Of a stretch of 64,000 nucleotides of DNA, positions 1 through 64,000 are shown piece after piece (the first letter of the stretch is position 1; each line of letters begins with the position of its first letter). Made by a program: the position numbers and the translations under genes. Where the stretch lies: NCBI RefSeq assembly GCF_000020985.1, contig NC_011296.1, positions 1,664,001 through 1,728,000 on the forward strand, written 5' to 3'. The notes beneath the pieces are model-generated. The model was not told where the DNA came from, ran no database searches, and saw nothing but the letters and a program-made list of their open reading frames with translations. Origin of the DNA: Thermodesulfovibrio yellowstonii DSM 11347. Lineage in GTDB: Bacteria > Nitrospirota > Thermodesulfovibrionia > Thermodesulfovibrionales > Thermodesulfovibrionaceae.

Positions 1-229
1 GACATAGAAGATTTTTAATTGTTTCAGGAGTAGCATTATTTTCAATAACTATTGCTCTGATATCATTGTTAAGAGTCTGAAGTCCCTTCACTGCCGGGTT
101 CTGTCCAAGTCTGTGCCTTCCTTTTGTAATTGGAGAAAATTTTGTAAGATTCACACCCGAGCAGTAAATGTGTTTTTGTTTATCAACAGGTCTTATAACA
201 AAATACATGAAATTATTGATATATTCCAT
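1..229 (-). CDS. Unknown protein, N-terminal part only (runs off the window)
   Basis: An open frame starts at ATG 229-227, directly after the TAA stop of the ThiF-like gene, and continues without a stop to base 1 (about 76 residues). AGGA lies about 8 nt upstream of the ATG, so the start is credible. The visible protein begins MEYINNFMYFVIRPVDKQ and has no signal peptide or membrane segment. I do not recognise the family. The zero-gap junction with the ThiF-like gene suggests co-translation and perhaps a related role, but this is inference from position only. Confidence 0.55.
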   Translation of the reverse strand, partial: MEYINNFMYFVIRPVDKQKHIYCSGVNLTKFSPITKGRHRLGQNPAVKGLQTLNNDIRAIVIENNATPETIKNLLC

Positions 230-949
230 TTATTTCCTACCACAAATAGGGCAAGATGGGTCCTTTTGAGCTTTAAAAGTTTTAAAGTCTGCGCTCATAC
301 CATCCCAGACAAGAAGTTTGTTTTTTAGAAGTTTACCAATACCTACAAGATATTTTAGCGTCTCTAAAGCCTGTAAAGCGCCTATAACTCCAGGAGTAGC
401 TCCAACAACTGGAAAGGTTTCCTTTGGAGGTGCTTCAGGAAAGAGACATTTAAGACAAGGAGTTTCAGGGGAGTGAATAAAGCTCAGCATTCCCTGAATT
501 CCATAAATTGCACCAAATACAAGGGGTATACCCTTTTTTATAGCAACTTCATTGAGTATATACCTTGTCTCAAGATTATCCATACAGTCAAGAATAATTT
601 GTGAGTCTTCTATAAGCTCAAGGGCATTTGTCTCGGTTATTTTTTCACTAATAGGAATAACCTCAACTTCTGGATTTATTGCAGTGAGAGTTATCTTTGC
701 TGATAGTGCTTTATTTATACCAATTCGTGTATGACAGTGAAGTATCTGTCTATTTAGATTGGTGATTTCTACGCTGTCAAAATCACATATAATTATTTTA
801 CCAACTCCAGCAACAGCAAGATAGATTGAAACAGGGCTTCCAAGTCCTCCTGCTCCAGCAATAAATACAGTTGAATTTTTAAGTTTTCTTTGTCCTTCCT
901 CTCCCCAACCTTCAATAAGCATTTGACGGCTATATCTTAAGAAATCCAT
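230..949 (-). CDS. ThiF/MoeB/HesA-family adenylyltransferase (E1-like)
   Basis: 239 residues. Enzymes of this family adenylate the C-terminal glycine of a ubiquitin-like sulfur carrier (ThiS or MoaD) in thiamine or molybdopterin synthesis. Visible features are the nucleotide-binding GAGGLG at residues 32-37, the NLNRQ motif near 64-68, Asp121 in DCMDN, and two CxxC zinc pairs (Cys165/168 and Cys233/236). The crossover-loop cysteine found in E. coli ThiF and MoeB after the first CxxC seems to be missing: the stretch PVVGATPG (180-187) has none. The gene overlaps trpS by 13 nt. No ThiS or MoaD partner is visible, so the pathway cannot be assigned. Confidence 0.88.
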   Translation of the reverse strand: MDFLRYSRQMLIEGWGEEGQRKLKNSTVFIAGAGGLGSPVSIYLAVAGVGKIIICDFDSVEITNLNRQILHCHTRIGINKALSAKITLTAINPEVEVIPISEKITETNALELIEDSQIILDCMDNLETRYILNEVAIKKGIPLVFGAIYGIQGMLSFIHSPETPCLKCLFPEAPPKETFPVVGATPGVIGALQALETLKYLVGIGKLLKNKLLVWDGMSADFKTFKAQKDPSCPICGRK

Positions 950-1923
950 CCAATAACCTCCTTCATTCCCTTAAGGGTTTCTCCAGCAACTTTTCTTGCT
1001 TTTTTAGAACCTTCTTGGGCAATTTCTATAAGAAGTGAAGGATTGTCTATCAGTTTTTGTCTTTTTTCCCATATTGGTTTAAGTGTATCAATAACATGGT
1101 TTATTAGTATTTTCTTACAATCAATACATCCAATTGATGCCGTGGTACAGCCACTGGTTACCTCTTTCCTTTCTTCTTCTGTTGAAAATATTTTATGTAA
1201 ATCAAAAACAGGGCATTTTTGAGGGTCTCCTTTGTCTGTTCTTCTTTTACGAGCAGGGTCTGTAACCATAGTTCTTATTTTTTCATTAACTGTTTTTTCA
1301 TCATCGCTAAGATAAATAGCATTACCATAACTTTTAGACATTTTTCTCCCATCCACACCGGGTACTTTGGGAAACTCTGTGAGTAGTGCCTCAGGTTCAG
1401 GGAAAAACTCTTTTCCATAAAGATAGTTAAATCTTCTTGCAATTTCACGAGAAATCTCAAGATGAGGAACTTGGTCAACTCCAACAGGAACATATTTTGC
1501 TCTGTAAATGATAATATCAGCTGTTTGAAGCACAGGATATCCTAAGAAGCCATAAGTGTCAAGATCTTTATCTTTAATCTGCTCTTTTTTTTCTTTATAG
1601 GTAGGAACCCTTTCAAGCCATCCAAGTGGTGTTATCATGCTTAAAAAAATATGAAGTTCTGCGTGTTCCGGAACTTGAGACTGTATGAATATAGTTGATT
1701 TTTCAGGATCAAGTCCCGCAGAAATAAAATTCATAAGAAGGTCAACAGTATATTCCTTTATCTGTGACGGATTGCCATAGCCTGTGGTTAAAGCATGCCA
1801 GTCAGCAACAAAAAAGTAGCATTCATATTGAGTCTGAATTTTCACCCAGTTTGAAAGTGCACCTATAAGATTCCCAAGATGAAGTGGTCCGCTTGGCTGC
1901 ATTCCACTTAATACTTTATCCAT
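937..1923 (-). CDS. trpS: Tryptophanyl-tRNA synthetase
   Basis: 328 residues, the normal length for bacterial TrpRS. It charges tRNA-Trp with tryptophan in the cytoplasm. The class I signatures are present: SGPLHLGN at 11-18 (the HIGH-type motif) and KMSKS at 194-198. The start ATG at 1923 is preceded by AGGAGG about 6 nt upstream on the coding strand. The 3' end overlaps the ThiF-like gene by 13 nt, and the site-2 protease gene lies 9 nt upstream, so this is part of a compact minus-strand operon of unrelated functions. Confidence 0.97.
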   Translation of the reverse strand: MDKVLSGMQPSGPLHLGNLIGALSNWVKIQTQYECYFFVADWHALTTGYGNPSQIKEYTVDLLMNFISAGLDPEKSTIFIQSQVPEHAELHIFLSMITPLGWLERVPTYKEKKEQIKDKDLDTYGFLGYPVLQTADIIIYRAKYVPVGVDQVPHLEISREIARRFNYLYGKEFFPEPEALLTEFPKVPGVDGRKMSKSYGNAIYLSDDEKTVNEKIRTMVTDPARKRRTDKGDPQKCPVFDLHKIFSTEEERKEVTSGCTTASIGCIDCKKILINHVIDTLKPIWEKRQKLIDNPSLLIEIAQEGSKKARKVAGETLKGMKEVIGWIS

Positions 1924-1932
1924 TAAAGCCTC

Positions 1933-2589
1933 CTAAAAAAGTGAAAGTATTTTAAAGAAAAATTTTACTAAAGGCCATACAAAAACGCTGGTCAATCCTG
2001 TAATAATCATAAATATAACAATTAACGAACCAAAAGGCTCAATTTTTTCCATTAGTTGAGAATATTTTAGAGGTAATACTCCCATCAAAATTCTTCCACC
2101 ATCAAGCGGTGGGATAGGAATTAGATTGAATGCTGCCAGAATAATATTAATCATAATTGTTGCTTTAAGAATCACAACAAGAGGGTCAAAAATAAACCCC
2201 GGGATGACTCCCATAAACGGTAATAAAATCCACTTAATTATTATTGTGCAAAATATTGCTACAACAAGATTTGCAAATGGTCCAGCTGCTGCACACAGAG
2301 CCATGCCACTTCTTGGATTTTTGAAGTTGTAGGGATTTACAGGAACAGGTTTTGCGTATCCAAAAACCCATTGACCATTTGTAAGAATTAGAAGCATAAA
2401 TGGCATTATTATTGTTCCGAAGAGATCTATATGAGATACAGGATTGAGAGTTAGTCTTCCAGAAAGCTTTGCTGTATTGTCACCAAGTTTGTATGCTACC
2501 CATCCATGCGCAAGCTCATGAAATACTATTGCAATCAATATGGCTGGTGCTGAAATTATTATCTGCCTGAAAATTCCTGTGAAATCCAT
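1933..2589 (-). CDS. Site-2 protease family membrane metalloprotease (M50)
   Basis: 218 residues with about five to six hydrophobic segments. The zinc site HELAH (24-28) lies in the first membrane segment, and the second-site motif NLIPIPPLDGG (155-165) supplies the usual Asp ligand. This is the short Rip/YwhC-type version without a PDZ domain. Family members cleave substrates within the membrane, but no substrate can be inferred here. Its first base is the last base of pycB (both at 2589), so translation is probably coupled. Neighbours in trpS and pycB give no functional clue. Confidence 0.9.
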   Translation of the reverse strand: MDFTGIFRQIIISAPAILIAIVFHELAHGWVAYKLGDNTAKLSGRLTLNPVSHIDLFGTIIMPFMLLILTNGQWVFGYAKPVPVNPYNFKNPRSGMALCAAAGPFANLVVAIFCTIIIKWILLPFMGVIPGFIFDPLVVILKATIMINIILAAFNLIPIPPLDGGRILMGVLPLKYSQLMEKIEPFGSLIVIFMIITGLTSVFVWPLVKFFFKILSLF

Positions 2590-4415
2590 TATTTTATCCT
2601 TATCATTACTTCATCTGGGTTGACCATGTCACCCTCTTTTATATAAATTTCTTCAACTGTCCCATCAATAGGGGAGTGAATTTCGTTTTCCATTTTCATT
2701 GCTTCAACTATCACCACTGTGTCACCTGCGCTGACTATGTCACCTTTCTTAACTTTAATTTTTACTACAGTGCCCGGCATTGGTGAAGTAATATCCCCAG
2801 GTTCTGAAGGTCTCGATCTGACAGATTCTTTTGGTTTAATCTCCACTTTACCTTCCTCACTTGGCACAATTTCCTGAAGAGGTTCAACAATAACTTCCAC
2901 AAGTTGGTTATTGATGTAAAGGAAATAGGGTCTTTTGCCATCAACTTTATGCCCTTTACCTCCAACTTTAACATGATAAGATTCACCGTATAAATTTATA
3001 ACAAATTCTGTTGGCGCAAGAGATGTGGCAGCGGGTTTTGCTTCCTCTTTTTTTGAAACTGGAATTTCTTCTTTAATTCCCTTTTCTTTTGCTTCAAGGA
3101 ATTCAAGATATATTTTAGGGAAAAGACAATAACTAAGAACATCCTCATCAGAATGGGCTTTATCTTTTAACTCAGTTTTAGCTTTTTCAAACTCTGGCTC
3201 AAGCAAATCAGCAGGTCTACAGGTAATGAATTCTTCTTCTCCAAGAATTTTCTTTCTGATTTCTTCATTTACAGGAACTGGAGGCTTGCCATAAAGTCCC
3301 TTAAAGTAATTCTTTGTCTCTGTTGTTACCATCTTGTATCTTTCTCCTGTAAGAACATTCAAAGTTGCCTGAGTTCCAACTATCTGGCTTGAAGGAGTAA
3401 CTAAAGGAGGATATCCAAAATCTTCTCTTACACGGGGGATTTCCTCCATAACTTCTTTTATCCTATGAAGAGCATTTTGTTCTCTTAGCTGGTTTACAAG
3501 GTTGCTTAACATTCCTCCTGGAACTTGATAGACAATAACCTTGGGGTCTGGTCCTATGTATTCGCTTTCAAGAGTTTTATATTTTTTTCTTGTTTCATAA
3601 AAATAATCTGCAATCTCGTCAAGAAGTTCCATATTAAATCCAGGGTCTCTTTCAGTTCCTCTGAGTATGTGACATATTGTTTCAAGGGAGGGCTGAGATG
3701 TTCCTCCAGCCATTGTAGAGATTGCTGTATCAACAATATCTACTCCTGCTTCTATTGCTTTAATTGTTGTTGCTACAGCCATTCCGGCAGTATCATGGGT
3801 ATGAAGATGAATGGGCAAATTTATTTCTTCTTTTAGCCTTTTTATCAATTCATAGGCTGTATAAGGATCAAGCAGTCCTGCCATGTCTTTTATGCAGATA
3901 ATATGAGCTCCCATGTCTCTTAGATTTTTTGCAAGCTTAATAAAGTAGTCAACTGTATAAATCGGTCCAATGGTATAACAAAAAGCTGCTTCTACGGTCC
4001 CTCCATACTTAAGAGTTGCTGAAATTGATTTTTCCATGTTTCTAAGGTCATTGAGAGCATCAAATATTCTAAGTATGTCTATACCATTTTCTATTGTTTT
4101 CTCAACAAATTTTTCTACAACATCATCAGGATAATGCCTGTATCCAACAAGATTCTGTCCTCTTAGAAGCATTTGAAGCTTTGTATTTTTAACAAGTGCT
4201 CTTATTGTTCTTAATCTTTCCCATGGGTCTTCTCTTAAGAATCTTAGACAACTATCAAAAGTTGCTCCGCCCCATACTTCAAGAGAATGAAACCCAACCT
4301 GATCCATTTTTTCAGCAATTGGGACTATGTCTTCAAGCTTCATTCTTGTGGCATGAAGACTTTGATGAGCATCCCTGAATGTTGTATCCATAATTTTTAC
4401 CGGTGACTTAGACAT
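2589..4415 (-). CDS. pycB: Pyruvate carboxylase subunit B (carboxyltransferase plus biotin carrier)
   Basis: 608 residues. The N-terminal carboxyltransferase TIM barrel begins with DTTFRDAHQS (10-19), followed by the conserved post-barrel domain and a C-terminal biotinyl domain with AMKM (biotinylated Lys about 574). It transfers CO2 from carboxybiotin to pyruvate, giving oxaloacetate. The same architecture occurs in the alpha subunit of Na+-pumping oxaloacetate decarboxylase, but no OadB or OadG gene is present, and the biotin carboxylase gene lies 21 nt upstream. The anaplerotic two-subunit pyruvate carboxylase is therefore the better call. A spacer rich in Pro, Ala, Lys and Glu (about 460-480) separates the two halves. 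Confidence 0.92.
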   Translation of the reverse strand: MSKSPVKIMDTTFRDAHQSLHATRMKLEDIVPIAEKMDQVGFHSLEVWGGATFDSCLRFLREDPWERLRTIRALVKNTKLQMLLRGQNLVGYRHYPDDVVEKFVEKTIENGIDILRIFDALNDLRNMEKSISATLKYGGTVEAAFCYTIGPIYTVDYFIKLAKNLRDMGAHIICIKDMAGLLDPYTAYELIKRLKEEINLPIHLHTHDTAGMAVATTIKAIEAGVDIVDTAISTMAGGTSQPSLETICHILRGTERDPGFNMELLDEIADYFYETRKKYKTLESEYIGPDPKVIVYQVPGGMLSNLVNQLREQNALHRIKEVMEEIPRVREDFGYPPLVTPSSQIVGTQATLNVLTGERYKMVTTETKNYFKGLYGKPPVPVNEEIRKKILGEEEFITCRPADLLEPEFEKAKTELKDKAHSDEDVLSYCLFPKIYLEFLEAKEKGIKEEIPVSKKEEAKPAATSLAPTEFVINLYGESYHVKVGGKGHKVDGKRPYFLYINNQLVEVIVEPLQEIVPSEEGKVEIKPKESVRSRPSEPGDITSPMPGTVVKIKVKKGDIVSAGDTVVIVEAMKMENEIHSPIDGTVEEIYIKEGDMVNPDEVMIRIK

Positions 4416-4436
4416 TTTTACACCTCGTCAATTTAT

Positions 4437-5852
4437 TTAAACTCTACTATGAGCGACAATAGCAGCGGATAAAATTACTGCCAGGTCAAAGGGGTCTTTT
4501 TCTTCCGTATAAAGAAGGCTATGGAGTTTTTCTTCTATGTATTTTGTGCTGAAGTTGCCCTTACGGAAGTCTTCATCTTCCATGATTTTTATGTAAAGAG
4601 GTATTGTTGTTTTAACACCCCTTATTACGTATTCACTTAAGGCACGGTGCATTCTTCTTACCACTTCATCCCATGTACGACCCCGAGCAACAAGTTTTGC
4701 TAAAAGCGAATCATAATAAGGAGGAACATGATATCCTTCGGTTACGTGTCCATCAATTCTGATTCCAAATCCTCCTGGAGAGTAATAGGCAGTAACTATG
4801 CCAGTGGAAGGTAAAAAATCATTTAGGGGGTCTTCTGCATTAATTCTACATTGAATTGCATATCCACTGAGGGTTACTTCATATTGCTTTATGTTAAGGG
4901 GTTCACCATAGGCAATTTTTATCATGTTTTGCACAAGATCAATTCCAGTGATTTCTTCTGTAATTGTATGTTCTACCTGTATCCTTGTATTCATTTCAAG
5001 AAAATAGTAGTTAAGAGATTCATCCACAAGAAACTCTACTGTCCCAACATTGTCATAACCAACTGCATAGGCAAGCTTTTTTGCTGCTTCACCCATTTCA
5101 CATCTTATTCTCTCTGGAAGCAGTAATGAAGGAGCAATCTCTATTAACTTTTGATGTCTTCTCTGAATTGAGCAATCTCTCTCTCCAAGATGAACCATAT
5201 TCCCATATTTATCTGCCATAATTTGAATTTCAATATGATGGGGTCTCTCAAGATATTTTTCTATAAAAACCCTCTCATCACCAAAAGCTTTTTTCGCCTC
5301 TGACATGGCAATGGGAATTTGCCTTCGGAGAGATTCTTCATCATAGCAAATTCTTAAACCCCTTCCTCCACCACCTGCTGTTGCCTTAATCATCACCGGA
5401 TAACCAATCTCATCGGCTGACTTGACTGCCTCATCAAGACTATTTAATGGTGGCGTACCAGGTAGTAAAGGGATGCCAAGTTCTTGGGCAATTTTGCGAG
5501 CTTCATCTTTGAGTCCCATTTTTCTTATTGCTTTAGAATTAGGACCAATGAAGGTTATTCCTGCCTGAGCACAGGCTTCTGCAAACTGGGGATTTTCTGC
5601 TAAAAAGCCATATCCAGGATGTATAGCATCGCATCCTGCATTTTTAGCGAGTTCTACTATTCCATAAATATTGAGATATCCTCTTAGTGGTCCAGGTGTG
5701 ACAAGATATGCCTCATCAGCCTTTTTTACATATCTTGCTGTTGCATCAGGCTCACAATATATGGCAACTGTACGGATTCCAAGCTCTTTGCAGGCACGTA
5801 TAATTCTTAATGCTATTTCACCTCTGTTTGCTATCAAAACTTTTTTAAACAT
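4437..5852 (-). CDS. pycA: Pyruvate carboxylase subunit A (biotin carboxylase)
   Basis: 471 residues from ATG 5852, where the family N-terminus MFKKVLIANRGEIA begins. GAGAGG lies upstream with good spacing. A longer frame reaches 5975, but its extra 41 residues are low-complexity and overlap the promoter region, so I reject them. The protein has the biotin carboxylase fold: N-terminal NRGEIA, the ATP-grasp glycine loop KATAGGGGRG, and EMNTRIQVEH near the active site. It carboxylates biotin on PycB using ATP and bicarbonate. Pairing with pycB rather than accB argues for pyruvate carboxylase over acetyl-CoA carboxylase. A TTGATT-17-TAAAAT promoter lies just upstream. Confidence 0.92.
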   Translation of the reverse strand: MFKKVLIANRGEIALRIIRACKELGIRTVAIYCEPDATARYVKKADEAYLVTPGPLRGYLNIYGIVELAKNAGCDAIHPGYGFLAENPQFAEACAQAGITFIGPNSKAIRKMGLKDEARKIAQELGIPLLPGTPPLNSLDEAVKSADEIGYPVMIKATAGGGGRGLRICYDEESLRRQIPIAMSEAKKAFGDERVFIEKYLERPHHIEIQIMADKYGNMVHLGERDCSIQRRHQKLIEIAPSLLLPERIRCEMGEAAKKLAYAVGYDNVGTVEFLVDESLNYYFLEMNTRIQVEHTITEEITGIDLVQNMIKIAYGEPLNIKQYEVTLSGYAIQCRINAEDPLNDFLPSTGIVTAYYSPGGFGIRIDGHVTEGYHVPPYYDSLLAKLVARGRTWDEVVRRMHRALSEYVIRGVKTTIPLYIKIMEDEDFRKGNFSTKYIEEKLHSLLYTEEKDPFDLAVILSAAIVAHSRV

Positions 5853-5880
5853 TGCTTGCCTCTCAATGGTAAATATAAAA

Positions 5881-5909
5881 ATTTTAAATGAAATCTTAAA
5901 ATAAATCAA
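5881..5909 (-). promoter_or_regulatory. Putative sigma-70 promoter of the pycA operon
   Basis: On the minus strand TTGATT (5909-5904) and TAAAAT (5886-5881) are separated by 17 nt, leaving a leader of about 20-25 nt before the pycA start at 5852. The hexamers match the consensus at four and five of six positions. The AT-rich context lowers the certainty. Confidence 0.5.
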
Positions 5910-5960
5910 TAAATCGCCTTTCCTCAAAAATAATTTCTTAAATATGATGGTAATTTTCAC

Positions 5961-5989
5961 TTGACGATTAAACATTCGTATTTGTTAAA
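5961..5989 (+). promoter_or_regulatory. Possible promoter of the exported-protein operon
   Basis: TTGACG at 5961-5966 is followed 17 nt later by GTTAAA (5984-5989), close to the start at 6000. The -35 is good and the -10 is weak. If used, the transcript would have almost no leader, in keeping with the lack of a clear ribosome binding site. Confidence 0.35.
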
Positions 5990-5999
5990 CTTTGGCAGA

Positions 6000-6899
6000 A
6001 TGATAAAACATTTAGTATTTTTTCTAATATTTTTTGGAAGTTTAAGCTCTGTTTATGCTGAAAATTATTTTCTTCCAAAAACTTTTCTTATCCTACCAGA
6101 GGGAAGTAACGTAAAAATTAGATGGATTTTACCACCAGAGCAAAGAAGTAGTATCTCAACTGATAAAATTCATTTTGTGATTGACTATAAAAATGAGCCT
6201 TTGGTTATATATGAAAACAAACTTCTTTTTAATCCCTTGAAAGGCTACATCGTTAAGTTGACTCAAACAGTAAAAGATGTAATATGCCTTGACAGTGGCG
6301 TCTTACTTTTCTCTGACGGTATAAACATGGGATATCTTGAAATGGAAAGAGACTCTGATATAATCCCCAATGTAAAATTAAAGATGATCGCAAAGTTGCC
6401 TTTAGCAGACTCTAAATTATTCAAGGGTGATAATACAGTTTACGCAGCTGGCTTTAACAAAAAGACAAAAAAATATGAAGTCTATCTATTCAATAGACAA
6501 AAAAGCCTTTTTCAAAAAATTGCATCCCTTGATGAACCAGTAAATGCTATGAGTGGCAAACAAGAGCATATATTTTTTAGTAATGAGAGACTAATAAAAG
6601 AATACAAAAATGGCAGAATTTCTCTAATTTATGAACATCCAAGACAGAAGATTGAGGAACTTTTTTATAATGAAAAGACTGGATTAATCTACAAAACATC
6701 AAATGGTGCAGGAATAATAAAGGATAAAGCAGCACTTGAGTTTTTACAGACAGAAAATCCTTTAGTTTTTCTTAAAGGGACGAGTTTATATGTTTTCTTC
6801 AGCTCAGTATCAGGATTACTTGAGATTATGAATGTTGATGACTTAAGAAACTTTGCTTTTAAGGTGCAAAAAATTATAGATATTCAGCAAACTTTTTAG
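6000..6899 (+). CDS. Exported protein of unknown function
   Basis: 299 residues from ATG 6000. The preceding 13 codons back to a TTG at 5961 cover the promoter and delay the signal peptide, so I exclude them. Residues 1-20 (MIKHLVFFLIFFGSLSSVYA) form a typical Sec signal peptide with cleavage after VYA. The mature part is rich in short alternating hydrophobic and polar stretches, which suggests beta structure, possibly propeller-like. I see no catalytic motif and do not recognise the family. It is the first gene of a three-gene exported cluster, 10 nt before the next gene, so a shared envelope role is likely. Confidence 0.75.
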   Translation: MIKHLVFFLIFFGSLSSVYAENYFLPKTFLILPEGSNVKIRWILPPEQRSSISTDKIHFVIDYKNEPLVIYENKLLFNPLKGYIVKLTQTVKDVICLDSGVLLFSDGINMGYLEMERDSDIIPNVKLKMIAKLPLADSKLFKGDNTVYAAGFNKKTKKYEVYLFNRQKSLFQKIASLDEPVNAMSGKQEHIFFSNERLIKEYKNGRISLIYEHPRQKIEELFYNEKTGLIYKTSNGAGIIKDKAALEFLQTENPLVFLKGTSLYVFFSSVSGLLEIMNVDDLRNFAFKVQKIIDIQQTF

Positions 6900-6909
6900 G
6901 AGGTCTGCC

Positions 6910-7983
6910 ATGAGGCAGAGAATCGTGATTTTACTTACAATTTTTAGCTTTATGCTTCAGCCAACTTTAATTCAAGCAGGAAGTATCCCGATGCCTACAG
7001 GAATATCCTGTGAAGGAAGCCAGATGCCTGATGGAACTTATATCCCTAAAGGACAGGTCAGAGAGATAACCTACGGTGGTGTTAAATACAGATGTGTGGG
7101 TTGTGGAGGTTGCACTCCGATGAACAGTGGCAATACCCCATCGTATACTCCTTATGTTCCCTCTGCTGGCACTACATCTCAACAAATGGCAATAGGGCTT
7201 ATGGGCGCCTTTATGAGTGGATTCTTCAGCAGTCTCATGAGTGGAATGTTTGATGATAACGCTAACTATAATGCCCAAAAGCAAAAAGATTATGAGGAGC
7301 AGCAAAGAAAACTTCAAGAGGAGAAAAAGAAGCAGGAAGAAAAGAAAAAACAACTACTTGCCCAATATAACTCTTTGCTTTCACAGGCAAAAACTCAAAC
7401 TCAAAGCCCTCAAAGCAGCAGTTCACCTTTTACATTCCAGACACTTGGCAGTCAACTTACAGCCTTTCAGTGGCAGTCTCCTTCAAGTAATACTTCCCTT
7501 AACAGTCAAGATGAAAAATTAGTGACAGCCTCTGATATTAACAGCATTCTTGGCAATGTTATTCAGGAAAAAATAACTGAGAAAATTGAAGAAAAAATTG
7601 ATGACTATGGAGAAAAGATTGTTGAAAACCTTGATAAAAAATATGGTAAGGAATGGGGTTCAAAATACTATGAAAAGGGCTTGCCTATCATAAAAATCGC
7701 AGTAACTGCAAAAACTGAAGGCTCTGTGGCAGCAGGTGCTGAAACTATTAACTACGGTATTTCTATTATTCCCATGCCAACTCTCTCAGCAGAAGTATCA
7801 GATATTGGAAGAAAAATATATACAAAGATTGCTTTCTCTACGATTGACAAATTCCTTACTGAAACAGAAAAAGCTTCTAATGCGCTTGGCTTTAATTTTA
7901 ATAAAGAAGAATTTATGCAGAGCTTTGAAGATGATATGAATACAGGACAGAAAATCATCTATAAATGGCTTAAAGGAGATTAA
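6910..7983 (+). CDS. Exported Cys-containing coiled-coil protein of unknown function
   Basis: 357 residues. AGGAGG lies just before the ATG. A signal peptide (about 1-23, ending IQAG) is followed by a short cysteine region with CVGCGGC (about 57-63), then a hydrophobic Met/Gly/Phe-rich segment (MGAFMSGFFSSLMSGMF, about 98-114) that could insert in a membrane. After that come a charged Gln/Glu/Lys coiled coil (about 123-150), a Ser/Gln-rich linker and a helical C-terminal half. No family is recognised. The CxxCxxC could bind metal or form disulfides. The TPR/PDZ lipoprotein gene follows after 2 nt. Confidence 0.75.
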   Translation: MRQRIVILLTIFSFMLQPTLIQAGSIPMPTGISCEGSQMPDGTYIPKGQVREITYGGVKYRCVGCGGCTPMNSGNTPSYTPYVPSAGTTSQQMAIGLMGAFMSGFFSSLMSGMFDDNANYNAQKQKDYEEQQRKLQEEKKKQEEKKKQLLAQYNSLLSQAKTQTQSPQSSSSPFTFQTLGSQLTAFQWQSPSSNTSLNSQDEKLVTASDINSILGNVIQEKITEKIEEKIDDYGEKIVENLDKKYGKEWGSKYYEKGLPIIKIAVTAKTEGSVAAGAETINYGISIIPMPTLSAEVSDIGRKIYTKIAFSTIDKFLTETEKASNALGFNFNKEEFMQSFEDDMNTGQKIIYKWLKGD

Positions 7984-7985
7984 AA

Positions 7986-10112
7986 ATGATAGTTATCAGG
8001 CTTTTACTTTTTATCCCTATTATCTTTGCACTTATAAGCTGCGAGCCTATAAGAATAACAACAAAAGTAGCACCTTTTGAGGTAGAACCTCCGAAAGAAG
8101 TCCCTTCAGTTAAAAAACTTCCATATGAAGCTATTGTTATAGTTGATGATTCAAAAATTTATACTGCAACCGAATACACAGCAGATGTTATCCATACTGT
8201 TGAGTTTCCCGCAGGTAACCTTTTAAGACAGGCACTTCCTGTATATTTTGACATGATGTTTAGTAAAACAAAATACGAAAGGAGTCTCTCATCATTAATT
8301 CCTTCAAATAGCTTGCTTATACATGCAATTGTTGATAATATTAATTTTTCTGAGCAGTGCTGCGCTCCTACGGTTTTAAATATTAATGCAAGAACACAGT
8401 TTGTAATGTATGATAGTGATTTGATAGAGATAGCATTACCAGTTTTTGCTACGGGCTCAGGAAAGATTTCAAAATCGGGACTTTTCTCTACAATTAATGA
8501 AAAAGAATATGGTGTAACTGCCTATCAAGCAATACTCAACTCAGTAAAGAATGCCACAGATGCGATTTATGAAGCAGTTAGTAATCCTAAAATTCAGATT
8601 TCAGAGGTAAAACAACTTATAAATAAAGAGCCTTCAAACATTCAAGCTTATAGGGTTGTGGCAAATCTGTCGCTTAAAAACAATGATATTCCAGAGGCTC
8701 TGGCAGCATCACAAATGCACGTTCAGCTTGCACCAAAAGACCCAAATGGCTATCTGCTTCTTTACAAATGTTACTTAGCTCAGAGAAAGTATAAGGATGC
8801 CATTGCCCAGCTTGAGCAAGCAGTATCCTTAGCACCAAAAAGTGCAATTTTATTGATAAAACTCCATGACATTTATATTGAAAGAAGCAAGTATGAAAAA
8901 GCAATTGAAGCAGTAAAAAGATATATTGAGCAGAGACCAGATGATCATTACGCTCCACTTAGGCTTGCTTTGCTTTATTTTAAACTTGGTAAATACGATG
9001 AGGTAATCAGAATATCAGAAAAAGCCATAAATACACTTTCTTTCTCAGGAATTGGAGCAAGCATAATAAAGAATGAAGGTGAATACACCAAAATTAAATC
9101 AATTGAGCTAAATAGCCCTGCTCAGAAAGCAGGACTTAAGCCAAATTATGAAATAGTTGAAGTTGATGGAAAATCAACCCTTGAGATGAGCCTAAATGAA
9201 GTAGTTCAGAGTCTTAGAGGACAGGAAGGAACTAATGTAAAACTAAAAATTAAAAAACCAGACTCTGATGAGACTTTCACAGTAGTTCTTATCCGTGAAA
9301 AATTCTATGCAAATCCTGTTGTAGCTTCCTACATAAGTCTCATTGCTCTAAGTAGTATTGAACTCAATAATAAAACAAATGCAAAAAAATACATGGAAGA
9401 GGCTGAAAAAATCTCACCTCAAGATGACTATTTAAAACTTGCTAAGTCAGCTTTATATTTAAAAGAAATGCAGTATGAAAAGAGTTTAGCTGAAGCAGCT
9501 TCAGTAAAAGACAGCGATTATGCTCAACTTCTTCAATCAATAGCCTACGCAAAATTGGGAAAATATGAGGAAAGTATAACTCTTTATAAAAAGACAAAAA
9601 AATCCAAAAGCCTCTTAATCTCGGAAAAAACAAAAGGAGACCTCTTTTCTGCCTTATCCCCTTATTTAGCAGAAATTGAAAATAAAGCCATTGAGTATGA
9701 AAGAGCAGGACAATATACTCAAGTGATGAAAATGTATGCACAACTACTTGAAATATCCCCTCCTGAGAAAGCTCAATGGATTAGAGGTAGAGTTGCAAGA
9801 ATTATCTCTCTAAATCCCTCATTGGTGGAACTAAGGGATGAGGCAAGAAAACATTTTCTTAATGCAGAGGTTTTATTCACAAACAATAAGTTTGAGGAAG
9901 CAGCAGAAGAACTTGAAAAAGTCTCTCAACTACAGCCTTTTAATCCTCAGATTTACTTTAACAGAGCAATTATCTACGAAAAAATATCAGACTATGCAAA
10001 GGCTATTGAAAACATGGAGGTCTATCTTCAGTTAAATCCAAATGCACCAAATGCACAAGCAATAAAGGATCAGATATATAAATGGAGGTTTGTGGTTGAA
10101 AAGGAGATTTAG
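7986..10112 (+). CDS. Large lipoprotein with TPR repeats flanking a PDZ domain
   Basis: 708 residues. The N-terminus has a lipobox (ALISC, Cys about 19), so it should be lipid-anchored. Residues about 40-200 form a globular domain I do not recognise. TPR-like repeats (about 205-350), a PDZ domain (about 355-436, with SPAQKAGLKPNYEIVEVDG) and a second TPR block (about 445-705) follow. PDZ and TPR modules bind peptides and proteins, so this is probably an assembly or scaffold factor at the periplasmic face of a membrane. It may act on the two exported proteins encoded immediately upstream. No protease triad accompanies the PDZ. Confidence 0.8.
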   Translation: MIVIRLLLFIPIIFALISCEPIRITTKVAPFEVEPPKEVPSVKKLPYEAIVIVDDSKIYTATEYTADVIHTVEFPAGNLLRQALPVYFDMMFSKTKYERSLSSLIPSNSLLIHAIVDNINFSEQCCAPTVLNINARTQFVMYDSDLIEIALPVFATGSGKISKSGLFSTINEKEYGVTAYQAILNSVKNATDAIYEAVSNPKIQISEVKQLINKEPSNIQAYRVVANLSLKNNDIPEALAASQMHVQLAPKDPNGYLLLYKCYLAQRKYKDAIAQLEQAVSLAPKSAILLIKLHDIYIERSKYEKAIEAVKRYIEQRPDDHYAPLRLALLYFKLGKYDEVIRISEKAINTLSFSGIGASIIKNEGEYTKIKSIELNSPAQKAGLKPNYEIVEVDGKSTLEMSLNEVVQSLRGQEGTNVKLKIKKPDSDETFTVVLIREKFYANPVVASYISLIALSSIELNNKTNAKKYMEEAEKISPQDDYLKLAKSALYLKEMQYEKSLAEAASVKDSDYAQLLQSIAYAKLGKYEESITLYKKTKKSKSLLISEKTKGDLFSALSPYLAEIENKAIEYERAGQYTQVMKMYAQLLEISPPEKAQWIRGRVARIISLNPSLVELRDEARKHFLNAEVLFTNNKFEEAAEELEKVSQLQPFNPQIYFNRAIIYEKISDYAKAIENMEVYLQLNPNAPNAQAIKDQIYKWRFVVEKEI

Positions 10113-10121
10113 TTCTGCAAA

Positions 10122-10130
10122 TGTTATAAT
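10122..10130 (+). promoter_or_regulatory. Extended -10 element upstream of mqnE
   Basis: TGTTATAAT gives a TGn extension plus a perfect TATAAT (10125-10130). The mqnE ATG begins at 10136, so a start about 7 nt beyond the -10 would put the transcript at or next to the start codon, with no ribosome binding site. This suggests a leaderless message, or that mqnE is mainly read from the upstream operon. Confidence 0.5.
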
Positions 10131-10135
10131 AATTT

Positions 10136-11209
10136 ATGTTTTCAGAGATTGAAAGAAAAATAATAAATGGAGAAAGACTTAACAGACAGGAAGCCCTGTT
10201 TCTTTTTAAATCTGAGGATTTGCACAGGATTGGTGAGCTTGCAGAGGAAGTTTCAAAAAAAATTAATCAAAACAGAGTTTATTTCATTGTAAACAGGCAT
10301 ATAAATCCAACAAATATATGTGTAAATCGCTGTCGTTTCTGTGCTTTTTCTCGTTCAAAGGGTGAGCCTGATGCCTATGAGATGAGCATTGATGAGATTA
10401 TAAAAAACCTTAGGGAAGCTAAACAATCTCTTGACTATCTCAGTGAGGTTCATATTGTCTCAGGGCTTCATCCTGACTGGCAGTTTGAGCATTATTTAGA
10501 TATAATCCAACAGATAAAAAAAGAATTCCCATCTATTGGAGTAAAGGCATTTACAGCAGTTGAGGTTGATTACTTTTCAAGGATTTCAGGATTAAGTATT
10601 GAAGAGACTCTTATTAGGCTCAAAGAGGCAGGAGTTGATATAATGCCAGGAGGTGGTGCTGAAATCTTTAATTCAGATGTAAGAGCTAAGATATGCCCAG
10701 AAAAGATATCTGGCGAAAGATGGCTTGAGATTATAAAGACTGCCCATAGTCTTGGCATAAAAACAAACGCAACAATGCTTTACGGACATGTTGAATCCTA
10801 TGAGGACAGAGTTGATCACCTGTTGAGACTGAGAGAGCTACAGGATGAAACTGGAGGATTTATTGCATTTATTCCCCTTAGTTATCAGCCTGAAAATACA
10901 CAGATTAAAGTCCCCTATCCATCAGGGATTGATGATTTAAAAACAATTGCAATTTCAAGGCTTGTGCTGGACAATATCCCCCATATTAAAGCTTACTGGA
11001 TAATGCTCGGTGAAAAACTTGCTCAGCTTGCCCTCCTTTTTGGTGCTGACTGCCTTGAAGGAACAGTGATTGAGGAAAAAATTGCCCATGCTGCAGGTGC
11101 TCGTTCAAAAAAGGGAAATACAATTGAAGAGTTGGTTTATCTGATTAAGGAAGTTGGAAAAATTCCTGTAGAAAGAGATAGTTTTTATAATATAAAAAGA
11201 ACATTTTAA
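10136..11209 (+). CDS. mqnE: Aminofutalosine synthase (radical SAM), menaquinone synthesis
   Basis: 357 residues. MqnE joins 3-[(1-carboxyvinyl)oxy]benzoate to S-adenosylmethionine, giving aminofutalosine, an early step of the futalosine route to menaquinone. The radical SAM cluster motif CVNRCRFC (Cys62, 66, 69) is followed by AFSR, which is MqnE-like, whereas MqnC has AFWR or AFYR. Downstream, PGGGAEIF and the ETGGFIAFIP block fit the family. mqnC and mqnA are encoded further on, but mqnB and mqnD are not in the window. No Shine-Dalgarno is visible before the ATG. Confidence 0.93.
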   Translation: MFSEIERKIINGERLNRQEALFLFKSEDLHRIGELAEEVSKKINQNRVYFIVNRHINPTNICVNRCRFCAFSRSKGEPDAYEMSIDEIIKNLREAKQSLDYLSEVHIVSGLHPDWQFEHYLDIIQQIKKEFPSIGVKAFTAVEVDYFSRISGLSIEETLIRLKEAGVDIMPGGGAEIFNSDVRAKICPEKISGERWLEIIKTAHSLGIKTNATMLYGHVESYEDRVDHLLRLRELQDETGGFIAFIPLSYQPENTQIKVPYPSGIDDLKTIAISRLVLDNIPHIKAYWIMLGEKLAQLALLFGADCLEGTVIEEKIAHAAGARSKKGNTIEELVYLIKEVGKIPVERDSFYNIKRTF

Positions 11210-11230
11210 TTTAGTTTGGAGGTTTTAAAA

Positions 11231-11494
11231 ATGACTACAATAAGTAAGGACAAAATTAAGGACCTATATTTCATAAATCTCTTATATGAAATACATAGAG
11301 TCATGGAAAAAATAAAACTATTTGAGAATAAGTATCAAGTCAAATTTAAAGAATTTGAAAAATTAATAAAGTCTCAAGAAGAAAACTTTACACTTTGGGA
11401 TGATTATATGGAGTGGAAAGCATACGAGAAAAAACTTCATGAATTGAAAAAAGAGAAAGATAATCTGGATGCTGGAAATTATACATTGTCTTAG
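11231..11494 (+). CDS. Small helical protein, candidate antitoxin partner of a TumE-like protein
   Basis: 87 residues from ATG 11231. GGAGG at 11218-11222 sets this start and rules out the in-frame TTG at 11216. The sequence is almost wholly charged and helical (Lys/Glu-rich, coiled-coil like) with no recognisable HTH or DNA-binding motif. Its 3' end overlaps the next gene by 26 nt in another frame. Such two-gene overlaps with a TumE-family protein are typical of toxin-antitoxin-like pairs, so an antitoxin role is inferred from position. The base composition is more AT-rich than the flanking mqn genes. Confidence 0.6.
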   Translation: MTTISKDKIKDLYFINLLYEIHRVMEKIKLFENKYQVKFKEFEKLIKSQEENFTLWDDYMEWKAYEKKLHELKKEKDNLDAGNYTLS

Positions 11495-11816
11495 AAATAG
11501 TAAGATTGTAAAGGAGTTTAGTATCCAAACTTTTGAGACCTTTGAAAAGGGTTTTTTTATAAAGATTAAGGCAATTCTAATTAATGATACAGAACTATTC
11601 AATAGAGAATATATAGATAGTGTGGAGAGAAATTACTCCTATCATTGGCAAGATAAAATGGGCAATTTAATCGTAAGATGGGATAATGCATGTCACCATA
11701 GAGGTTTGTCTACCTTCCCACATCATGTCCATATCAATAATGAAGTTTTACCAACAGATAAAATTCTATGTAGTGAAATATTAGAAGAAATAGAAAGAAA
11801 AATCTTAAAGGCTTAA
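11469..11816 (+). CDS. TumE-like toxin-family protein (DUF6516 type)
   Basis: 115 residues. The central block, with EYIDSVERNYSYHWQD followed by GNLIVRWDNACHH, matches my recollection of the small TumE/DUF6516 family, whose members are encoded next to a small antitoxin. The start ATG at 11469 lies inside the preceding small gene. Upstream GAAAG is a weak ribosome site, so translation is probably coupled. The pair sits between mqnE and mqnC in the same orientation and appears inserted into a menaquinone operon. Toxicity is inferred from family context only, and the family call is by motif memory. Confidence 0.6.
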   Translation: MLEIIHCLRNSKIVKEFSIQTFETFEKGFFIKIKAILINDTELFNREYIDSVERNYSYHWQDKMGNLIVRWDNACHHRGLSTFPHHVHINNEVLPTDKILCSEILEEIERKILKA

Positions 11817-11825
11817 TTTGAGAAT

Positions 11826-12869
11826 ATGGTAAGAGTTAACAGAAAACAGGCACTTCAGATGATTAAAGAAGCCTCTATTTATGAGCTTGGAAGGGAGGCA
11901 GACAATATTAGAGAGAGTTTGCATCCCGAAGGTATTGTTACATTTGTAGTTGATAGAAATATAAACTACACAAACATATGCATAAATCGCTGTAAATTCT
12001 GCGCATTCTGGAGGCCAAAGGAGCATAAAGAGGCTTATGTTATACCCCATAAAGAACTTGCAAAGAAAATTGAAGAAACAATACAGAAAGGAGGGACTCA
12101 GATACTTCTTCAAGGTGGAGTTCATCCTGAGCTTGGGCTTAATTTTTATGTTGATATACTCAGATTTATCAAAGACAATTTCAGAATTCATGTCCATGGA
12201 TTTTCTCCCCCTGAAATCTCTTTTCTTGCAAAAAAGGAGGGTTTGTCAGTGAAGGATGTTCTCCTTAAACTTAAAGAGGCAGGGCTTGATTCTATTCCTG
12301 GGGGTGGTGCTGAGATACTCTCTGATAGAGTAAGAAAAATTCAATCACCGAATAAGATAAGCTCAGCAGAGTGGCTCGGTGTTATGCGTGAGGCACACAG
12401 GCTTGGAATGAAAACATCAGCTACAATGATGTTTGGTAGCATTGATACCGAAGAAGACATAATTGAGCATCTTGACTCCATAAGAAGTCTTCAGGATGAA
12501 ACCGGCGGATTTACAGCCTTCATTCCCTGGAGCTTTCAACCTTGGAATACAGAGCTTAAAAAAGAAAATCCTGAACTTATGCCTGCTGGTGCTGTAAAAT
12601 ATTTAAGAGTGCTTGCTTTAAGTAGGATTTATCTTGATAATTTCAAAAATATTCAGGTCTCCTGGGTTACCCAAGGAATTAAGATCGCTCAAGTTGGACT
12701 TCGTTTTGGTGCCAATGATTTTGGCTCAACAATGCTTGAGGAAAATGTAGTAAGAGCTGCTGGAGTCAGTTACAGGGTAACAATGGAAGAGATTATTGAG
12801 GCAATTCGCTCCGCAGGCTTTAGACCTGCTCAGAGGGATACTTACTATAATGTTTTAAGAATGTTTTAA
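11826..12869 (+). CDS. mqnC: Cyclic dehypoxanthine futalosine synthase (radical SAM)
   Basis: 347 residues. MqnC cyclises dehypoxanthine futalosine in the futalosine menaquinone pathway. The cluster motif CINRCKFC (Cys52, 56, 59) is followed by AFWRP, and DRNINYTN precedes it, both typical of MqnC. It is clearly paralogous to mqnE (shared PGGGAEI and DETGGFTAFIP blocks) but has the GGTQILLQGGVHPEL segment that separates MqnC from MqnE. The start is 9 nt after the TumE-like gene. Its TAA stop overlaps the ATG of the next small gene. Confidence 0.92.
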   Translation: MVRVNRKQALQMIKEASIYELGREADNIRESLHPEGIVTFVVDRNINYTNICINRCKFCAFWRPKEHKEAYVIPHKELAKKIEETIQKGGTQILLQGGVHPELGLNFYVDILRFIKDNFRIHVHGFSPPEISFLAKKEGLSVKDVLLKLKEAGLDSIPGGGAEILSDRVRKIQSPNKISSAEWLGVMREAHRLGMKTSATMMFGSIDTEEDIIEHLDSIRSLQDETGGFTAFIPWSFQPWNTELKKENPELMPAGAVKYLRVLALSRIYLDNFKNIQVSWVTQGIKIAQVGLRFGANDFGSTMLEENVVRAAGVSYRVTMEEIIEAIRSAGFRPAQRDTYYNVLRMF

Positions 12870-13132
12870 TGAGAATTAAATGGGATTATTTTAGTAAAGT
12901 TCAGATTCCTGAAAAGTTTGCCAGATATCTGTGGGACTACAAAGAAGAGTCTCCCCTTGAGATATTAATTCTCAGAGTCTTAAAATATGGTAGTTTTGAG
13001 GAAGTTAATGCGATTTTTGAACTTTATCCCGAGGAAACATATAAGATTGCTATGAAATATCCTGAAATAAAAAGAGGTGTTAAATTTTGGATAAAAAGAT
13101 GGAAAATTGAAACTCTTTTAAAATTTTTATAA
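12869..13132 (+). CDS. Small conserved-type protein, possibly DUF6922-like
   Basis: 87 residues, with its ATG overlapping the mqnC stop codon (TAATG). It reads YLWDYKEESPLEILILRVLKYGSFEEVNAIF, resembling the small DUF6922-type proteins (LFWD followed by IIERVLEYGD) often encoded beside toxin-antitoxin or nucleotidyltransferase genes. That resemblance is from memory and weak. The protein is soluble and helical, with many Lys and Glu and an aromatic-rich C-terminus. With the TumE-like pair two genes upstream, it adds another accessory-looking small gene to this operon. Confidence 0.55.
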   Translation: MRIKWDYFSKVQIPEKFARYLWDYKEESPLEILILRVLKYGSFEEVNAIFELYPEETYKIAMKYPEIKRGVKFWIKRWKIETLLKFL

Positions 13133-13145
13133 GTGAGGGGTAAAA

Positions 13146-14084
13146 ATGAGTGAATTTTATGATGTAATCATAATTGGAGGAGGACCTGCGGGACTTACTG
13201 CAGGAATCTATGCTTCAAGGGCAAATCTGAAAACCTTGATATTAGACAAATCAAAAACCGCAGGAGCTCTTGCCTATGCATCTTTGATTGAGAATTATCC
13301 TGGTATGGAGAAACCGCTTACAGGTAAGGAACTCCTTGAGAGGATTCGTGCACAGGCTCTCTCTTTTGGTACAGAATATAGAGAGGAACAGGTTGTTGGA
13401 GTTGATTTAGTCTCGGAAACAAAGGAAGTTATCACCATGAGTGATAGTTACAGGGGTAAAACTGTAATAATTGCAACAGGCTCCATGGGAAGAAAGCCAA
13501 CTATAAAGGGTGAGGGAGAACTTCTTGGAAGAGGTGTAAGCTACTGTGCAGTGTGTGATGCACCATTTTTTAGAGGAAAGACTGTGGCGGTGATTGGAGA
13601 CAGTGAAGAGGCAGCAAAAGAAGCGGTCTATCTTACAGAGTTTGTTGAACTCTGCTATATCGTTACATCTTCATCAAAGCTTAAGGTAGAGGAAAGCCAT
13701 CCCGTATTTTCAAACAGCAAAATCAGGATTCTTACAGGCTACACAGTTAAGGAGATTATAGGAACTGATTTTGTTACAGGGCTGCGCATAAATAAGGATG
13801 AAGGTGAGGAAACCTTAGAGGTAAGTGGAGTTTTTGTATTTATTCAGGGCTCTCAACCAGTTACTGATTTTCTCAGTGAATCATTGAAAGTTGATGAAAG
13901 AGGCTTTATTATGGTAGACAATTTTATGCAGACAAGCCTTCCAGGAGTTTTTGCAGCAGGAGATGTGACAAGCCCGTATTTTAGACAGGTTGTTATAGCC
14001 TGTGCTCAGGGAGCAGTTGCTGCACTCTCTGCTGAAAAATACATTAGAGGAAGAAGTAGAATAAAGGCTGATTGGCATGGGTGA
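13146..14084 (+). CDS. Thioredoxin-reductase-like flavoprotein lacking the NADPH motifs
   Basis: 312 residues, the normal length for bacterial TrxR. The FAD-binding GGGPAG (11-16), the redox pair CAVC (Cys134/137) and the C-terminal FAD motif with AAGDV are intact. In the NAD(P)H domain the usual GGGDSA is replaced by GDSEEA (151-156), and the HRR motif that holds the 2'-phosphate of NADPH is replaced by TSSS. That pattern is known from reductases using ferredoxin or other donors, so the electron source may not be NADPH. GAGGGG lies before the ATG. No thioredoxin gene is adjacent. Confidence 0.85.
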   Translation: MSEFYDVIIIGGGPAGLTAGIYASRANLKTLILDKSKTAGALAYASLIENYPGMEKPLTGKELLERIRAQALSFGTEYREEQVVGVDLVSETKEVITMSDSYRGKTVIIATGSMGRKPTIKGEGELLGRGVSYCAVCDAPFFRGKTVAVIGDSEEAAKEAVYLTEFVELCYIVTSSSKLKVEESHPVFSNSKIRILTGYTVKEIIGTDFVTGLRINKDEGEETLEVSGVFVFIQGSQPVTDFLSESLKVDERGFIMVDNFMQTSLPGVFAAGDVTSPYFRQVVIACAQGAVAALSAEKYIRGRSRIKADWHG

Positions 14085-14088
14085 AAGC

Positions 14089-14505
14089 ATGAGTGATAAT
14101 GGTAAGAATTTCAGTAATTGGGAAGGCGAAGCCTTTGAACAGATGCTTTTTGACTATCTTGATAATGGCTATCTTGAAAACATCATAACTTTTTTTGAAC
14201 ATGAACCTGAACAGCTTAGTTTAATTCCTAAGATGCTTTCTGATGAAAGACTTAGACTCAAAGTAGGAGCATTTGCCATAATAGAAGAGTTAAAAGAAAA
14301 GAATGCTGAAGCTTTAAAATCTATTGTTCCATCTTTGATTGAACTTCTTAATTCTCCAGAAAAAAATATTCGTGGTGATGCTGCTTACGCACTTGAGATA
14401 ATTGCAGACGTAGATGCAAAACCCGCTTTGATTAAAGCCTTAAAGAAAGAGCAAGACCCTCAAGTAAAAGAGTTTATTGAAGATGCAATAAAAAAACTTC
14501 AATGA
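14089..14505 (+). CDS. Small HEAT-repeat protein
   Basis: 138 residues from ATG 14089, chosen because GGTGA lies just upstream. An in-frame ATG at 14077 would overlap trxB. Helical pairs with the pattern LIELLNSPEKNIRGDAAYAL are HEAT/PBS-lyase-like repeats, covering about residues 60-138. Such proteins are protein-interaction scaffolds. It lies between the TrxR-like gene and archease and overlaps the archease ATG by 4 nt. Its partner is unknown. Confidence 0.75.
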   Translation: MSDNGKNFSNWEGEAFEQMLFDYLDNGYLENIITFFEHEPEQLSLIPKMLSDERLRLKVGAFAIIEELKEKNAEALKSIVPSLIELLNSPEKNIRGDAAYALEIIADVDAKPALIKALKKEQDPQVKEFIEDAIKKLQ

Positions 14506-14912
14506 AATATAAAGTAATTGATGTAGCTGGAGACGTAGGGATAAGGGCAGAAGGCGCAAGTCTTGAAGAATGTTTTATTAATTCCGCATTTGGGCTTTAT
14601 AGTCTCATAACCGATTTAGCTCAAATAGAACCTGCAGAGGAGATAGAAATTATCATAAATGAAGATAATCTTGAAAATATGCTTGTAAGTTTTCTTAACG
14701 AGCTCATTTTTCAGTTTGATACTTATGGATTTCTTGGTAAAGCCATATCCATAGAGATCAAAGATAATTATCTAACAGCAAGAATTAAAGGTGAAAAATT
14801 CAATCCTGAAAAACATGAAAGAAAACTTCTTGTTAAAGCAGCGACTTATCATAATCTTGTTTTAAAACAGGAAGACTCTTTCTGGATAGCAGAGATTATT
14901 TTTGATATCTGA
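14502..14912 (+). CDS. Archease (RtcB activator)
   Basis: 136 residues, normal for archease. The N-terminal metal-site region usually reads DHTADIGI. Here it is VAGDVGI (8-14), keeping the Asp but not the His. The C-terminal Asp (IFDI) that coordinates the metal is present. Archease speeds guanylylation and turnover of the RNA ligase RtcB, which is encoded 325 nt downstream on the same strand. The ATG overlaps the HEAT-gene stop (ATGA), so translation is coupled. Confidence 0.85.
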   Translation: MKYKVIDVAGDVGIRAEGASLEECFINSAFGLYSLITDLAQIEPAEEIEIIINEDNLENMLVSFLNELIFQFDTYGFLGKAISIEIKDNYLTARIKGEKFNPEKHERKLLVKAATYHNLVLKQEDSFWIAEIIFDI

Positions 14913-14941
14913 GGATATAATAAATTTATAGGCTTGTGAGA

Positions 14942-15217
14942 GGTTGTTCAATTTCTATGTCTTATTCCAAGGAGATTTAAAAACCCAAGGAATCTGACCT
15001 GGAAGGGTCATTTCCTTTGTCATTCCGAGCATCCTCAATGGGTGCGAGGAATCTCTGACCTTAAAGGGTGACCGTAGAAATGAGAAGATTCCTCGTCGTT
15101 TACACTCCTCGGAATGACAGGAAGAAGGTTTGGAATAACGGATGGAGGTAATCGAAAAATAGCAGTACTTGTAATTTGTTGAAAATCAATAAATTACAAG
15201 TTTTTGAACAGACTCAA
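14942..15217 (+). repeat. Palindrome-rich interspersed repeat, copy 1 (MITE-like), filling the archease-rtcB gap
   Basis: This fills most of the 325-nt gap between archease and rtcB. It is colinear with the copy at 19229-19488 over its whole length. Inside are nested inverted repeats: GTCATTCCGAG (from about 15019) against CTCGGAATGAC (to about 15119), and GCGAGGAATCT against AGATTCCTCGTC. A separate 3' hairpin pairs ACTTGTAATTT (15167-15177) with AAATTACAAGT (15191-15201). GTTGTTCAA near the start and TTGAACAGACTCAA at the end form an imperfect terminal inverted repeat. No coding frame is visible. The rtcB ribosome site follows 13 nt after the end. Confidence 0.75.
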
Positions 15218-15237
15218 TTATTAAGAGGAGGTGCTCT

Positions 15238-16686
15238 ATGCCAAAAATTGAAGGAACAGAAAGAATAGACCTTTATAGAATAAGAGTTCCCAAAGGATTT
15301 GTGCCTGGGATGAAAACTGAGGGAATTATCTTTGTTGATGAAACCCTTGAGCAAGAGCTTGAGCTTGAATCAGTACGTCAGGTGGCAAATGTTGCCACAT
15401 TACCGGGAATAGTTGGGAAATCCCTTGCAATGCCAGATATTCATACAGGCTACGGATTTCCCATAGGAGGTGTTGCTGCCTTTGATGTAGAAGAGGGAGT
15501 GATATCACCGGGAGGAGTCGGATACGACATTAACTGTGGGGTGCGGTTATTAAAAAGCAATCTTACTAAGGAAGAAGTGGAGCCAAAAATCCGTGAACTT
15601 ATTGATCTTCTCTATGCTCACATTCCCTCAGGAGTTGGCTCAACAGGAAAAATAAAGCTTTCGCCAAAGGATGAACGAGAAGTAATAAAGAAAGGTGCTA
15701 TCTGGGCAGTTGAGCAAGGGTTTGGTGATGCAGAAGACCTTCAAAGGATTGAATCTCATGGATGTCTTGAAGGAGCAGACCCTGATGCCATAAGCCAGAA
15801 AGCCTATGAGAGAGGAAGAGCTCAGCAGGGCACACTTGGTTCAGGAAACCACTTTCTTGAGGTTCAGTATGTGGCAGAGGTGTATGAACCTGAGATAGCC
15901 ACAGTTATGGGGCTTTCAAAGGGACAGGTTACAGTCATGATTCATACAGGTTCAAGAGGATTTGGACATCAGATTTGTGATGATTATGTAAGGGTGATGC
16001 TTCAGGCAGCAAAAAAATACGGAATAGAACTTCCTGATAAAGAACTTGCCTGTGTTCCTTTCCGTAGCAGAGAGGGACAGCAGTATTTTTCCGCAATGAA
16101 AGGTGCAGCTAACTATGCTTGGGCAAACAGACAGTGTCTTATGCACTGGACAAGGGAAGTATTTCTCAGGCTTTTTAACCTTTCACCAAAAGACTTAGGC
16201 ATGAAAGTTGTTTTTGATGTAGCACACAATATTGCAAAAGAAGAATTCCATTTTATAAATGGTGAACGAAAGAGGCTTATTGTTCATAGAAAAGGTGCTA
16301 CAAGGGCTTTTCCTAACGGACATCCTGAGTTGCCTGATTGCTATAAAGACATTGGACAGCCAGTGCTAATTCCAGGAGATATGGGAAGAGTTTCTTTTGT
16401 TCTGGTAGGACTTCCAAAGGCAATGGAAGAAACCTTTGGTTCAACTTGTCATGGAGCAGGTAGGCTTCTAAGTAGAAATCAGGCAATTAAGCAAGCAAGG
16501 GGACGTTCAATAAAACAAGAGTTGGCTGAAAGAGGTATAATAGTTAGGTCTGCTGGCAAAGAAACTCTTGCAGAGGAAATGCCTGATGCTTATAAAGATG
16601 TATCAAATGTTGTTGATGTAGTTCACAATGCTGGTATAGCCAGAAAAATTGTAAAACTAAAACCAATGGGAGTAATAAAAGGATGA
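15238..16686 (+). CDS. rtcB: RtcB RNA-splicing ligase
   Basis: 482 residues. RtcB joins RNA 2',3'-cyclic phosphate (or 3'-phosphate) ends to 5'-OH ends using GTP and Mn2+. Family signatures include GGVGYDINCGVR (about 91-102) with the metal Asp and Cys, GSGNHFLEVQ, the HTGSRG block, and CHGAGR near the guanylylated His. AGAGGAGG sits upstream of the ATG, just downstream of repeat copy 1. Archease lies upstream, supporting a functional pair. No intein is present. Its TGA overlaps the mqnA ATG. Confidence 0.96.
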   Translation: MPKIEGTERIDLYRIRVPKGFVPGMKTEGIIFVDETLEQELELESVRQVANVATLPGIVGKSLAMPDIHTGYGFPIGGVAAFDVEEGVISPGGVGYDINCGVRLLKSNLTKEEVEPKIRELIDLLYAHIPSGVGSTGKIKLSPKDEREVIKKGAIWAVEQGFGDAEDLQRIESHGCLEGADPDAISQKAYERGRAQQGTLGSGNHFLEVQYVAEVYEPEIATVMGLSKGQVTVMIHTGSRGFGHQICDDYVRVMLQAAKKYGIELPDKELACVPFRSREGQQYFSAMKGAANYAWANRQCLMHWTREVFLRLFNLSPKDLGMKVVFDVAHNIAKEEFHFINGERKRLIVHRKGATRAFPNGHPELPDCYKDIGQPVLIPGDMGRVSFVLVGLPKAMEETFGSTCHGAGRLLSRNQAIKQARGRSIKQELAERGIIVRSAGKETLAEEMPDAYKDVSNVVDVVHNAGIARKIVKLKPMGVIKG

Positions 16687-17468
16687 AGCTTAAAGTTGGA
16701 TGGATTCAGTATGCTAATGTTTATCCCATATTTTACGTGCTTGAAAAAGAAGGTTTGCTTACAGAAGAAATTCATCTTGTAAAAGGAGTGCCTTCTCAAC
16801 TAAATTGGGCTTTGAGAAATGATTTAATTGATGTGAGTCCTTCATCCTCTGTAGAGTATCTGCTAAATAAGGAACTTTATGATTATGTTGATGGAATCTG
16901 TATAAGTTCAAAAGAATATGTGGGAAGTGTTCTTTTTTTCAGTGACCATGATTTAGAAAGGATTGATGGAGGTAAAATTTTACTTACTGATCAGTCAGCA
17001 ACTTCTCACCTTCTTCTAAGAGTAATTCTTGAAAAATTTATGGGTTTAAATCCTGTTTATGATATCTCTTCCGCACCTCATACAGGAGAAAGTTTCCTGT
17101 TAATTGGTGATGAAGCATTGAGATATAGAAAGTTGAATAATGGCAAAAAAGCATATGATCTTGCCAATCTGTGGTATCAGAATACAGGACTTCCTTTTGT
17201 ATTTGCTCTCTGGATTGTAAGAAGGGAAATCACAAACTCTGAAAATGAACTTTATCCCAAATATATTCAGCTAAAAGATAGGCTTCTTTATGCTCGTAAA
17301 AAGTGTAGAGAATATTTCTCAGAAATGTTGAAGAATTATTATTTAAGAGATTTCATGACAGAGGAAGAGATTCTTTACTACTGGCAGGAAAATATGGATT
17401 ATGAGCTAACAGAAAAACACAAAGAAAGCCTTAATTTATTTGATAAATACTTGAGGGAATTAAGTTAA
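16683..17468 (+). CDS. mqnA: Chorismate dehydratase, menaquinone synthesis
   Basis: 261 residues with the periplasmic-binding-like fold of MqnA but no signal peptide, so cytosolic. It dehydrates chorismate to 3-[(1-carboxyvinyl)oxy]benzoate, the substrate of MqnE. Family features are KVGWIQYANVYPI at the start, GVPSQLNWAL, and DVSPSSSVEYL followed by a TDQSATSH loop. It is separated from mqnE and mqnC by trxB-like, HEAT, archease and rtcB genes but lies on the same strand. The start overlaps the rtcB stop, so it is probably co-translated. The 3' end overlaps the convergent phosphohexomutase gene by 9 nt. Confidence 0.93.
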   Translation: MKLKVGWIQYANVYPIFYVLEKEGLLTEEIHLVKGVPSQLNWALRNDLIDVSPSSSVEYLLNKELYDYVDGICISSKEYVGSVLFFSDHDLERIDGGKILLTDQSATSHLLLRVILEKFMGLNPVYDISSAPHTGESFLLIGDEALRYRKLNNGKKAYDLANLWYQNTGLPFVFALWIVRREITNSENELYPKYIQLKDRLLYARKKCREYFSEMLKNYYLRDFMTEEEILYYWQENMDYELTEKHKESLNLFDKYLRELS

Positions 17469-19088
17469 ACCGCCTATACCTTCAAGGCATATTTTCTTTG
17501 TTAAAATTCTTGCTTCTTCAATGAATACTTCTTTTTCTTCTTTATTTTTAGTCTCTATGTATATACGAACTTTAGGTTCTGTTCCCGATGGTCTTATCAT
17601 AATCCAAGAACCATCATTAAAAATAATTTTTACTCCGTCCAAATCTACTATTGAGGCTATTTTTTTCTCTAAATCACCGATTTTAAAAGAATCCCCTATC
17701 TTAAAATGTTTTGATAGTGCCATTATATTTTCTTTTACATGCGGACCAAAGCTTTCACGTGGAATTTCTATTCCTGTTCTGTCAGAATAATATTTTCCAT
17801 AGGATTTTTCTATTTCTTCAAGATAATCGCTAAGATTTTTATTGAATGTTGCAATCATTTCAAGAGCGAGCAAAACTCCTAAAATAGCATCCTTTTCAAG
17901 AGTATGATTTTGAATGGATATACCATCTGATTCTTCAAAAGCAACTATAGCTTTTTTTGTAGCATTAGGTAAAAGATAGGGTCTAAAATTTTTAAATCCA
18001 ACTTTTGTTTCAATAACTTCAACTCTAAAAGCTTCTGCAATGCTGTTAACAAAATTGCTCGTGCCTACACTTTTTACCACAACTCCTCTTAGTCCTTTGT
18101 AATTATAAAGATAATGAAACGCCATTGCACCGAAGTAATTCATAGGTATCTGTCTCTTTAAATCGGCAAACCTAACCCTGTCTCCATCAGGGTCTATGAT
18201 TGCCGAAAATCCAAGAGTATTTTCTCTTAGATGAGAAAGAGCAAGCTTCAGATTTTCTTCACTTGGTTCAGGTGATAGTCCTTCAAAGAGAGGATCATCT
18301 TCTCTTCTAAGACATATAAAAGTACCTGGACTAACAGAAAGTATTTTCGCTAATTTACCCCTCGTAGCACCATGCATGTGATCAACAGCAATAGTGTGGG
18401 GGTTATTGGACAAGAAATTTTTTATCTTATCAATGTCTATCATGTTTCTTTTCTTTATAAAATTAATATATAGTTCCGTAGCATCTATTTTATTGATTGC
18501 AACTGGTGGACAAGATTTAATAGAATTTGCATTTTTCATTAGTTCGTTCGCAATTCTTTCAATAGGTTTTGTTAGTTCCTCAGAAGCAGGACCTCCATCA
18601 GAGGGATTAAGTTTTAGTCCACCGTAATTTGGAGGATTATGGCTTGGAGTTAAATTTATTGATGCAGAGGCAGATAGCTCTACCACAGCAACTGAAAATT
18701 CTGGTGTTGAAGCTTCACCAGCATAATAACAATTTATTCCTTCAGATTGGAGAATTCCAATCACTTCATACGCAAATTCCTTTCCAAGCAAACGATTGTC
18801 ATGTCCTACAATAACTCCTCTTTCTTTAAATTCATTAAAAGATTTTATACCAAAGGAATTGAGAATCTGCCTGTCTTCTCCCTTAACTGCTTCAATTATT
18901 GCTTTAGTTATTACTCTAACATTCTGCATAGTAAAATCTGAGCCAATTTCACCCCGCCAGCCTGATGTGCCAAAGTGAATCAGAGCAGGTTCAGTGTTTT
19001 CTTTTGCAAACTTTTCAATATCTTTTAACAGATGCTGATTTTTATTTGGAGCTTTAAGTACTTCTTGCCAGAGATTGGATGCTTTCAT
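17460..19088 (-). CDS. Phosphoglucomutase/phosphomannomutase family protein
   Basis: 542 residues from ATG 19088, with GGAG just upstream. The longer frame to 19100 starts at TTG and includes that ribosome site. Alpha-D-phosphohexomutase signatures are in order: FGTSGWRGEIG, the phosphoserine loop TPSHNPPNYGG, the metal loop DPDGDR, the sugar loop EESDG, and the phosphate loop RPSGTEP. It interconverts hexose 1- and 6-phosphates. The exact sugar (glucose, mannose or glucosamine) cannot be read from these motifs, although the length and SHNPP form favour phosphoglucomutase. It is transcribed alone, convergent with mqnA. Confidence 0.88.
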   Translation of the reverse strand: MKASNLWQEVLKAPNKNQHLLKDIEKFAKENTEPALIHFGTSGWRGEIGSDFTMQNVRVITKAIIEAVKGEDRQILNSFGIKSFNEFKERGVIVGHDNRLLGKEFAYEVIGILQSEGINCYYAGEASTPEFSVAVVELSASASINLTPSHNPPNYGGLKLNPSDGGPASEELTKPIERIANELMKNANSIKSCPPVAINKIDATELYINFIKKRNMIDIDKIKNFLSNNPHTIAVDHMHGATRGKLAKILSVSPGTFICLRREDDPLFEGLSPEPSEENLKLALSHLRENTLGFSAIIDPDGDRVRFADLKRQIPMNYFGAMAFHYLYNYKGLRGVVVKSVGTSNFVNSIAEAFRVEVIETKVGFKNFRPYLLPNATKKAIVAFEESDGISIQNHTLEKDAILGVLLALEMIATFNKNLSDYLEEIEKSYGKYYSDRTGIEIPRESFGPHVKENIMALSKHFKIGDSFKIGDLEKKIASIVDLDGVKIIFNDGSWIMIRPSGTEPKVRIYIETKNKEEKEVFIEEARILTKKICLEGIGGLT

Positions 19089-19204
19089 ATGCTTCTCCAA
19101 TGTTTTATTTTAATTATAAAATATTAAACAATTCAAATTAAAAAAACATCTCATCTATGGCTTTTTCAGACATTTGGAAAAGTATTAGCAATTTAAAAAA
19201 TTAA

Positions 19205-19213
19205 TGGTATAAT
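19205..19213 (+). promoter_or_regulatory. Extended -10 promoter upstream of the Lon-like gene
   Basis: TGGTATAAT provides a TGn extension and a perfect TATAAT (19208-19213), with a weak TTAGCA 17 nt upstream at 19185-19190. It lies directly before repeat copy 2, so the repeat would be transcribed as a structured leader of about 290 nt ahead of the protease gene. Confidence 0.5.
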
Positions 19214-19228
19214 ATGAAAAAATATGAA

Positions 19229-19488
19229 GCTGTTCAATTACTAACTGTTATTCCGAGGGGGACTTAATGACCCTGAGGAATCTGATCCGTAAGGGTCATC
19301 TTTTTCTTTTGCCATTCCGAGCACCCTCAATGGGTGCAAGGAATCTCTGACCTGAAAGGGTGACAGTGGAAATGAGGAGATTCCTCGTCGCTCACGCTTC
19401 TCGGAATGACAGATGGAGGTAATTGGAAAATAATAGGACTTGTAGTTTATTGATTTTCAATAACTTGCAAGTTTTTGGATAGACTCAA
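19229..19488 (+). repeat. Palindrome-rich interspersed repeat, copy 2
   Basis: This fills most of the 421-nt gap between the phosphohexomutase and Lon-like genes. It is the second copy of the element at 14942-15217, in the same orientation relative to the downstream gene. The central part (CATTCCGAGC, then the TCAATGGGTGC and GGAATCTCTGACC blocks) is nearly identical. The 3' hairpin is kept by paired changes: ACTTGTAGTTTATTG against CAATAACTTGCAAGT. It ends about 10 nt before the AAGGAGG of the Lon-like gene. No open frame is present. Confidence 0.75.
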
Positions 19489-19509
19489 AAATATAACAAG
19501 GAGGCAAAA

Positions 19510-21921
19510 ATGGCAATAAAACTTCGGGCAGAGGACGTTTACAAAAAATGTGATGATAATATATTTGATTTTGAGACAACTCAAGAACTTTCACCTCTTA
19601 CAGGAACAATCGGACAAGACAGAGCAATAGCTTCTTTAGAATTCGGTTTAAATTTGCCTGCAAAAGGATTTAATATATATGCTCTTGGTGCACCTGGAAC
19701 AGGTAAAATGCGTGCAATAAGAACACTTCTTTCTGAAAAAGTAAAACAAGAATCTGTTCCACCTGATTGGTGCTATCTTTATAATTTTAAAAATCCTGAC
19801 GCTCCAATTGCTGTTAGTTTACCCGCAGGTAGAGCTACGGAATTTCAAAAAGATATGGAAAATCTTGTTAATACATTGAAAGTAGAAATTCCAAAAGCTT
19901 TTGAGTCAAAAGAGTATGACAAACAGAGAAATAAAATTCTTGAAGATTTTCAACAAAAACAAAAAGAATGGTTTTCTACAGTAGAAGAAGATGCAAGAAC
20001 AAAAGGTTTTGCAATTCGTAAAGCTCTTGCAGGACTTATAATCGTTCCGGTTAAAAGAGACGGAGAACCGCTTACAGAAGAAGAGTTTCAGGCACTTGAC
20101 ATTGAAACAAGAAAACGAATTGACGAACTTGGCAAAATGCTTCAGGACAAACTTGATGATGTGGTAAGAGCTGTTAAAGAAGCAGAAAAAATCGTTAAAG
20201 ACATGCTTCTTAGACTTGAACGCCAGATTGCTCTTGATGTAATAGAACAACCAATCGAAGAACTTAAAAAGAAATATTCTTTCAATGAAAGAATTGTGAA
20301 TTATCTGGATGCTGTAAAAGAGGATATACTTAATAATGTTCAGGACTTCAAAATACAAGAAGAGACAGTTCCTCCAATGCCTCCTTTTATGAAAATTCAG
20401 AGAGAGGTTTCTTTTGCCAAATACAGCGTAAATGTTCTTGTTAACAACTCTGCAACAGAGGGTGCTCCTGTTGTTTATGAACCCAATCCAACATATCTTA
20501 ATCTTTTTGGAAGAATTGAATATAAGATTCAGTATGGTATGGCAATTACTGATTTTACAATGATCAAACCAGGTTCACTACACAAAGCCAATGGAGGATA
20601 TCTTGTAATAGATGCTATGGCTTTGATAAAAAATCTTTTTTCCTATGATTCTTTGAAAAGAGCTCTGCGAAGCAAGGAAATTCGGATAGAAGATGTGTGG
20701 GAACAATACAGGCTTATTACAACAACTACTTTAAGACCTGAACCAATTCCTTTGAATGTTAAAGTAATTCTCACAGGAACACCGTTTCTTTATTACATAC
20801 TTTACAACTATGATGATGAATATAGAGAATTATTTAAAGTTAAGGCAGATTTTGATATAAGAATGCCAAGGAATGAAGAAAACATAATAAAATATGCTCA
20901 GTTTGTTGCTCTCTGTCAAAAAGAAGAAGAACTTTTACCATTTCATCGCTCTGCTATTGCAAAGATTGTTGAGTATGGTTCAAGACTTGCAGAACATCAA
21001 GAAAAGCTTTCAACTCAATTCAGTAGCATAGCAGACCTGATAAGAGAGTCTCATTTTTGGGCAAAAAAAGACGGAAAGGACATTGTTTATGCTGTGCATG
21101 TTAATAAAGCCCTTGAACAAAGAGTTTATAGATCAGCAAGTATAGAAGAAAAATTAAGAGAACTAATTCTTGAAGATGTTTTAATTGTAGAGACATATGG
21201 CAAAAAAGTTGGACAGATAAATGGACTTGCTGTCATTGACCTTGGAGACTACAGCTTTGGGAAACCTTCTCGTATCACCGCAAGAACATATCTTGGTAAG
21301 GCTGGAATAGTAAATATTGAAAGAGAAACAAAAATGTCAGGGAAAATACATGAAAAAGCAGTTATGATTCTTTCAAGCTATCTTTGGAGCAAATACGCAA
21401 TAAAAAAACCAATAAGCCTCAGCGCCTCCCTTACATTTGAACAACTTTATGAAATGATAGAAGGTGATAGTGCTACATGCGCTGAACTTTACGCACTTTT
21501 AAGTAGTATTGCAGATATTCCTCTTAAACAGAATATTGCTGTCACAGGTTCAATGGATCAAAAAGGAGAAGTTCAGCCAGTTGGCGGAATAAATGAGAAA
21601 ATTGAGGGTTTTTTTGAGCTTTGCAAAATTAGAGGACTTGATGGAAGTCATGGAGTAATAATCCCAAGAAGAAACATTAAACATCTGATGCTCAAAGAGG
21701 AGATACAAAAGGCGATTGATGAAGGCAAGTTCCATATTTATGCCATTGAATACGCAGAAGAAGGACTTGAGATACTGACAGATATGAAAGCAGGTGAACT
21801 AATGCCAGATGGGACATATCCAGAAGGAACTATAAACTATCTTGTTATGAAAAAGCTTGAAGAGATGTCAGAACTCCTGAAGAAAAAAGAAAAAGAAGAA
21901 GAAAAAAAGAACGAAAAATAA
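19510..21921 (+). CDS. Lon-like ATP-dependent protease (AAA_32/LonB type)
   Basis: 803 residues. It has an N-terminal segment, a split AAA+ module with Walker A GAPGTGK (60-66), a long charged helical insertion (about 130-270), and a C-terminal Lon protease domain. The catalytic dyad is Ser654 (in EGDSATCAEL) and Lys697 (in NEKIEGFF). The N-terminal substrate domain of classical LonA is absent. Proteins of this family degrade misfolded or regulatory proteins. No transmembrane segment is present, unlike archaeal LonB. AAGGAGG precedes the ATG. The C-terminus is a Lys/Glu tail. Confidence 0.92.
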   Translation: MAIKLRAEDVYKKCDDNIFDFETTQELSPLTGTIGQDRAIASLEFGLNLPAKGFNIYALGAPGTGKMRAIRTLLSEKVKQESVPPDWCYLYNFKNPDAPIAVSLPAGRATEFQKDMENLVNTLKVEIPKAFESKEYDKQRNKILEDFQQKQKEWFSTVEEDARTKGFAIRKALAGLIIVPVKRDGEPLTEEEFQALDIETRKRIDELGKMLQDKLDDVVRAVKEAEKIVKDMLLRLERQIALDVIEQPIEELKKKYSFNERIVNYLDAVKEDILNNVQDFKIQEETVPPMPPFMKIQREVSFAKYSVNVLVNNSATEGAPVVYEPNPTYLNLFGRIEYKIQYGMAITDFTMIKPGSLHKANGGYLVIDAMALIKNLFSYDSLKRALRSKEIRIEDVWEQYRLITTTTLRPEPIPLNVKVILTGTPFLYYILYNYDDEYRELFKVKADFDIRMPRNEENIIKYAQFVALCQKEEELLPFHRSAIAKIVEYGSRLAEHQEKLSTQFSSIADLIRESHFWAKKDGKDIVYAVHVNKALEQRVYRSASIEEKLRELILEDVLIVETYGKKVGQINGLAVIDLGDYSFGKPSRITARTYLGKAGIVNIERETKMSGKIHEKAVMILSSYLWSKYAIKKPISLSASLTFEQLYEMIEGDSATCAELYALLSSIADIPLKQNIAVTGSMDQKGEVQPVGGINEKIEGFFELCKIRGLDGSHGVIIPRRNIKHLMLKEEIQKAIDEGKFHIYAIEYAEEGLEILTDMKAGELMPDGTYPEGTINYLVMKKLEEMSELLKKKEKEEEKKNEK

Positions 21922-21928
21922 ACTATTA

Positions 21929-22732
21929 TCATTTAAACTTAAATGCTTTAATAATAAAAGAAATCACAAAAAAAACAACTAAAATAGTTGAAATTGATGC
22001 ACCAAGAGGAATCCCTGAGTAAAAAGAAAGGAAAATTCCTGAATAGGACGATAAAAGAGAAATAATAATTGATACAATAACCGTATTTTTAAGGCTTCTA
22101 CATATATGCATAGCAATCAAAGGTGGAATTATCATCAGAGAGCCAATTAAAAGAGCTCCCATTGTTTTTATTGATATAGAAATTGATAATGCAACAGTTG
22201 TTGCAAAGAGCATTTTAATGACTGCTACATTAATTCCAGAGGCATGAGCAAGCTCTTCATCAATGCAGAAACTAATCAGTTTTTTATAGTATTTTAAGAT
22301 AAAAACTCCACATACAAAAGCTCCAGATAAAATAAGATAAACATCTTCCTTTGTCACAGTAGAAAGACTTCCAAAAAGTATATTTATTATGGAACCCGTG
22401 CTGCCAGAAAAAGTTATAAAGACCACTGAAAGAGCAACTCCTGAATACAGAAAAAAAGAGAGAGAACCTTCTGCTGGAAGTCTGTCTTTAGTCCTGAGTT
22501 GTTCAACAGAAATAGACACCCCTATGCTCAATAAAATAAGCAAAACAAGAGAGTTTATTTTGAAGAAAAGGCTTAATGCAAGTGCTAAAAAACCTACATG
22601 AGCAAGGGTGTCTGCAAAAAAAGCATATTTACGAAAAAGCAGAAAAATTCCAAAAATCGGAGATAAAGGTGCTATAAAACTAACAACTAAAAAAGCTCTT
22701 TTTATTATGTTGAATTCAAAAATTTCAAGCAT
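21929..22732 (-). CDS. znuB: Metal ABC transporter permease (ZnuB-like)
   Basis: 267 residues from ATG 22732. The longer frame to 22819 lies within znuC and adds a non-family N-terminus. About eight hydrophobic segments form the ABC-3 permease fold, with the conserved FADTLAHVGFLALAL segment near the start. It forms the membrane channel for Zn2+ (or Mn2+) import with ZnuC and ZnuA. The start overlaps the znuC stop as ATGCTTGA, with no separate ribosome site, so translation is coupled. It is convergent with the Lon-like gene, 7 nt away. Confidence 0.9.
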   Translation of the reverse strand: MLEIFEFNIIKRAFLVVSFIAPLSPIFGIFLLFRKYAFFADTLAHVGFLALALSLFFKINSLVLLILLSIGVSISVEQLRTKDRLPAEGSLSFFLYSGVALSVVFITFSGSTGSIINILFGSLSTVTKEDVYLILSGAFVCGVFILKYYKKLISFCIDEELAHASGINVAVIKMLFATTVALSISISIKTMGALLIGSLMIIPPLIAMHICRSLKNTVIVSIIISLLSSYSGIFLSFYSGIPLGASISTILVVFFVISFIIKAFKFK

Positions 22733-23438
22733 TTTTGTGCGGGAAAACAGTAGATTCAGGATATAACATAGCCATATACTCATCTTTAAGAATTTTCTGG
22801 GGTTCTCCAAGACATACAACTCTTCTATTCAGACACAGAATACATCTCGCTTCATGAGCAAAAGTCCCTATATCATGAGTAACTACAAGGATTGTAATTC
22901 CAAAATCTCTGTTGAGAATCTCAAGCATTTTAAGTAATTCCTCCATTGAATAAGGGTCTATGCCTGTAGTTGGTTCATCAAGAAGTAAAATTCTCGGCTG
23001 CGAAGCAATAGCTCTGGCAAGAAACGCTTTCTGACGCTCTCCTCCAGAAAGTTCCCTGAGGATTTTTTTTCTTAAATGAGAAATTTTAAAAACATCCAAT
23101 GCCCAATCAAGATTTTCTTTTTTAATCTTTTCATATCCACTTTTAACAAGTTCTTCTACTGTAACTGGAAATTCATAGATTGTCTGAGATATTCTCTGAG
23201 GTAGATATCCAATAGGTTCTGATTTTATGTAATCTTCTGGATTCTGCCCATAAATCAATACCTGACCTCTGTGAGGCTTTATTATACCTAAGATTAACCT
23301 TAGTAAAGTTGTTTTCCCTGCTCCGTTTGGTCCTATAATTCCAAGATAGCATCCCTCTTCTATTTCAAGATTAATATTTTCAAGCACAAAAATGCTATCA
23401 AAAGAATAATAAACATTTGTTAAACTTATCGCTTTCAT
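22725..23438 (-). CDS. znuC: Metal ABC transporter ATPase (ZnuC-like)
   Basis: 237 residues with complete ABC motifs: Walker A GPNGAGKTT (about 37-45), signature LSGGERQK (about 130-137), Walker B ILLLDEP, and the switch His in VVTHD. It powers metal import with ZnuB. The ATG overlaps the stop of znuA by 4 nt (23435-23438). The C-terminus is short and lacks the His-rich tail seen in some ZnuC proteins. Specificity for zinc rather than manganese or iron rests on the operon with a ZnuA-like binding protein. Confidence 0.9.
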   Translation of the reverse strand: MKAISLTNVYYSFDSIFVLENINLEIEEGCYLGIIGPNGAGKTTLLRLILGIIKPHRGQVLIYGQNPEDYIKSEPIGYLPQRISQTIYEFPVTVEELVKSGYEKIKKENLDWALDVFKISHLRKKILRELSGGERQKAFLARAIASQPRILLLDEPTTGIDPYSMEELLKMLEILNRDFGITILVVTHDIGTFAHEARCILCLNRRVVCLGEPQKILKDEYMAMLYPESTVFPHKNA

Positions 23439-24316
23439 TTACAATTTAAAGCAGTTTTTAAAACTTCAAGATTATCTCTCATTGCTTGAAAGTAATCTAT
23501 TGTAGATATTTGATGAAATGTATTGAATTTTAATATCTTTACACCAGTTTCCTCTGATAAAGTTTTCGCAATTTTTTCTCCCTCTGGCTCACAAATGATG
23601 TATCCAATAGAGCTTTGCTTTATTAAATTTTTCAGTTTTTGAATTTTCTTTAATGGCGGCTCTTCTTCAGGTTCATGAACAATAAAGTGAAAATTAAATC
23701 CATACCTGGCACTAAGATAATTTAAAAATTCATGACTTCCGATAACTTCTTTCAATGAACAGTTTGACAAAGCTTTTTTATAGTCCCTATCAAGTTCTTT
23801 AAGCTTTTCACTGTACAGAGAAAAATTCTTCTCATACATATCTTTTTTATCAGGATAAAGTTCCTGAGCTTTATCTTTGATTACTTTAATAATTTCCAAA
23901 ACTAAAATAGGGTCTAACCATATATGCGGGTCTATTTCACTACCTAATGAATATTTTTTAAATGCAATATAATCTTGAAGTCTCACTACCTTTATGCCTT
24001 TTAGAGTAAGCTCGTCTTTTATTTTGTCTATCCATCGGTCAATATCTGTATTTCCAAGATAGACTACCATGTTTGCATTAAAAAGTTTTTGAATATCCTT
24101 TAAAGAAGGCTCAAAATTATGTGGATCAATCTGAGAAGGAATTAATACCTGAATCTGAGCTTCGGGCATTATCCATTTTGTAAAATGCTGAAGAGGATAA
24201 AGGCTTGTATAAACTGAGATTGCAGATTTTGAAACTATCTCACTCTTTTGTGAACAAGATATGAAAACTAACATAATGCATACAAAAACAAGAAAGATAA
24301 AATTATTCCTCTTCAT
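23435..24316 (-). CDS. znuA: Metal-binding lipoprotein of an ABC importer (ZnuA-like)
   Basis: 293 residues from ATG 24316, preceded by TAGGAG. The longer frame to 24337 lacks a ribosome site. The lipobox VFISC anchors it to the membrane. Metal ligands of cluster A-I binding proteins are recognisable: His in DPHNFEPS, His in DPHIWLDP, His in GSHEFLNYL, and an acidic ligand in the CEPEGEK loop near the end. The His-rich loop typical of strict ZnuA is absent, so Mn2+ is possible. It starts 23 nt after dnaJ, so it may be cotranscribed with the heat-shock genes. Confidence 0.88.
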   Translation of the reverse strand: MKRNNFIFLVFVCIMLVFISCSQKSEIVSKSAISVYTSLYPLQHFTKWIMPEAQIQVLIPSQIDPHNFEPSLKDIQKLFNANMVVYLGNTDIDRWIDKIKDELTLKGIKVVRLQDYIAFKKYSLGSEIDPHIWLDPILVLEIIKVIKDKAQELYPDKKDMYEKNFSLYSEKLKELDRDYKKALSNCSLKEVIGSHEFLNYLSARYGFNFHFIVHEPEEEPPLKKIQKLKNLIKQSSIGYIICEPEGEKIAKTLSEETGVKILKFNTFHQISTIDYFQAMRDNLEVLKTALNCK

Positions 24317-24339
24317 ATATCTCCTAACACACCTCAATT

Positions 24340-25440
24340 CTACATTGAAAAAATATCTTTTAATTTATCTTTCAAGCCTTTTGAACCTTTTTTTATTTCT
24401 TCTCCAGATATCCTGGCAAACTCTTCAAGAAGTTCTCTCTGACGTTCATTTAGTTTTTTGGGAACATCAATGTAAACAGTTACAATCTGGTCTCCTCTGT
24501 GAGTACCTCCTACTCTTGGAAGCCCTTTACCCCTGAGCTTAAAAACTCTACCTGATGGAGTTCCTGCTGGTATTTCTATTTTTTCTTTTCCATCAAGTGT
24601 AGGAACTTCCACTTCTCCGCCAAAAACTGCTCTAACAAATGAAATAGGAATGGAACAATAAAGATTTATACCTTCTCTCTTGAAAAATTCGTGTTCTTTA
24701 ACATTGACAAAAATATAAAGATCGCCTCTTGGTCCACCAAATTCACCTATTTCTCCTTCACCACTGACCTTTAATTTACTTCCGGAATCAACACCTGGAG
24801 GAATTTTTATTGTTAATTCATGTTCTACTTTTATCTTTCCATTTCCTGCACAATCAAAACAAGGATCTCTGATAATTCTTCCTGTTCCACCACATTTTGA
24901 ACATGTCTTTGACACTGAAAAAAATCCTTGATTATATCTGATATATCCGCTGCCACCGCAAGATGAACATATAATTGGCTCACTACCAGGTTTTATTCCA
25001 GAACCATTGCATGTTCCACATATTTCCCAACGGGGAAATTTAATTGTTTTTTCAACTCCTCTGGCTGCTTCTTCAAGAGTGATTGTAATGTCATATCTTA
25101 AATCAGCACCTTTTGTAGGTTTATTTTTTCTGAACCCAAAACTTCCAAAAAATCCTTCAAATATGTCTTCAAATATATCTGTAAACGTTGTATAAGTTTC
25201 AAATCCAAATCCGTTCCCTGTAGGTCCTTCTGCTGTTCCATATCTATCATAGTTAGCTCTCCTTACAGGGTCACCAAGACAAGCATATGCTTCGTTTATT
25301 TCTTTGAATTTTTCTTCTGCGGATTTATCTCCTTGATTTAAATCAGGATGATATTTTCTTGCAAGGCGCCGGAACGCCTTTTTTATCTCTTCCTGAGAGG
25401 CGTCCCGGCTTACACCAAGAATGCTATAGTAATCTTTCAT
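24340..25440 (-). CDS. dnaJ: Chaperone DnaJ
   Basis: 366 residues with the full type I layout: J domain with HPD at 31-33, a Gly/Phe-rich linker, four zinc-finger CxxCxGxG-type repeats ([32 protein letters not shown]) and the C-terminal substrate-binding domains. It delivers unfolded clients to DnaK and stimulates its ATPase. The fourth zinc motif has Asn at the third x position, still within family variation. It overlaps the dnaK stop by 4 nt. It is the last of the four CIRCE-controlled genes, directly followed by znuA. Confidence 0.97.
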
Positions 25441-27335
25441 TTATTATCTTTATCCTCTACCTCAGCTTCTATTACATCTTCCTCTTTTTTTGACTGTGTT
25501 GTACTACCTGCTCCTTGCTGGGATGCTCCTGCTTTTTTATAAAGTTCCTCAGCCACTCTATGAGAAGCTTTAGCTAACTCTTCTACAGCTGCTTTTATCT
25601 CATTTACATCATTGCTTGTATCCTTTATCCTACGACACTTTTCAATTGCTTCTTCTATTCTTTTCCTTTCATCTTCTGAAATCCTATCACCCATATCTCT
25701 TAATGTTTTTTCAACAGTATATATCATGTTGTCTGCTTCATTTCTTGCTTCAGCAATCTGCTTTTTGCGCCTGTCTTCCTCTGCATGTGCTTCAGCTTCT
25801 CTAATCATTTTCTTAATCTCTTCCTCACTGAGACCACTTGAAGCAGTAATTCTTATTGACTGTTCCTTACCAGTAGCAAGGTCCTTTGCAGAAACATGCA
25901 AAATTCCATTGGCATCTATATCAAAGGTAACCTCTATCTGAGGAATTCCTCTTGGGGCAGGAGGTATTCCAACAAGTTCAAATACTCCAAGAAGCTTATT
26001 GTCTGCCGCCATCTCTCTTTCACCCTGATATACTTTAATTGTAACAGCTGTCTGATTATCAGCAGCAGTTGTAAATATTTGAGACTTCTTAGTGGGTATA
26101 GTTGTATTACGCTCAATAATCTTAGTAAATACACCACCAAGTGTTTCAATTCCAAGTGAAAGAGGAGTTACATCAAGAAGTAAAACTTCTTTTACCTCTC
26201 CCTTTAAAATTGCTGCCTGAATCGCTGCTCCAACAGCAACAACTTCATCAGGATTAACACCTTTATGAGGTTCTTTCCCAAAGAAATCTTGAACAACTTT
26301 CTGCACTTTCGGAGTTCTTGTCTGTCCACCAACCAAAATTACCTCATCTATCTGACTTTGAGAAAGTCCTGCATCAGAAAGAGCTTTTTTGCAAGGCTCA
26401 AGGCTTTTCTGGATTAAATCATCAACAAGCTGTTCAAGCTTGGCACGAGTTAATTTCATGAGTAAGTGCTTTGGACCTGAAGCATCAGCTGTTATAAAAG
26501 GAAGATTTATCTCTGTTTCCATTGCTGAACTTAATTCAATTTTTGCCCTTTCTGCTGCTTCTTTCAGTCTCTGAAGTGCCATTCTATCTTTTCTTAAGTC
26601 AATACCTTCCTGTTTTTTGAACTCCTCTATAAGCCAGTCCATAACTCTTATGTCAAAATCATCTCCACCAAGATAGGTATCTCCATTGGTTGCCTTTACT
26701 TCAATAACTCCTTCTCCTATCTCAAGAATTGAGATATCAAATGTTCCACCACCAAGGTCATAAACAGCTATTTTTTCTTCTTTTTTCTTGTCAAGCCCAT
26801 AGGCAAGTGCTGCAGCGGTTGGCTCATTTATTATTCTCAGAACATTAAGTCCTGCAATTCTTCCTGCATCCTTTGTTGCCTGACGCTGACTATCATCAAA
26901 ATAAGCAGGCACTGTAATAACAGCTTCTGTTACAGGCTCGCCAAGATAGTCCTCAGCAGCCTGTTTAAGCTTTTGAAGTATCATCGCAGAGATTTCAGGT
27001 GGAGAGTATCTCTTTCCCATTATTTCAACGTGTGCATCACCATTTGGAGCTTCAACAATTTTATAGGGAAGTCTCTTCTTTGCCTCCTGAACCTCCTGAG
27101 AGTTGTATTTTCGTCCCATCAATCTTTTTATAGAAAAGATAGTATTTTCAGGATTAGTTATTGCTTGCCTTTTTGCAACCTGTCCAACCAATCTTTCACC
27201 TTTATCAGTAAAAGCAACTACAGAAGGTGTTGTTCTTTGTCCTTCCTGATTCGGTATTACTACAGGCTCACCACCTACAACTACTGCAACAACAGAGTTT
27301 GTTGTGCCAAGGTCTATTCCTATTGCTTTTCCCAT
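25437..27335 (-). CDS. dnaK: Chaperone DnaK (Hsp70)
   Basis: 632 residues, standard length. The N-terminal ATPase has GIDLGTTNS near the start, [13 protein letters not shown] and the phosphate-binding YDLGGGTFD. The substrate-binding domain follows, and the C-terminal helical lid ends in a Gln/Gly/Ser-rich tail and an acidic terminus (VIEAEVED). It folds and protects nascent and heat-damaged proteins with DnaJ and GrpE. It sits 2 nt after grpE, with AAAGGAGG overlapping the grpE end. Regulation is by HrcA through the CIRCE element upstream of hrcA. Confidence 0.98.
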
Positions 27336-27337
27336 AA

Positions 27338-27961
27338 TTAATCCTCCTTTTCAATTCTGTCATTCTGAACACCCGATGGGTGCGAAGAAGAACCTCCCTC
27401 TTCAGAGGGCTTAGCTTTCTTAGAAACAGCTACAAGAGGCTCTCTTAGTAGCTTATTTTTATACAAATATCCTTTACGCAATTCTTCTACAATGATGTTA
27501 TCTTCTATATCTTCTGTTTCAACTGTAGATACAGCATGATGCACCTCCGGATTGAAAACCTGGCCAACTGTTTCAATTTGTTTTACTCCGTATTTTTCTA
27601 ATATTCGCAAAAATTCCTTTAATGTATTCTCAACACCTTTTTTCATACTTTCAAGCCAATCAGAATTTAGGTCACTACCTGCATGTTTGATAGCTAATTC
27701 AAAATTATCTATAATTGGCAATAAATCTTTGATTAATTTTTCATTGGCATAATTTACTAACTCTTCTCTTTCTTTTTGAATCATTCTTTTGTAGTTTTCA
27801 AATTCAGCATAAAGTCTAAGATATTTCTCTTTCTGTTGAGATAGTTCATTTTGAAGATTCTCAACAACATCTCTTGGTTTATCTTCAATTGCTGAACCTT
27901 CATAAGAAATTTCTTCAGTTTCTTTGTTTTCAGTAGATGTATCTTTTTTTATTTCATCCAT
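27338..27961 (-). CDS. grpE: GrpE nucleotide exchange factor with a repeat-derived C-terminal tail
   Basis: 207 residues. A disordered acidic N-terminus, a long coiled coil (about 40-90) and the beta-wing domain (including FNPEVHHAV and LRKGYLY) fit GrpE, which releases ADP from DnaK. GrpE normally ends soon after the AVSKK block. Here about 20 extra residues (from PSEEGG through [17 protein letters not shown]) are encoded by DNA resembling the interspersed repeat: GCACCCATCGGGTG next to a CAGAATGAC block. The tail looks like an insertion or extension by repeat DNA. The core is intact, so function is probably kept. Confidence 0.94.
27358..27398 (-). repeat. Repeat fragment inside the grpE 3' end
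   Basis: On the plus strand this reads TGTCATTCTGAACACCC then GATGGGTGCGAAGAA. It closely parallels the core of the elements at 14942 and 19229 (GTCATTCCGAGCA, then ATGGGTGCGAGGAA). Only the core palindromic part is present. It is translated as the C-terminal tail of GrpE. The relation is judged by eye, and another copy of a widespread CATTCTGA-type repeat family is equally possible. Confidence 0.5.
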
Positions 27962-27974
27962 TTAAATAAACCTC

Positions 27975-29021
27975 CTAATCTGAAAGTGTTCTTGTTAATG
28001 ACCTTGCAAAGGCATTAACTAACATAATTGCCCTTTGATAGTTCATTCGCTTTGGACCAACAAGAGCAATAACACCAAGTGATTTGTCTTTTTCTTTATA
28101 TGGTGAAGCAATTATACTAAAACTTCTAAATTCTTCTACAGGATTTTCCTGCCCTATAATTACTTTTACCTCATCGTCTTCAGAAATATTTTCAAAAAGT
28201 TTAAGCAAAAGATGCCTGTCTTGTATTGTTTTTGCAACCTCTCTAAGTTTTTCTATATCAGAAAAATCTGGCAAGTGCATTATATGATAAAATCCTGATA
28301 CATAAACATCTTCTCTGGAGAAATATAATGCTTCCTGACACATTTTTAAAATCTTGGAAATTAATCTATCCCAGAAAATTTTTTCCTTTTTTATCCTCAC
28401 AATCAGGTCATCTCGTATTTCGTCAATGGTTTTTCCGTGATAATTTCTATTAACAAAATCTGCAAGACTGTTAAGTTCCTTCTGGGTTATTTCAGGATAA
28501 ACTTTTATAATCTTATTTTTAACAATACCTTTATCATTCACAACAACAGCTATTACAAGGTCATCTTTAAATTTTATAAAATCTACCCGATGAAGAGCGG
28601 TTTTTTCTGTTGCTGGCAAAAGCGCCAAACCAAGATATCTGGTAGCCTGAGATAAACTCTGAGTTGTTTCTAAAAAGAGAGAGTTCATGTTGTTTCTGAG
28701 TTTTCTTAACTTTTTTGTTAAATTTTCTATAACTCTTTTAATTTCCAATGATTGAGAAAACAATTCACTCTGAAATATATAGTCAACATAAAATCTATAT
28801 GCCTTATCTGTTGGCACTCTTCCAGCTGAAGTGTGAGGTTGGGAAAGAAATCCTGCATCTTCTAAATCTGACATTATGTTCCTTATTGTAGCAGAACAGA
28901 CATCAAATCCATATTTTTTCATAATATAACGCGAACCTACAGGTTCAGGTTTTTCAATGTAACTTTCCACAACCGCGTAAAGCACCTTTTTAGTTCTTTC
29001 ATCAAGCATTGTATCTCTCAT
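27975..29021 (-). CDS. hrcA: Heat-inducible transcription repressor HrcA
   Basis: 348 residues from ATG 29021, with GAGGAG 8 nt upstream. The longer frame to 29036 starts inside the CIRCE operator. An N-terminal winged helix contains EPVGSRYI and the recognition-helix region SATIRNIMSDLE, followed by QPHTSAGRVPTD, all hallmark HrcA sequences. The central and C-terminal parts form the dimer and GAF-like sensing domains. It represses its own operon (hrcA-grpE-dnaK-dnaJ) by binding CIRCE, and is itself kept active by chaperones, usually GroEL. The ribosome site overlaps one CIRCE arm. Confidence 0.96.
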   Translation of the reverse strand: MRDTMLDERTKKVLYAVVESYIEKPEPVGSRYIMKKYGFDVCSATIRNIMSDLEDAGFLSQPHTSAGRVPTDKAYRFYVDYIFQSELFSQSLEIKRVIENLTKKLRKLRNNMNSLFLETTQSLSQATRYLGLALLPATEKTALHRVDFIKFKDDLVIAVVVNDKGIVKNKIIKVYPEITQKELNSLADFVNRNYHGKTIDEIRDDLIVRIKKEKIFWDRLISKILKMCQEALYFSREDVYVSGFYHIMHLPDFSDIEKLREVAKTIQDRHLLLKLFENISEDDEVKVIIGQENPVEEFRSFSIIASPYKEKDKSLGVIALVGPKRMNYQRAIMLVNAFARSLTRTLSD

Positions 29022-29022
29022 T

Positions 29023-29049
29023 TTAGCACTCCTCATATTTAAGTGCTAA
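29023..29049 (-). promoter_or_regulatory. CIRCE operator (HrcA-binding site)
   Basis: TTAGCACTC, nine spacer bases, then AAGTGCTAA. This is the CIRCE consensus inverted repeat with a single mismatch (A for G at the first base of the second arm). It lies between the -10 element and the hrcA start, so bound HrcA would block transcription start, and the transcribed repeat would fold over the ribosome site. Confidence 0.95.
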
Positions 29050-29057
29050 TGTTTAAA

Positions 29058-29085
29058 ATTATCACGATAACCTTAAAAAAGTCAA
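29058..29085 (-). promoter_or_regulatory. Sigma-70-type promoter of the hrcA operon
   Basis: TTGACT (29085-29080) and GATAAT (29063-29058) with 16 nt between them, immediately upstream of CIRCE. Transcription would begin near 29051, one or two bases before the operator, the usual CIRCE arrangement. Confidence 0.8.
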
Positions 29086-29090
29086 ATATT

Positions 29091-29927
29091 CTACCAGATA
29101 AGCTCTTTATTTAAAAGTTTTTTATAAATATCTCGGGGCAAAAAGCAGGATTTATGCAAATCTGCTGTATAAAGTTTTGTCTCTATTTTTACAGGTTTTC
29201 GTATTTCGCGAGGGTCTAAAGATTTTGAGCCAACAGAAAAGCTCCACCAGTTTCCAGCATAAGTTGCTATGCTTGCAGTGTAGAGTTCAACAATCGGGAA
29301 TATTAGCTTCATAGAATTTTGCACTTCATATACAAGCTCTCTATGAAATATAAGAGACTCTGAAAGTGTCACAAACATTCCATTTTCAGTGAGTGCGTCT
29401 CTTACAAATTTAAAAAACTCAACTGTAAAAAGGCTCTTTGCAAAACCTATTATATCTGTTGAATCAACAATTATTACATCAAGAGAGTTTTTCATCTCTT
29501 TTATAAACTCTGCTCCATCCATACATCTAATCTCAACCCTTGAGTCATCTATGGCTGAAGAAACAGATGGAAAAAATTCTTTTGAGACCTTTATAACCTC
29601 TTCATCAATCTCAATAAAGTAAAGTTTTTTTACAGAGCCATGTTTAAGAACTTCCCTTACTGCACCACCATCTCCGCCTCCTATAACAGCAACATTTTTA
29701 GCTTCAGGGTGAGCGTGCATAAGAACATGGGTTAGCATTTCATGATAAATAAACTCATCTCTTTCAGTAAGTTGGACAACACCATCAAGGACAAGAATTT
29801 TTCCAAAATAAGGATTTTCAAAAACCATTATCTCCTGAAATTTACTTTTACCCTTATAAAGAACTTTTTCCACTTCATATACATACTGTATCGGAGCATA
29901 AGGGTCCTTCTCAAAAAATTTAATCAT
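29091..29927 (-). CDS. speE: Spermidine synthase (polyamine aminopropyltransferase)
   Basis: 278 residues. It moves an aminopropyl group from decarboxylated SAM to putrescine (or a related amine). The Rossmann motif GGGDGG (83-88), the acidic ribose ligand in FIEIDEEV and the gatekeeper region with IIVDSTD are present. The usual DSSDP is DSTDI here, a modest change at the catalytic loop that could affect the amine substrate. The gene lies 10 nt after the ornithine decarboxylase gene, forming a putrescine-to-spermidine operon. SAM decarboxylase is not in the window. AGGAGG precedes the ATG. Confidence 0.93.
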   Translation of the reverse strand: MIKFFEKDPYAPIQYVYEVEKVLYKGKSKFQEIMVFENPYFGKILVLDGVVQLTERDEFIYHEMLTHVLMHAHPEAKNVAVIGGGDGGAVREVLKHGSVKKLYFIEIDEEVIKVSKEFFPSVSSAIDDSRVEIRCMDGAEFIKEMKNSLDVIIVDSTDIIGFAKSLFTVEFFKFVRDALTENGMFVTLSESLIFHRELVYEVQNSMKLIFPIVELYTASIATYAGNWWSFSVGSKSLDPREIRKPVKIETKLYTADLHKSCFLPRDIYKKLLNKELIW

Positions 29928-29937
29928 GGCAAACCTC

Positions 29938-31056
29938 CTAAATTAAAAATGTTTTTGGCGTGGAAAATCCATTAAACTCTGATGCATAAGATATCGTATA
30001 TGCACCTGCGGATAGAATAAGAATAAGGCTTCCAACATCTGGCTCAGGAAGCACAACCTCTCTGTCTATTACATCAAAACTATCACAGCTTGGTCCTGCA
30101 ATTGTCCATTCTTTTTCTTCTCCTCTGCTTCCTACGATATACTGATACTTAATACCTCCTATGCTTTCCATTAATCCGTTAAAGACACCCACATCTATAT
30201 AAAGCCAATTTTCATCTCCTCTCTGAGCCTTACCAATAATTCTTGATACAAAAACTCCAGCATCTCCTACAACAGCTCTTCCAGGCTCTATAAAAATTTC
30301 TGTATCAGGAAAATATTCTTCAAGAATAGAGTTAATTTTTGTCTCTATTGTCTCTATAGAAGGAACTTTTTTTGTGTACTCTATAGGATAGCCACCGCCA
30401 ATATTCAACATTTTTATTTCAATTCCATTTTTTCTCACAAGTTCTTTTAATTGTCCTGCTTTGTGTATCGCTGTATGCCAGTTATAAACATTACTACATT
30501 GAGAACCTACATGGAATGTTATTCCTATAGGGTCAAGTCCTCTTTGTTTAGCGTAAATAAGCAACTGGGCAGCTTCTTCCATCTCAACACCAAATTTTTT
30601 ACTCAATGGCCATTCACTTCCTTCATTAGGAACAGTCAGTCTCACATAAACTTTTTTACGTGGTGTATACTTCGCAAGTTTTTCAACTTCTGCTATAGAA
30701 TCAAAAGCATAATACTCAATACCATATTCAACCGCTTCTTTAAGAAATTTAAAGGTTTTTACAGGATTACTTGTTATAATCCTTTCAGGCTCAACATTCA
30801 ACTGCTTTAAGATTGCCAGTTCACCCTCTGAGGCTATTTCAAAACCTACATTAAAACTGTTTAGATACCTAATAACATCTATATCTGGGTTAGCCTTAAC
30901 AGCATAAAAAACTTTTGAGTTTTTAATTCCTCTTCCAATCAGTGAAATCTTTTCTTTTAATATTTCTCTATCAAGAAGAAGATAAGGAGGTTCATCATCG
31001 TGAGAAGCTATCCAATTCAGTATTCTATCCATAAGAGTATTTTTGTGATTTGTCAT
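29938..31056 (-). CDS. Ornithine decarboxylase (fold type III, PLP)
   Basis: 372 residues. It decarboxylates ornithine (possibly also lysine or arginine) to a diamine. Lys54 in FYAVKAN is the PLP lysine, HVGSQC follows mid-protein, and GPSCDSFD (Cys324) is the C-terminal catalytic signature of the ornithine/DAP decarboxylase group. The CDSFD form and coupling to speE favour ornithine decarboxylase over lysA. No ribosome binding site is visible before ATG 31056. A second in-frame ATG at 31032 is equally bare, so the start is uncertain. It is divergent from pheA across only 39 nt. Confidence 0.88.
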   Translation of the reverse strand: MTNHKNTLMDRILNWIASHDDEPPYLLLDREILKEKISLIGRGIKNSKVFYAVKANPDIDVIRYLNSFNVGFEIASEGELAILKQLNVEPERIITSNPVKTFKFLKEAVEYGIEYYAFDSIAEVEKLAKYTPRKKVYVRLTVPNEGSEWPLSKKFGVEMEEAAQLLIYAKQRGLDPIGITFHVGSQCSNVYNWHTAIHKAGQLKELVRKNGIEIKMLNIGGGYPIEYTKKVPSIETIETKINSILEEYFPDTEIFIEPGRAVVGDAGVFVSRIIGKAQRGDENWLYIDVGVFNGLMESIGGIKYQYIVGSRGEEKEWTIAGPSCDSFDVIDREVVLPEPDVGSLILILSAGAYTISYASEFNGFSTPKTFLI

Positions 31057-31070
31057 AATTTTAAAATTTT

Positions 31071-31090
31071 ATCATATTCTATGATAGAAT
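31071..31090. promoter_or_regulatory. Divergent -10 elements overlapping a perfect palindrome (pheA / ornithine decarboxylase)
   Basis: The 39-nt gap contains the 15-base palindrome ATTCTATGATAGAAT (31076-31090). TATGAT occurs on the plus strand at 31080-31085 and on the minus strand at 31076-31071, only 3 nt apart. A protein bound to the palindrome would cover both -10 hexamers. The resulting leaders would be only a few bases long, which matches the absence of ribosome sites at both genes. Symmetric operator function is inference. Confidence 0.45.
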
Positions 31091-31095
31091 AAAAA

Positions 31096-32169
31096 ATGGA
31101 AAATGAAAAACTACAGAATTTAAGGGATAAAATTGACAAAATTGATAAAGAAATTCTTAAACTTTTAAACGACAGAGCGAAACTCGCTATAAAAATAGCC
31201 GAAATAAAAAAAACTCAGGGACTTTCTTTTTATGACCCCGTAAGAGAAAAAAATATCATAAATAAAATTCTAAAATTAAATAAGGGACCTTTCTCTGATG
31301 AGGTAATTAAAACTCTATTTAGAGAAATTCTCTCAGCAACTCTTGCTCTTCAGGAATCACAAAAAATTTCTTATCTTGGTCCTGAAGGAACATTCACTCA
31401 TCTTGCAGCAATAAAGTATTTTGGAAGCTTTGCACAGTTTGAACCAGAGGATAATATTAAGAATATTTTTGAATCAGTAGAAAAAGGCATAACAAAATTC
31501 GGGGTTGTGCCAATAGAAAACTCAAATGAAGGCACTGTTACCTATACTCTTGATATGTTTATGCAGTATGAAGTAAAAATTGCTGGAGAAATAATAATCC
31601 CAATAACGCATAACTTACTCTCCCTTACAGGAGAAAAAGAAAAAATAAAAAAAATATATTCACACCCTCATGCAAGAGCACAATGTAGAGAATGGCTACG
31701 AAAAAATATGCCTGATATTCCAGTTTATGATGTGGCATCCACTGCTGAAGCAGCAAGACAGGCTTCTTTAGATGAAGATGTCGCAGCAATAGCAAGTGAG
31801 TTTGCAGCAAATATTTATGGACTTAAATTTGTTGCAAAACATATAGAAGATTACAAAAACAATTATACAAGATTTTTCATTCTCGGAAAAACATTTCCGA
31901 ATAAAACTGGTTCTGATAAAACCTCTATAATGTTCTCACTTCAAGATAAACCAGGAACACTTTACAATGCCTTAAAACCTTTCAAGGATTCAGGGTTAAA
32001 TCTTACAAAAATAGAATCTCGTCCAGCAAAAATGAGAAAATGGGAATACATATTCTTTGTTGATTTTATGGGACATATTGAAGATGAAAAGGTTCGTAAA
32101 ACCCTTGAAGAAGTAAAAAATTACTGCATAGAGCTTGTACATCTTGGTTCATATCCAATGTTTAAATAA
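31096..32169 (+). CDS. pheA: Bifunctional chorismate mutase / prephenate dehydratase
   Basis: 357 residues. An AroQ-type chorismate mutase domain (about 1-90, with LRDKIDKIDKEILKLLNDRA) is fused to prephenate dehydratase (about 92-270, YLGPEGTFTHLAA, and NYTRFFILG near its end) and a C-terminal ACT domain (about 275-350, with the ESRP phenylalanine-sensing motif). It makes phenylpyruvate from chorismate and is probably feedback-inhibited by Phe. It is the first gene of the aromatic cluster. No ribosome site is visible before the ATG, consistent with a near-leaderless start. Confidence 0.96.
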   Translation: MENEKLQNLRDKIDKIDKEILKLLNDRAKLAIKIAEIKKTQGLSFYDPVREKNIINKILKLNKGPFSDEVIKTLFREILSATLALQESQKISYLGPEGTFTHLAAIKYFGSFAQFEPEDNIKNIFESVEKGITKFGVVPIENSNEGTVTYTLDMFMQYEVKIAGEIIIPITHNLLSLTGEKEKIKKIYSHPHARAQCREWLRKNMPDIPVYDVASTAEAARQASLDEDVAAIASEFAANIYGLKFVAKHIEDYKNNYTRFFILGKTFPNKTGSDKTSIMFSLQDKPGTLYNALKPFKDSGLNLTKIESRPAKMRKWEYIFFVDFMGHIEDEKVRKTLEEVKNYCIELVHLGSYPMFK

Positions 32170-32183
32170 ATGGAGGAGCGATT

Positions 32184-33293
32184 ATGATTAAACCGCTATC
32201 TTACGTGAAAAAGATTCAACCATATATTCCAGGCAAGCCAGTTAAAGAAGTAGAAAGAGAACTTGGTATAAAAGAATGCATAAAACTTGCTTCTAATGAA
32301 AATCCTGTTGGTCCTTCGCCAAAAGTTATTGAAGCAATTAAAGATTTAATATCTAAACCAGTTGAGCTTGCAAGATATCCAGAAGGAAGCGGATACTATC
32401 TGAAAAATGCTTTATGTGATTTATTCGCAAAAAAAGGAATAACTCTAACGCATGATGAGATAATTCTTGGTAATGGCTCAAATGAGCTTATAGATATCGC
32501 GGTAAGGACATACATAGGACCGGGAGATGAAGCAGTTATGGCTAATCCCTCTTTTGTTGTTTATGCCATGAGTGTAATATCACAGGGAGGAGTTGCAAAA
32601 GAAGTACCATTGAAAAACTGGAGACATAACCTTGAAGGAATGCTTAATGAAGTAACAGATAAAACAAAAATTATATTCATAGCCAATCCAAATAATCCAA
32701 CAGGCACTATAAACTACAAAGAAGAGTTTGATAAATTTATTAAGGCTCTTCCAGAAAATATATTGATTATCATGGATGAGGCTTATTATGAATATGTTAC
32801 AGACCCCGAATATCCAGATACCTTGAAATATTTTAAAGAAGATAAAGATATATTAATTTTAAGGACTTTTTCAAAAGCTTATGGGCTTGCAAGTTTAAGA
32901 ATAGGTTACGGAATTGCAAAAAAAGAAATCATCACAGAAATGAACAGAATCAGAGAACCTTTTAACACAAATACCATAGCCCAAATTGCTGCAGAATCTG
33001 CATTAAAAGATGAAGAACATTTAAAAAAAGTGCTTGAAATAAATGAAAAAGGTAAAGACTATCTCTATAAAGAGCTTGATAAAATCTCATCTATTAAGTA
33101 TTTACCTACTCAAACAAATTTCATCTATATAGTTTTACCTGAAAATACAACATCAAAGGAAGTTTTTGATTTCCTTCTAAAACAAGGAGTCATTGTAAGA
33201 CCTGTTGGACCAAAACAAATAAGAGTAACTATAGGATTACCTGAAGAAAATAAATCCTTTATTGAAGCATTTAAAAAATTTTTAGGAGGTTAA
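32184..33293 (+). CDS. hisC: Histidinol-phosphate / aromatic aminotransferase
   Basis: 369 residues, fold type I PLP aminotransferase. ASNENPVGPSP near the start, NPNNPTGT mid-protein, the PLP Lys in TFSKAYGLA, and RIGYG follow the HisC pattern. Placed between pheA and DAHP synthase with no other his genes near, it may act mainly on phenylpyruvate, hydroxyphenylpyruvate or prephenate, a dual role known for HisC-type enzymes. GGAGG precedes the ATG, 14 nt after pheA. Confidence 0.9.
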   Translation: MIKPLSYVKKIQPYIPGKPVKEVERELGIKECIKLASNENPVGPSPKVIEAIKDLISKPVELARYPEGSGYYLKNALCDLFAKKGITLTHDEIILGNGSNELIDIAVRTYIGPGDEAVMANPSFVVYAMSVISQGGVAKEVPLKNWRHNLEGMLNEVTDKTKIIFIANPNNPTGTINYKEEFDKFIKALPENILIIMDEAYYEYVTDPEYPDTLKYFKEDKDILILRTFSKAYGLASLRIGYGIAKKEIITEMNRIREPFNTNTIAQIAAESALKDEEHLKKVLEINEKGKDYLYKELDKISSIKYLPTQTNFIYIVLPENTTSKEVFDFLLKQGVIVRPVGPKQIRVTIGLPEENKSFIEAFKKFLGG

Positions 33294-33296
33294 AAT

Positions 33297-34322
33297 ATGG
33301 ACATTATTGTATTAAAACCAGATGTAAGTGATGAGCAGATTGAAAAAATTGTTAAAAAACTTGAATTAAAAGGATTAAAACCACATATTTCAAAAGGAAC
33401 TGAAAGAACAATTATCGGCGTAATTGGAGATACCTCAAAAATAACAGAAGATGAAGAAAATGCAATAAGAGCAATCCCTGGTGTTGAAGAAGTAGTAAGA
33501 ATTCTTAAACCATATAAACTTGCAAGCAGAGACTTTAAAAAAACAGATACTGTCATTAAAGTTGATGATCTTGAAATTGGTGGCAAAAAAGTTCATGTTG
33601 CAGCAGGTCCATGTGCAGTAGAAAATAGAGTTACCCTTATTAATATTGCTGAAAAAATAAAATCTGCAGGAGCAACTTTTTTAAGAGGCGGTGCATTTAA
33701 GCCTCGTACATCACCATATTCTTTCCAAGGACTCGGAGTTGAAGGATTGAAATATCTTGCAGAAGCAAAGGAAAAAACAGGACTCCCTGTAATAAGTGAA
33801 ATAATGGACCCAAGAGATATAGACATAATGATTGATTATGTTGATATTCTTCAAATCGGCACAAGAAATATGCAGAATTTCAAACTTCTTATGGAAGTAG
33901 GCTCAGTGGACAAGCCAGTTTTGCTTAAAAGAGGAATGTCTGCCACAATAAAAGAACTTCTTATGGCAGCAGAATATATTCTTTCAAGAGGAAACGAAAA
34001 AGTTATACTTTGTGAAAGAGGTATTAGAACATTTGAAACCGCAACAAGAAATACACTTGACCTCAGTGCTGTTCCTCTCTTAAAGTCCTTAAGTCATCTT
34101 CCTGTTGCAGTTGACCCAAGTCATGGTGTAGGAAAGCGTGAACTTGTCAGCCCGATGGCAGTTGCTGCGGTTGCAGCAGGTGCAGACATGCTTTTAATTG
34201 AGGTTCATACAAATCCTGAAGAAGCTCTCTCTGATGGCGAACAATCCTTAACTCCGGAACAGTTTAAAGAAATGATGAAAAAAGTTGCAGCTGTTGCAAA
34301 AGCTGTTGGCAGGGAAGTTTAA
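33297..34322 (+). CDS. aroF: 3-deoxy-7-phosphoheptulonate synthase, type I-beta with regulatory domain
   Basis: 341 residues. The N-terminal ferredoxin-like regulatory domain (about 1-70, [16 protein letters not shown]) is followed by the catalytic barrel. It condenses phosphoenolpyruvate and erythrose 4-phosphate, the first step of the shikimate pathway. [34 protein letters not shown] and DPSHGVGKR are the PEP and metal site motifs. The N-terminal domain is the one that mediates Tyr or Phe feedback in this subclass. AGGAGG lies upstream, and hisC ends 3 nt before. Confidence 0.96.
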
Positions 34323-34324
34323 GA

Positions 34325-35179
34325 ATGGAGGATGGATTTAACACTGTATCAATTCTTGGAGTTGGCTTAATTGGAGGTTCATTAGCTTTAGCATTAAAAG
34401 AAAAAAAGTTAGTCAATAAAATTATTGGCTATGGAAGAAATGAACAAAGGCTTAAAGAAGCCTTAAAACTTGGAATTATAGATAGCTATACCACATCATT
34501 AAAAAAAGCCTCTCAGGCAGAGCTTATTGTTTTGGCAACTCCTGCTGGTATATTTGAAAAAATTATCATTGAAATGCTTAATTATCTTAAAAAAGGAACA
34601 ATCATTATTGATGTTGGCAGTGTGAAAGAAAGCGTTGTAAATAGTTTTGAAAAAATTTTACCCGCTGGAGTCTTCTTTGTTGGAACTCATCCTATTGCTG
34701 GTTCAGATAAAACAGGATTTGAACATGCAAAGGGAGATCTTTTTAAAAAAGCAAAAGTTATTATAACTCCTACTGAAAATACGGATAAATCAGCTCTTGA
34801 AAAAGTTTCTAATCTATGGCAAAAAATAGGTGCAGTAGTTGAGTTTATGAGCGCGGATAAACATGATAAAATTTATGCTCTTGTAAGTCATTTACCTCAT
34901 TTAATTTCTTTTTGTATGGTAAATACAGTAGCAGAAATGGACAAAAATTTTATAAAATATGCTGGTTCAGGATTTAAGGATACAACAAGAATTGCTAAAA
35001 GTTCTCCAGAGGTCTGGAGAGATATTTTTATAATGAATGATAAAAATATCTTACAATGCCTTGAAATTTTCGCCAAAAATCTTAAAGAAATAAAAAAAAT
35101 GCTCTCTAAAAAAGACTCAGAAGGAGTCAAAACATTTATAGAAAAAGCAAAAAATTTAAGAAAAGAAATTGATTCATGA
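34325..35179 (+). CDS. tyrA: Prephenate dehydrogenase
   Basis: 284 residues. It oxidatively decarboxylates prephenate to 4-hydroxyphenylpyruvate. The nucleotide fold GVGLIGGS is at 13-20. THPIAGSDKTGFEHA carries the catalytic and substrate His, and HLPHL follows. There is no fused chorismate mutase or ACT domain, so feedback control, if any, must sit elsewhere. It is tightly packed: 2 nt after aroF, and its last 4 nt overlap aroA. Arogenate as an alternative substrate cannot be excluded. Confidence 0.93.
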   Translation: MEDGFNTVSILGVGLIGGSLALALKEKKLVNKIIGYGRNEQRLKEALKLGIIDSYTTSLKKASQAELIVLATPAGIFEKIIIEMLNYLKKGTIIIDVGSVKESVVNSFEKILPAGVFFVGTHPIAGSDKTGFEHAKGDLFKKAKVIITPTENTDKSALEKVSNLWQKIGAVVEFMSADKHDKIYALVSHLPHLISFCMVNTVAEMDKNFIKYAGSGFKDTTRIAKSSPEVWRDIFIMNDKNILQCLEIFAKNLKEIKKMLSKKDSEGVKTFIEKAKNLRKEIDS

Positions 35180-36468
35180 ATAGAATAATTAAAAAAGCTA
35201 AAACCCTCAAAGGTGAGATAACACCTCCACCTGATAAATCCATATCTCACAGAGCAGTTATGTTTGCTTCTTTAGCAAAGGGACAGTCAAGAATAAAAAA
35301 CTTTCTCTGGGCAAAGGACCCATTAAGCAGTCTCAACGCAATGAAATCACTTGGTGTAGAAATCACGATAACTGACTCAAAAGAAATTATAGTTAATGGA
35401 AAGGGCTTGCATTCTTTAAAAGAGTCTGACAATGTTATTGATTGCGGAAATTCTGGGACAACAATAAGACTATTAAGCGGAATAGTCGCAGGGCAACGAT
35501 TTCTTACTGTTCTTACAGGAGATGACTCTTTAAGATATAGACCTATGAAACGCATAATTAATCCTCTATCACTTATGGGCGCAAATATTATGGGAAGGGC
35601 AGAAAATAAATTCCCCCCTATTGTTATAAAGGGCGGTTTTTTGAAAGGAATAAGCTATGAAATGCCAATAGCAAGTGCTCAGGTAAAAAGTGCTATCTTA
35701 CTTGCAGGACTCTATGCTAAAGGAGAAACGACTTTAACAGAACCTCATAAAAGCAGGGATCACACAGAAAAAATGCTAAAAAACATGGGCGTGAATATTA
35801 TCATAAATGATAATACTGTAAAACTCTCTCCTGTAGACCATGAACTTAATTGTTTTGATATCACTATCCCAAATGATTTTTCTTCAGCTGCTTTTTTTAT
35901 AGCAGGAGCTTGCTTAGTGCCAGACTCAGAAATATTAATTAAACAGGTTAACCTCAATGAAACAAGAACAGGTTTTATTGAGGTTTTAAAAAACATGGGA
36001 GCAACTATAGAAATTTTTAATATAACTGAGCAAGGAGGCGAGCCTGTTGGAGACATTTTTGCAAAAAGCTCATCTGAGCTTAAAGGTATTAATGTTCAGG
36101 GAGATATTATCCCTAAACTGATAGATGAATTTCCAATTCTATGTGTTGTAGCAACGCAGGCAGAGGGTAAAACCGTTATAAAAGATGCCAAAGACCTGAG
36201 GGCAAAAGAATCAGATAGAATTAAAGCAATGACATCAGAGCTAAAAAAAATGGGAGTTAAGATAAAAGAATTTGAAGATGGAGTAGAAATAGAAGGTCCT
36301 TGCAAACTTATTGGCACAGAGGTTTACTCTTATAAAGACCACAGAATAGCAATGGCATTAAGCATAGCGGGAGTTATTGCAGAAGGTGAAACTACAATAA
36401 AAGACGCAAACTGCGTTGATATATCATTCCCTGAGTTTTATAGCTTACTGGAGATGCTTCAGAAATGA
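35176..36468 (+). CDS. aroA: 3-phosphoshikimate 1-carboxyvinyltransferase (EPSP synthase)
   Basis: 430 residues. It transfers enolpyruvyl from PEP to shikimate 3-phosphate. PPDKSISHRAVMFASLA near the N-terminus, DCGNSGTTIRLLSG, and the second-half RAKESDRI motif are diagnostic. GNSGTTIR has Thr-Ile where many class I enzymes have Thr-Met, a position variable in class II EPSP synthases. It overlaps tyrA and cmk by 4 nt each, so the whole block is probably translated as a coupled unit. Confidence 0.96.
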   Translation: MNRIIKKAKTLKGEITPPPDKSISHRAVMFASLAKGQSRIKNFLWAKDPLSSLNAMKSLGVEITITDSKEIIVNGKGLHSLKESDNVIDCGNSGTTIRLLSGIVAGQRFLTVLTGDDSLRYRPMKRIINPLSLMGANIMGRAENKFPPIVIKGGFLKGISYEMPIASAQVKSAILLAGLYAKGETTLTEPHKSRDHTEKMLKNMGVNIIINDNTVKLSPVDHELNCFDITIPNDFSSAAFFIAGACLVPDSEILIKQVNLNETRTGFIEVLKNMGATIEIFNITEQGGEPVGDIFAKSSSELKGINVQGDIIPKLIDEFPILCVVATQAEGKTVIKDAKDLRAKESDRIKAMTSELKKMGVKIKEFEDGVEIEGPCKLIGTEVYSYKDHRIAMALSIAGVIAEGETTIKDANCVDISFPEFYSLLEMLQK

Positions 36469-37133
36469 AAAAAGTAGTTGCAATTGATGGACCTTCAGGT
36501 GCTGGCAAAAGCACTGTTTCAAAGGAAATAGCAAAAGCTTTGGGTTTTCAATATCTTGATACAGGTGCTTTATATAGGGCAGTGGCATACTATTTTTCTA
36601 TAAAATTCAATTACATTGATGATTTTTCATTGCTAACTGAGCAAGAAATAGAAGAAGAGCTTAAAAATATAAAAATTCACTATAAAAATGGGAGAGTTTT
36701 TTTATCAGGAGAAGATGTCTCAGATTTTATCAGAGATCCTAAAATTGGAGAGATTACTTCTCAGCTTTCTACTCAAAAAGTTGTGAGAGATTTTCTGATG
36801 CCATTACAGAGAAGTTTTGCAGAAAAAGTAGATATTGTGGCTGAAGGCAGAGACATGACAACAGTTGTTTTCCCTGATGCATGGAAAAAGTTTTATCTTG
36901 ATGCATCTCCTCAAGTAAGGGCTAAAAGAAGATTTGAACAATTGATACAATCTGGTAAAAAAATAAGTTTTGAAGAAGCACTAAGGGATGTAATAGAAAG
37001 AGATAAAAGAGATTGTTCACGGGAGAATGCTCCGTTAAGGCTCAGTAAAGATGCTTTTTATATTGATACATCAGAGCTTACACTTCAAGAAGTTATCTCA
37101 ATAGTGTTAAAAAAAGTTGCAGAGGATGCTTGA
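36465..37133 (+). CDS. cmk: Cytidylate kinase
   Basis: 222 residues. It phosphorylates CMP and dCMP. The P-loop GPSGAGKST is at 9-17, followed by LDTGALYRA, the CMP-binding AEGRDMTTVVFP block and the lid RDKRDCSRENAPL. The aroA-cmk-ispH-rpsA order is common in several bacterial phyla. The ATG overlaps the aroA stop. Confidence 0.96.
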   Translation: MKKVVAIDGPSGAGKSTVSKEIAKALGFQYLDTGALYRAVAYYFSIKFNYIDDFSLLTEQEIEEELKNIKIHYKNGRVFLSGEDVSDFIRDPKIGEITSQLSTQKVVRDFLMPLQRSFAEKVDIVAEGRDMTTVVFPDAWKKFYLDASPQVRAKRRFEQLIQSGKKISFEEALRDVIERDKRDCSRENAPLRLSKDAFYIDTSELTLQEVISIVLKKVAEDA

Positions 37134-37156
37134 TATCATGTATTATCAAAAACAGT

Positions 37157-38026
37157 ATGCAAAAAAATATTGTTCTGGCAGAAGGCGCAGGATTTTGTTT
37201 TGGGGTAAAAAGAGCAATTGACATAGCCTTTGATGTTGCTCAGAAACATAAAGATGGTGTTTTTACCTTAGGTCCTATAATTCACAATCCTCAAGTTGTA
37301 GAAAGGCTAAAAGATTTAGGCGTATATCCTGTAGATGAAATTTCTCAAAAAACTATAAAAACATTAATAATAAGAGCTCACGGAATTCCTAAAGAAAAAT
37401 TTAATGAATTAAAACAGCTTGATTGTGAAATCATAGATGCTACCTGCCCATTTGTTAAAAAAGCTCAAAATCTTGCTGAAAAATTAGCTTCTGAAGGCTA
37501 TCAGGTTTTAATTATTGGAGATAGAGAACATCCAGAAGTTAAAGGCATTTTTAGTTATGCAGGAGAAAAAGCGATTGTAATTAATCATGCAGACAATGAA
37601 CTCAAAGAATCTAAAAAAATTCCGATTCTTAATAAAAAAATTGGTATAATTCAACAAACAACCCAACCAATGTCAAAAGTTAAAGAAATAATGAATAAAA
37701 TAATAAATTCTCTTAATGAATTTGAAGAGATAAGAATTTTTAACACTCTATGTAATTTCACATCAAGAAGGCTGGAAGCAACAGAAAAAGTTGCAAAAGA
37801 AGTTGATGTCATGATTGTTGTAGGAGGTAAAAACAGTGCAAACACGACTCAGCTTGCTAATCTTTGCAGAAAAATAGGGGTAAAAACATATCATATAGAA
37901 GATGCTCAGGAAATTGACAAAAAGTGGGTTAACTCTGCTAAAAAAATTGGAGTCACAGCAGGAGCATCAACCCCTCAGTGGATAATTGATGAAGTTATTG
38001 ATAAAATTAAAAAGTTTACAAATTAA
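37157..38026 (+). CDS. ispH: 4-hydroxy-3-methylbut-2-enyl diphosphate reductase
   Basis: 289 residues from ATG 37157, where the family N-terminus (MQKNIVLAEGAGFCFGV) begins. A longer frame from a TTG at 37130 adds nine unlikely residues. No clear ribosome site is seen. The three Fe-S cysteines are in GFCFGV, DATCPFV and NTLCNFT. Other family motifs are RAHGIPKE and the C-terminal TAGASTPQW. It performs the last step of the MEP isoprenoid route, supplying precursors for the menaquinone side chain and other isoprenoids. It is followed by rpsA after 14 nt. Confidence 0.95.
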   Translation: MQKNIVLAEGAGFCFGVKRAIDIAFDVAQKHKDGVFTLGPIIHNPQVVERLKDLGVYPVDEISQKTIKTLIIRAHGIPKEKFNELKQLDCEIIDATCPFVKKAQNLAEKLASEGYQVLIIGDREHPEVKGIFSYAGEKAIVINHADNELKESKKIPILNKKIGIIQQTTQPMSKVKEIMNKIINSLNEFEEIRIFNTLCNFTSRRLEATEKVAKEVDVMIVVGGKNSANTTQLANLCRKIGVKTYHIEDAQEIDKKWVNSAKKIGVTAGASTPQWIIDEVIDKIKKFTN

Positions 38027-38040
38027 GGAGGAACAGGACC

Positions 38041-39645
38041 ATGCAGAATCAGCTTAGCGAAAAGCAAGAATTGGAAAGTCTCTATGAGGGATCACTTTCT
38101 CACATAGAAAGGGGAGAAATTATAAAAGGAAAAATAATGGGAGTAAGAAATGATGGAGTAATAGTAGATGTAGGATATAAATTTGAAGGAATTATTCCAC
38201 TTAATGAGTTTTCAGAAGAAGAACTGAAAAATATAAAGGAAGCAGATGAAATAGAAGTTTTTATTGAAAAAATAGACGATGCACAGGGAATAATATCTTT
38301 ATCAAGAGATAGAGCATTAAAAATAAAAGGCTGGGAAATTCTTATGGATGCTTATGAAAAAGCATTACCGGTTGAAGTAAAGATTACAGGGAAAACAAAA
38401 GGAGGTGTTCTAACATCCTTTTATGGTATAAACGGTTTTATACCTGCATCATTACTTGAGATTAGAAAACCTAAAAATCTTGATGAATATGTAGGAAAAA
38501 CCTTTAAAGTAAAAATAGAAAAAATTGAACCCCCCAAGAATCTTTATGGACAGTGGAGAAATCTTAAAACTTCCTTAATTTTGTCAAGAAAAGCATATCT
38601 ACAGGAAGAAAAAGAAAAAATGAAAAAAGAAATATCTGAAAAAATTAAAGAAGGGCTAAAAATAAAAGGTACTGTAAAAAATATAACCAACTATGGAGTT
38701 TTCGTTGATTTGGGTGGATTAGATGGTTTTCTCCATATTTCAGATATATCCTGGGGTAAAGTTAGACATCCTTCTCAGTTTTTTGAAATAGGCTCTGAAT
38801 ATGAATTTATAGTTTTAAAGGCTGATACTGAAAATGAAAGAATAACACTTGGATACAAGCAAAAGAAGGCTGATCCGTGGGAAAATATTGACAAAAAATA
38901 TCATCCAGGCATGAAAGTAAGAGGTAAGGTAACAAGAGTTGAAGACTTTGGTCTTTTTGTTGAACTTGAAGAAGGAGTTGAAGGACTTGTTCACGTAAGC
39001 GAACTTGACTGGATAGCTCCAAAGCATCCTACATACTATGCAGAAGTAGATGAATGGATAAATGTAAAAGTTCTTGATATTGATAGGGAAAACAGAAAAA
39101 TTTCTTTAAGTTTTAAGCAACTGAAACCAAAACCATGGGAAGTTGTTGCTAAAAAATACAAAGTGGGTGATAGAATTTCTGGAAAAGTCAAAACAATAAC
39201 AGATTTTGGCATATTTGTTAGACTTCCAGAAGGAGTTGACGGACTTATTCATATTTCTGATATATCATGGACAAAACATATTGACCATCCTTCTCAAATT
39301 TTTAAAAAGGGACAAAAGGTTGATGCTGTTATTTTAAGTCTTGAACCTGAAAAAGAGAAACTTTCCTTAGGAATAAAACAACTTTCCGAAGATCCATGGA
39401 TTAAAGAAATTCCAGAAAAATTCAAAATCGGTGAAATTTATAATGCCAAAGTTATTAAAAAGACAGAACATGGATTATTTGTTGATATTGAAGGCATCGT
39501 AGAAGGGCTGGTTTATAATTCGGAAATTGACAAAAATCGAACTGTAAAAGAAGGAGATGAAATAAAGGTAATTGTTGTAAAAGTGGACAAGGAAAAAAGA
39601 AAAATCGGACTCAGTATGAAAAAGATAGACGAAAATGAGGAATAA
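38041..39645 (+). CDS. rpsA: Ribosomal protein S1 (six S1 domains)
   Basis: 534 residues. Six S1 RNA-binding repeats can be counted: about 24-90, 104-195, 202-275, 290-362, 376-448 and 460-528. Repeats 3 to 5 have the canonical GVFVDL / GFLHISDIS pattern, while 1 and 2 are more divergent, as expected for the ribosome-binding domains of S1. It helps bind mRNA leaders to the 30S subunit. That is relevant here because several genes in the window lack Shine-Dalgarno sequences. AAGGAGG precedes the ATG. Confidence 0.95.
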   Translation: MQNQLSEKQELESLYEGSLSHIERGEIIKGKIMGVRNDGVIVDVGYKFEGIIPLNEFSEEELKNIKEADEIEVFIEKIDDAQGIISLSRDRALKIKGWEILMDAYEKALPVEVKITGKTKGGVLTSFYGINGFIPASLLEIRKPKNLDEYVGKTFKVKIEKIEPPKNLYGQWRNLKTSLILSRKAYLQEEKEKMKKEISEKIKEGLKIKGTVKNITNYGVFVDLGGLDGFLHISDISWGKVRHPSQFFEIGSEYEFIVLKADTENERITLGYKQKKADPWENIDKKYHPGMKVRGKVTRVEDFGLFVELEEGVEGLVHVSELDWIAPKHPTYYAEVDEWINVKVLDIDRENRKISLSFKQLKPKPWEVVAKKYKVGDRISGKVKTITDFGIFVRLPEGVDGLIHISDISWTKHIDHPSQIFKKGQKVDAVILSLEPEKEKLSLGIKQLSEDPWIKEIPEKFKIGEIYNAKVIKKTEHGLFVDIEGIVEGLVYNSEIDKNRTVKEGDEIKVIVVKVDKEKRKIGLSMKKIDENEE

Positions 39646-40492
39646 AAAACTTAAATTTTTCTTTATTATTATAGGAACGCTTATTTTAATAAGCTTTTTA
39701 ATAACAATCATGGAAAGCAGCCTTACTGCAGGTAAGGTAGCTATTGTTAACATTAAGGGTATTATTGTTGATTCTAAACCATCAATAGATGAGATTAAAC
39801 AGTATAGAAAAGACCCTTCAATAAAAGCTATTGTCTTAAGAGTGGATAGCCCAGGAGGCGCTGTTGTTCCATCACAGGAAATATACGAAGAAATAAAAAG
39901 AACAATTAAATCCAAACCAGTTGTTGTATCTATGGGTTCTATTGCAGCATCAGGAGGCTATTATATTTCTTGTCCAGCCACAAAAATTATTGCTAATCCG
40001 GGGACACTTACAGGCTCAATAGGCGTATTAATAGAAATACCCAATATTAAAGGATTACTTGATAAAATAGGAGTTAAGGCAGAGGTAATAAAAAGTGGTA
40101 AATACAAAGATATTACATCACCTTTCAAACCTTTACAGAATGAAGAAAAAGAAATTTTACAAAAATTAACAAATGATGTGCATGAACAATTCATTAAAGC
40201 TGTTGCAGAAGGGAGAAAAGTTCCTGTTGAAGATATTAAAAAAATAGCAGATGGAAGAGTATTCACAGGATTAAAAGCAAAAGAACTCGGACTTGTGGAT
40301 GAGATAGGTGATCTTGATTATGCTATAAAGATAGCTGCTCAACTTGCTAAAATAAAAGGTGAGCCAGAGATAGTAACAAAGAAATCAACACTATTAATTG
40401 ACTTTTTAAAAGGGAATACTGAGTCATTGGTAAAAAAGATTTTACCTTATATGCAGGTATATTATCTATATTCACCAACATCACAAAACTGA
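39635..40492 (+). CDS. sppA: Signal peptide peptidase SppA (short form)
   Basis: 285 residues, the single-domain form. One N-terminal membrane segment (about 7-26) is followed by the ClpP-like serine protease domain. The nucleophile Ser lies in GSIAASGGYY and the general-base Lys in KSGKYKDITSPF. It degrades leftover signal peptides in the membrane. The start overlaps rpsA by 11 nt with only weak ribosome-site character. The order rpsA-sppA-HU is conserved in many bacteria. Confidence 0.93.
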   Translation: MRNKKLKFFFIIIGTLILISFLITIMESSLTAGKVAIVNIKGIIVDSKPSIDEIKQYRKDPSIKAIVLRVDSPGGAVVPSQEIYEEIKRTIKSKPVVVSMGSIAASGGYYISCPATKIIANPGTLTGSIGVLIEIPNIKGLLDKIGVKAEVIKSGKYKDITSPFKPLQNEEKEILQKLTNDVHEQFIKAVAEGRKVPVEDIKKIADGRVFTGLKAKELGLVDEIGDLDYAIKIAAQLAKIKGEPEIVTKKSTLLIDFLKGNTESLVKKILPYMQVYYLYSPTSQN

Positions 40493-40506
40493 TAAGGAGG
40501 ATATGT

Positions 40507-40785
40507 ATGAAAAAATCAGAATTAATTGAAAGGGTTTCTAAAAAAGTGGATATTTTAACAAAAAAACAAATTGAGACAATAATAGATATGATTTTTGATT
40601 GCATGATAGAAACTCTGTCAAGAGGGGAAAAGATTGAAATAAGAGGATTTGCTAATTTTAAAGTGAAACAAAGGCCCGAAAGAATTGCAAGGAATCCTAA
40701 AACAGGTGAACAGATTAAGGTCCCTACACAGAGAGCAATAAATTTTAAAATGAGCAAAGCTCTTAAGGAAGCTTTAAATAAGTGA
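40507..40785 (+). CDS. HU/IHF-family DNA-binding protein
   Basis: 92 residues. The family signature EIRGFANFKVKQRPERIARNPKTGEQIKVP is present as the DNA-binding beta arm, including the conserved Pro-containing tip. The arm sequence and the position after sppA resemble IHF-beta, but a homodimeric HU is possible, as no second subunit is in the window. AAGGAGG precedes the ATG. It bends and compacts DNA and could serve as an architectural factor at the local promoters (inference). Confidence 0.93.
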   Translation: MKKSELIERVSKKVDILTKKQIETIIDMIFDCMIETLSRGEKIEIRGFANFKVKQRPERIARNPKTGEQIKVPTQRAINFKMSKALKEALNK

Positions 40786-40786
40786 A

Positions 40787-41707
40787 GTGCTTCTGCAGGT
40801 TCAAAATCTTAAGATTTTTTATAAAAATTCAATTATTATAGACAATATCAATTTTTGTATTGAAAAAGGCGAGATATTTTCTATTGTTGGAGAAAGTGGT
40901 AGTGGAAAAACTCTCACTGGCTTATCAATAATAAATCTTTTACCTGAACATTTCAGAATTAATGGTAGATTAATATTTAAAGATAAAGATATTCTAAATC
41001 TGAATACATCTGAAATTAGGAAACTGCGAGGAAGACATATTTCCTGTATATTTCAGGACCCAATGACTTCTCTGAATCCCGTCGTTAAAGTTGGCTCTCA
41101 AGTTGCAGAAATGTTTATTTATCACTACCAATTATCCAAAAAAGAAGCTCTGGAGAAAACAAAAGAGTTATTTCATAAACTTAAAATATTGCATACAATT
41201 AATAGTTATCCTCATCAGCTATCAGGTGGAATGAGACAGAGAGTAATGATAGCAATGGCTGTTGCATGTGAGCCAGAGCTTATCATAGCTGATGAACCTA
41301 CAACTGCATTGGATGTAACTGTCCAAGAAGAAATCCTTGATCTTCTTTATTTACTCGTTAAACAAGAACACAGAGCATTGCTTTTGATAACTCATGACAT
41401 TAACATACTTGGTGAATATGCAGACAAAGTTATGGTTCTATATGCAGGTAGAATTATGGAAATGGGTTCAACTGAAGAAATTTTTAAAAATCCTCTACAT
41501 CCTTATACTAAAGCTCTTTTGAATTGTTTACCAAGAGAGGGTAAAAAGATAGAAGGCATTCCTGGAAATATCCCAGACCTTAAAAATTTACCAGAAGGAT
41601 GCGTATTTTACCCGCGATGCAGTTACAAAAGAAATGAATGTATAGCTGAACCTCCATACCTTCATGAAGTAGCATCTGGACATTGGAGTAGATGTTGGTT
41701 AGATTGA
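40787..41707 (+). CDS. Oligopeptide/dipeptide ABC transporter ATPase (OppD/DppD-like)
   Basis: 306 residues from GTG 40787, one base after the HU stop and with no ribosome site, so translation is probably coupled. ABC motifs are intact: Walker A GESGSGKT, signature LSGGMRQR, Walker B LIIADEP and His in LITHD. The C-terminal extension, with GCVFYPRCSYKRNEC, is the oligopeptide-transporter domain with its three or four Cys. No permease or binding protein gene is beside it, so this is an orphan subunit here, and the substrate (peptide or nickel) is unknown. Confidence 0.9.
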   Translation: MLLQVQNLKIFYKNSIIIDNINFCIEKGEIFSIVGESGSGKTLTGLSIINLLPEHFRINGRLIFKDKDILNLNTSEIRKLRGRHISCIFQDPMTSLNPVVKVGSQVAEMFIYHYQLSKKEALEKTKELFHKLKILHTINSYPHQLSGGMRQRVMIAMAVACEPELIIADEPTTALDVTVQEEILDLLYLLVKQEHRALLLITHDINILGEYADKVMVLYAGRIMEMGSTEEIFKNPLHPYTKALLNCLPREGKKIEGIPGNIPDLKNLPEGCVFYPRCSYKRNECIAEPPYLHEVASGHWSRCWLD

Positions 41708-41711
41708 TTTT

Positions 41712-42416
41712 CTATTTCTGCCTTGACATAAAATCTTCAAGACAAAGTTTATGAATTTCTTCTGTAACAAATGTATGTCTAATCATTTTCCCTTCTACCA
41801 TATAAATTACCATTTCTGCAATATTTGTTGCATGGTCTGATATTCTTTCAAGATATTTTGCGATAAACATTCTTTTAAGAGCAAGAGGAATAATATCTGG
41901 ATTTTTTACCATGAGTCCGAATAATTCATTGTGATTATTCTCCAATAATTCATCAACTTGGTCATCTCTTTTAATAACCTCATAACATAAATCCACATCT
42001 TCCTTTACAAAGGCATTAATGGCATCCTCTACCATGCTTTCAGTTATCTCTGCCATTTTGGGAATATTCACAAAGGGCTTTAAAAAAGGCTCCTGTGCAA
42101 GTTCAATTGCTCTTTCTGCTATATTTACTGCAAAATCTCCCATACGCTCAAGGTCTGTGCATATTTTCATTGCAGTAGTTATAAATCTTAAATCTTTAGC
42201 CATTGGCTGTCTTAGTGCAATAAGTCTGATACATTCTTCATTTATTTCAACCTCAAGTCCATTAATTAGATTGTCTCTTGATATAACCTGCTTAGCAAGG
42301 TCTATATCTCTATCAATTAATGCCTTAACAGATTTTCTGATTCCCTCTTCAACAAGACATCCAAGAATAAGGATTTTTTCCTTTAATTTTCTTAATTCAT
42401 TGTCTAAAATTCCCAT
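41712..42416 (-). CDS. phoU: Phosphate-signalling protein PhoU
   Basis: 234 residues, entirely helical, with two PhoU three-helix repeats and the acidic metal-binding motifs (including DLERMGDFAVNIAE and KYLERISDHATNIAE). PhoU relays the phosphate status of the PstSCAB transporter to the PhoR kinase and restrains uptake. It is transcribed away from pstS, separate from pstCAB about 14 kb downstream, so the pst-phoU operon has been split. The ATG is preceded by AAGGAGG. Confidence 0.94.
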   Translation of the reverse strand: MGILDNELRKLKEKILILGCLVEEGIRKSVKALIDRDIDLAKQVISRDNLINGLEVEINEECIRLIALRQPMAKDLRFITTAMKICTDLERMGDFAVNIAERAIELAQEPFLKPFVNIPKMAEITESMVEDAINAFVKEDVDLCYEVIKRDDQVDELLENNHNELFGLMVKNPDIIPLALKRMFIAKYLERISDHATNIAEMVIYMVEGKMIRHTFVTEEIHKLCLEDFMSRQK

Positions 42417-42441
42417 CTCTACCTCCTTATCATCTTTTGCT

Positions 42442-42450
42442 ATTATACCA
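42442..42450 (-). promoter_or_regulatory. Extended -10 promoter of phoU
   Basis: On the minus strand TGGTATAAT gives a TGn extension and a perfect TATAAT (42447-42442), about 25 nt upstream of the phoU start. No Pho-box-like 11-bp array accompanies it, so phoU is predicted to be constitutive, unlike pstS. Confidence 0.5.
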
Positions 42451-42561
42451 ATTTAGCCTTTTTATTGGATAGCATTGAATCTATAAATATTTCTATATTT
42501 AGTCATAAAAATATGAAATCATCGGAAGAGAAATAGAAGTTTATTTTTTAATCAATTGTTT

Positions 42562-42616
42562 TGTAACAAAAATTTAACATCATTGTAAATTCCCTGTAAC
42601 ATTAGAATTCTATACT
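42562..42616 (+). promoter_or_regulatory. Predicted Pho-box array and -10 of pstS (copy 1)
   Basis: Four 7-bp units start every 11 bp: TGTAACA (42562), TTTAACA (42573), TGTAAAT (42584) and TGTAACA (42595). Nine bases after the last unit is TATACT (42611-42616). There is no -35 hexamer. The 7+4 geometry equals that of known PhoB boxes, where the activator arrays replace the -35, although the unit differs from the E. coli CTGTCAT. Two further arrays with the same spacing occur near 52.5 kb. Confidence 0.75.
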
Positions 42617-42651
42617 ATAAAAAATAAAAAAAATTTAATAAGGAGGGCTTC

Positions 42652-43683
42652 ATGAAATGTTTAAAAAGTCTAACTTTAAGTAAGTTTTTTATTGTAATTG
42701 CAGTAATGTTTATTCTGTTAAGCTTCTCTATATCTTCTTTTGCTCAAATGCTCAATGGCGCAGGTGCATCTTTTCCCTATCCTCTTTATTCAAGTTGGGC
42801 TGCCGCTTATCATAAGGAAACAGGTATCCAAATTAATTATCAATCAATTGGTTCAGGTGGTGGAATAAGACAGATTACTGAAAGAACTGTTCATTTTGGT
42901 GCTTCAGACTTACCTCTTAAACCTGAAGAGCTTGAAAAAGCAGGACTTATTCAGTTCCCTGCTGCAATAGGTGGAGTTGTTCCTATAATCAATGTCCCTG
43001 AGATTAAAGGTAAAAAAATTACCTTAGATGGAATTACACTCGCAGAGATATTTCTCGGAGAAATTACAAAATGGAATGACCCTAAAATTAAAGCATTAAA
43101 TCCAAAAATTAATTTACCCGATCAACCTATTACTGTGGTTCATAGGTCAGACGGCTCAGGAACCACTTCCATATTTACTCATTATTTAAGTAGCGTATCC
43201 AAAAAATGGGCTGACCAAATTGGTTATGGAACTTCTGTAAACTGGAAAACTGGTTTAGGAGGAAAAGGAAATGAAGGTGTTGCAAACTATGTTAAAAGAA
43301 CTCCTTACTCAATTGGATATGTAGAATTTGCTTATGCTGTCCAGAACAGATTAGACACTGCAAAAATGAAAAATTCTGCTGGACAGATTGTTGAAGCCAA
43401 TTTTGAAAGTTTTGCCAATGCAGCAGCTTCTGCTCATCTTGATGCAAAAAATCATTTCTATGCATGGATGACAAATGCACCAGGCAAAAAAGCTTGGCCT
43501 ATCACAGGTGCAACTTATATTCTGCTTGCAAGAGAAAAAAATGATGTTAATAAATCCGTCATAAAATTCTTTGACTGGGCATTTAAAAATGGTGATAACA
43601 CTGCAAAAAAACTTGATTATGTCCCACTGCCTCAAAATGTAAAAGACAAAATAAGAGCATACTGGGGACTTTATATCAAATAA
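42652..43683 (+). CDS. pstS: Phosphate-binding protein PstS, copy 1
   Basis: 343 residues. An N-terminal signal peptide (about 1-31, ending SSFA) is followed by the PstS phosphate-binding motifs NGAGASFPYPLYSSW, YQSIGSGGGIRQ, FGASDLPL and VVHRSDGSGTT. It captures phosphate in the periplasm for PstCAB. There is no lipobox, so it is soluble in a Gram-negative periplasm. It stands alone under its own Pho-box array and ends in a strong terminator. A close paralogue lies at 46547-47557. AAGGAGGG precedes the ATG. Confidence 0.95.
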   Translation: MKCLKSLTLSKFFIVIAVMFILLSFSISSFAQMLNGAGASFPYPLYSSWAAAYHKETGIQINYQSIGSGGGIRQITERTVHFGASDLPLKPEELEKAGLIQFPAAIGGVVPIINVPEIKGKKITLDGITLAEIFLGEITKWNDPKIKALNPKINLPDQPITVVHRSDGSGTTSIFTHYLSSVSKKWADQIGYGTSVNWKTGLGGKGNEGVANYVKRTPYSIGYVEFAYAVQNRLDTAKMKNSAGQIVEANFESFANAAASAHLDAKNHFYAWMTNAPGKKAWPITGATYILLAREKNDVNKSVIKFFDWAFKNGDNTAKKLDYVPLPQNVKDKIRAYWGLYIK

Positions 43684-43686
43684 AAA

Positions 43687-43729
43687 AGAGAAAGCCCGAA
43701 GCAAAATAATGCTTTGGGCTTTCTCTTTT
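43687..43729 (+). terminator. Rho-independent terminator after pstS copy 1
   Basis: A 16-bp stem pairs AGAGAAAGCCCGAAGC (43687-43702) with GCTTTGGGCTTTCTCT (43711-43726), with an 8-nt loop and a T run after it. The A-rich flank on the other side lets it also serve the convergent TmcB-like gene. Confidence 0.9.
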
Positions 43730-43816
43730 ATTTCAGGAAATCTCCTGTTTATTTAATTTTTACTTCTTTCAAAACTTGTTCATAGTTTTTTCATAAAGCA
43801 GGATAATACTTTGTAA

Positions 43817-45421
43817 TTATTCTGGTAGTTCCTCCAAGTTCAAAAATGGTGGTATTGTTGCAATAGCATTAACAATCAACTCTGCAAGTCCCGAGTAGTT
43901 TATTTTAAATCTATCAAATAATCTGTAAGTGTGTATCATGTCTCTTATAGCGCCTTTACAATTTGAGCAAGTAGCAACTACAAGCTTAGGAATATTCTTA
44001 TCTAAAACATCATCAAATGTTTCTAAAATCTGTTTTGTCTTTAATCTTATTGAAACCTTATTTTTCCACACAGGGAAATTCAATGATCTTATTATTGCAA
44101 ATCCACTTCCGCCACCACAGCAGTAGTTATATGAACAGTTAGGATTCATCTCTCTGAATGTCCCGGGTGTAAGAGCCTTAATAATCTGCCTCTGCGGATT
44201 CATAATTCCCATAAGTCTCACAATATTACAAGAATCGTGCATTGTAACTGGAAAATTATTTCTCATAGGATCAAACTTTATTCTTCCACTTTTTACGATT
44301 TCCCACATAAGTGGTAAACAGGATTCTCTCTGAATATTCCATAAAGGAGAACTCGCAGGCAAAATTCTATCAAAAATGATAGTGTAAACCTTATGAGAAT
44401 GTCCGCATTCTCCTATTACAAGTTTTTTTACCCCAAGGTCATAAGCAATCTGGAGATGTCTTAATCCAACTCTCGCAAGTTCCACATCATCATACCATGC
44501 TCCATAATTTACGCCATCGTAACCAAGAGTTTCGCTACTTAAAGTATAGTTTATCCCAGCTAAATCAAATAATATAGAAAATGCTGCAATATGGTCTGGC
44601 CAGGCAAGATATTCACCTCCATTGTGAAGCAAAAGAATATCAGCTCCTTTTTTATCAACAGGAATAGTAATCTTTTTGCCTATTTTCTCATGTATTTCCT
44701 CTTCAATAAATTTAATTATATCCCTAAATGCCGTTGGTCCCATCCCTGTTGATGAGCCTGTCTTAAGATGCAATCTTGTCCCCTTTTTATAAACTTCTAC
44801 AGGTGCCATTCCAAGTTCTTGACTGAACAACTTCCTCAGTTCTCTTGCAATCAATCCATTGTCTATTCCAACAGGGCAGTAAAGAACGCATCTTCTGCAC
44901 AGTGTGCAACGATAAGCAAGCTCTAAAAGTCTTCTTATTGCTGTGTAAGTAGCTTCAATATCAGCTCCTACAAAAGATTTTAATAGTTTTCCGCTGGGAG
45001 TGAAATATCTCTTATAAATTCTTCTTAGAATTTCAGAACGAAAATTTGGTCTATATATTTCTTTCTTCCCGCTTCCTATATAAACATGGCAAGCCTCAGC
45101 ACAAGTATTGCATTTAACACAATATTTTAAAGATAGGGAAAAAGGTTTAAGAAATGTCCAGTTTGATTCAGGATTTAGAAGTTTTTCTATACCATTGAGA
45201 AATTTTTCTATTATCTTTGTTTTTTCTTCCTCAGAAGGCTCGGGAAAAGGAAATCCAGAAAATCCATCTAAGGAAAGATTATATTTTTCTCTCCATTCAT
45301 CTGGTGGATTATTAAAATCATTCTCTTCATCTATATATGGAGCTAAAGAAATTAAGTTCTCTTTTTCTATTTTTACTAAAGACTCCTTTGTTTCCTTTGC
45401 AAACTCTCTTAATGATTCCAT
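43817..45421 (-). CDS. HdrD/DsrK-family iron-sulfur protein (TmcB-like)
   Basis: 534 residues from ATG 45421, where AGGAGG lies 7 nt upstream. The longer frame to 45469 overlaps tmcC. Two [4Fe-4S] motifs are present (Cys101/104/107/111 and Cys172/175/178/182), followed by CCG-type domains with CCGGGSGF and CSNCKG near the C-terminus, which hold the noncubane cluster in heterodisulfide reductases. With the membrane partner next door this matches the Tmc or DsrMK-type complexes that pass electrons between periplasmic cytochrome and cytoplasm in sulfate reducers. No cytochrome c (TmcA) gene is nearby. Confidence 0.82.
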   Translation of the reverse strand: MESLREFAKETKESLVKIEKENLISLAPYIDEENDFNNPPDEWREKYNLSLDGFSGFPFPEPSEEEKTKIIEKFLNGIEKLLNPESNWTFLKPFSLSLKYCVKCNTCAEACHVYIGSGKKEIYRPNFRSEILRRIYKRYFTPSGKLLKSFVGADIEATYTAIRRLLELAYRCTLCRRCVLYCPVGIDNGLIARELRKLFSQELGMAPVEVYKKGTRLHLKTGSSTGMGPTAFRDIIKFIEEEIHEKIGKKITIPVDKKGADILLLHNGGEYLAWPDHIAAFSILFDLAGINYTLSSETLGYDGVNYGAWYDDVELARVGLRHLQIAYDLGVKKLVIGECGHSHKVYTIIFDRILPASSPLWNIQRESCLPLMWEIVKSGRIKFDPMRNNFPVTMHDSCNIVRLMGIMNPQRQIIKALTPGTFREMNPNCSYNYCCGGGSGFAIIRSLNFPVWKNKVSIRLKTKQILETFDDVLDKNIPKLVVATCSNCKGAIRDMIHTYRLFDRFKINYSGLAELIVNAIATIPPFLNLEELPE

Positions 45422-45431
45422 CTTAATCCTC

Positions 45432-46316
45432 CTATTTTTCATGAAGATTTGTATTTCTGGCATTTTCAAGCCATGTTTGTTCTGGCAGAATATGAGGACC
45501 AGCCCAGTTAACCTTATAATTTAGCTGTTGCAATATTTTCTTTTCTTCAGGAGAATCTTTCTTTTGATAATAATCATCCCATAAAATCTTATGGAATGTA
45601 AAAAATTTTACAGGACCGTGAAAAAATTTTGAAAAGGGTATATAAATAAGAAAAATTTCAAAGAGCAAAAAATGAATTAATGTAAAAGGATGGAATTCTG
45701 ATATGGAAAGATTAAAACTTAATACACTTTCTACATACAATAAAGCCTCCAATGTAGAATTTTCTCTATAAATCATCAATAATCCACTGATAAAAATAAC
45801 AAATAAAAAGATTAAATTAAAGTATTCAATTCCAGAGGTATAGAGTTTTAATTCTTTATTGTTAATTCTTTTTAGAATAAGTCCGACAGTCCCCACAATA
45901 CCAAGAAAGCATGATAAATAAGGTAAAAAAATAATTTTTGACAGATTCATACTATTAGACACAAAGGCTATTAAAATCAGAATGTTCCACAAAAACAACA
46001 ACCAGACACCCCAATGAAGAGCAATTGACCAAGTCCATATTCCATAAAGATTGAATTTTTTTACTCTATGAAGAAAAAATATTTCTTTAAAAGGTTCAAT
46101 AAACTCACCAAATAAACCTTTTTCATGCTTCTTTTTTATCCAGTCAACTTCTTCCATATAGGAACCTTGACATCTTTCCCTTTTTGCAGATGGAAGAGGA
46201 TATATCTCCCATCTGATATTTAATGGCATTCTTGAGATCTTAAAAAACTTCATACCAATACCTATTACCAATACAAATGGGGACAACAATGCTATCAAAT
46301 TGAGCAATGTAGCCAT
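45432..46316 (-). CDS. NarI-like membrane subunit (TmcC/DsrM-type)
   Basis: 294 residues from ATG 46316, where GGAGG is correctly spaced. The in-frame ATG at 46328 is part of that ribosome site. About five to six hydrophobic segments are seen, with His residues (WSIALHWGVW, FHPFTLIHFLLFE) suited to bind b-type haem, as in the NarI gamma subunit family. It should accept or donate quinone or cytochrome electrons for the iron-sulfur partner encoded 10 nt downstream. It is divergent from pstS copy 2. A cytoplasmic loop with several charged residues follows the first segment. Confidence 0.8.
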   Translation of the reverse strand: MATLLNLIALLSPFVLVIGIGMKFFKISRMPLNIRWEIYPLPSAKRERCQGSYMEEVDWIKKKHEKGLFGEFIEPFKEIFFLHRVKKFNLYGIWTWSIALHWGVWLLFLWNILILIAFVSNSMNLSKIIFLPYLSCFLGIVGTVGLILKRINNKELKLYTSGIEYFNLIFLFVIFISGLLMIYRENSTLEALLYVESVLSFNLSISEFHPFTLIHFLLFEIFLIYIPFSKFFHGPVKFFTFHKILWDDYYQKKDSPEEKKILQQLNYKVNWAGPHILPEQTWLENARNTNLHEK

Positions 46317-46546
46317 ATTTCCCTCCATATAAAATTTTTATATAATTTTATTAATTAAATAAATAATATAATAAACTTTTTTTAAAAATCAATATAATTT
46401 TTAAGCAATAGTATAAGCGGCATAAATAAAACCTTAACTGTGTCCTTATTGACTAAAAAATACCTATGAATTCATTTTTAAAAGGGCAAAAGAAAGCTAC
46501 AGCTATGTGATAAAATAAAAAAATATCAATATTTGAGGAGGATTTC

Positions 46547-47557
46547 ATGATTAAAACAAAATTGGCTTTATTGGTTTTATTGTTTATTTTATTAAGCTTC
46601 TCTATCTCTTCTTCTGCTGAAATGATTAATGGCGCAGGTGCAACCTTCCCCTATCCTCTTTATTCAAGTTGGGCTGCCGCTTACAATAAAGCCACAGGAA
46701 TTAAGGTTAACTATCAATCAATTGGTTCAGGTGGTGGAATAAGACAGATTACTGAAAGAACTGTTCATTTTGGTGCATCTGATATGGCATTGAAACCTGA
46801 GGAAATTGAAAAATCAAAACTTCTTCAGTTCCCTGCGGTAATAGGTGGAGTTGTACCAATTGTAAATATTCCAGGAGTCTCTTCTAATGCATTGGTTCTT
46901 GATGGAACTACAATGTGCGAAATATTTCTTGGTGAAATCAAGCAATGGAATGACCCTAAAATTAAAGCACTTAATCCCAAACTAAATCTACCAGCAAAGC
47001 CCATCACAGTTGTTCATCGCTCCGACGGTTCTGGAACAACTGCTATATTTACTCATTATCTTAGCAGTGCATGTAAAAAATGGGCAAATAATGTTGGATA
47101 CGGAACTTCAGTAAGCTGGAAAACAGGACTTGGTGGTAAGGGTAATGAAGGAGTAGCTAACTATGTAAAAAGAACTCCCTATTCAATTGGTTATGTTGAG
47201 TTTGCCTATGCAAAACAGAATAAACTCTCTGTAGTAAGGCTTAAAAATTCTGCTGGACAGATTGTTGCTCCAGACTTTGAAAGTTTTGCAGAAGCAGCAG
47301 CTTCTGCTCATCTTGATGCAAAAAATCATTTCTATGCCTGGATGACAAATGCACCAGGCAAAAAAGCTTGGCCTATTACAGGTGCAACTTATATTCTGCT
47401 TGCAAGGGAAAAAAATGATGTCAATAAATCCGTCATAAAATTCTTTGACTGGGCATTTCAAAATGGTGACAACACTGCAAAAAAACTTGATTATGTCCCG
47501 CTGCCCAAGAATTTAAAAGATAAAATAAGAACATACTGGAAATCTTATATAAAATAA
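46547..47557 (+). CDS. pstS: Phosphate-binding protein PstS, copy 2
   Basis: 336 residues, closely related to copy 1 in the same phosphate-binding motifs, with a signal peptide ending SSSA. The 3' 200 nt are almost identical to copy 1, but mid-gene blocks differ (GVSSNALVLDG against EIKGKKITLDG), giving a mosaic look. AGGAGG precedes the ATG. Unlike copy 1, no clear 11-bp Pho-box array is visible upstream. CTTAACT and CCTTATT 11 bp apart at 46433 and 46444 are a weak remnant at best, so this copy may be regulated differently. Confidence 0.95.
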   Translation: MIKTKLALLVLLFILLSFSISSSAEMINGAGATFPYPLYSSWAAAYNKATGIKVNYQSIGSGGGIRQITERTVHFGASDMALKPEEIEKSKLLQFPAVIGGVVPIVNIPGVSSNALVLDGTTMCEIFLGEIKQWNDPKIKALNPKLNLPAKPITVVHRSDGSGTTAIFTHYLSSACKKWANNVGYGTSVSWKTGLGGKGNEGVANYVKRTPYSIGYVEFAYAKQNKLSVVRLKNSAGQIVAPDFESFAEAAASAHLDAKNHFYAWMTNAPGKKAWPITGATYILLAREKNDVNKSVIKFFDWAFQNGDNTAKKLDYVPLPKNLKDKIRTYWKSYIK

Positions 47558-47566
47558 AGAATTTTC

Positions 47567-47594
47567 AACCTGAAGCGGAGTTTCGCTTCAGGTT
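47567..47594. terminator. Bidirectional terminator between pstS copy 2 and aroD
   Basis: AACCTGAAGCG (47567-47577) pairs perfectly with CGCTTCAGGTT (47584-47594) around a 6-nt loop. The second arm overlaps the aroD stop codon. The flanks are only moderately T-rich, so termination may be partial. Confidence 0.7.
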
Positions 47595-48273
47595 ACCCTC
47601 TTAATCCCATAACTTTAAAAATATGAACCATATCTTTTAAATGAATCTGCCCTGGAGCAGAAATTTCATTAAGACTTGCATATGTTATCATTGAGCCAAA
47701 GACAGGATTTATTATTCTTGATGGGATTCCTTTCTGCCCCATCCCCAGAACAATTATTCTATCCAGTTTATGTCTAAGAGTAAAATATAACAAAGTTTCT
47801 ATGTCTTTCTTTTCATTTACCATAGTAGCTATTTTTATGATGTCCATTCCCATGGTTTTGCCTCTATCAAAAACTTCTTCCAGCTGCTCCATAGATGGAG
47901 TATTTATAAAATTGTGATAAGAGCCGATTAAAGTTATATTGTTTTTAATACTCAATTGTCTTAAAAAAGGAGCTTCATTGGAAAAAATCTCAATATCAAA
48001 AAAATTGCAAAAGGGTATAACTGCCTGATATATTTCAACTCTATTCTTTATTTCTCTTTTGCCTCCTTCCTCTGGTAATCTTATTGTACAAAGCAGAGGT
48101 AGGTTATATTTTCTTTTTGCTGTCTCAAAAATATCGCTAATGTTTTCTGTCTTTTCAAACATATCAACCCTGAGTTCAATAAGATCAGCACCTTTTAACT
48201 CTTCCTTAGGAATAGACAAAACATCCTTGTCTTTGAGCACAACTGCTATGGCAGGTATATTTTGCAAAAGCAT
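47593..48273 (-). CDS. aroD: 3-dehydroquinate dehydratase, type I
   Basis: 226 residues. It dehydrates 3-dehydroquinate to 3-dehydroshikimate in the shikimate pathway. ADLIELRVDMF near the N-terminus, the catalytic His in GSYHNF and the Schiff-base Lys in DIIKIATM identify type I. It lies away from the aroF-aroA cluster, inside the phosphate island, which is an unexpected place. No strong promoter or ribosome site is evident. A hairpin 40 nt upstream separates it from the response-regulator gene. Confidence 0.93.
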   Translation of the reverse strand: MLLQNIPAIAVVLKDKDVLSIPKEELKGADLIELRVDMFEKTENISDIFETAKRKYNLPLLCTIRLPEEGGKREIKNRVEIYQAVIPFCNFFDIEIFSNEAPFLRQLSIKNNITLIGSYHNFINTPSMEQLEEVFDRGKTMGMDIIKIATMVNEKKDIETLLYFTLRHKLDRIIVLGMGQKGIPSRIINPVFGSMITYASLNEISAPGQIHLKDMVHIFKVMGLRG

Positions 48274-48314
48274 TTTAAAGTTTAACAGCTAAGAAAGCTA
48301 TAATTCAAATTATT

Positions 48315-48346
48315 AAGCCCTGAGCATTATTTAAAGCCCAGGGCTT
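48315..48346 (-). terminator. Terminator downstream of the response-regulator gene
   Basis: AAGCCCTGAGC (48315-48325) and GCCCAGGGCTT (48336-48346) form an 11-bp stem with one G-U pair, followed on the minus strand by TTAATAATTT. It probably ends the PHP-glycosyltransferase-phoA-regulator operon. Confidence 0.7.
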
Positions 48347-48378
48347 TCTGTAGGAGGGGTGGGGCTGCTAACCGCTTT

Positions 48379-48762
48379 TCAGTTAAACTGTTGTTTCTTT
48401 TTGATATAAAGCGATATCTTTTTGTAAAGCTGAAAAATATCACCTTTAATAATGTAATCTGTAACACCCTTCATAATTTTAAGTTTTTTAAGATGCGTCT
48501 CATCAATAGAAGAGTAAAATAAAACTGGAATTTTTTGTGCTTTGATATAGGTACTTATCAAATCATATAAACTATCACCTGATAATGCAGGCATGTTTAC
48601 ATCAAGAAGCACTAAATCAGGATTTAAAAATTTAATACCCTTTGTAACACCAAGCCAACCTTGATTTTCTAATACAGTATAACCGACTTTCTCAAGAAGA
48701 ATTTTTGTTAAATGTAAATCAACTTCATTGTCATCAATTAAAAGAATCTTACCTCTTTTCAT
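48379..48762 (-). CDS. Single-domain response regulator (receiver only)
   Basis: 127 residues, all receiver domain. The acidic pair DDN near residues 10-12, the phosphoacceptor Asp in LLDVNMP (about 54), the switch Ser in FYSS and the Lys in IIKGD are all kept, so it should be phosphorylated. There is no output domain. AGGAGG precedes the ATG. It is the last gene of the operon with the exported alkaline phosphatase. Its likely partner is a histidine kinase elsewhere, possibly the sensorless kinase encoded at 54363-55059 in the divergent operon (inference). Confidence 0.9.
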   Translation of the reverse strand: MKRGKILLIDDNEVDLHLTKILLEKVGYTVLENQGWLGVTKGIKFLNPDLVLLDVNMPALSGDSLYDLISTYIKAQKIPVLFYSSIDETHLKKLKIMKGVTDYIIKGDIFQLYKKISLYIKKKQQFN

Positions 48763-48783
48763 TTTTAAGCCTCCTTTATTTTC

Positions 48784-48990
48784 CTAATAGAAATTTTTGC
48801 CAAAGTATGGCTGAAAACCTGGAATCTCATGTTCAATCAGAAAATTAACTACTTCATTTACAAAAGGCGCATAATCTCTTAAATCACCAAGATGATAAAT
48901 CCTTTCAACGCCTTCATTAATGGCTGTTTCATGAGCAACTTTTAATGCTTCAATGTTACGATGAATATCACTAAGAATAGCTATTTTCAT
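48784..48990 (-). pseudogene. Truncated metallophosphoesterase (YfcE/MJ0936-like), N-terminal remnant
   Basis: 68 residues. It starts with the calcineurin-like motif SDIHRNIEAL (Asp8, His10) and reaches GDLRDYAP, which corresponds to the second metal motif GDxxGYGP. It then diverges and stops. The family is normally about 220-250 residues with GNHD and HTH motifs, and these are absent both here and in the following 20 nt. It looks like a deletion remnant, though a small protein could still be made. It sits 18 nt after phoA in the same operon. Confidence 0.65.
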
Positions 48991-49008
48991 ATATTTACTC
49001 TACTAAAC

Positions 49009-50559
49009 CTATGATATGTGAAGTCTAAGATGTCTTTCCCATTCCATATAACTTATAGCCTTAACATAGGCTATAGCATCTTGTCTGTCCATTTTTGGAT
49101 TTAAGTAATTGAATGCTAAATAATTACACATTAAATTGTAAAGTTCAGTATTATCTATAAGGTTTTTTAACTCTCCTTCGTAAAATTTTTCTCCGTAAAC
49201 AATAACAAGCTGGTCTTCGGCAGTATGATTTGTTGAAGTAAAACCCACATTACCTCTTCTTTTTTTAGCTGGTTTTATGAGTTTCTCGTTTTCATACTCA
49301 TATATACTTTTTGCCAGAATTCTCCCCATTGTATATTCTGGCTCATACCATATGTCATTGATAACTACCATTCTTTTTTCATTTAATTTTTTATAAATTT
49401 CTTCTGCTTCCTCTGAAGCGATTTTTTGTTGAGTATAGTTCTCAAAAATTTCTTTCACAGCTTTCAGATCCTGATTTTTCATCGTCTTAATCATATATTC
49501 AAAAGAAGCCCTGTTTTTATAATTCATCAAAGCCTCTGTGGCATCATTGTATTCAGGACCTGTGCCGTTTATTCCATAACCTGAGTTACCATGATCTGAG
49601 GTAACTATCAATAAAACATCAGGATTTTTGTTAATAAAATCCACAACTACTCCGATAGTTTTATCCAGTTCATAACAGTCCATCATAGCAGCATAAGCAT
49701 CATTTGCATGACAGGCATGGTCAATTCTTCCAGCCTCAATCTGAAGAACAAATCCTTTTTTATTTCTGGATAATTTTTGGAGTGCCACTGCGGTCATCTC
49801 AGGTAAAGATGGCTCTTTTTTGTTCAGTTTTTCATCATTTACTCTATCAACAAAGTAACTTATGTGAGATGAACTGAAAACGCCAAGAATAGGGCGTTCA
49901 TCGGAAATGCTGCTAATCAATTCTTCCTTAGATTTAACTACTCTATACCCCTTTGAAGAAAACATCCCATAGAGATCTTTCTTGTCCTTTCTTTTATCTC
50001 TATTAAAGAATCTATCACCACCACCCATTGCTACTTCTAAATCCGCATTTAGTAAATCAATAGCGATACTATCCTCATCGTCTCTATTAGAATTATGACT
50101 ATACCATGCAGCAGGCGTGGCATGAGTTACTCTTGTTGTGGTTACAAATCCACAGGAAAGCCCTTTTTCCTTCGCAAGCTCAAATATAGTTTTTAAATTT
50201 CTTCCATCGGGTAAAACTGACAAGCTTCTATTAACCGTCTTTGAACCTGTTGCCCAAGCAACAGATGCAGGAGCAGAATCAGTAACAACTGAAGATAAAG
50301 AAGAAGTATTCTGAAGTAAAATTCTTGTCTTAGGATTTTTAATAAGAGTTGAGAGGTTGCTTTTTTCTTTAAACTTCATCTCCATAAATTCATTCATAGC
50401 TTTCATCACTCCCAATGGCCAGCCATCTCCAACTACGAATATTACACCTTTTGCACCAGAATTGGTTGAATCAGTAACTTTTGCAAAAATTTCTTCTGAT
50501 GAAGCCATAAGAGCTATAAAACTTGCTAAAGAGACTTTCAAGAAATCTCTTCTTTCCAT
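49009..50559 (-). CDS. phoA: Exported alkaline phosphatase (PhoA family, Tat-type signal)
   Basis: 516 residues. The N-terminus MERRDFLKVS followed by a hydrophobic stretch and IFA is a twin-arginine signal, implying folding with metals before export. Metal Asp in VGDG (45) and nucleophile Ser95 in VTDSAPAS identify the PhoA fold. IEAGRIDHACHANDA and TSDHGN supply further Zn ligands, and NHTAEDQ the C-terminal His. It frees phosphate from organic phosphates outside the cytoplasm. It is in an operon with the glycosyltransferase and PHP genes under a predicted Pho-box array. Confidence 0.94.
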   Translation of the reverse strand: MERRDFLKVSLASFIALMASSEEIFAKVTDSTNSGAKGVIFVVGDGWPLGVMKAMNEFMEMKFKEKSNLSTLIKNPKTRILLQNTSSLSSVVTDSAPASVAWATGSKTVNRSLSVLPDGRNLKTIFELAKEKGLSCGFVTTTRVTHATPAAWYSHNSNRDDEDSIAIDLLNADLEVAMGGGDRFFNRDKRKDKKDLYGMFSSKGYRVVKSKEELISSISDERPILGVFSSSHISYFVDRVNDEKLNKKEPSLPEMTAVALQKLSRNKKGFVLQIEAGRIDHACHANDAYAAMMDCYELDKTIGVVVDFINKNPDVLLIVTSDHGNSGYGINGTGPEYNDATEALMNYKNRASFEYMIKTMKNQDLKAVKEIFENYTQQKIASEEAEEIYKKLNEKRMVVINDIWYEPEYTMGRILAKSIYEYENEKLIKPAKKRRGNVGFTSTNHTAEDQLVIVYGEKFYEGELKNLIDNTELYNLMCNYLAFNYLNPKMDRQDAIAYVKAISYMEWERHLRLHIS

Positions 50560-50572
50560 TATTGCACCCCCT

Positions 50573-51745
50573 TTAATTTGTTATTGCTGTTCTGAGTTTA
50601 TTAAAGATAAGTTTTAATAAAAAATTGCTCTCGTAGGGTATAATTTTCGTTTCCTTGCCAATTTTATAAGTGTTTCCTCTCCAGTTAAGTTTGCAACTTA
50701 TCAAAGGAGTAAACCATATAAGTCCTGTTATAAAATCTTTCAATGGAATTAAAATCCCTGAAAGTCCAGTAGAAGACTTCATTAATCTATTTATATAAAG
50801 ATCAAAGGCAATTTTGATTGTCACCACAGCAATAAATATTGTTATAGAATTTTTTGAAAAGCCATCTAAAATAAGCATTATTGAAGATATAAAAACAGGA
50901 TTACTAAGAGGCTCAATAAAATATTTTGAACCAGCTATTTTCCATCTTATCTTTGCCCATCTGGTATGTCTATTTAAAAATCTTCTAAGTGACCAGTATT
51001 CATTAATATTTTTAATAATATAGCTACAAAGCGCAACTTTCTTACCCTTTTCGTGCATCAATTTTCCAATCATATAATCCTCTGCCAAAACATCCTTTAC
51101 TGCATTAAATCCACCTATTTCTTCAAAATCGCTCTTTCTCATAAGCATTGACTTGCCTATGCTACAGGGCATCTTAAGAAATTTATCAAGAAAACAGACA
51201 CTTATAATTACGAAAGAGTTTAGCTGAAGGTTTTCAAGTTTAGCTCCTAAGGTTTTCCCTCCCGCTCCCATAATAAGATTGGTAACAAGTCCTGTATCAT
51301 GCGTCATAGCAGAAACAGTCCTCTTTAAATAGTCAGGTTCAACATAGACATTACTGTCACTTATGAGAAAATAATCATGTTTTGATTCCTTGTAAGCGGA
51401 AATCATATTTTTTACTTTTGGATTTAAAGCACTATATGAATTATTCAGAATAACTTTTACAAGCTCAGGATATTTATTTCTTATTTTTTCAGCAACTCTA
51501 TAAGCAGGGTCATTGTAGTCTTGAAGTGAAAGAATTACTTCATATTCAGGATAGTCCTGTTTGCAGAAGCTTTCAAGATTGTCAAATAGATTATCATCAA
51601 GACCTTTAAGTGGCTTAATTATTGAAATGGGAGGGAAATTAATAAATGCATATTCTTCCCTGAGCTTTCTTCTTAATGCTATAACTTGCAAAGCGTAAAC
51701 TGCTAAACTCATAAAAACTAAAAATAAAACTATCCATAGAATCAT
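50573..51745 (-). CDS. Lipid-type glycosyltransferase (GT21, ceramide glucosyltransferase/HpnI-like)
   Basis: 390 residues. An N-terminal membrane anchor (about 3-22) is followed by a GT-A domain with SIIKPLKGLDDNL, the acidic motif SDSNVYVEPDY, DVLAEDYMIG and the R-H-x-RW motif (RHTRW). The C-terminal hydrophobic segments (about 285-350) are typical of ceramide glucosyltransferase and the hopanoid-linked HpnI. Family members glycosylate membrane lipids. In a phosphate-starvation operon this suggests replacement of phospholipid by glycolipid (inference). AAGTGTT-type spacing to the PHP gene is 4 nt, so they are cotranslated. Confidence 0.82.
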   Translation of the reverse strand: MILWIVLFLVFMSLAVYALQVIALRRKLREEYAFINFPPISIIKPLKGLDDNLFDNLESFCKQDYPEYEVILSLQDYNDPAYRVAEKIRNKYPELVKVILNNSYSALNPKVKNMISAYKESKHDYFLISDSNVYVEPDYLKRTVSAMTHDTGLVTNLIMGAGGKTLGAKLENLQLNSFVIISVCFLDKFLKMPCSIGKSMLMRKSDFEEIGGFNAVKDVLAEDYMIGKLMHEKGKKVALCSYIIKNINEYWSLRRFLNRHTRWAKIRWKIAGSKYFIEPLSNPVFISSIMLILDGFSKNSITIFIAVVTIKIAFDLYINRLMKSSTGLSGILIPLKDFITGLIWFTPLISCKLNWRGNTYKIGKETKIIPYESNFLLKLIFNKLRTAITN

Positions 51746-51749
51746 TTTT

Positions 51750-52439
51750 TTACCCCCTAAAAAGTGTTATTGCCACACCTTTATTGTGTTTTATACATTT
51801 TTTTACTGAAACTACATTTTTCTCGCAATTAAGCAGAGTTTTCCATGAATACAAATGTCTTGCTTTATGAAAATCGCTGTTTGCTATGTATGGATATTTC
51901 TTAAGACTTACTACATTGAAGACATCATCTCTATTTGCAATTTCCCAAGCATCAATATATTTTCCGTATTTGTTTCTGTTATTCCAGAGATAAAGCGTAT
52001 TGCGTATCTCTCCCTTAATATGATGTGGATGACAGGCAACCACAACTGCATTTTGTTTTTTTGCCTCAAGAAATATTGCTTCATAAGATTCACAAGCAGG
52101 TATAAAATCTTTTATATCAATTATTAAAATATGGGATGATTTGTCAGAAGAAAGATAATTTTTACTTATCTCAACTCCCGGGATAACAAGCATCTCATAT
52201 TTATTCCATGCTCTTTCTGATTCATATCTTACATTTTCCATATATTCATTGAAATTTTTTTCAGTAATTGTAAATCTGAATCTATATGCAAATTTTCCAA
52301 TCATACTATCTCCATTTACCACATGGTCTGTTATGGCTATAACATCAAAGCCCGCTTGTCCGAAGAGATCAACTACCTTTCTAAGTTCCAGTGAACCATC
52401 TGAGTATTTGGTATGTATGTGAAAGTCACATAAAAGCAT
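51750..52439 (-). CDS. PHP-domain phosphoesterase
   Basis: 229 residues. Metal motifs of the PHP family are all present: DFHIHTKYSDGS (5-16), ITDHV, PGVEIS, CHPHHIKG and NSDFHKARH. Such enzymes hydrolyse phosphate esters, for example nucleotide phosphates or 3',5'-bisphosphates. The exact substrate is unknown. It is the first gene of the Pho operon with the glycosyltransferase and phoA. No ribosome site is visible, and the predicted start of transcription is only about 6 nt upstream, so the message may be leaderless. Confidence 0.88.
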   Translation of the reverse strand: MLLCDFHIHTKYSDGSLELRKVVDLFGQAGFDVIAITDHVVNGDSMIGKFAYRFRFTITEKNFNEYMENVRYESERAWNKYEMLVIPGVEISKNYLSSDKSSHILIIDIKDFIPACESYEAIFLEAKKQNAVVVACHPHHIKGEIRNTLYLWNNRNKYGKYIDAWEIANRDDVFNVVSLKKYPYIANSDFHKARHLYSWKTLLNCEKNVVSVKKCIKHNKGVAITLFRG

Positions 52440-52451
52440 ATTTTTAATTTA

Positions 52452-52506
52452 ATGATAGCTCTGCAAGGTTACAGGAAAGTTAAAAGTTTTTTAAATTTCT
52501 GTTAAA
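52452..52506 (-). promoter_or_regulatory. Predicted Pho-box array and -10 of the PHP-glycosyltransferase-phoA operon
   Basis: On the minus strand the units are TTTAACA (52506-52500), TTTAAAA (52495-52489), TTTAACT (52484-52478) and TGTAACC (52473-52467), each 11 bp apart. After 9 nt comes TATCAT (52457-52452). The geometry is identical to that at pstS copy 1. It is back to back with the plus-strand array that begins 14 nt away. Confidence 0.75.
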
Positions 52507-52519
52507 TTTTTACCTAAAA

Positions 52520-52574
52520 TTTAACAATGCTTTAACAGTTCCTTAATTTTCTTGTAACAAAGTTATGCAATACT
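52520..52574 (+). promoter_or_regulatory. Predicted Pho-box array and -10 of the EAL-GGDEF-kinase-GH1 operon
   Basis: Units TTTAACA (52520), TTTAACA (52531), CTTAATT (52542) and TGTAACA (52553) start every 11 bp. The last is followed after 9 nt by AATACT (52569-52574). No -35 hexamer is present. With the minus-strand array it fills the gap between two divergent operons, so one regulator would switch on both. Confidence 0.75.
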
Positions 52575-52608
52575 TTTTATTAAGAAAATTTAAATTGGAG
52601 GATGAACA

Positions 52609-53358
52609 GTGCTACAAACAGAGAATAATCTTAACCAAAGTAAATTAGGTCTATTATACTCAAAGCTTACAGTTCATTTTCAACCCATATTTTCTTCAAA
52701 AAGTGGAAAAATTTTTGGCTATGAATCTTTAACAAGACATATATCCATGAGTTTGAATATAAAAGATCTCTTTCTTGAGGCAAAGAAAAATGGCTCAATA
52801 TTTATACTTGATATGATATGTAGAAGAAATGCAATTAAAAAAGCCTCAGAACAGAATATTAATAGTTATTTATTTATTAATATCTGCCCTGAAACTCTTT
52901 TTTATCCTCAACATGAGATTGGTATAACAGATAGATTTTCTGAAGAGTTTGGCTTTCCAAAAGACAAGATAGTACTTGAGATAACTGAACAGTCAGCAAT
53001 AGAAAATTATGAAGTATTTATTAAATCTGTCTCATACTATAAAAAGAGAGGTTACAAGATCGCTATAGATGATTTTGGAGCAGGTTTTGGAGGACCTAAA
53101 CTTCTAAGCATTCTTGAACCAGATATTGTAAAAATAGACAGACATTTTATAAATACTATGGAAGAAAATCATTTTTCAAAGTCCTTTATAGAATTTACTG
53201 TGTCAGTATGTCACAGATTGAATATAATGGTTGTGGCTGAAGGAATTGAAACAGCCATTCAACTCAAAGAAACTGTTAATGCTGGAGTAGACCTTCTTCA
53301 AGGATTTTATCTTGGAAAGCCTCAAGAAAAAATTCAATACAATTATGTTACCACATGA
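52609..53358 (+). CDS. EAL-domain cyclic-di-GMP phosphodiesterase
   Basis: 249 residues from GTG 52609 (GGAGG 8 nt upstream; the nearby ATG at 52602 is out of frame). It is almost purely an EAL domain with the catalytic set intact: Glu39 (ESL), Asn91, Glu124 (EITEQ), Asp154/155 (DDFGAGFGG), Lys175, Glu211 (EGIET) and Gln231 (QGFYLGKP). It should hydrolyse c-di-GMP. The frame ends just as a CBS-GGDEF protein begins in the +1 frame, with an A6 run (53327-53332) at the junction. The pair resembles a split version of single-chain EAL-CBS-GGDEF proteins. Confidence 0.92.
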   Translation: MLQTENNLNQSKLGLLYSKLTVHFQPIFSSKSGKIFGYESLTRHISMSLNIKDLFLEAKKNGSIFILDMICRRNAIKKASEQNINSYLFINICPETLFYPQHEIGITDRFSEEFGFPKDKIVLEITEQSAIENYEVFIKSVSYYKKRGYKIAIDDFGAGFGGPKLLSILEPDIVKIDRHFINTMEENHFSKSFIEFTVSVCHRLNIMVVAEGIETAIQLKETVNAGVDLLQGFYLGKPQEKIQYNYVTT

Positions 53359-54370
53359 TTTGAAATCATTTAAATGCGATATAGAACCATCAATTTTGGA
53401 TTTATCAATAGGAGATATTGCAATTAGAGTAGAACCACTATATAAAACATCTAAAATCATGGATGCTTTCTTTAAATTTATGAAAGATGAAGAACTGAGC
53501 CTGATTCCTGTGTTAGATAATAATATTGTAATTGGACAGATTCATAGAAACAGGTTTTTGGAACATACAGTGCTTGGGAGATTCGGCTATGGCATCCATT
53601 TAAATGCCCAGAAATCCATCTTTGAAGTTATGGAAAAACCCAATCTTGTTATTGATTATCATATGACACTTGAAGATGCTTCTATGATAGTTCAGAAAAG
53701 AGAATTAAGAAATCTATATGACGATATAATTGTTAGCAGAAATAACGAGTATTATGGAATTGTTCCCATAAATGTTTTACTTGAAACAATAACCCAAAGA
53801 TCACTGATAATAGCGAGGGATGCAAATCCCCTTACTGGATTGCCTGGAAACTGGGCTATTCAAAGAGAGATAGAAAGAAAAATTAGATGCAAATGTCCTT
53901 TTAATGTGTGCTACATAGACATAAATCATTTCAAGCCTTATAACGACTACTATGGATTTGAAAAGGGAGATAAAGTAATTTCAAGTATTGGTAATATACT
54001 TAATAAAATAAAAAAAGACTTTCCTGAAATCTTTATAGGACATATTGGAGGCGATGATTTTATAATCATCTGTAATAATGAAGTTTCTGAATTAGTATGT
54101 AAAAGAGTGATTAAAGAGTTTGAAGAGCTTTTGCCATATTTTCATGAAGGGGATTTCATAAAAGGATATTATGTCTCAAAAAATAGAAAAGATGAGCAAG
54201 AGGCTTTCAATCTTCTTTCGCTTACATGCGCAATTGTGAGTACAGAAACAAGAAATATAACCTCTTTTGCTCATCTTGCCTCAATTGCTTCTGAAGTTAA
54301 AGCTGAAGCTAAAAGACTTTCAAGAGTGAGTAAAACTTCTGTTATATTCAAGGACAGAAGAAATGAATAA
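53345..54370 (+). CDS. CBS-pair and GGDEF-domain protein
   Basis: 341 residues from ATG 53345, overlapping the EAL gene by 14 nt with no ribosome site. The frame is also open to an ATG at 53312. A CBS pair (about 20-150), which usually binds adenine nucleotides, is followed by a GGDEF domain (about 157-335) with DANPLTGLPGN, FKPYNDYYGFEKGD and the active-site variant GGDDF (about 235-239). No inhibitory RxxD site is seen before it. It may make c-di-GMP or act as a GTP-binding regulatory partner of the EAL protein. Variant GGDDF leaves activity uncertain. Confidence 0.88.
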   Translation: MLPHDLKSFKCDIEPSILDLSIGDIAIRVEPLYKTSKIMDAFFKFMKDEELSLIPVLDNNIVIGQIHRNRFLEHTVLGRFGYGIHLNAQKSIFEVMEKPNLVIDYHMTLEDASMIVQKRELRNLYDDIIVSRNNEYYGIVPINVLLETITQRSLIIARDANPLTGLPGNWAIQREIERKIRCKCPFNVCYIDINHFKPYNDYYGFEKGDKVISSIGNILNKIKKDFPEIFIGHIGGDDFIIICNNEVSELVCKRVIKEFEELLPYFHEGDFIKGYYVSKNRKDEQEAFNLLSLTCAIVSTETRNITSFAHLASIASEVKAEAKRLSRVSKTSVIFKDRRNE

Positions 54371-55059
54371 AGCACAAATCCCCTATTTATCAATTTTTTT
54401 CCATGAGTTAAAATCGCCTCTTAGTGCTATAGCCAATACTGCTAAACTAATTGAATTAAGTCTTGATAAACCAGATGTAGAAAAAATTAGAAAATATACC
54501 TCTTTAATTATTTCACAGGCATTTTTTTCTCAAAAATTACATCTCAAATACCATTCAACTTGGTAAACTTCAATCAGGCAAGGAAGAGTTAATAATTGAA
54601 GAATTTAATCTTGAAGAAATTCTTAATGAAATTGTAGAAATAACAAAAATTCTTATAGAAAATAAGCCTATAAAAGTAAAAACAGCCTTACACTCTGATA
54701 AATTTATAATACGCTCTGACCCTGTTAAAATAAAACAAATTCTTTTAAATATTGCATCAAACTCTGCAAAATTCACCCAAGAGGGTTACATTTTATTTGC
54801 GTTGCAAAAATTGAATAATAATGTTTTAGTCAAAATTAAGGATACAGGGAAAGGAATTCCTAAGGAAAAACAAAAAAAGATATTTAATCCTTATTGCTCA
54901 ACAGAATCTTTTTATGAAAAACTATATGAAAGCTCAGGACTTGGGCTTTACATAACAAAGAAATTAATAAGTATACTCAACGGTAATATTTCAATAGAGA
55001 GCAAATATGGAAAAGGAACAACAGTTTACATATCAATCCCATTCAAAAATGAGGAATAA
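54363..55059 (+). pseudogene. Sensorless histidine kinase with a frameshift in a T7 run
   Basis: The first frame (54363-54566) encodes the His box FFHELKSPLS (His14) and stops. The continuation is in the next frame to 55059. Skipping one T in the run at 54522-54528 joins them into a 231-residue kinase reading through NYISNTIQLGKL, with N box NIASNSAKF, G1 DTGKGIP and G2 SSGLGLYI. No sensor, PAS or membrane segment is present. The rest of the frame is intact, so it is a fresh mutation, a slippage-controlled gene or a sequence error. It overlaps the GGDEF gene by 8 nt and GH1 by 11 nt. Confidence 0.8.
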
Positions 55060-56290
55060 AGATTTTCTCTGGGGTGTAGCTACTTCTGCATTTCAGCTTG
55101 AAGGCTCTCCTTATGCAGACTGGTCTACCTGGGACAGTATTTTTAGTCTTAATCCTAAGATTACAAATCACTATGAACTTTACAGAGAAGATATAAGGCT
55201 AATAAAAAATCTTGGGGTCAATTCCTATAGATTTTCAATTGAGTGGAGCAGAATTCAACCCTCTGAGGATTACTGGAATAAAGAAGTTGTAAGACATTAT
55301 CAAAAAATTATAAATCTTTTAAATGAAAACAATATAAAACCTATGATTACAATACATCATTTTACACACCCCGTATGGTTTATAACAAAATATCCCTGGC
55401 ACAAGAAAAAATCCATAGATAAATTTATGGAATATGTTGAAAGACTGATTGAAAATATTAACAATGTTGACTACTGGCTCACTTTCAATGAGCCTTATTT
55501 ATTAATACTCGGTGGATATATTGAAGGATGCATTCCACCAGGATATCAGAATTTAAATTTAGCCTTGAAAGCAATGAAAAACATATTTATATGCCATAGA
55601 CAAATTTATGACCTACTTCATTTAAAAAACAAAAATAGCATGGTAAGCATAGCCCATAACATGGCTGTATTTGCACCGTGGATAAAATGTAATCCTTTTG
55701 ACAGACTTCTGGCAAAAATAGCAAAAAGATTTTATAATCACTCCATCATTGAAGGCTTTATGGATGGAAAAATCAGTCTTCCTATTCCTTTTAGAAAAAC
55801 AATGGAAATTGAGGTTCCTATAAAGGGAAAGCTTGATTTTTTTGGAATTAACTATTATACAAGAGTTCATATGCGATTTAATCCTCTAAGGAAGCTTTTT
55901 ATTGAATTCAGACACAGAGATATAGATGGACATGGGCTTACTGATATGGGATGGGAGATATATCCAAAGGGATTAAAGAAGGTTCTCAAATACGCTTCTA
56001 AATTAAATGTTCCGCTAATTATAACAGAAAATGGTATAGCTACAAAGGATGACAATAAAAAAATGAAATTTATCAAAGCTCACGTGGATGTTATTGAAAA
56101 CGCTATCTCAGAAGGAATAGATGTAAGGGGATACTTTTATTGGTCATTGATAGACAACTATGAATGGCTTCATGGACTTGATGCAAGATTTGGACTTTAC
56201 AGGGTTGACTTTAAAACATACAGAAGAATTCCAACAAAAGCAGCAGCTTTTTATTCATACATAATAAACTCAAGAAACTTTCGGAGTTAG
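55049..56290 (+). CDS. Glycoside hydrolase family 1 (beta-glucosidase-like)
   Basis: 413 residues from ATG 55049, where the family start FLWGVATSAFQLEG begins. A longer frame to 55007 lies within the kinase gene. The acid/base Glu148 in LTFNEP and the nucleophile Glu327 in IITENG are both present. There is no signal peptide, so it is cytoplasmic. It is a little shorter than most GH1 enzymes. It should cleave beta-glycosides, but its substrate is unknown. Placement in a phosphate-controlled operon, opposite a lipid glycosyltransferase, raises glycolipid or osmolyte turnover as an idea (inference). Confidence 0.9.
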   Translation: MRNKDFLWGVATSAFQLEGSPYADWSTWDSIFSLNPKITNHYELYREDIRLIKNLGVNSYRFSIEWSRIQPSEDYWNKEVVRHYQKIINLLNENNIKPMITIHHFTHPVWFITKYPWHKKKSIDKFMEYVERLIENINNVDYWLTFNEPYLLILGGYIEGCIPPGYQNLNLALKAMKNIFICHRQIYDLLHLKNKNSMVSIAHNMAVFAPWIKCNPFDRLLAKIAKRFYNHSIIEGFMDGKISLPIPFRKTMEIEVPIKGKLDFFGINYYTRVHMRFNPLRKLFIEFRHRDIDGHGLTDMGWEIYPKGLKKVLKYASKLNVPLIITENGIATKDDNKKMKFIKAHVDVIENAISEGIDVRGYFYWSLIDNYEWLHGLDARFGLYRVDFKTYRRIPTKAAAFYSYIINSRNFRS

Positions 56291-56310
56291 ATTTAATATT
56301 GCAATTAACA

Positions 56311-56321
56311 TAAGGTATAAT
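56311..56321 (+). promoter_or_regulatory. Possible internal promoter before pstC
   Basis: TATAAT at 56316-56321, in the 39-nt gap between the GH1 gene and pstC, has no good -35 and no 11-bp Pho units. It could give basal pstCAB expression in addition to read-through from the Pho-controlled operon. Confidence 0.35.
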
Positions 56322-56329
56322 ATGGAATA

Positions 56330-57259
56330 ATGAAAAAACAAAAGGGTAAATTAACGGATATAGTATTTTTATCTATTACTGCCTTTACTGCTTTCAGTAT
56401 AATCGCTATTTCATTTGGAATTTTTGTAGTGTTATTCAAAGAATCCCTCCCTGCAATGAATAAATTCGGGTTTGAAGGATTCATTTTTTCAACTGAATGG
56501 GATCCGGTTCAAGAAACATTTGGTGCTGCTCCTGCGTTAATAGGAACATTGATAACTTCCTTTTTTGCTTTGCTTTTAGCAGTCCCTATTGCCACAGGAA
56601 TTGCAATTTTTATAACAGAAATTGCTCCTTCCTTTTTAAAAGGGATTATAGGAACTGCTATAGAACTACTTGCTGCTATTCCAAGCATAATTTATGGAAT
56701 GTGGGGTCTTTTTACCCTTGCTCCCATAATGAGCCGATACATAGAACCTTTCTTACAATCAACAGTTGGCAAATTACCACTTTTAGGCAAGCTTTTTGAG
56801 GGAACTCCTCTTGGAGTTGATCTTTTTACAGCAAGTATTATTCTAAGCATAATGATAATTCCCTTCACAGCTTCAATAGCAAGAGATTCTTTTAATTTAA
56901 CTCCTTCTGTACTTAAAGAATCTGCCTATGCAATTGGAGCAACAAAGTGGGAAGTTGTAAAAAATATTGTTTTGCCATATTCAAAACTTGGTGTTCTCGG
57001 TGGTGTAGGACTTTCATTGGGGAGATCTCTTGGCGAAACAATGGCAGTTGCCTTTGTTCTTGGCAATTTAAATCAAATTCCTACATCACTCTTTGATGCT
57101 GCAGCGACTGTTACAGTAAAACTTGCGAATGAGTTTACTGAAGCTGATAAAGATATATATCTTAGTTCTCTTTATTATCTTGCTTTCTTACTTTTTATAA
57201 TGAGTTTTACTATTCTTGCACTTGCGAAGGTATTCCTATTGAAGGCTGAGAGAAAATGA
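56330..57259 (+). CDS. pstC: Phosphate ABC transporter permease PstC
   Basis: 309 residues with six predicted membrane helices. The first helix is followed by a periplasmic loop that includes SAEWDP-like FSTEWDPVQETFGAAP, typical of PstC. The coupling segment with EAAYAIGATKWEVVKNIVLP (here ESAYAIGATKW) contacts PstB. It forms the phosphate channel with PstA. The ATG lacks a strong ribosome site (TGGAATA). It overlaps pstA by 4 nt, and it follows the GH1 gene by 39 nt. Confidence 0.95.
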   Translation: MKKQKGKLTDIVFLSITAFTAFSIIAISFGIFVVLFKESLPAMNKFGFEGFIFSTEWDPVQETFGAAPALIGTLITSFFALLLAVPIATGIAIFITEIAPSFLKGIIGTAIELLAAIPSIIYGMWGLFTLAPIMSRYIEPFLQSTVGKLPLLGKLFEGTPLGVDLFTASIILSIMIIPFTASIARDSFNLTPSVLKESAYAIGATKWEVVKNIVLPYSKLGVLGGVGLSLGRSLGETMAVAFVLGNLNQIPTSLFDAAATVTVKLANEFTEADKDIYLSSLYYLAFLLFIMSFTILALAKVFLLKAERK

Positions 57260-58095
57260 TATTAAAAAAGAGAAAAATAACCAGCGCTATCGCACTTTTT
57301 ATATGCTTTCTGACTGCCTTATGGGGTATATTCTGGCTTTTTTTTATAATTATTGACGTTTTAAGACATGGGATTACATCCATAAATCCTTCTTTATTTT
57401 TAAATGATCCTGCTCCGCCAGGAGAAGAAGGCGGAGGATTAAGAAATGCCTTTGTAGGGCATCTACTCATTACAGTATTTGCTACTTTGATTGGAGTTCC
57501 AGTTGGTGTTCTCGGCGGGACATTTCTTGCTGAGTATGGAAGAAAATATCAAATATCAAAAATCATAAGCACTCTTGCAGATATTATGGTTAGTGTTCCT
57601 GCAATAATTGTTGGTGCTTTTGTCTACGCAATAATTGTTAAACCTCTCGGACACTTCAGTGGATGGGCAGGTGCTGTATCTCTCGGTATCATTATGATTC
57701 CTACAGTGTTAAGAACGACAGAAAATATGCTTTCTCTCATCCCCTGGACATTAAGAGAAGCTGCTTTTGCACTTGGAGCACCTTATTACAAGGTAATTAT
57801 TCAGGTTGTCTACAGAGGTGCTGCCACAGGTATTCTTACAGGAATTATTCTTGCTATTGCAAGAGTAACTGGAGAAGCCGCTCCATTGTTATTTACATCA
57901 TTTAACAATACATTCTTCTCTACAAACATGAATGCACCTATAGCATCCCTTACAGTAACCATATTTCAATATGCCATGGGACCATATGAAGACTGGCATA
58001 CTCAGGCATGGGGTGCATCCTTAATGATAACTGTCTTTATTCTTTTTGCAACAATCATTGGAAGAATTCTTATAAAAAGGAGGTATAGAGATTGA
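57256..58095 (+). CDS. pstA: Phosphate ABC transporter permease PstA
   Basis: 279 residues with six membrane helices. PstA signatures are the [12 protein letters not shown] loop region, the conserved [12 protein letters not shown], and the [22 protein letters not shown] coupling loop. It pairs with PstC to pass phosphate inward. It overlaps pstC and pstB by 4 nt each, so pstCAB is a coupled unit. The PstS partners are encoded 9 and 13 kb upstream. Confidence 0.95.
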
Positions 58096-58850
58096 ATCCT
58101 GAAATTGAAGTAAGAAATCTTAATTTTTACTATACCGGTAACATTCACATTCTTAAAAATATAAATATGACTGTTTATAAATACAAAGTTACAGCACTAA
58201 TTGGGCCAAGTGGATGCGGAAAAACCACGCTTTTAAGATGTTTTAATAGAATGCATGACCTATATGCAGGGAATAGATATGAGGGTGAGATAATTTTTCA
58301 GGGACAGAATATACTATCAAAAGATACAGACCTCATTGAACTGAGAAGCAAAATTGGAATGGTATTTCAGAAACCTACCCCTTTTCCAATGTCAATATTT
58401 GAAAACATTGCCTATGGATTAAAGCTTAAAGGTATAAGAAACAAAACAGAGTTAAAACAAAGAGTTGAAAAAGCCTTAAACAATGCTGCTCTTTGGGATG
58501 AAGTAAAGGATAAACTAAATACAAACGCATTTGGACTAAGTGGTGGACAACAGCAGCGACTTTGCATTGCACGAGCATTGGCAGTTGAACCTGAAATTAT
58601 ATTATTTGACGAACCTACATCTGCTCTTGATCCCATATCAACAGCAAAAATTGAAGAGTTAATTGTTTCATTAAAAGATAAGGTAACAATTATAATTGTC
58701 ACTCATAATATGCAGCAGGCAGCAAGAATATCAGACTGGACAGGTTTTATGATGCTCGGAGAACTTATTGAGTATGATAAAACAGATAAAATATTCACAG
58801 TTCCCTCAAACAAACTTACAGAAGACTATATCACAGGAAGATTTGGTTAA
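58092..58850 (+). CDS. pstB: Phosphate ABC transporter ATPase PstB
   Basis: 252 residues from TTG 58092, which overlaps the pstA stop (TTGA) and has AGGAGG about 8 nt upstream. Walker [10 protein letters not shown], the PstB-specific CFNRMHDL after it, signature LSGGQQQR, Walker [13 protein letters not shown] and switch His in [13 protein letters not shown] are complete. It powers phosphate uptake. No phoU follows it, unlike the usual order. Its last 4 nt overlap the convergent lipoprotein gene. Confidence 0.96.
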
Positions 58851-59266
58851 TCAGGGTATCTGAAAGGATTACCTCTAACGATTTTTTCAACACGTGGAGG
58901 ATTTCCCTTTATTAAAAAAATTGCAAGTCCTCTCTCTTCTGTTTCATTTCCAAGATAACTCCACTTTCCATTCCATGAAACATACAGTCTATAACCGTCT
59001 TTTTCCATCTCAGCAAGCACAGGAGTGAATTCAACTTCTGCCTTATCAAAGGGTCTTATTGACGCAATTATCTCTCTGTATGCGGACTCTGAACAGTTTT
59101 TTCTTATCCCAGAGTTATCTTTATTTTGATAAGACTGCCTTATTTCATCAACAACTTTAAATGCTTGTGTTGTATAAGAGTATTCAGGAGATGGCTGTTT
59201 AACCTGTTTTTTACCTCCGCAACTAAAAAGTAGTAACACTATCATAACAATTATAATCTTCCTCAT
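58847..59266 (-). CDS. Small lipoprotein of unknown function
   Basis: 139 residues from ATG 59266, with GGAGG upstream. The frame to a TTG at 59278 only adds that ribosome site. The lipobox LLFSC (Cys about 16) makes it a lipoprotein. The mature part, with a helical half and a beta half ending in [14 protein letters not shown], looks like a small NTF2-like or nuclear-transport-type fold, but I do not recognise a family. It is the last gene of a minus-strand set and converges on pstB. Confidence 0.78.
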
Positions 59267-59285
59267 ATCTGCCTCCAAAATAATA

Positions 59286-60248
59286 TTATACTCTGTATTT
59301 TACAACCTCTTCTTCAAGGATTGCATCATAAATTTTCCTCTGTTCCTCTGTTTCTGATTTAATTACTATTTCGGCATTTTTTCTTTTTGAATAGTAAACA
59401 CATATTGATGCTGTTATATCAATCTCCTTTTCTGAATAATCTCCAGATAATAAAACAACAGGACCTTTCAAGTCAGAAGGATAAAGGAAAAGCCCTTTGT
59501 ATTTGCTTAGTATGAGTTTGTTTTCTTTCTCATCCCTGCCTACAATTGCCTTACATTTTTCAGAAATTCTGAAATGTCTTCCCACTTTGAGCAATTCAAC
59601 ATTTTTTAATGTAAGTTCATTGTGAGCCATAAGGTCTTTAACTTTTTTACAAAAAGAAGGATCAGTAAGAAGACATCCACCTGCTGGCTGAGGAACTTTT
59701 TCTATACCATACTTTTTTGCTAAGGCTATTTGAGGTTTTCTCGTTCTTCCACTGATGTCATATAACAAATTTCTGTTAATGACTCCTTCTATTTCAGACT
59801 TAGTAGGAGGGAAAAGTTTTGCAGACAATGGTCTTAAAATCATGCCTTGCAAAGATGATTCTTTTTCAATAACTGTGAGTAACTCTTTTTTCTGACTCAT
59901 TGGCCTTTGAGATATAACCTCTCCTGTGATTATGAAAGATGCTTTGTAGGCTGACATCAACTCTTTTGCCTCTTTGAGCATAAGAATTTTGCAGTCAATG
60001 CACGGATTTAGATTTTTTCCATATCCATGTTTAGGCTTTTTTAGAATCTCAATAAATTTCTCACTAATATCTATTTCTCTTATTTCAAAATCAAATTGTT
60101 TGGCATAATTGAAATCATCTTCTTTTAAAGGACTTACAAATCCAGTTAAAAATTTTAAAGCGATCACATCAACTTTTTGTTCCTTTACAATAAGGACAGA
60201 GAGAAGACTATCAAGTCCACCAGAATACAAAGCTAAAGCTTTATGCAT
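59286..60248 (-). CDS. PP-loop ATPase, tRNA thiolase-like (MnmA/ThiI-related)
   Basis: 320 residues. The PP-loop SGGLDS (9-14) binds ATP for adenylation. NLNPCIDCK corresponds to the NPCxxC region of MnmA and similar tRNA-thiolating enzymes, and a third conserved Cys lies in PAGGCLLTD. The C-terminal part differs from true MnmA, which suggests the shorter ThiI/DUF814-like group found in many anaerobes. It probably activates a tRNA uridine for sulfur transfer, but the position modified is not known. It overlaps the heptose kinase gene by 8 nt. Confidence 0.8.
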   Translation of the reverse strand: MHKALALYSGGLDSLLSVLIVKEQKVDVIALKFLTGFVSPLKEDDFNYAKQFDFEIREIDISEKFIEILKKPKHGYGKNLNPCIDCKILMLKEAKELMSAYKASFIITGEVISQRPMSQKKELLTVIEKESSLQGMILRPLSAKLFPPTKSEIEGVINRNLLYDISGRTRKPQIALAKKYGIEKVPQPAGGCLLTDPSFCKKVKDLMAHNELTLKNVELLKVGRHFRISEKCKAIVGRDEKENKLILSKYKGLFLYPSDLKGPVVLLSGDYSEKEIDITASICVYYSKRKNAEIVIKSETEEQRKIYDAILEEEVVKYRV

Positions 60249-61236
60249 AGGGATGTGCTTTCAACACTTCCATTATCTCTTCCTTTGTAGCTGCGGCAGT
60301 TCCAATTTTACCAACCACTATGCCTGCTGCTACATTAGCTATTTTTGCAGCATCAACTAAGGATGCACCAGCTACATAAGCAAGTGTTATAGTCGCAATT
60401 ACTGTATCTCCCGCGCCTGTTACATCAAATACTTTTTTAGCAACAGTAGGCAGATGAGTAACATTTACATCAGAATTCTGTTTTTCAAAAAGACTCATGC
60501 CTTCTTCACCTCTTGTTATTAAAACAGAATCACAGGCAAGCTTCTTTAAAAGATTAAAACCTGCTTTTATAAGCGTTTTTTCATCTTTAATCTCAACTTC
60601 TGCTCCATGAGAGGCTTCAACAATATTCGGAGTTATAAGGGAAACCTGCTTATAAAGTCTGAAATGACCCACTTTAGGATCAACTGCAACAAAACTGCCG
60701 TTTTTCTTTTTATGGTTTACTAAAATACGAAATAATTCTTCAGAAACAACACCTTTTTTATAATCAGATACAATTACTGCATCAAAATTATTTAATCCAT
60801 TTTTTATCATAGAAATAAAAGTTTCCTTTGCTTTTCCTTCAAGTCTTTTACGGTCCTCTATATCAAATCTTACAATTTGCTGATTTCCTCCGATTATTCT
60901 TGTTTTCACTGTTGTTCTTCTTATATCATCAAAAATGAAATCCTGCTGTATTCCTCTTTCCGTAAGCAAATCCCTTACAATTCTACCAGCAGAACCCTTA
61001 CCTATTATCCCACAAAGATATACTTTGCCTCCCAGAGCAATTATGTTATTTGCTACATTTGCTGCTCCACCAAGTCTGTATTGCTCTTCATAAACCTCTA
61101 CAACAGGAACAGGTGCTTCTGGTGAGATTCTCATTACCTTTCCAAAAATATATCTATCAAGAATAATATCACCAATAACAAGAATTTTTTTATCTTTAAA
61201 GTTTCCAAAAATTTTCTCCACATTACTCAGTGTCAT
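60241..61236 (-). CDS. hldA: ADP-heptose synthesis kinase (HldE N-domain / RfaE1)
   Basis: 331 residues of the PfkB/ribokinase fold. GDIILDRYIFG near the start, RISPEAPVPVVEV, RLGGAANVANN and the catalytic DVTGAGDTV (Asp in GAGD) match the D-beta-D-heptose 7-phosphate kinase domain of HldE. The adenylyltransferase half is absent, so a separate HldC/RfaE2 must exist elsewhere. It makes the heptose 1,7-bisphosphate precursor of LPS inner core, evidence for a Gram-negative envelope. The start overlaps hisS by 14 nt. Confidence 0.9.
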   Translation of the reverse strand: MTLSNVEKIFGNFKDKKILVIGDIILDRYIFGKVMRISPEAPVPVVEVYEEQYRLGGAANVANNIIALGGKVYLCGIIGKGSAGRIVRDLLTERGIQQDFIFDDIRRTTVKTRIIGGNQQIVRFDIEDRKRLEGKAKETFISMIKNGLNNFDAVIVSDYKKGVVSEELFRILVNHKKKNGSFVAVDPKVGHFRLYKQVSLITPNIVEASHGAEVEIKDEKTLIKAGFNLLKKLACDSVLITRGEEGMSLFEKQNSDVNVTHLPTVAKKVFDVTGAGDTVIATITLAYVAGASLVDAAKIANVAAGIVVGKIGTAAATKEEIMEVLKAHPYA

Positions 61237-62485
61237 ATTTCCTCCTGATTAATTCTAATAGTTCATTTAAAGAAGCTTCTCCCTGTGAACCATCCTTCAT
61301 ATTCTTCCATATATAAACTGATTTTTTGATTTCATCCTCGCCAATAATTATAACTATATTTGCTCCAACTCTATCAGCTTTCCTTAACTGACTTTTTAAC
61401 GAGAGTTTCTCATAAGCAGTTTCTGTAGGTATATTATTATTTCTTAAAAAATTCACAACTTTTTTTGCTTCTTTTTCAACACTACTACCAATATATGCAA
61501 CATATACAAAAGGTTTTTTAGGCTTTATTAATAATGAATTTGAACATATCTCTATCAATCTTTCCATGCCAATTGCAAACCCTGCCGCAGGAGTTGTTGG
61601 ACCTCCAAATAACTCAACGAGGTCATCATATCTTCCTCCTGCTGCTACCGCATTCTGAGCACCGAGCATTGTGGTTGTCACCTCAAAAACTGTTCTTGTG
61701 TAATAGTCAAGTCCTCTTACAATTTTTGGATTAACAGCATAGGATATATTCATTTCATCAAGTTCTTTCTGTAAACTAAGAAAATGCTCTTTACAATCTT
61801 GACATAAAAAATCAACAATCAAAGGCGTGTTTTTTAAAGATTCTTTACAAGAAGGCACTTTACAGTCCAGTACTCTTAAAGGATTCTTCTCAAATCTTCT
61901 TTTACAATCAATGCATAGTTGGTTTACTTTGTCAGCTAAAAAACTAAAAAGAACTTTTCTATATTGAGGTCTGCATCTCTTACATCCCAGAGAATTTATC
62001 TCATAGGTTAAATTATTAATATTCAATTTTTCTAAAAATAGTTTAAGCATATAAATTAATTCAGCATCTATCCAAGAAGAACTTACTCCAAAGCACTCTA
62101 CACCAATCTGATGAAACTGTCTGAATCTCCCTTTTTGGGGTCTCTCATATCTGAACATTGGTCCGATATAGTAGAATTTTTGAGGAGGCGGATTATTAAA
62201 AAAATTGTGTTGAATATAAGCTCTTACTACAGAAGCAGTTCCTTCAGGTCTTAAAGCAACCTTTCTTCCTTTTTTATCCTGAAAAACATACATCTCTTTT
62301 TCAACTATATCGGTATCCTCACCAATACTTCTTAAAAATAATTCAGCATTTTCTACAATAGGTGTACGAATTTCTTGAAAGTTGTAATTCTCAAGTATCT
62401 TTCGGGCATGTTCTTCAATGTGTTGCCACAGATATATCTGTTCAGAAAAGATATCCTGCATCCCTCTTAGTAAACTATACTTCAC
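61223..62485 (-). CDS. hisS: Histidyl-tRNA synthetase
   Basis: 420 residues from GTG 62485, with AAGGGG upstream. The longer frame begins at a TTG inside the DivIVA-like gene and adds 11 lysine-rich residues that are not part of the family. LRGMQDIF, motif 2 (RPEGTASVVR and YIGPMFRYERPQKGRFRQFHQ), the histidine motif GLDYYTRTVFE and the C-terminal anticodon domain are present. A Cys-rich insertion (CKRCRPQ, CIDCKRR, CKVPSCKE, CQDCKE, about 180-240) looks like zinc-finger pairs, a known variation in some HisRS. Confidence 0.95.
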   Translation of the reverse strand: MKYSLLRGMQDIFSEQIYLWQHIEEHARKILENYNFQEIRTPIVENAELFLRSIGEDTDIVEKEMYVFQDKKGRKVALRPEGTASVVRAYIQHNFFNNPPPQKFYYIGPMFRYERPQKGRFRQFHQIGVECFGVSSSWIDAELIYMLKLFLEKLNINNLTYEINSLGCKRCRPQYRKVLFSFLADKVNQLCIDCKRRFEKNPLRVLDCKVPSCKESLKNTPLIVDFLCQDCKEHFLSLQKELDEMNISYAVNPKIVRGLDYYTRTVFEVTTTMLGAQNAVAAGGRYDDLVELFGGPTTPAAGFAIGMERLIEICSNSLLIKPKKPFVYVAYIGSSVEKEAKKVVNFLRNNNIPTETAYEKLSLKSQLRKADRVGANIVIIIGEDEIKKSVYIWKNMKDGSQGEASLNELLELIRRKYDTE

Positions 62486-62945
62486 CTTCTTCCCCTTCTC
62501 TTTCTTTATCAAATTCAAGCATTCTCATATGTCCTTCTATAAGTCTCCTTATTTCTTCTTTAAAATGTCTCCTAATACCCTTTAAATCAACGATATCTTC
62601 ATGAATTTTTACAACTTTTTCCTGTGCTTCCTTGATGATATTTTCTGCTTTTAATTCTGCTTCTTTTATTATTAGTTCAGCTTCTTTTCTGGCATTTGTT
62701 TGATAATCTTCAACAAGTTTCTGTGCAGTCATTAATGTATCTCTAATTGATTGCTCAATTTTTCTATATTCCTCTAATTGATTCTCAAGAATTGCAACCT
62801 TTTCTTTTAACATAGAATTTTCCTTTAAAAGTTCCTCCAACTCTTCCCTTACAAGTTCAAGGAAAGAGTATACTTCCTCCATGTCAAAACCTCTTAATTT
62901 AACTTTGAACTGCTTTTGCTGAATATCCAGTGGTGTAATTCTCAT
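62475..62945 (-). CDS. DivIVA-like coiled-coil protein
   Basis: 156 residues. The N-terminus MRITPLDIQQKQFKVKLRGFDMEEVYSFLE is the DivIVA membrane-binding signature, followed by a long coiled coil (about 30-140). Proteins of this family sense curved membrane at poles or septum and recruit partners. The yggT gene lies directly upstream with a 4-nt overlap, and proC before it, an order shared with Gram-positive and some other phyla. The acidic tail (EREGEEGEV) overlaps the hisS start. Confidence 0.88.
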   Translation of the reverse strand: MRITPLDIQQKQFKVKLRGFDMEEVYSFLELVREELEELLKENSMLKEKVAILENQLEEYRKIEQSIRDTLMTAQKLVEDYQTNARKEAELIIKEAELKAENIIKEAQEKVVKIHEDIVDLKGIRRHFKEEIRRLIEGHMRMLEFDKEREGEEGEV

Positions 62946-63250
62946 AGTATTCCTCCTTTAATTCTATAGCCAAGCTCAACGAGGCTTGTAATCAAAAATT
63001 TCTGTAAAAAATATATTATAAGTAAAAGGATTAATGGTGAAATATCTACGGGCAATCTGAAAGGCAATAATTTTCTTATTGGACGAAGCAGGGGTTCTGT
63101 AACTCTATATAAAAATCTAACAATCGGATTGTAGGGGTCAGGATTTACCCAGCTAATTACTGCTGCGATAATCACAATAAAGGAGTAAATTGTTAAGATT
63201 ATATCCAAAATATTTGCTATCGCAATTAAAAAATTCCCAATTATAAACAT
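62942..63250 (-). CDS. YggT-family membrane protein
   Basis: 102 residues with two hydrophobic segments (about 1-30 and 65-92) joined by the conserved loop WVNPDPYNPIVRFLYRVTEPLLRPIRK, the family hallmark. YggT proteins occur with cell-division and osmotic-stress genes, but their function is not settled. It overlaps the DivIVA-like gene by 4 nt and follows proC by 29 nt. AGGAGGC lies before the ATG. Confidence 0.9.
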   Translation of the reverse strand: MFIIGNFLIAIANILDIILTIYSFIVIIAAVISWVNPDPYNPIVRFLYRVTEPLLRPIRKLLPFRLPVDISPLILLLIIYFLQKFLITSLVELGYRIKGGIL

Positions 63251-63279
63251 TTAGCCTCCTAATTTATTAGATTTCAACA

Positions 63280-64000
63280 TTACACAACACTAAGTTGTTG
63301 AGCTCTTTTAGTTGCTTCTTGTAGTGTTTTAAAAAATATTCCCCTCAGAGCACCATCTGATAAAACCTTAAGACCTGCTTCTGTTGTACCTCCCGGTGAT
63401 GTTACTTTTTGCCTAATTTTATCAGGAGGCAGTCCGCTATCAAGAAGCTTTGCTGTCCCAATAAATGTTTGGACTATGAGTTCCTTTGCTATATCTTCAG
63501 CAAAACCAAGCTCTGTTGCCACATCTATAAGCTGTTCAACTATATAACATAAAAATCCTGGTCCACTGCCTGATAGAGCAGTAACAAGATTCATATAATG
63601 TTCTGGAAGAGTTATTACCTTCCCAACGCTCATAAATATATCTCTAACTGGAGCTATAATTTTCATCTCAAGACATTCACACAAAGCTAAAACAGTCATT
63701 GCCTCTCCTACTATAGCTGCAAGATTAGGCATTGCCCTGATTAATTTATCTGTTTTAAGATATTTTTGAATAAATTCAAGAGGAATTCCAGCAGCTATGG
63801 AAACCACTGTATGTCTTTCAGAAACAGCATCTTTAATTTCTTCAAGAACCTCTTTTATATTTTGAGGCTTTACTGCCAATACAATAATTTCGGATAAATT
63901 AACCACGTCAGTGTTTGAAGGTGTTGTTTTTACTCCATAACAGTTCTCAAGATATCTTCTTCTTTCATCAATTGGCTCGGATACAATAATATTCTTTTTC
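63280..64000 (-). CDS. proC: Pyrroline-5-carboxylate reductase, N-terminus beyond the window
   Basis: The frame is open from the stop at 63280 to base 64000 with about 239 residues visible. A GTG at 63906 could start a shorter version, but the frame continues upstream without a stop through residues that fit ProC (VSEPIDERRRYLENCYGVKT), so the gene runs off the edge and only its GxGNMA start is missing. ILAVKPQN, SIAAGI, RAMPNL, ALSGSGPGF and the C-terminal VTSPGGTTEAGL motifs are diagnostic. It reduces pyrroline-5-carboxylate to proline with NAD(P)H. Confidence 0.93.
   Translation of the reverse strand, partial: KKNIIVSEPIDERRRYLENCYGVKTTPSNTDVVNLSEIIVLAVKPQNIKEVLEEIKDAVSERHTVVSIAAGIPLEFIQKYLKTDKLIRAMPNLAAIVGEAMTVLALCECLEMKIIAPVRDIFMSVGKVITLPEHYMNLVTALSGSGPGFLCYIVEQLIDVATELGFAEDIAKELIVQTFIGTAKLLDSGLPPDKIRQKVTSPGGTTEAGLKVLSDGALRGIFFKTLQEATKRAQQLSVV

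Follow-up and report, generated by a model that had tools for sequence, protein, structure and literature searches.

The PhoP box of Bacillus subtilis consists of TTAACA-like direct repeats that replace the -35 element, with a looser repeat spacing than that described below. In Vibrio cholerae, PhoB is reportedly linked with c-di-GMP enzymes. The PHO box of Escherichia coli is composed of 11-bp tandem units of the type CTGTCAT. When read in the frame used here, E. coli pstS carries CTGTCATA, CTGTCATA, CTTACATA, and CTGTCACC, one per 11 bp, followed by 9 nt and TATTTT, and phoA carries two units, followed by 9 nt and TATAGT. ChIP-seq sites of E. coli PhoB contain TGTAACA, with TGTAACCCGTATGTAACA at mglB (PMC10294691). 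The cyanobacterial SphR Pho box has the consensus CTTAACCT and is formed by at least three direct repeats with an 11-bp period (8+3) (PMC1906773), and the most conserved nucleotides of the Riemerella anatipestifer PhoP motif, as determined by DAP-seq, are TTTAACA (PMC9603813). In a further source, the repeat features of the B. subtilis PhoP box are called similar (PMC4415409). Among sulfate reducers, PhoB of Desulfovibrio vulgaris (DVU1083) has pst genes and genes of HD/EAL phosphodiesterases among its targets (PMC3333781). An earlier description of a Thermodesulfovibrio Pho box was not found in the open literature, subscription journals lying outside the search.

The DNA studied here, referred to as the window, was a stretch of 64,000 nucleotides (1,664,001–1,728,000) of the single-contig genome of Thermodesulfovibrio yellowstonii DSM 11347 (2,003,803 bases). 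The earlier note on this DNA had described four 7-bp units, one every 11 bp, at each of three promoters, with the -10 starting 9 nt past the last unit in each case. On re-reading, all coordinates were exact, and the -10 elements TATACT, TATCAT, and AATACT were located at that distance. The promoter features are as follows.

42562–42601, plus strand: putative Pho-box array 1, pstS1 promoter; 2 mismatches to (TKTAACA-N4)x4; matrix score 40.6
42562, 42573, 42584, 42595, plus strand: array 1 units TGTAACA, TTTAACA, TGTAAAT, TGTAACA; read directly
42611–42616, plus strand: pstS1 -10 TATACT, 9 nt past array 1, without -35; same spacing in relatives
52467–52506, minus strand: putative Pho-box array 2, PHP-GT21-phoA promoter; 3 mismatches; score 37.4; units conserved in seven species
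52506 down to 52467, minus strand: array 2 units TTTAACA, TTTAAAA, TTTAACT, TGTAACC
52452–52457, minus strand: PHP operon -10 TATCAT, 9 nt past array 2; read directly; region conserved
52520–52559, plus strand: putative Pho-box array 3, EAL operon promoter; 3 mismatches; score 37.1; conserved
52520, 52531, 52542, 52553, plus strand: array 3 units TTTAACA, TTTAACA, CTTAATT, TGTAACA
52569–52574, plus strand: EAL operon -10 AATACT, 9 nt past array 3; read directly

Arrays 2 and 3 stand back to back, 13 nt apart, and the third unit on the EAL side, CTTAATT, is weak, matching at 4 of 7 positions. In the window scan, the next best non-overlapping site had 8 mismatches to (TKTAACA-N4)x4, and periods of 8–10 and 12–15 yielded nothing under 6 mismatches, leaving arrays at period 11 only. 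Scoring was performed with a 40-column matrix, for which the training arrays were taken from other genomes and the window was excluded. The opposite strand of array 1 scored 12.6, and the remaining sites of the window scored at most 4.4.

The arrays share with the E. coli PHO box the 11-bp tandem units, the 9-nt gap of pstS and phoA, and the four units of pstS, and the PhoB candidate of the genome has an identical recognition helix, while the commonest units here are TGTAACA and TTTAACA instead of CTGTCAT. When the frame is shifted by one base, CTGTCAT and xTGTAAC differ chiefly by one C-to-A change. Moreover, E. coli phoE carries CTGTAATA-N3-CTTTAACA, which is the same unit type as in arrays 1–3. 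The SphR box resembles the arrays in its TTAAC core and 11-bp tandem repeats, but ends with CCT where the arrays end with CA. The likeness to Riemerella PhoP, a regulator of the Bacteroidota, concerns the TTTAACA motif. As for D. vulgaris, which is likewise a sulfate reducer with pst and EAL genes among its PhoB targets, its box differs, being reported as (c/t)GT(n)AC repeats of 6 bp separated by 4-bp spacers (PMC3333781). The earlier note had stated that the architecture appeared conserved and the sequence diverged. The geometry is indeed the same to the base, but the divergence was overstated, since the phoE units, the ChIP-seq sites, and the SphR and Riemerella motifs are similar. The consensus is TKTAACA and not CTGTCAT, though it stays within the variation of natural E. 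coli sites, and the element, judged from its letters, is a PHO box of non-CTGTCAT consensus.

The genes behind the arrays are listed below.

42652–43683, plus strand: gene of the phosphate-binding protein, pstS copy 1; shares 82% identity with copy 2
51750–52439, minus strand: PHP-domain protein (Pfam PF02811)
50573–51745, minus strand: GT21-family glycosyltransferase (Pfam PF13506, E 1.7e-46)
49009–50559, minus strand: alkaline phosphatase phoA (Pfam PF00245, E 3.6e-72)
52609–53358, plus strand: EAL-domain protein, c-di-GMP phosphodiesterase family (Pfam PF00563, E 5.2e-44)
53312–54370, plus strand: CBS-GGDEF protein, diguanylate cyclase family (Pfam PF00990 and PF00571)
54363–55058, plus strand: histidine kinase gene, frameshifted; intact in five relatives
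55007–56290, plus strand: GH1-family glycosidase (Pfam PF00232)
56330–58850, plus strand: pstC-pstA-pstB, 39 nt past the GH1 gene, without an array of its own

The small gaps and the gene order from EAL through pstCAB, which is common to G047, G052, and G194, suggest that EAL-GGDEF-kinase-GH1-pstCAB forms one transcription unit, and pstCAB is probably read from the promoter of array 3. A different pstSCAB set, equipped with an array of its own, takes the place of this arrangement in G205, G075, G072, G057, and G096. The kinase frameshift lies at a T7 run near 54521, at which the five intact relatives have one base fewer, and may represent a pseudogene, a slippage site, or a sequencing error. 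In the PHP operon, the -10 ends 12 nt before the ATG (52437–52457), so the PHP transcript would be nearly leaderless and without a Shine-Dalgarno sequence. A later start is unlikely because the PHP motif begins at residue 5. The GT21 protein is a possible glycolipid synthase. In Desulfovibrio alaskensis under phosphate limitation, glycolipids replace phospholipids via Agt, which is a different glycosyltransferase (PMC5193443).

The second pstS copy (46547–47557) lies beside aroD without a box, and copy 1 lies beside phoU with the array. PstS proteins of relatives are closer to copy 2 (about 83–89%) than to copy 1 (71–77%), and the pair suggests a tandem duplication of which the promoter and coding sequence are parting ways. 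Two minus-strand genes between the copies (43817–46328) appear by eye to encode a DsrK/HdrD-like iron-sulfur protein and a DsrM-like membrane protein; this pair was not seen at that place in the maps of relatives.

With respect to the regulator, five proteins of the genome have an OmpR-type DNA-binding domain. Among them, the PhoB candidate encoded at about 160 kb has the highest identity to E. coli PhoB (43%) and is the only one to carry RTVDVHIRRLR, the recognition helix of E. coli PhoB. A PAS-HisKA kinase gene follows directly, forming a PhoB-PhoR type pair, and the helix is kept in relatives. In several genomes of the order (e.g., G040, G093, G104, G178, G192, and G196), the best PhoB homologue was found 1–16 kb from an array on the same contig, as taken from two tables without control for contig size. 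An apparent case of PhoB autoregulation in G063 (array L108) was dropped, as the gene behind the array encodes a receiver protein of 375 aa that is more similar to another regulator.

The arrays were then viewed across the phylum. Four-unit arrays occurred in 75 of 296 phylum genomes, and each of the 11 genus members scanned, T. yellowstonii among them, had at least one. Arrays also stand before homologous genes across the phylum, and the refutation that the earlier note had named, their absence there in related genomes, did not materialise. The other 221 genomes, including nearly all Nitrospira-like ones, were without such an array, and this array-free majority counts against the Pho-box reading. 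The phylum scan found nearly no TKTAACA arrays in the Nitrospira-like genus g82 of family f27, and the E. coli-type pattern TGTCAY x4 gave essentially no matches in 77 genomes of that genus. Separately, scanning all GTDB contigs for the exact pattern yielded 37 stretches, in which true pstS boxes were mixed with unrelated tandem repeats, and these were kept out of the statistics.

From the flanks fetched from phylum genomes, 106 distinct arrays were obtained. The gene 3' of the array was pstS in 44 cases and pstC in 18 (together 62 of 106), a zinc-ribbon or HMA_2 gene in 13, EAL in 6, PHP in 5, and a receiver protein in 2, with aquaporin and GH1 once each and nine unrecognised; seven more were porin-like, a label that is a sequence reading, the two tested giving no Pfam match on the first 160 residues. 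The start codon lay a median of 41 nt past the end of the array, and TANNNT followed at offsets of 9, 10, and 11 nt in 47%, 29%, and 12% of the arrays, respectively (88% in total), compared with 0–8% at other offsets. In unit 4, beside the -10, position 2 was a G in 87% of the arrays, unit 2 favoured TTTAACA, and unit 3 was loosest at its C, although unit conservation in this table is partly built in by the pattern used for selection, unlike gene context and -10 placement. In the PHP/EAL intergenic alignment of seven species, 39 of 56 unit columns were invariant versus 18 of 113 others (Fisher p 7e-12). Interspecies conservation tracks the units, not the spacers.

As the intergenic regions are A/T-rich, arrays of this kind might arise there by chance. 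At up to 3 mismatches, the four-unit pattern matched three times in the 2.0-Mb genome, namely at arrays 1–3, while the reversed control pattern gave 0 matches in the genome and 2 in all 296 genomes. Ten local shuffles of the window reached a top matrix score of 11.0 versus 37.1–40.6 for the arrays. Chance is refuted by these results and retains a negligible probability. The earlier note had named equally good arrays at random positions as a refutation of its reading, and the genome-wide scan revealed none besides arrays 1–3; all clear arrays of the genome fall in one 10-kb stretch of phosphate genes. The three-unit pattern gave 11 matches, of which 7 lay inside or overlapped arrays 1–3, and its control gave 1. 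The four further matches, beside dnaA or upstream of rpsL (both facing away) or intragenic, scored at most 13.6 and were regarded as background. The matrix scan found no array at pstS copy 2, at phoU, in the gap before pstC, or at the phoB operon, and the lack of one at the phoB operon, pstS copy 2, and phoU counts against the Pho-box reading.

The units are also in phase with the DNA helix, and their A/T tracts could bend the DNA or serve as an UP element for the alpha subunit, helping a promoter without a -35 and without a specific activator. However, conservation across genera is position-specific, at the C of unit position 6 and the G/T of position 2, and in units 1 and 4 this C exceeds 1.9 bits. 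The arrays also accompany phosphate genes and not strong promoters in general, which makes this explanation very improbable. Somewhat less improbable, though still unlikely, is the binding of another OmpR-family response regulator, whereby the genes would respond to some other or further signal. By sequence alone, PhoB has no closer tie to the arrays than another OmpR-type regulator; the genome encodes four OmpR-type proteins besides the PhoB candidate, and PhoP of M. tuberculosis uses 11-bp tandem repeats with 7-bp motifs and a 4-bp spacer (PMC4832192). On the other hand, only the 160-kb regulator combines the helix of E. coli PhoB with the top identity to PhoB, and in many genera the arrays cluster at pstS and pstC. 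As in PHO boxes, the arrays are tandem direct repeats of 7+4 bp with an 11-bp period, replace the -35, keeping a short and constant gap to the -10, and lie at phosphate-acquisition genes with conservation in relatives, and the genome encodes a PhoB-PhoR type pair. Because of this geometry, the phosphate-gene context, the -10 placement, the unit conservation, and the regulator pair, arrays 1–3 are read, with a probability of roughly 0.9, as Pho boxes via which PhoB would activate three operons under phosphate limitation. The assignment to PhoB, which the earlier note had offered as inference, gains support from the same geometry, gene context, -10 placement, and PhoB-PhoR pair, with the binding itself predicted.

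The following mechanism is proposed for the Pho-box reading. Under phosphate limitation, PhoR would phosphorylate PhoB, and PhoB would bind head to tail, with one DNA-binding domain per 11-bp unit and two dimers per array. PhoB would then contact sigma in place of the missing -35, with RNA polymerase at the -10 starting 9 nt downstream. In this manner, pstS1 would be switched on, together with PHP-GT21-phoA for phosphate scavenging and probably glycolipid remodelling, and EAL-GGDEF-kinase-GH1-pstCAB for c-di-GMP turnover and the phosphate permease.

Further gene types were observed behind arrays elsewhere. A two-gene operon, whose products are a small protein with a double zinc ribbon and a protein with an HMA_2 domain, follows a putative Pho-box array in about ten phylum genomes (L113:498-1229, L070, L111, L114, L115, L117, L120, L066, L068, and L087), and no HMA_2 homologue was found in the T. 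yellowstonii genome. Large secreted porin-like proteins, possibly phosphate porins, lie behind arrays in family f22 and others (L031–L035, L027, and L030). In G030 (L028:1501), an array precedes an aquaporin gene and then an arsenate-reductase-like gene, for which a link of arsenic control with phosphate control is possible. Near-identical perfect arrays also precede a small basic protein of about 90–130 residues in five MAG bacteria (L128, L133, L139, L140, and L156).

The PhoB switch is ordinary in kind and, as far as the open literature shows, new for the phylum. The new elements are the phylum-wide box map, the c-di-GMP operon probably driving pstCAB, and the recurrent zinc-ribbon/HMA_2 operon. 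It is tentatively proposed, at somewhat less than even odds, that the phylum has a Pho regulon with its own core, comprising the box of the c-di-GMP operon that also drives pstCAB and the zinc-ribbon/HMA_2 operon. If true, phosphate starvation would be tied to a function not yet described, perhaps one of metal or DNA binding. For a phylum in which genetics is nearly absent, the arrays provide an operator matrix of phosphate control, by which the Pho regulons of sulfate reducers that are uncultured, and of their relatives, become readable from sequence. In addition, they are a natural example of the recognition helix of E. coli PhoB being paired with a TGTAAC, not a TGTCAT, consensus. They also point to c-di-GMP turnover and the zinc-ribbon/HMA_2 operon as candidate phosphate-responsive functions.
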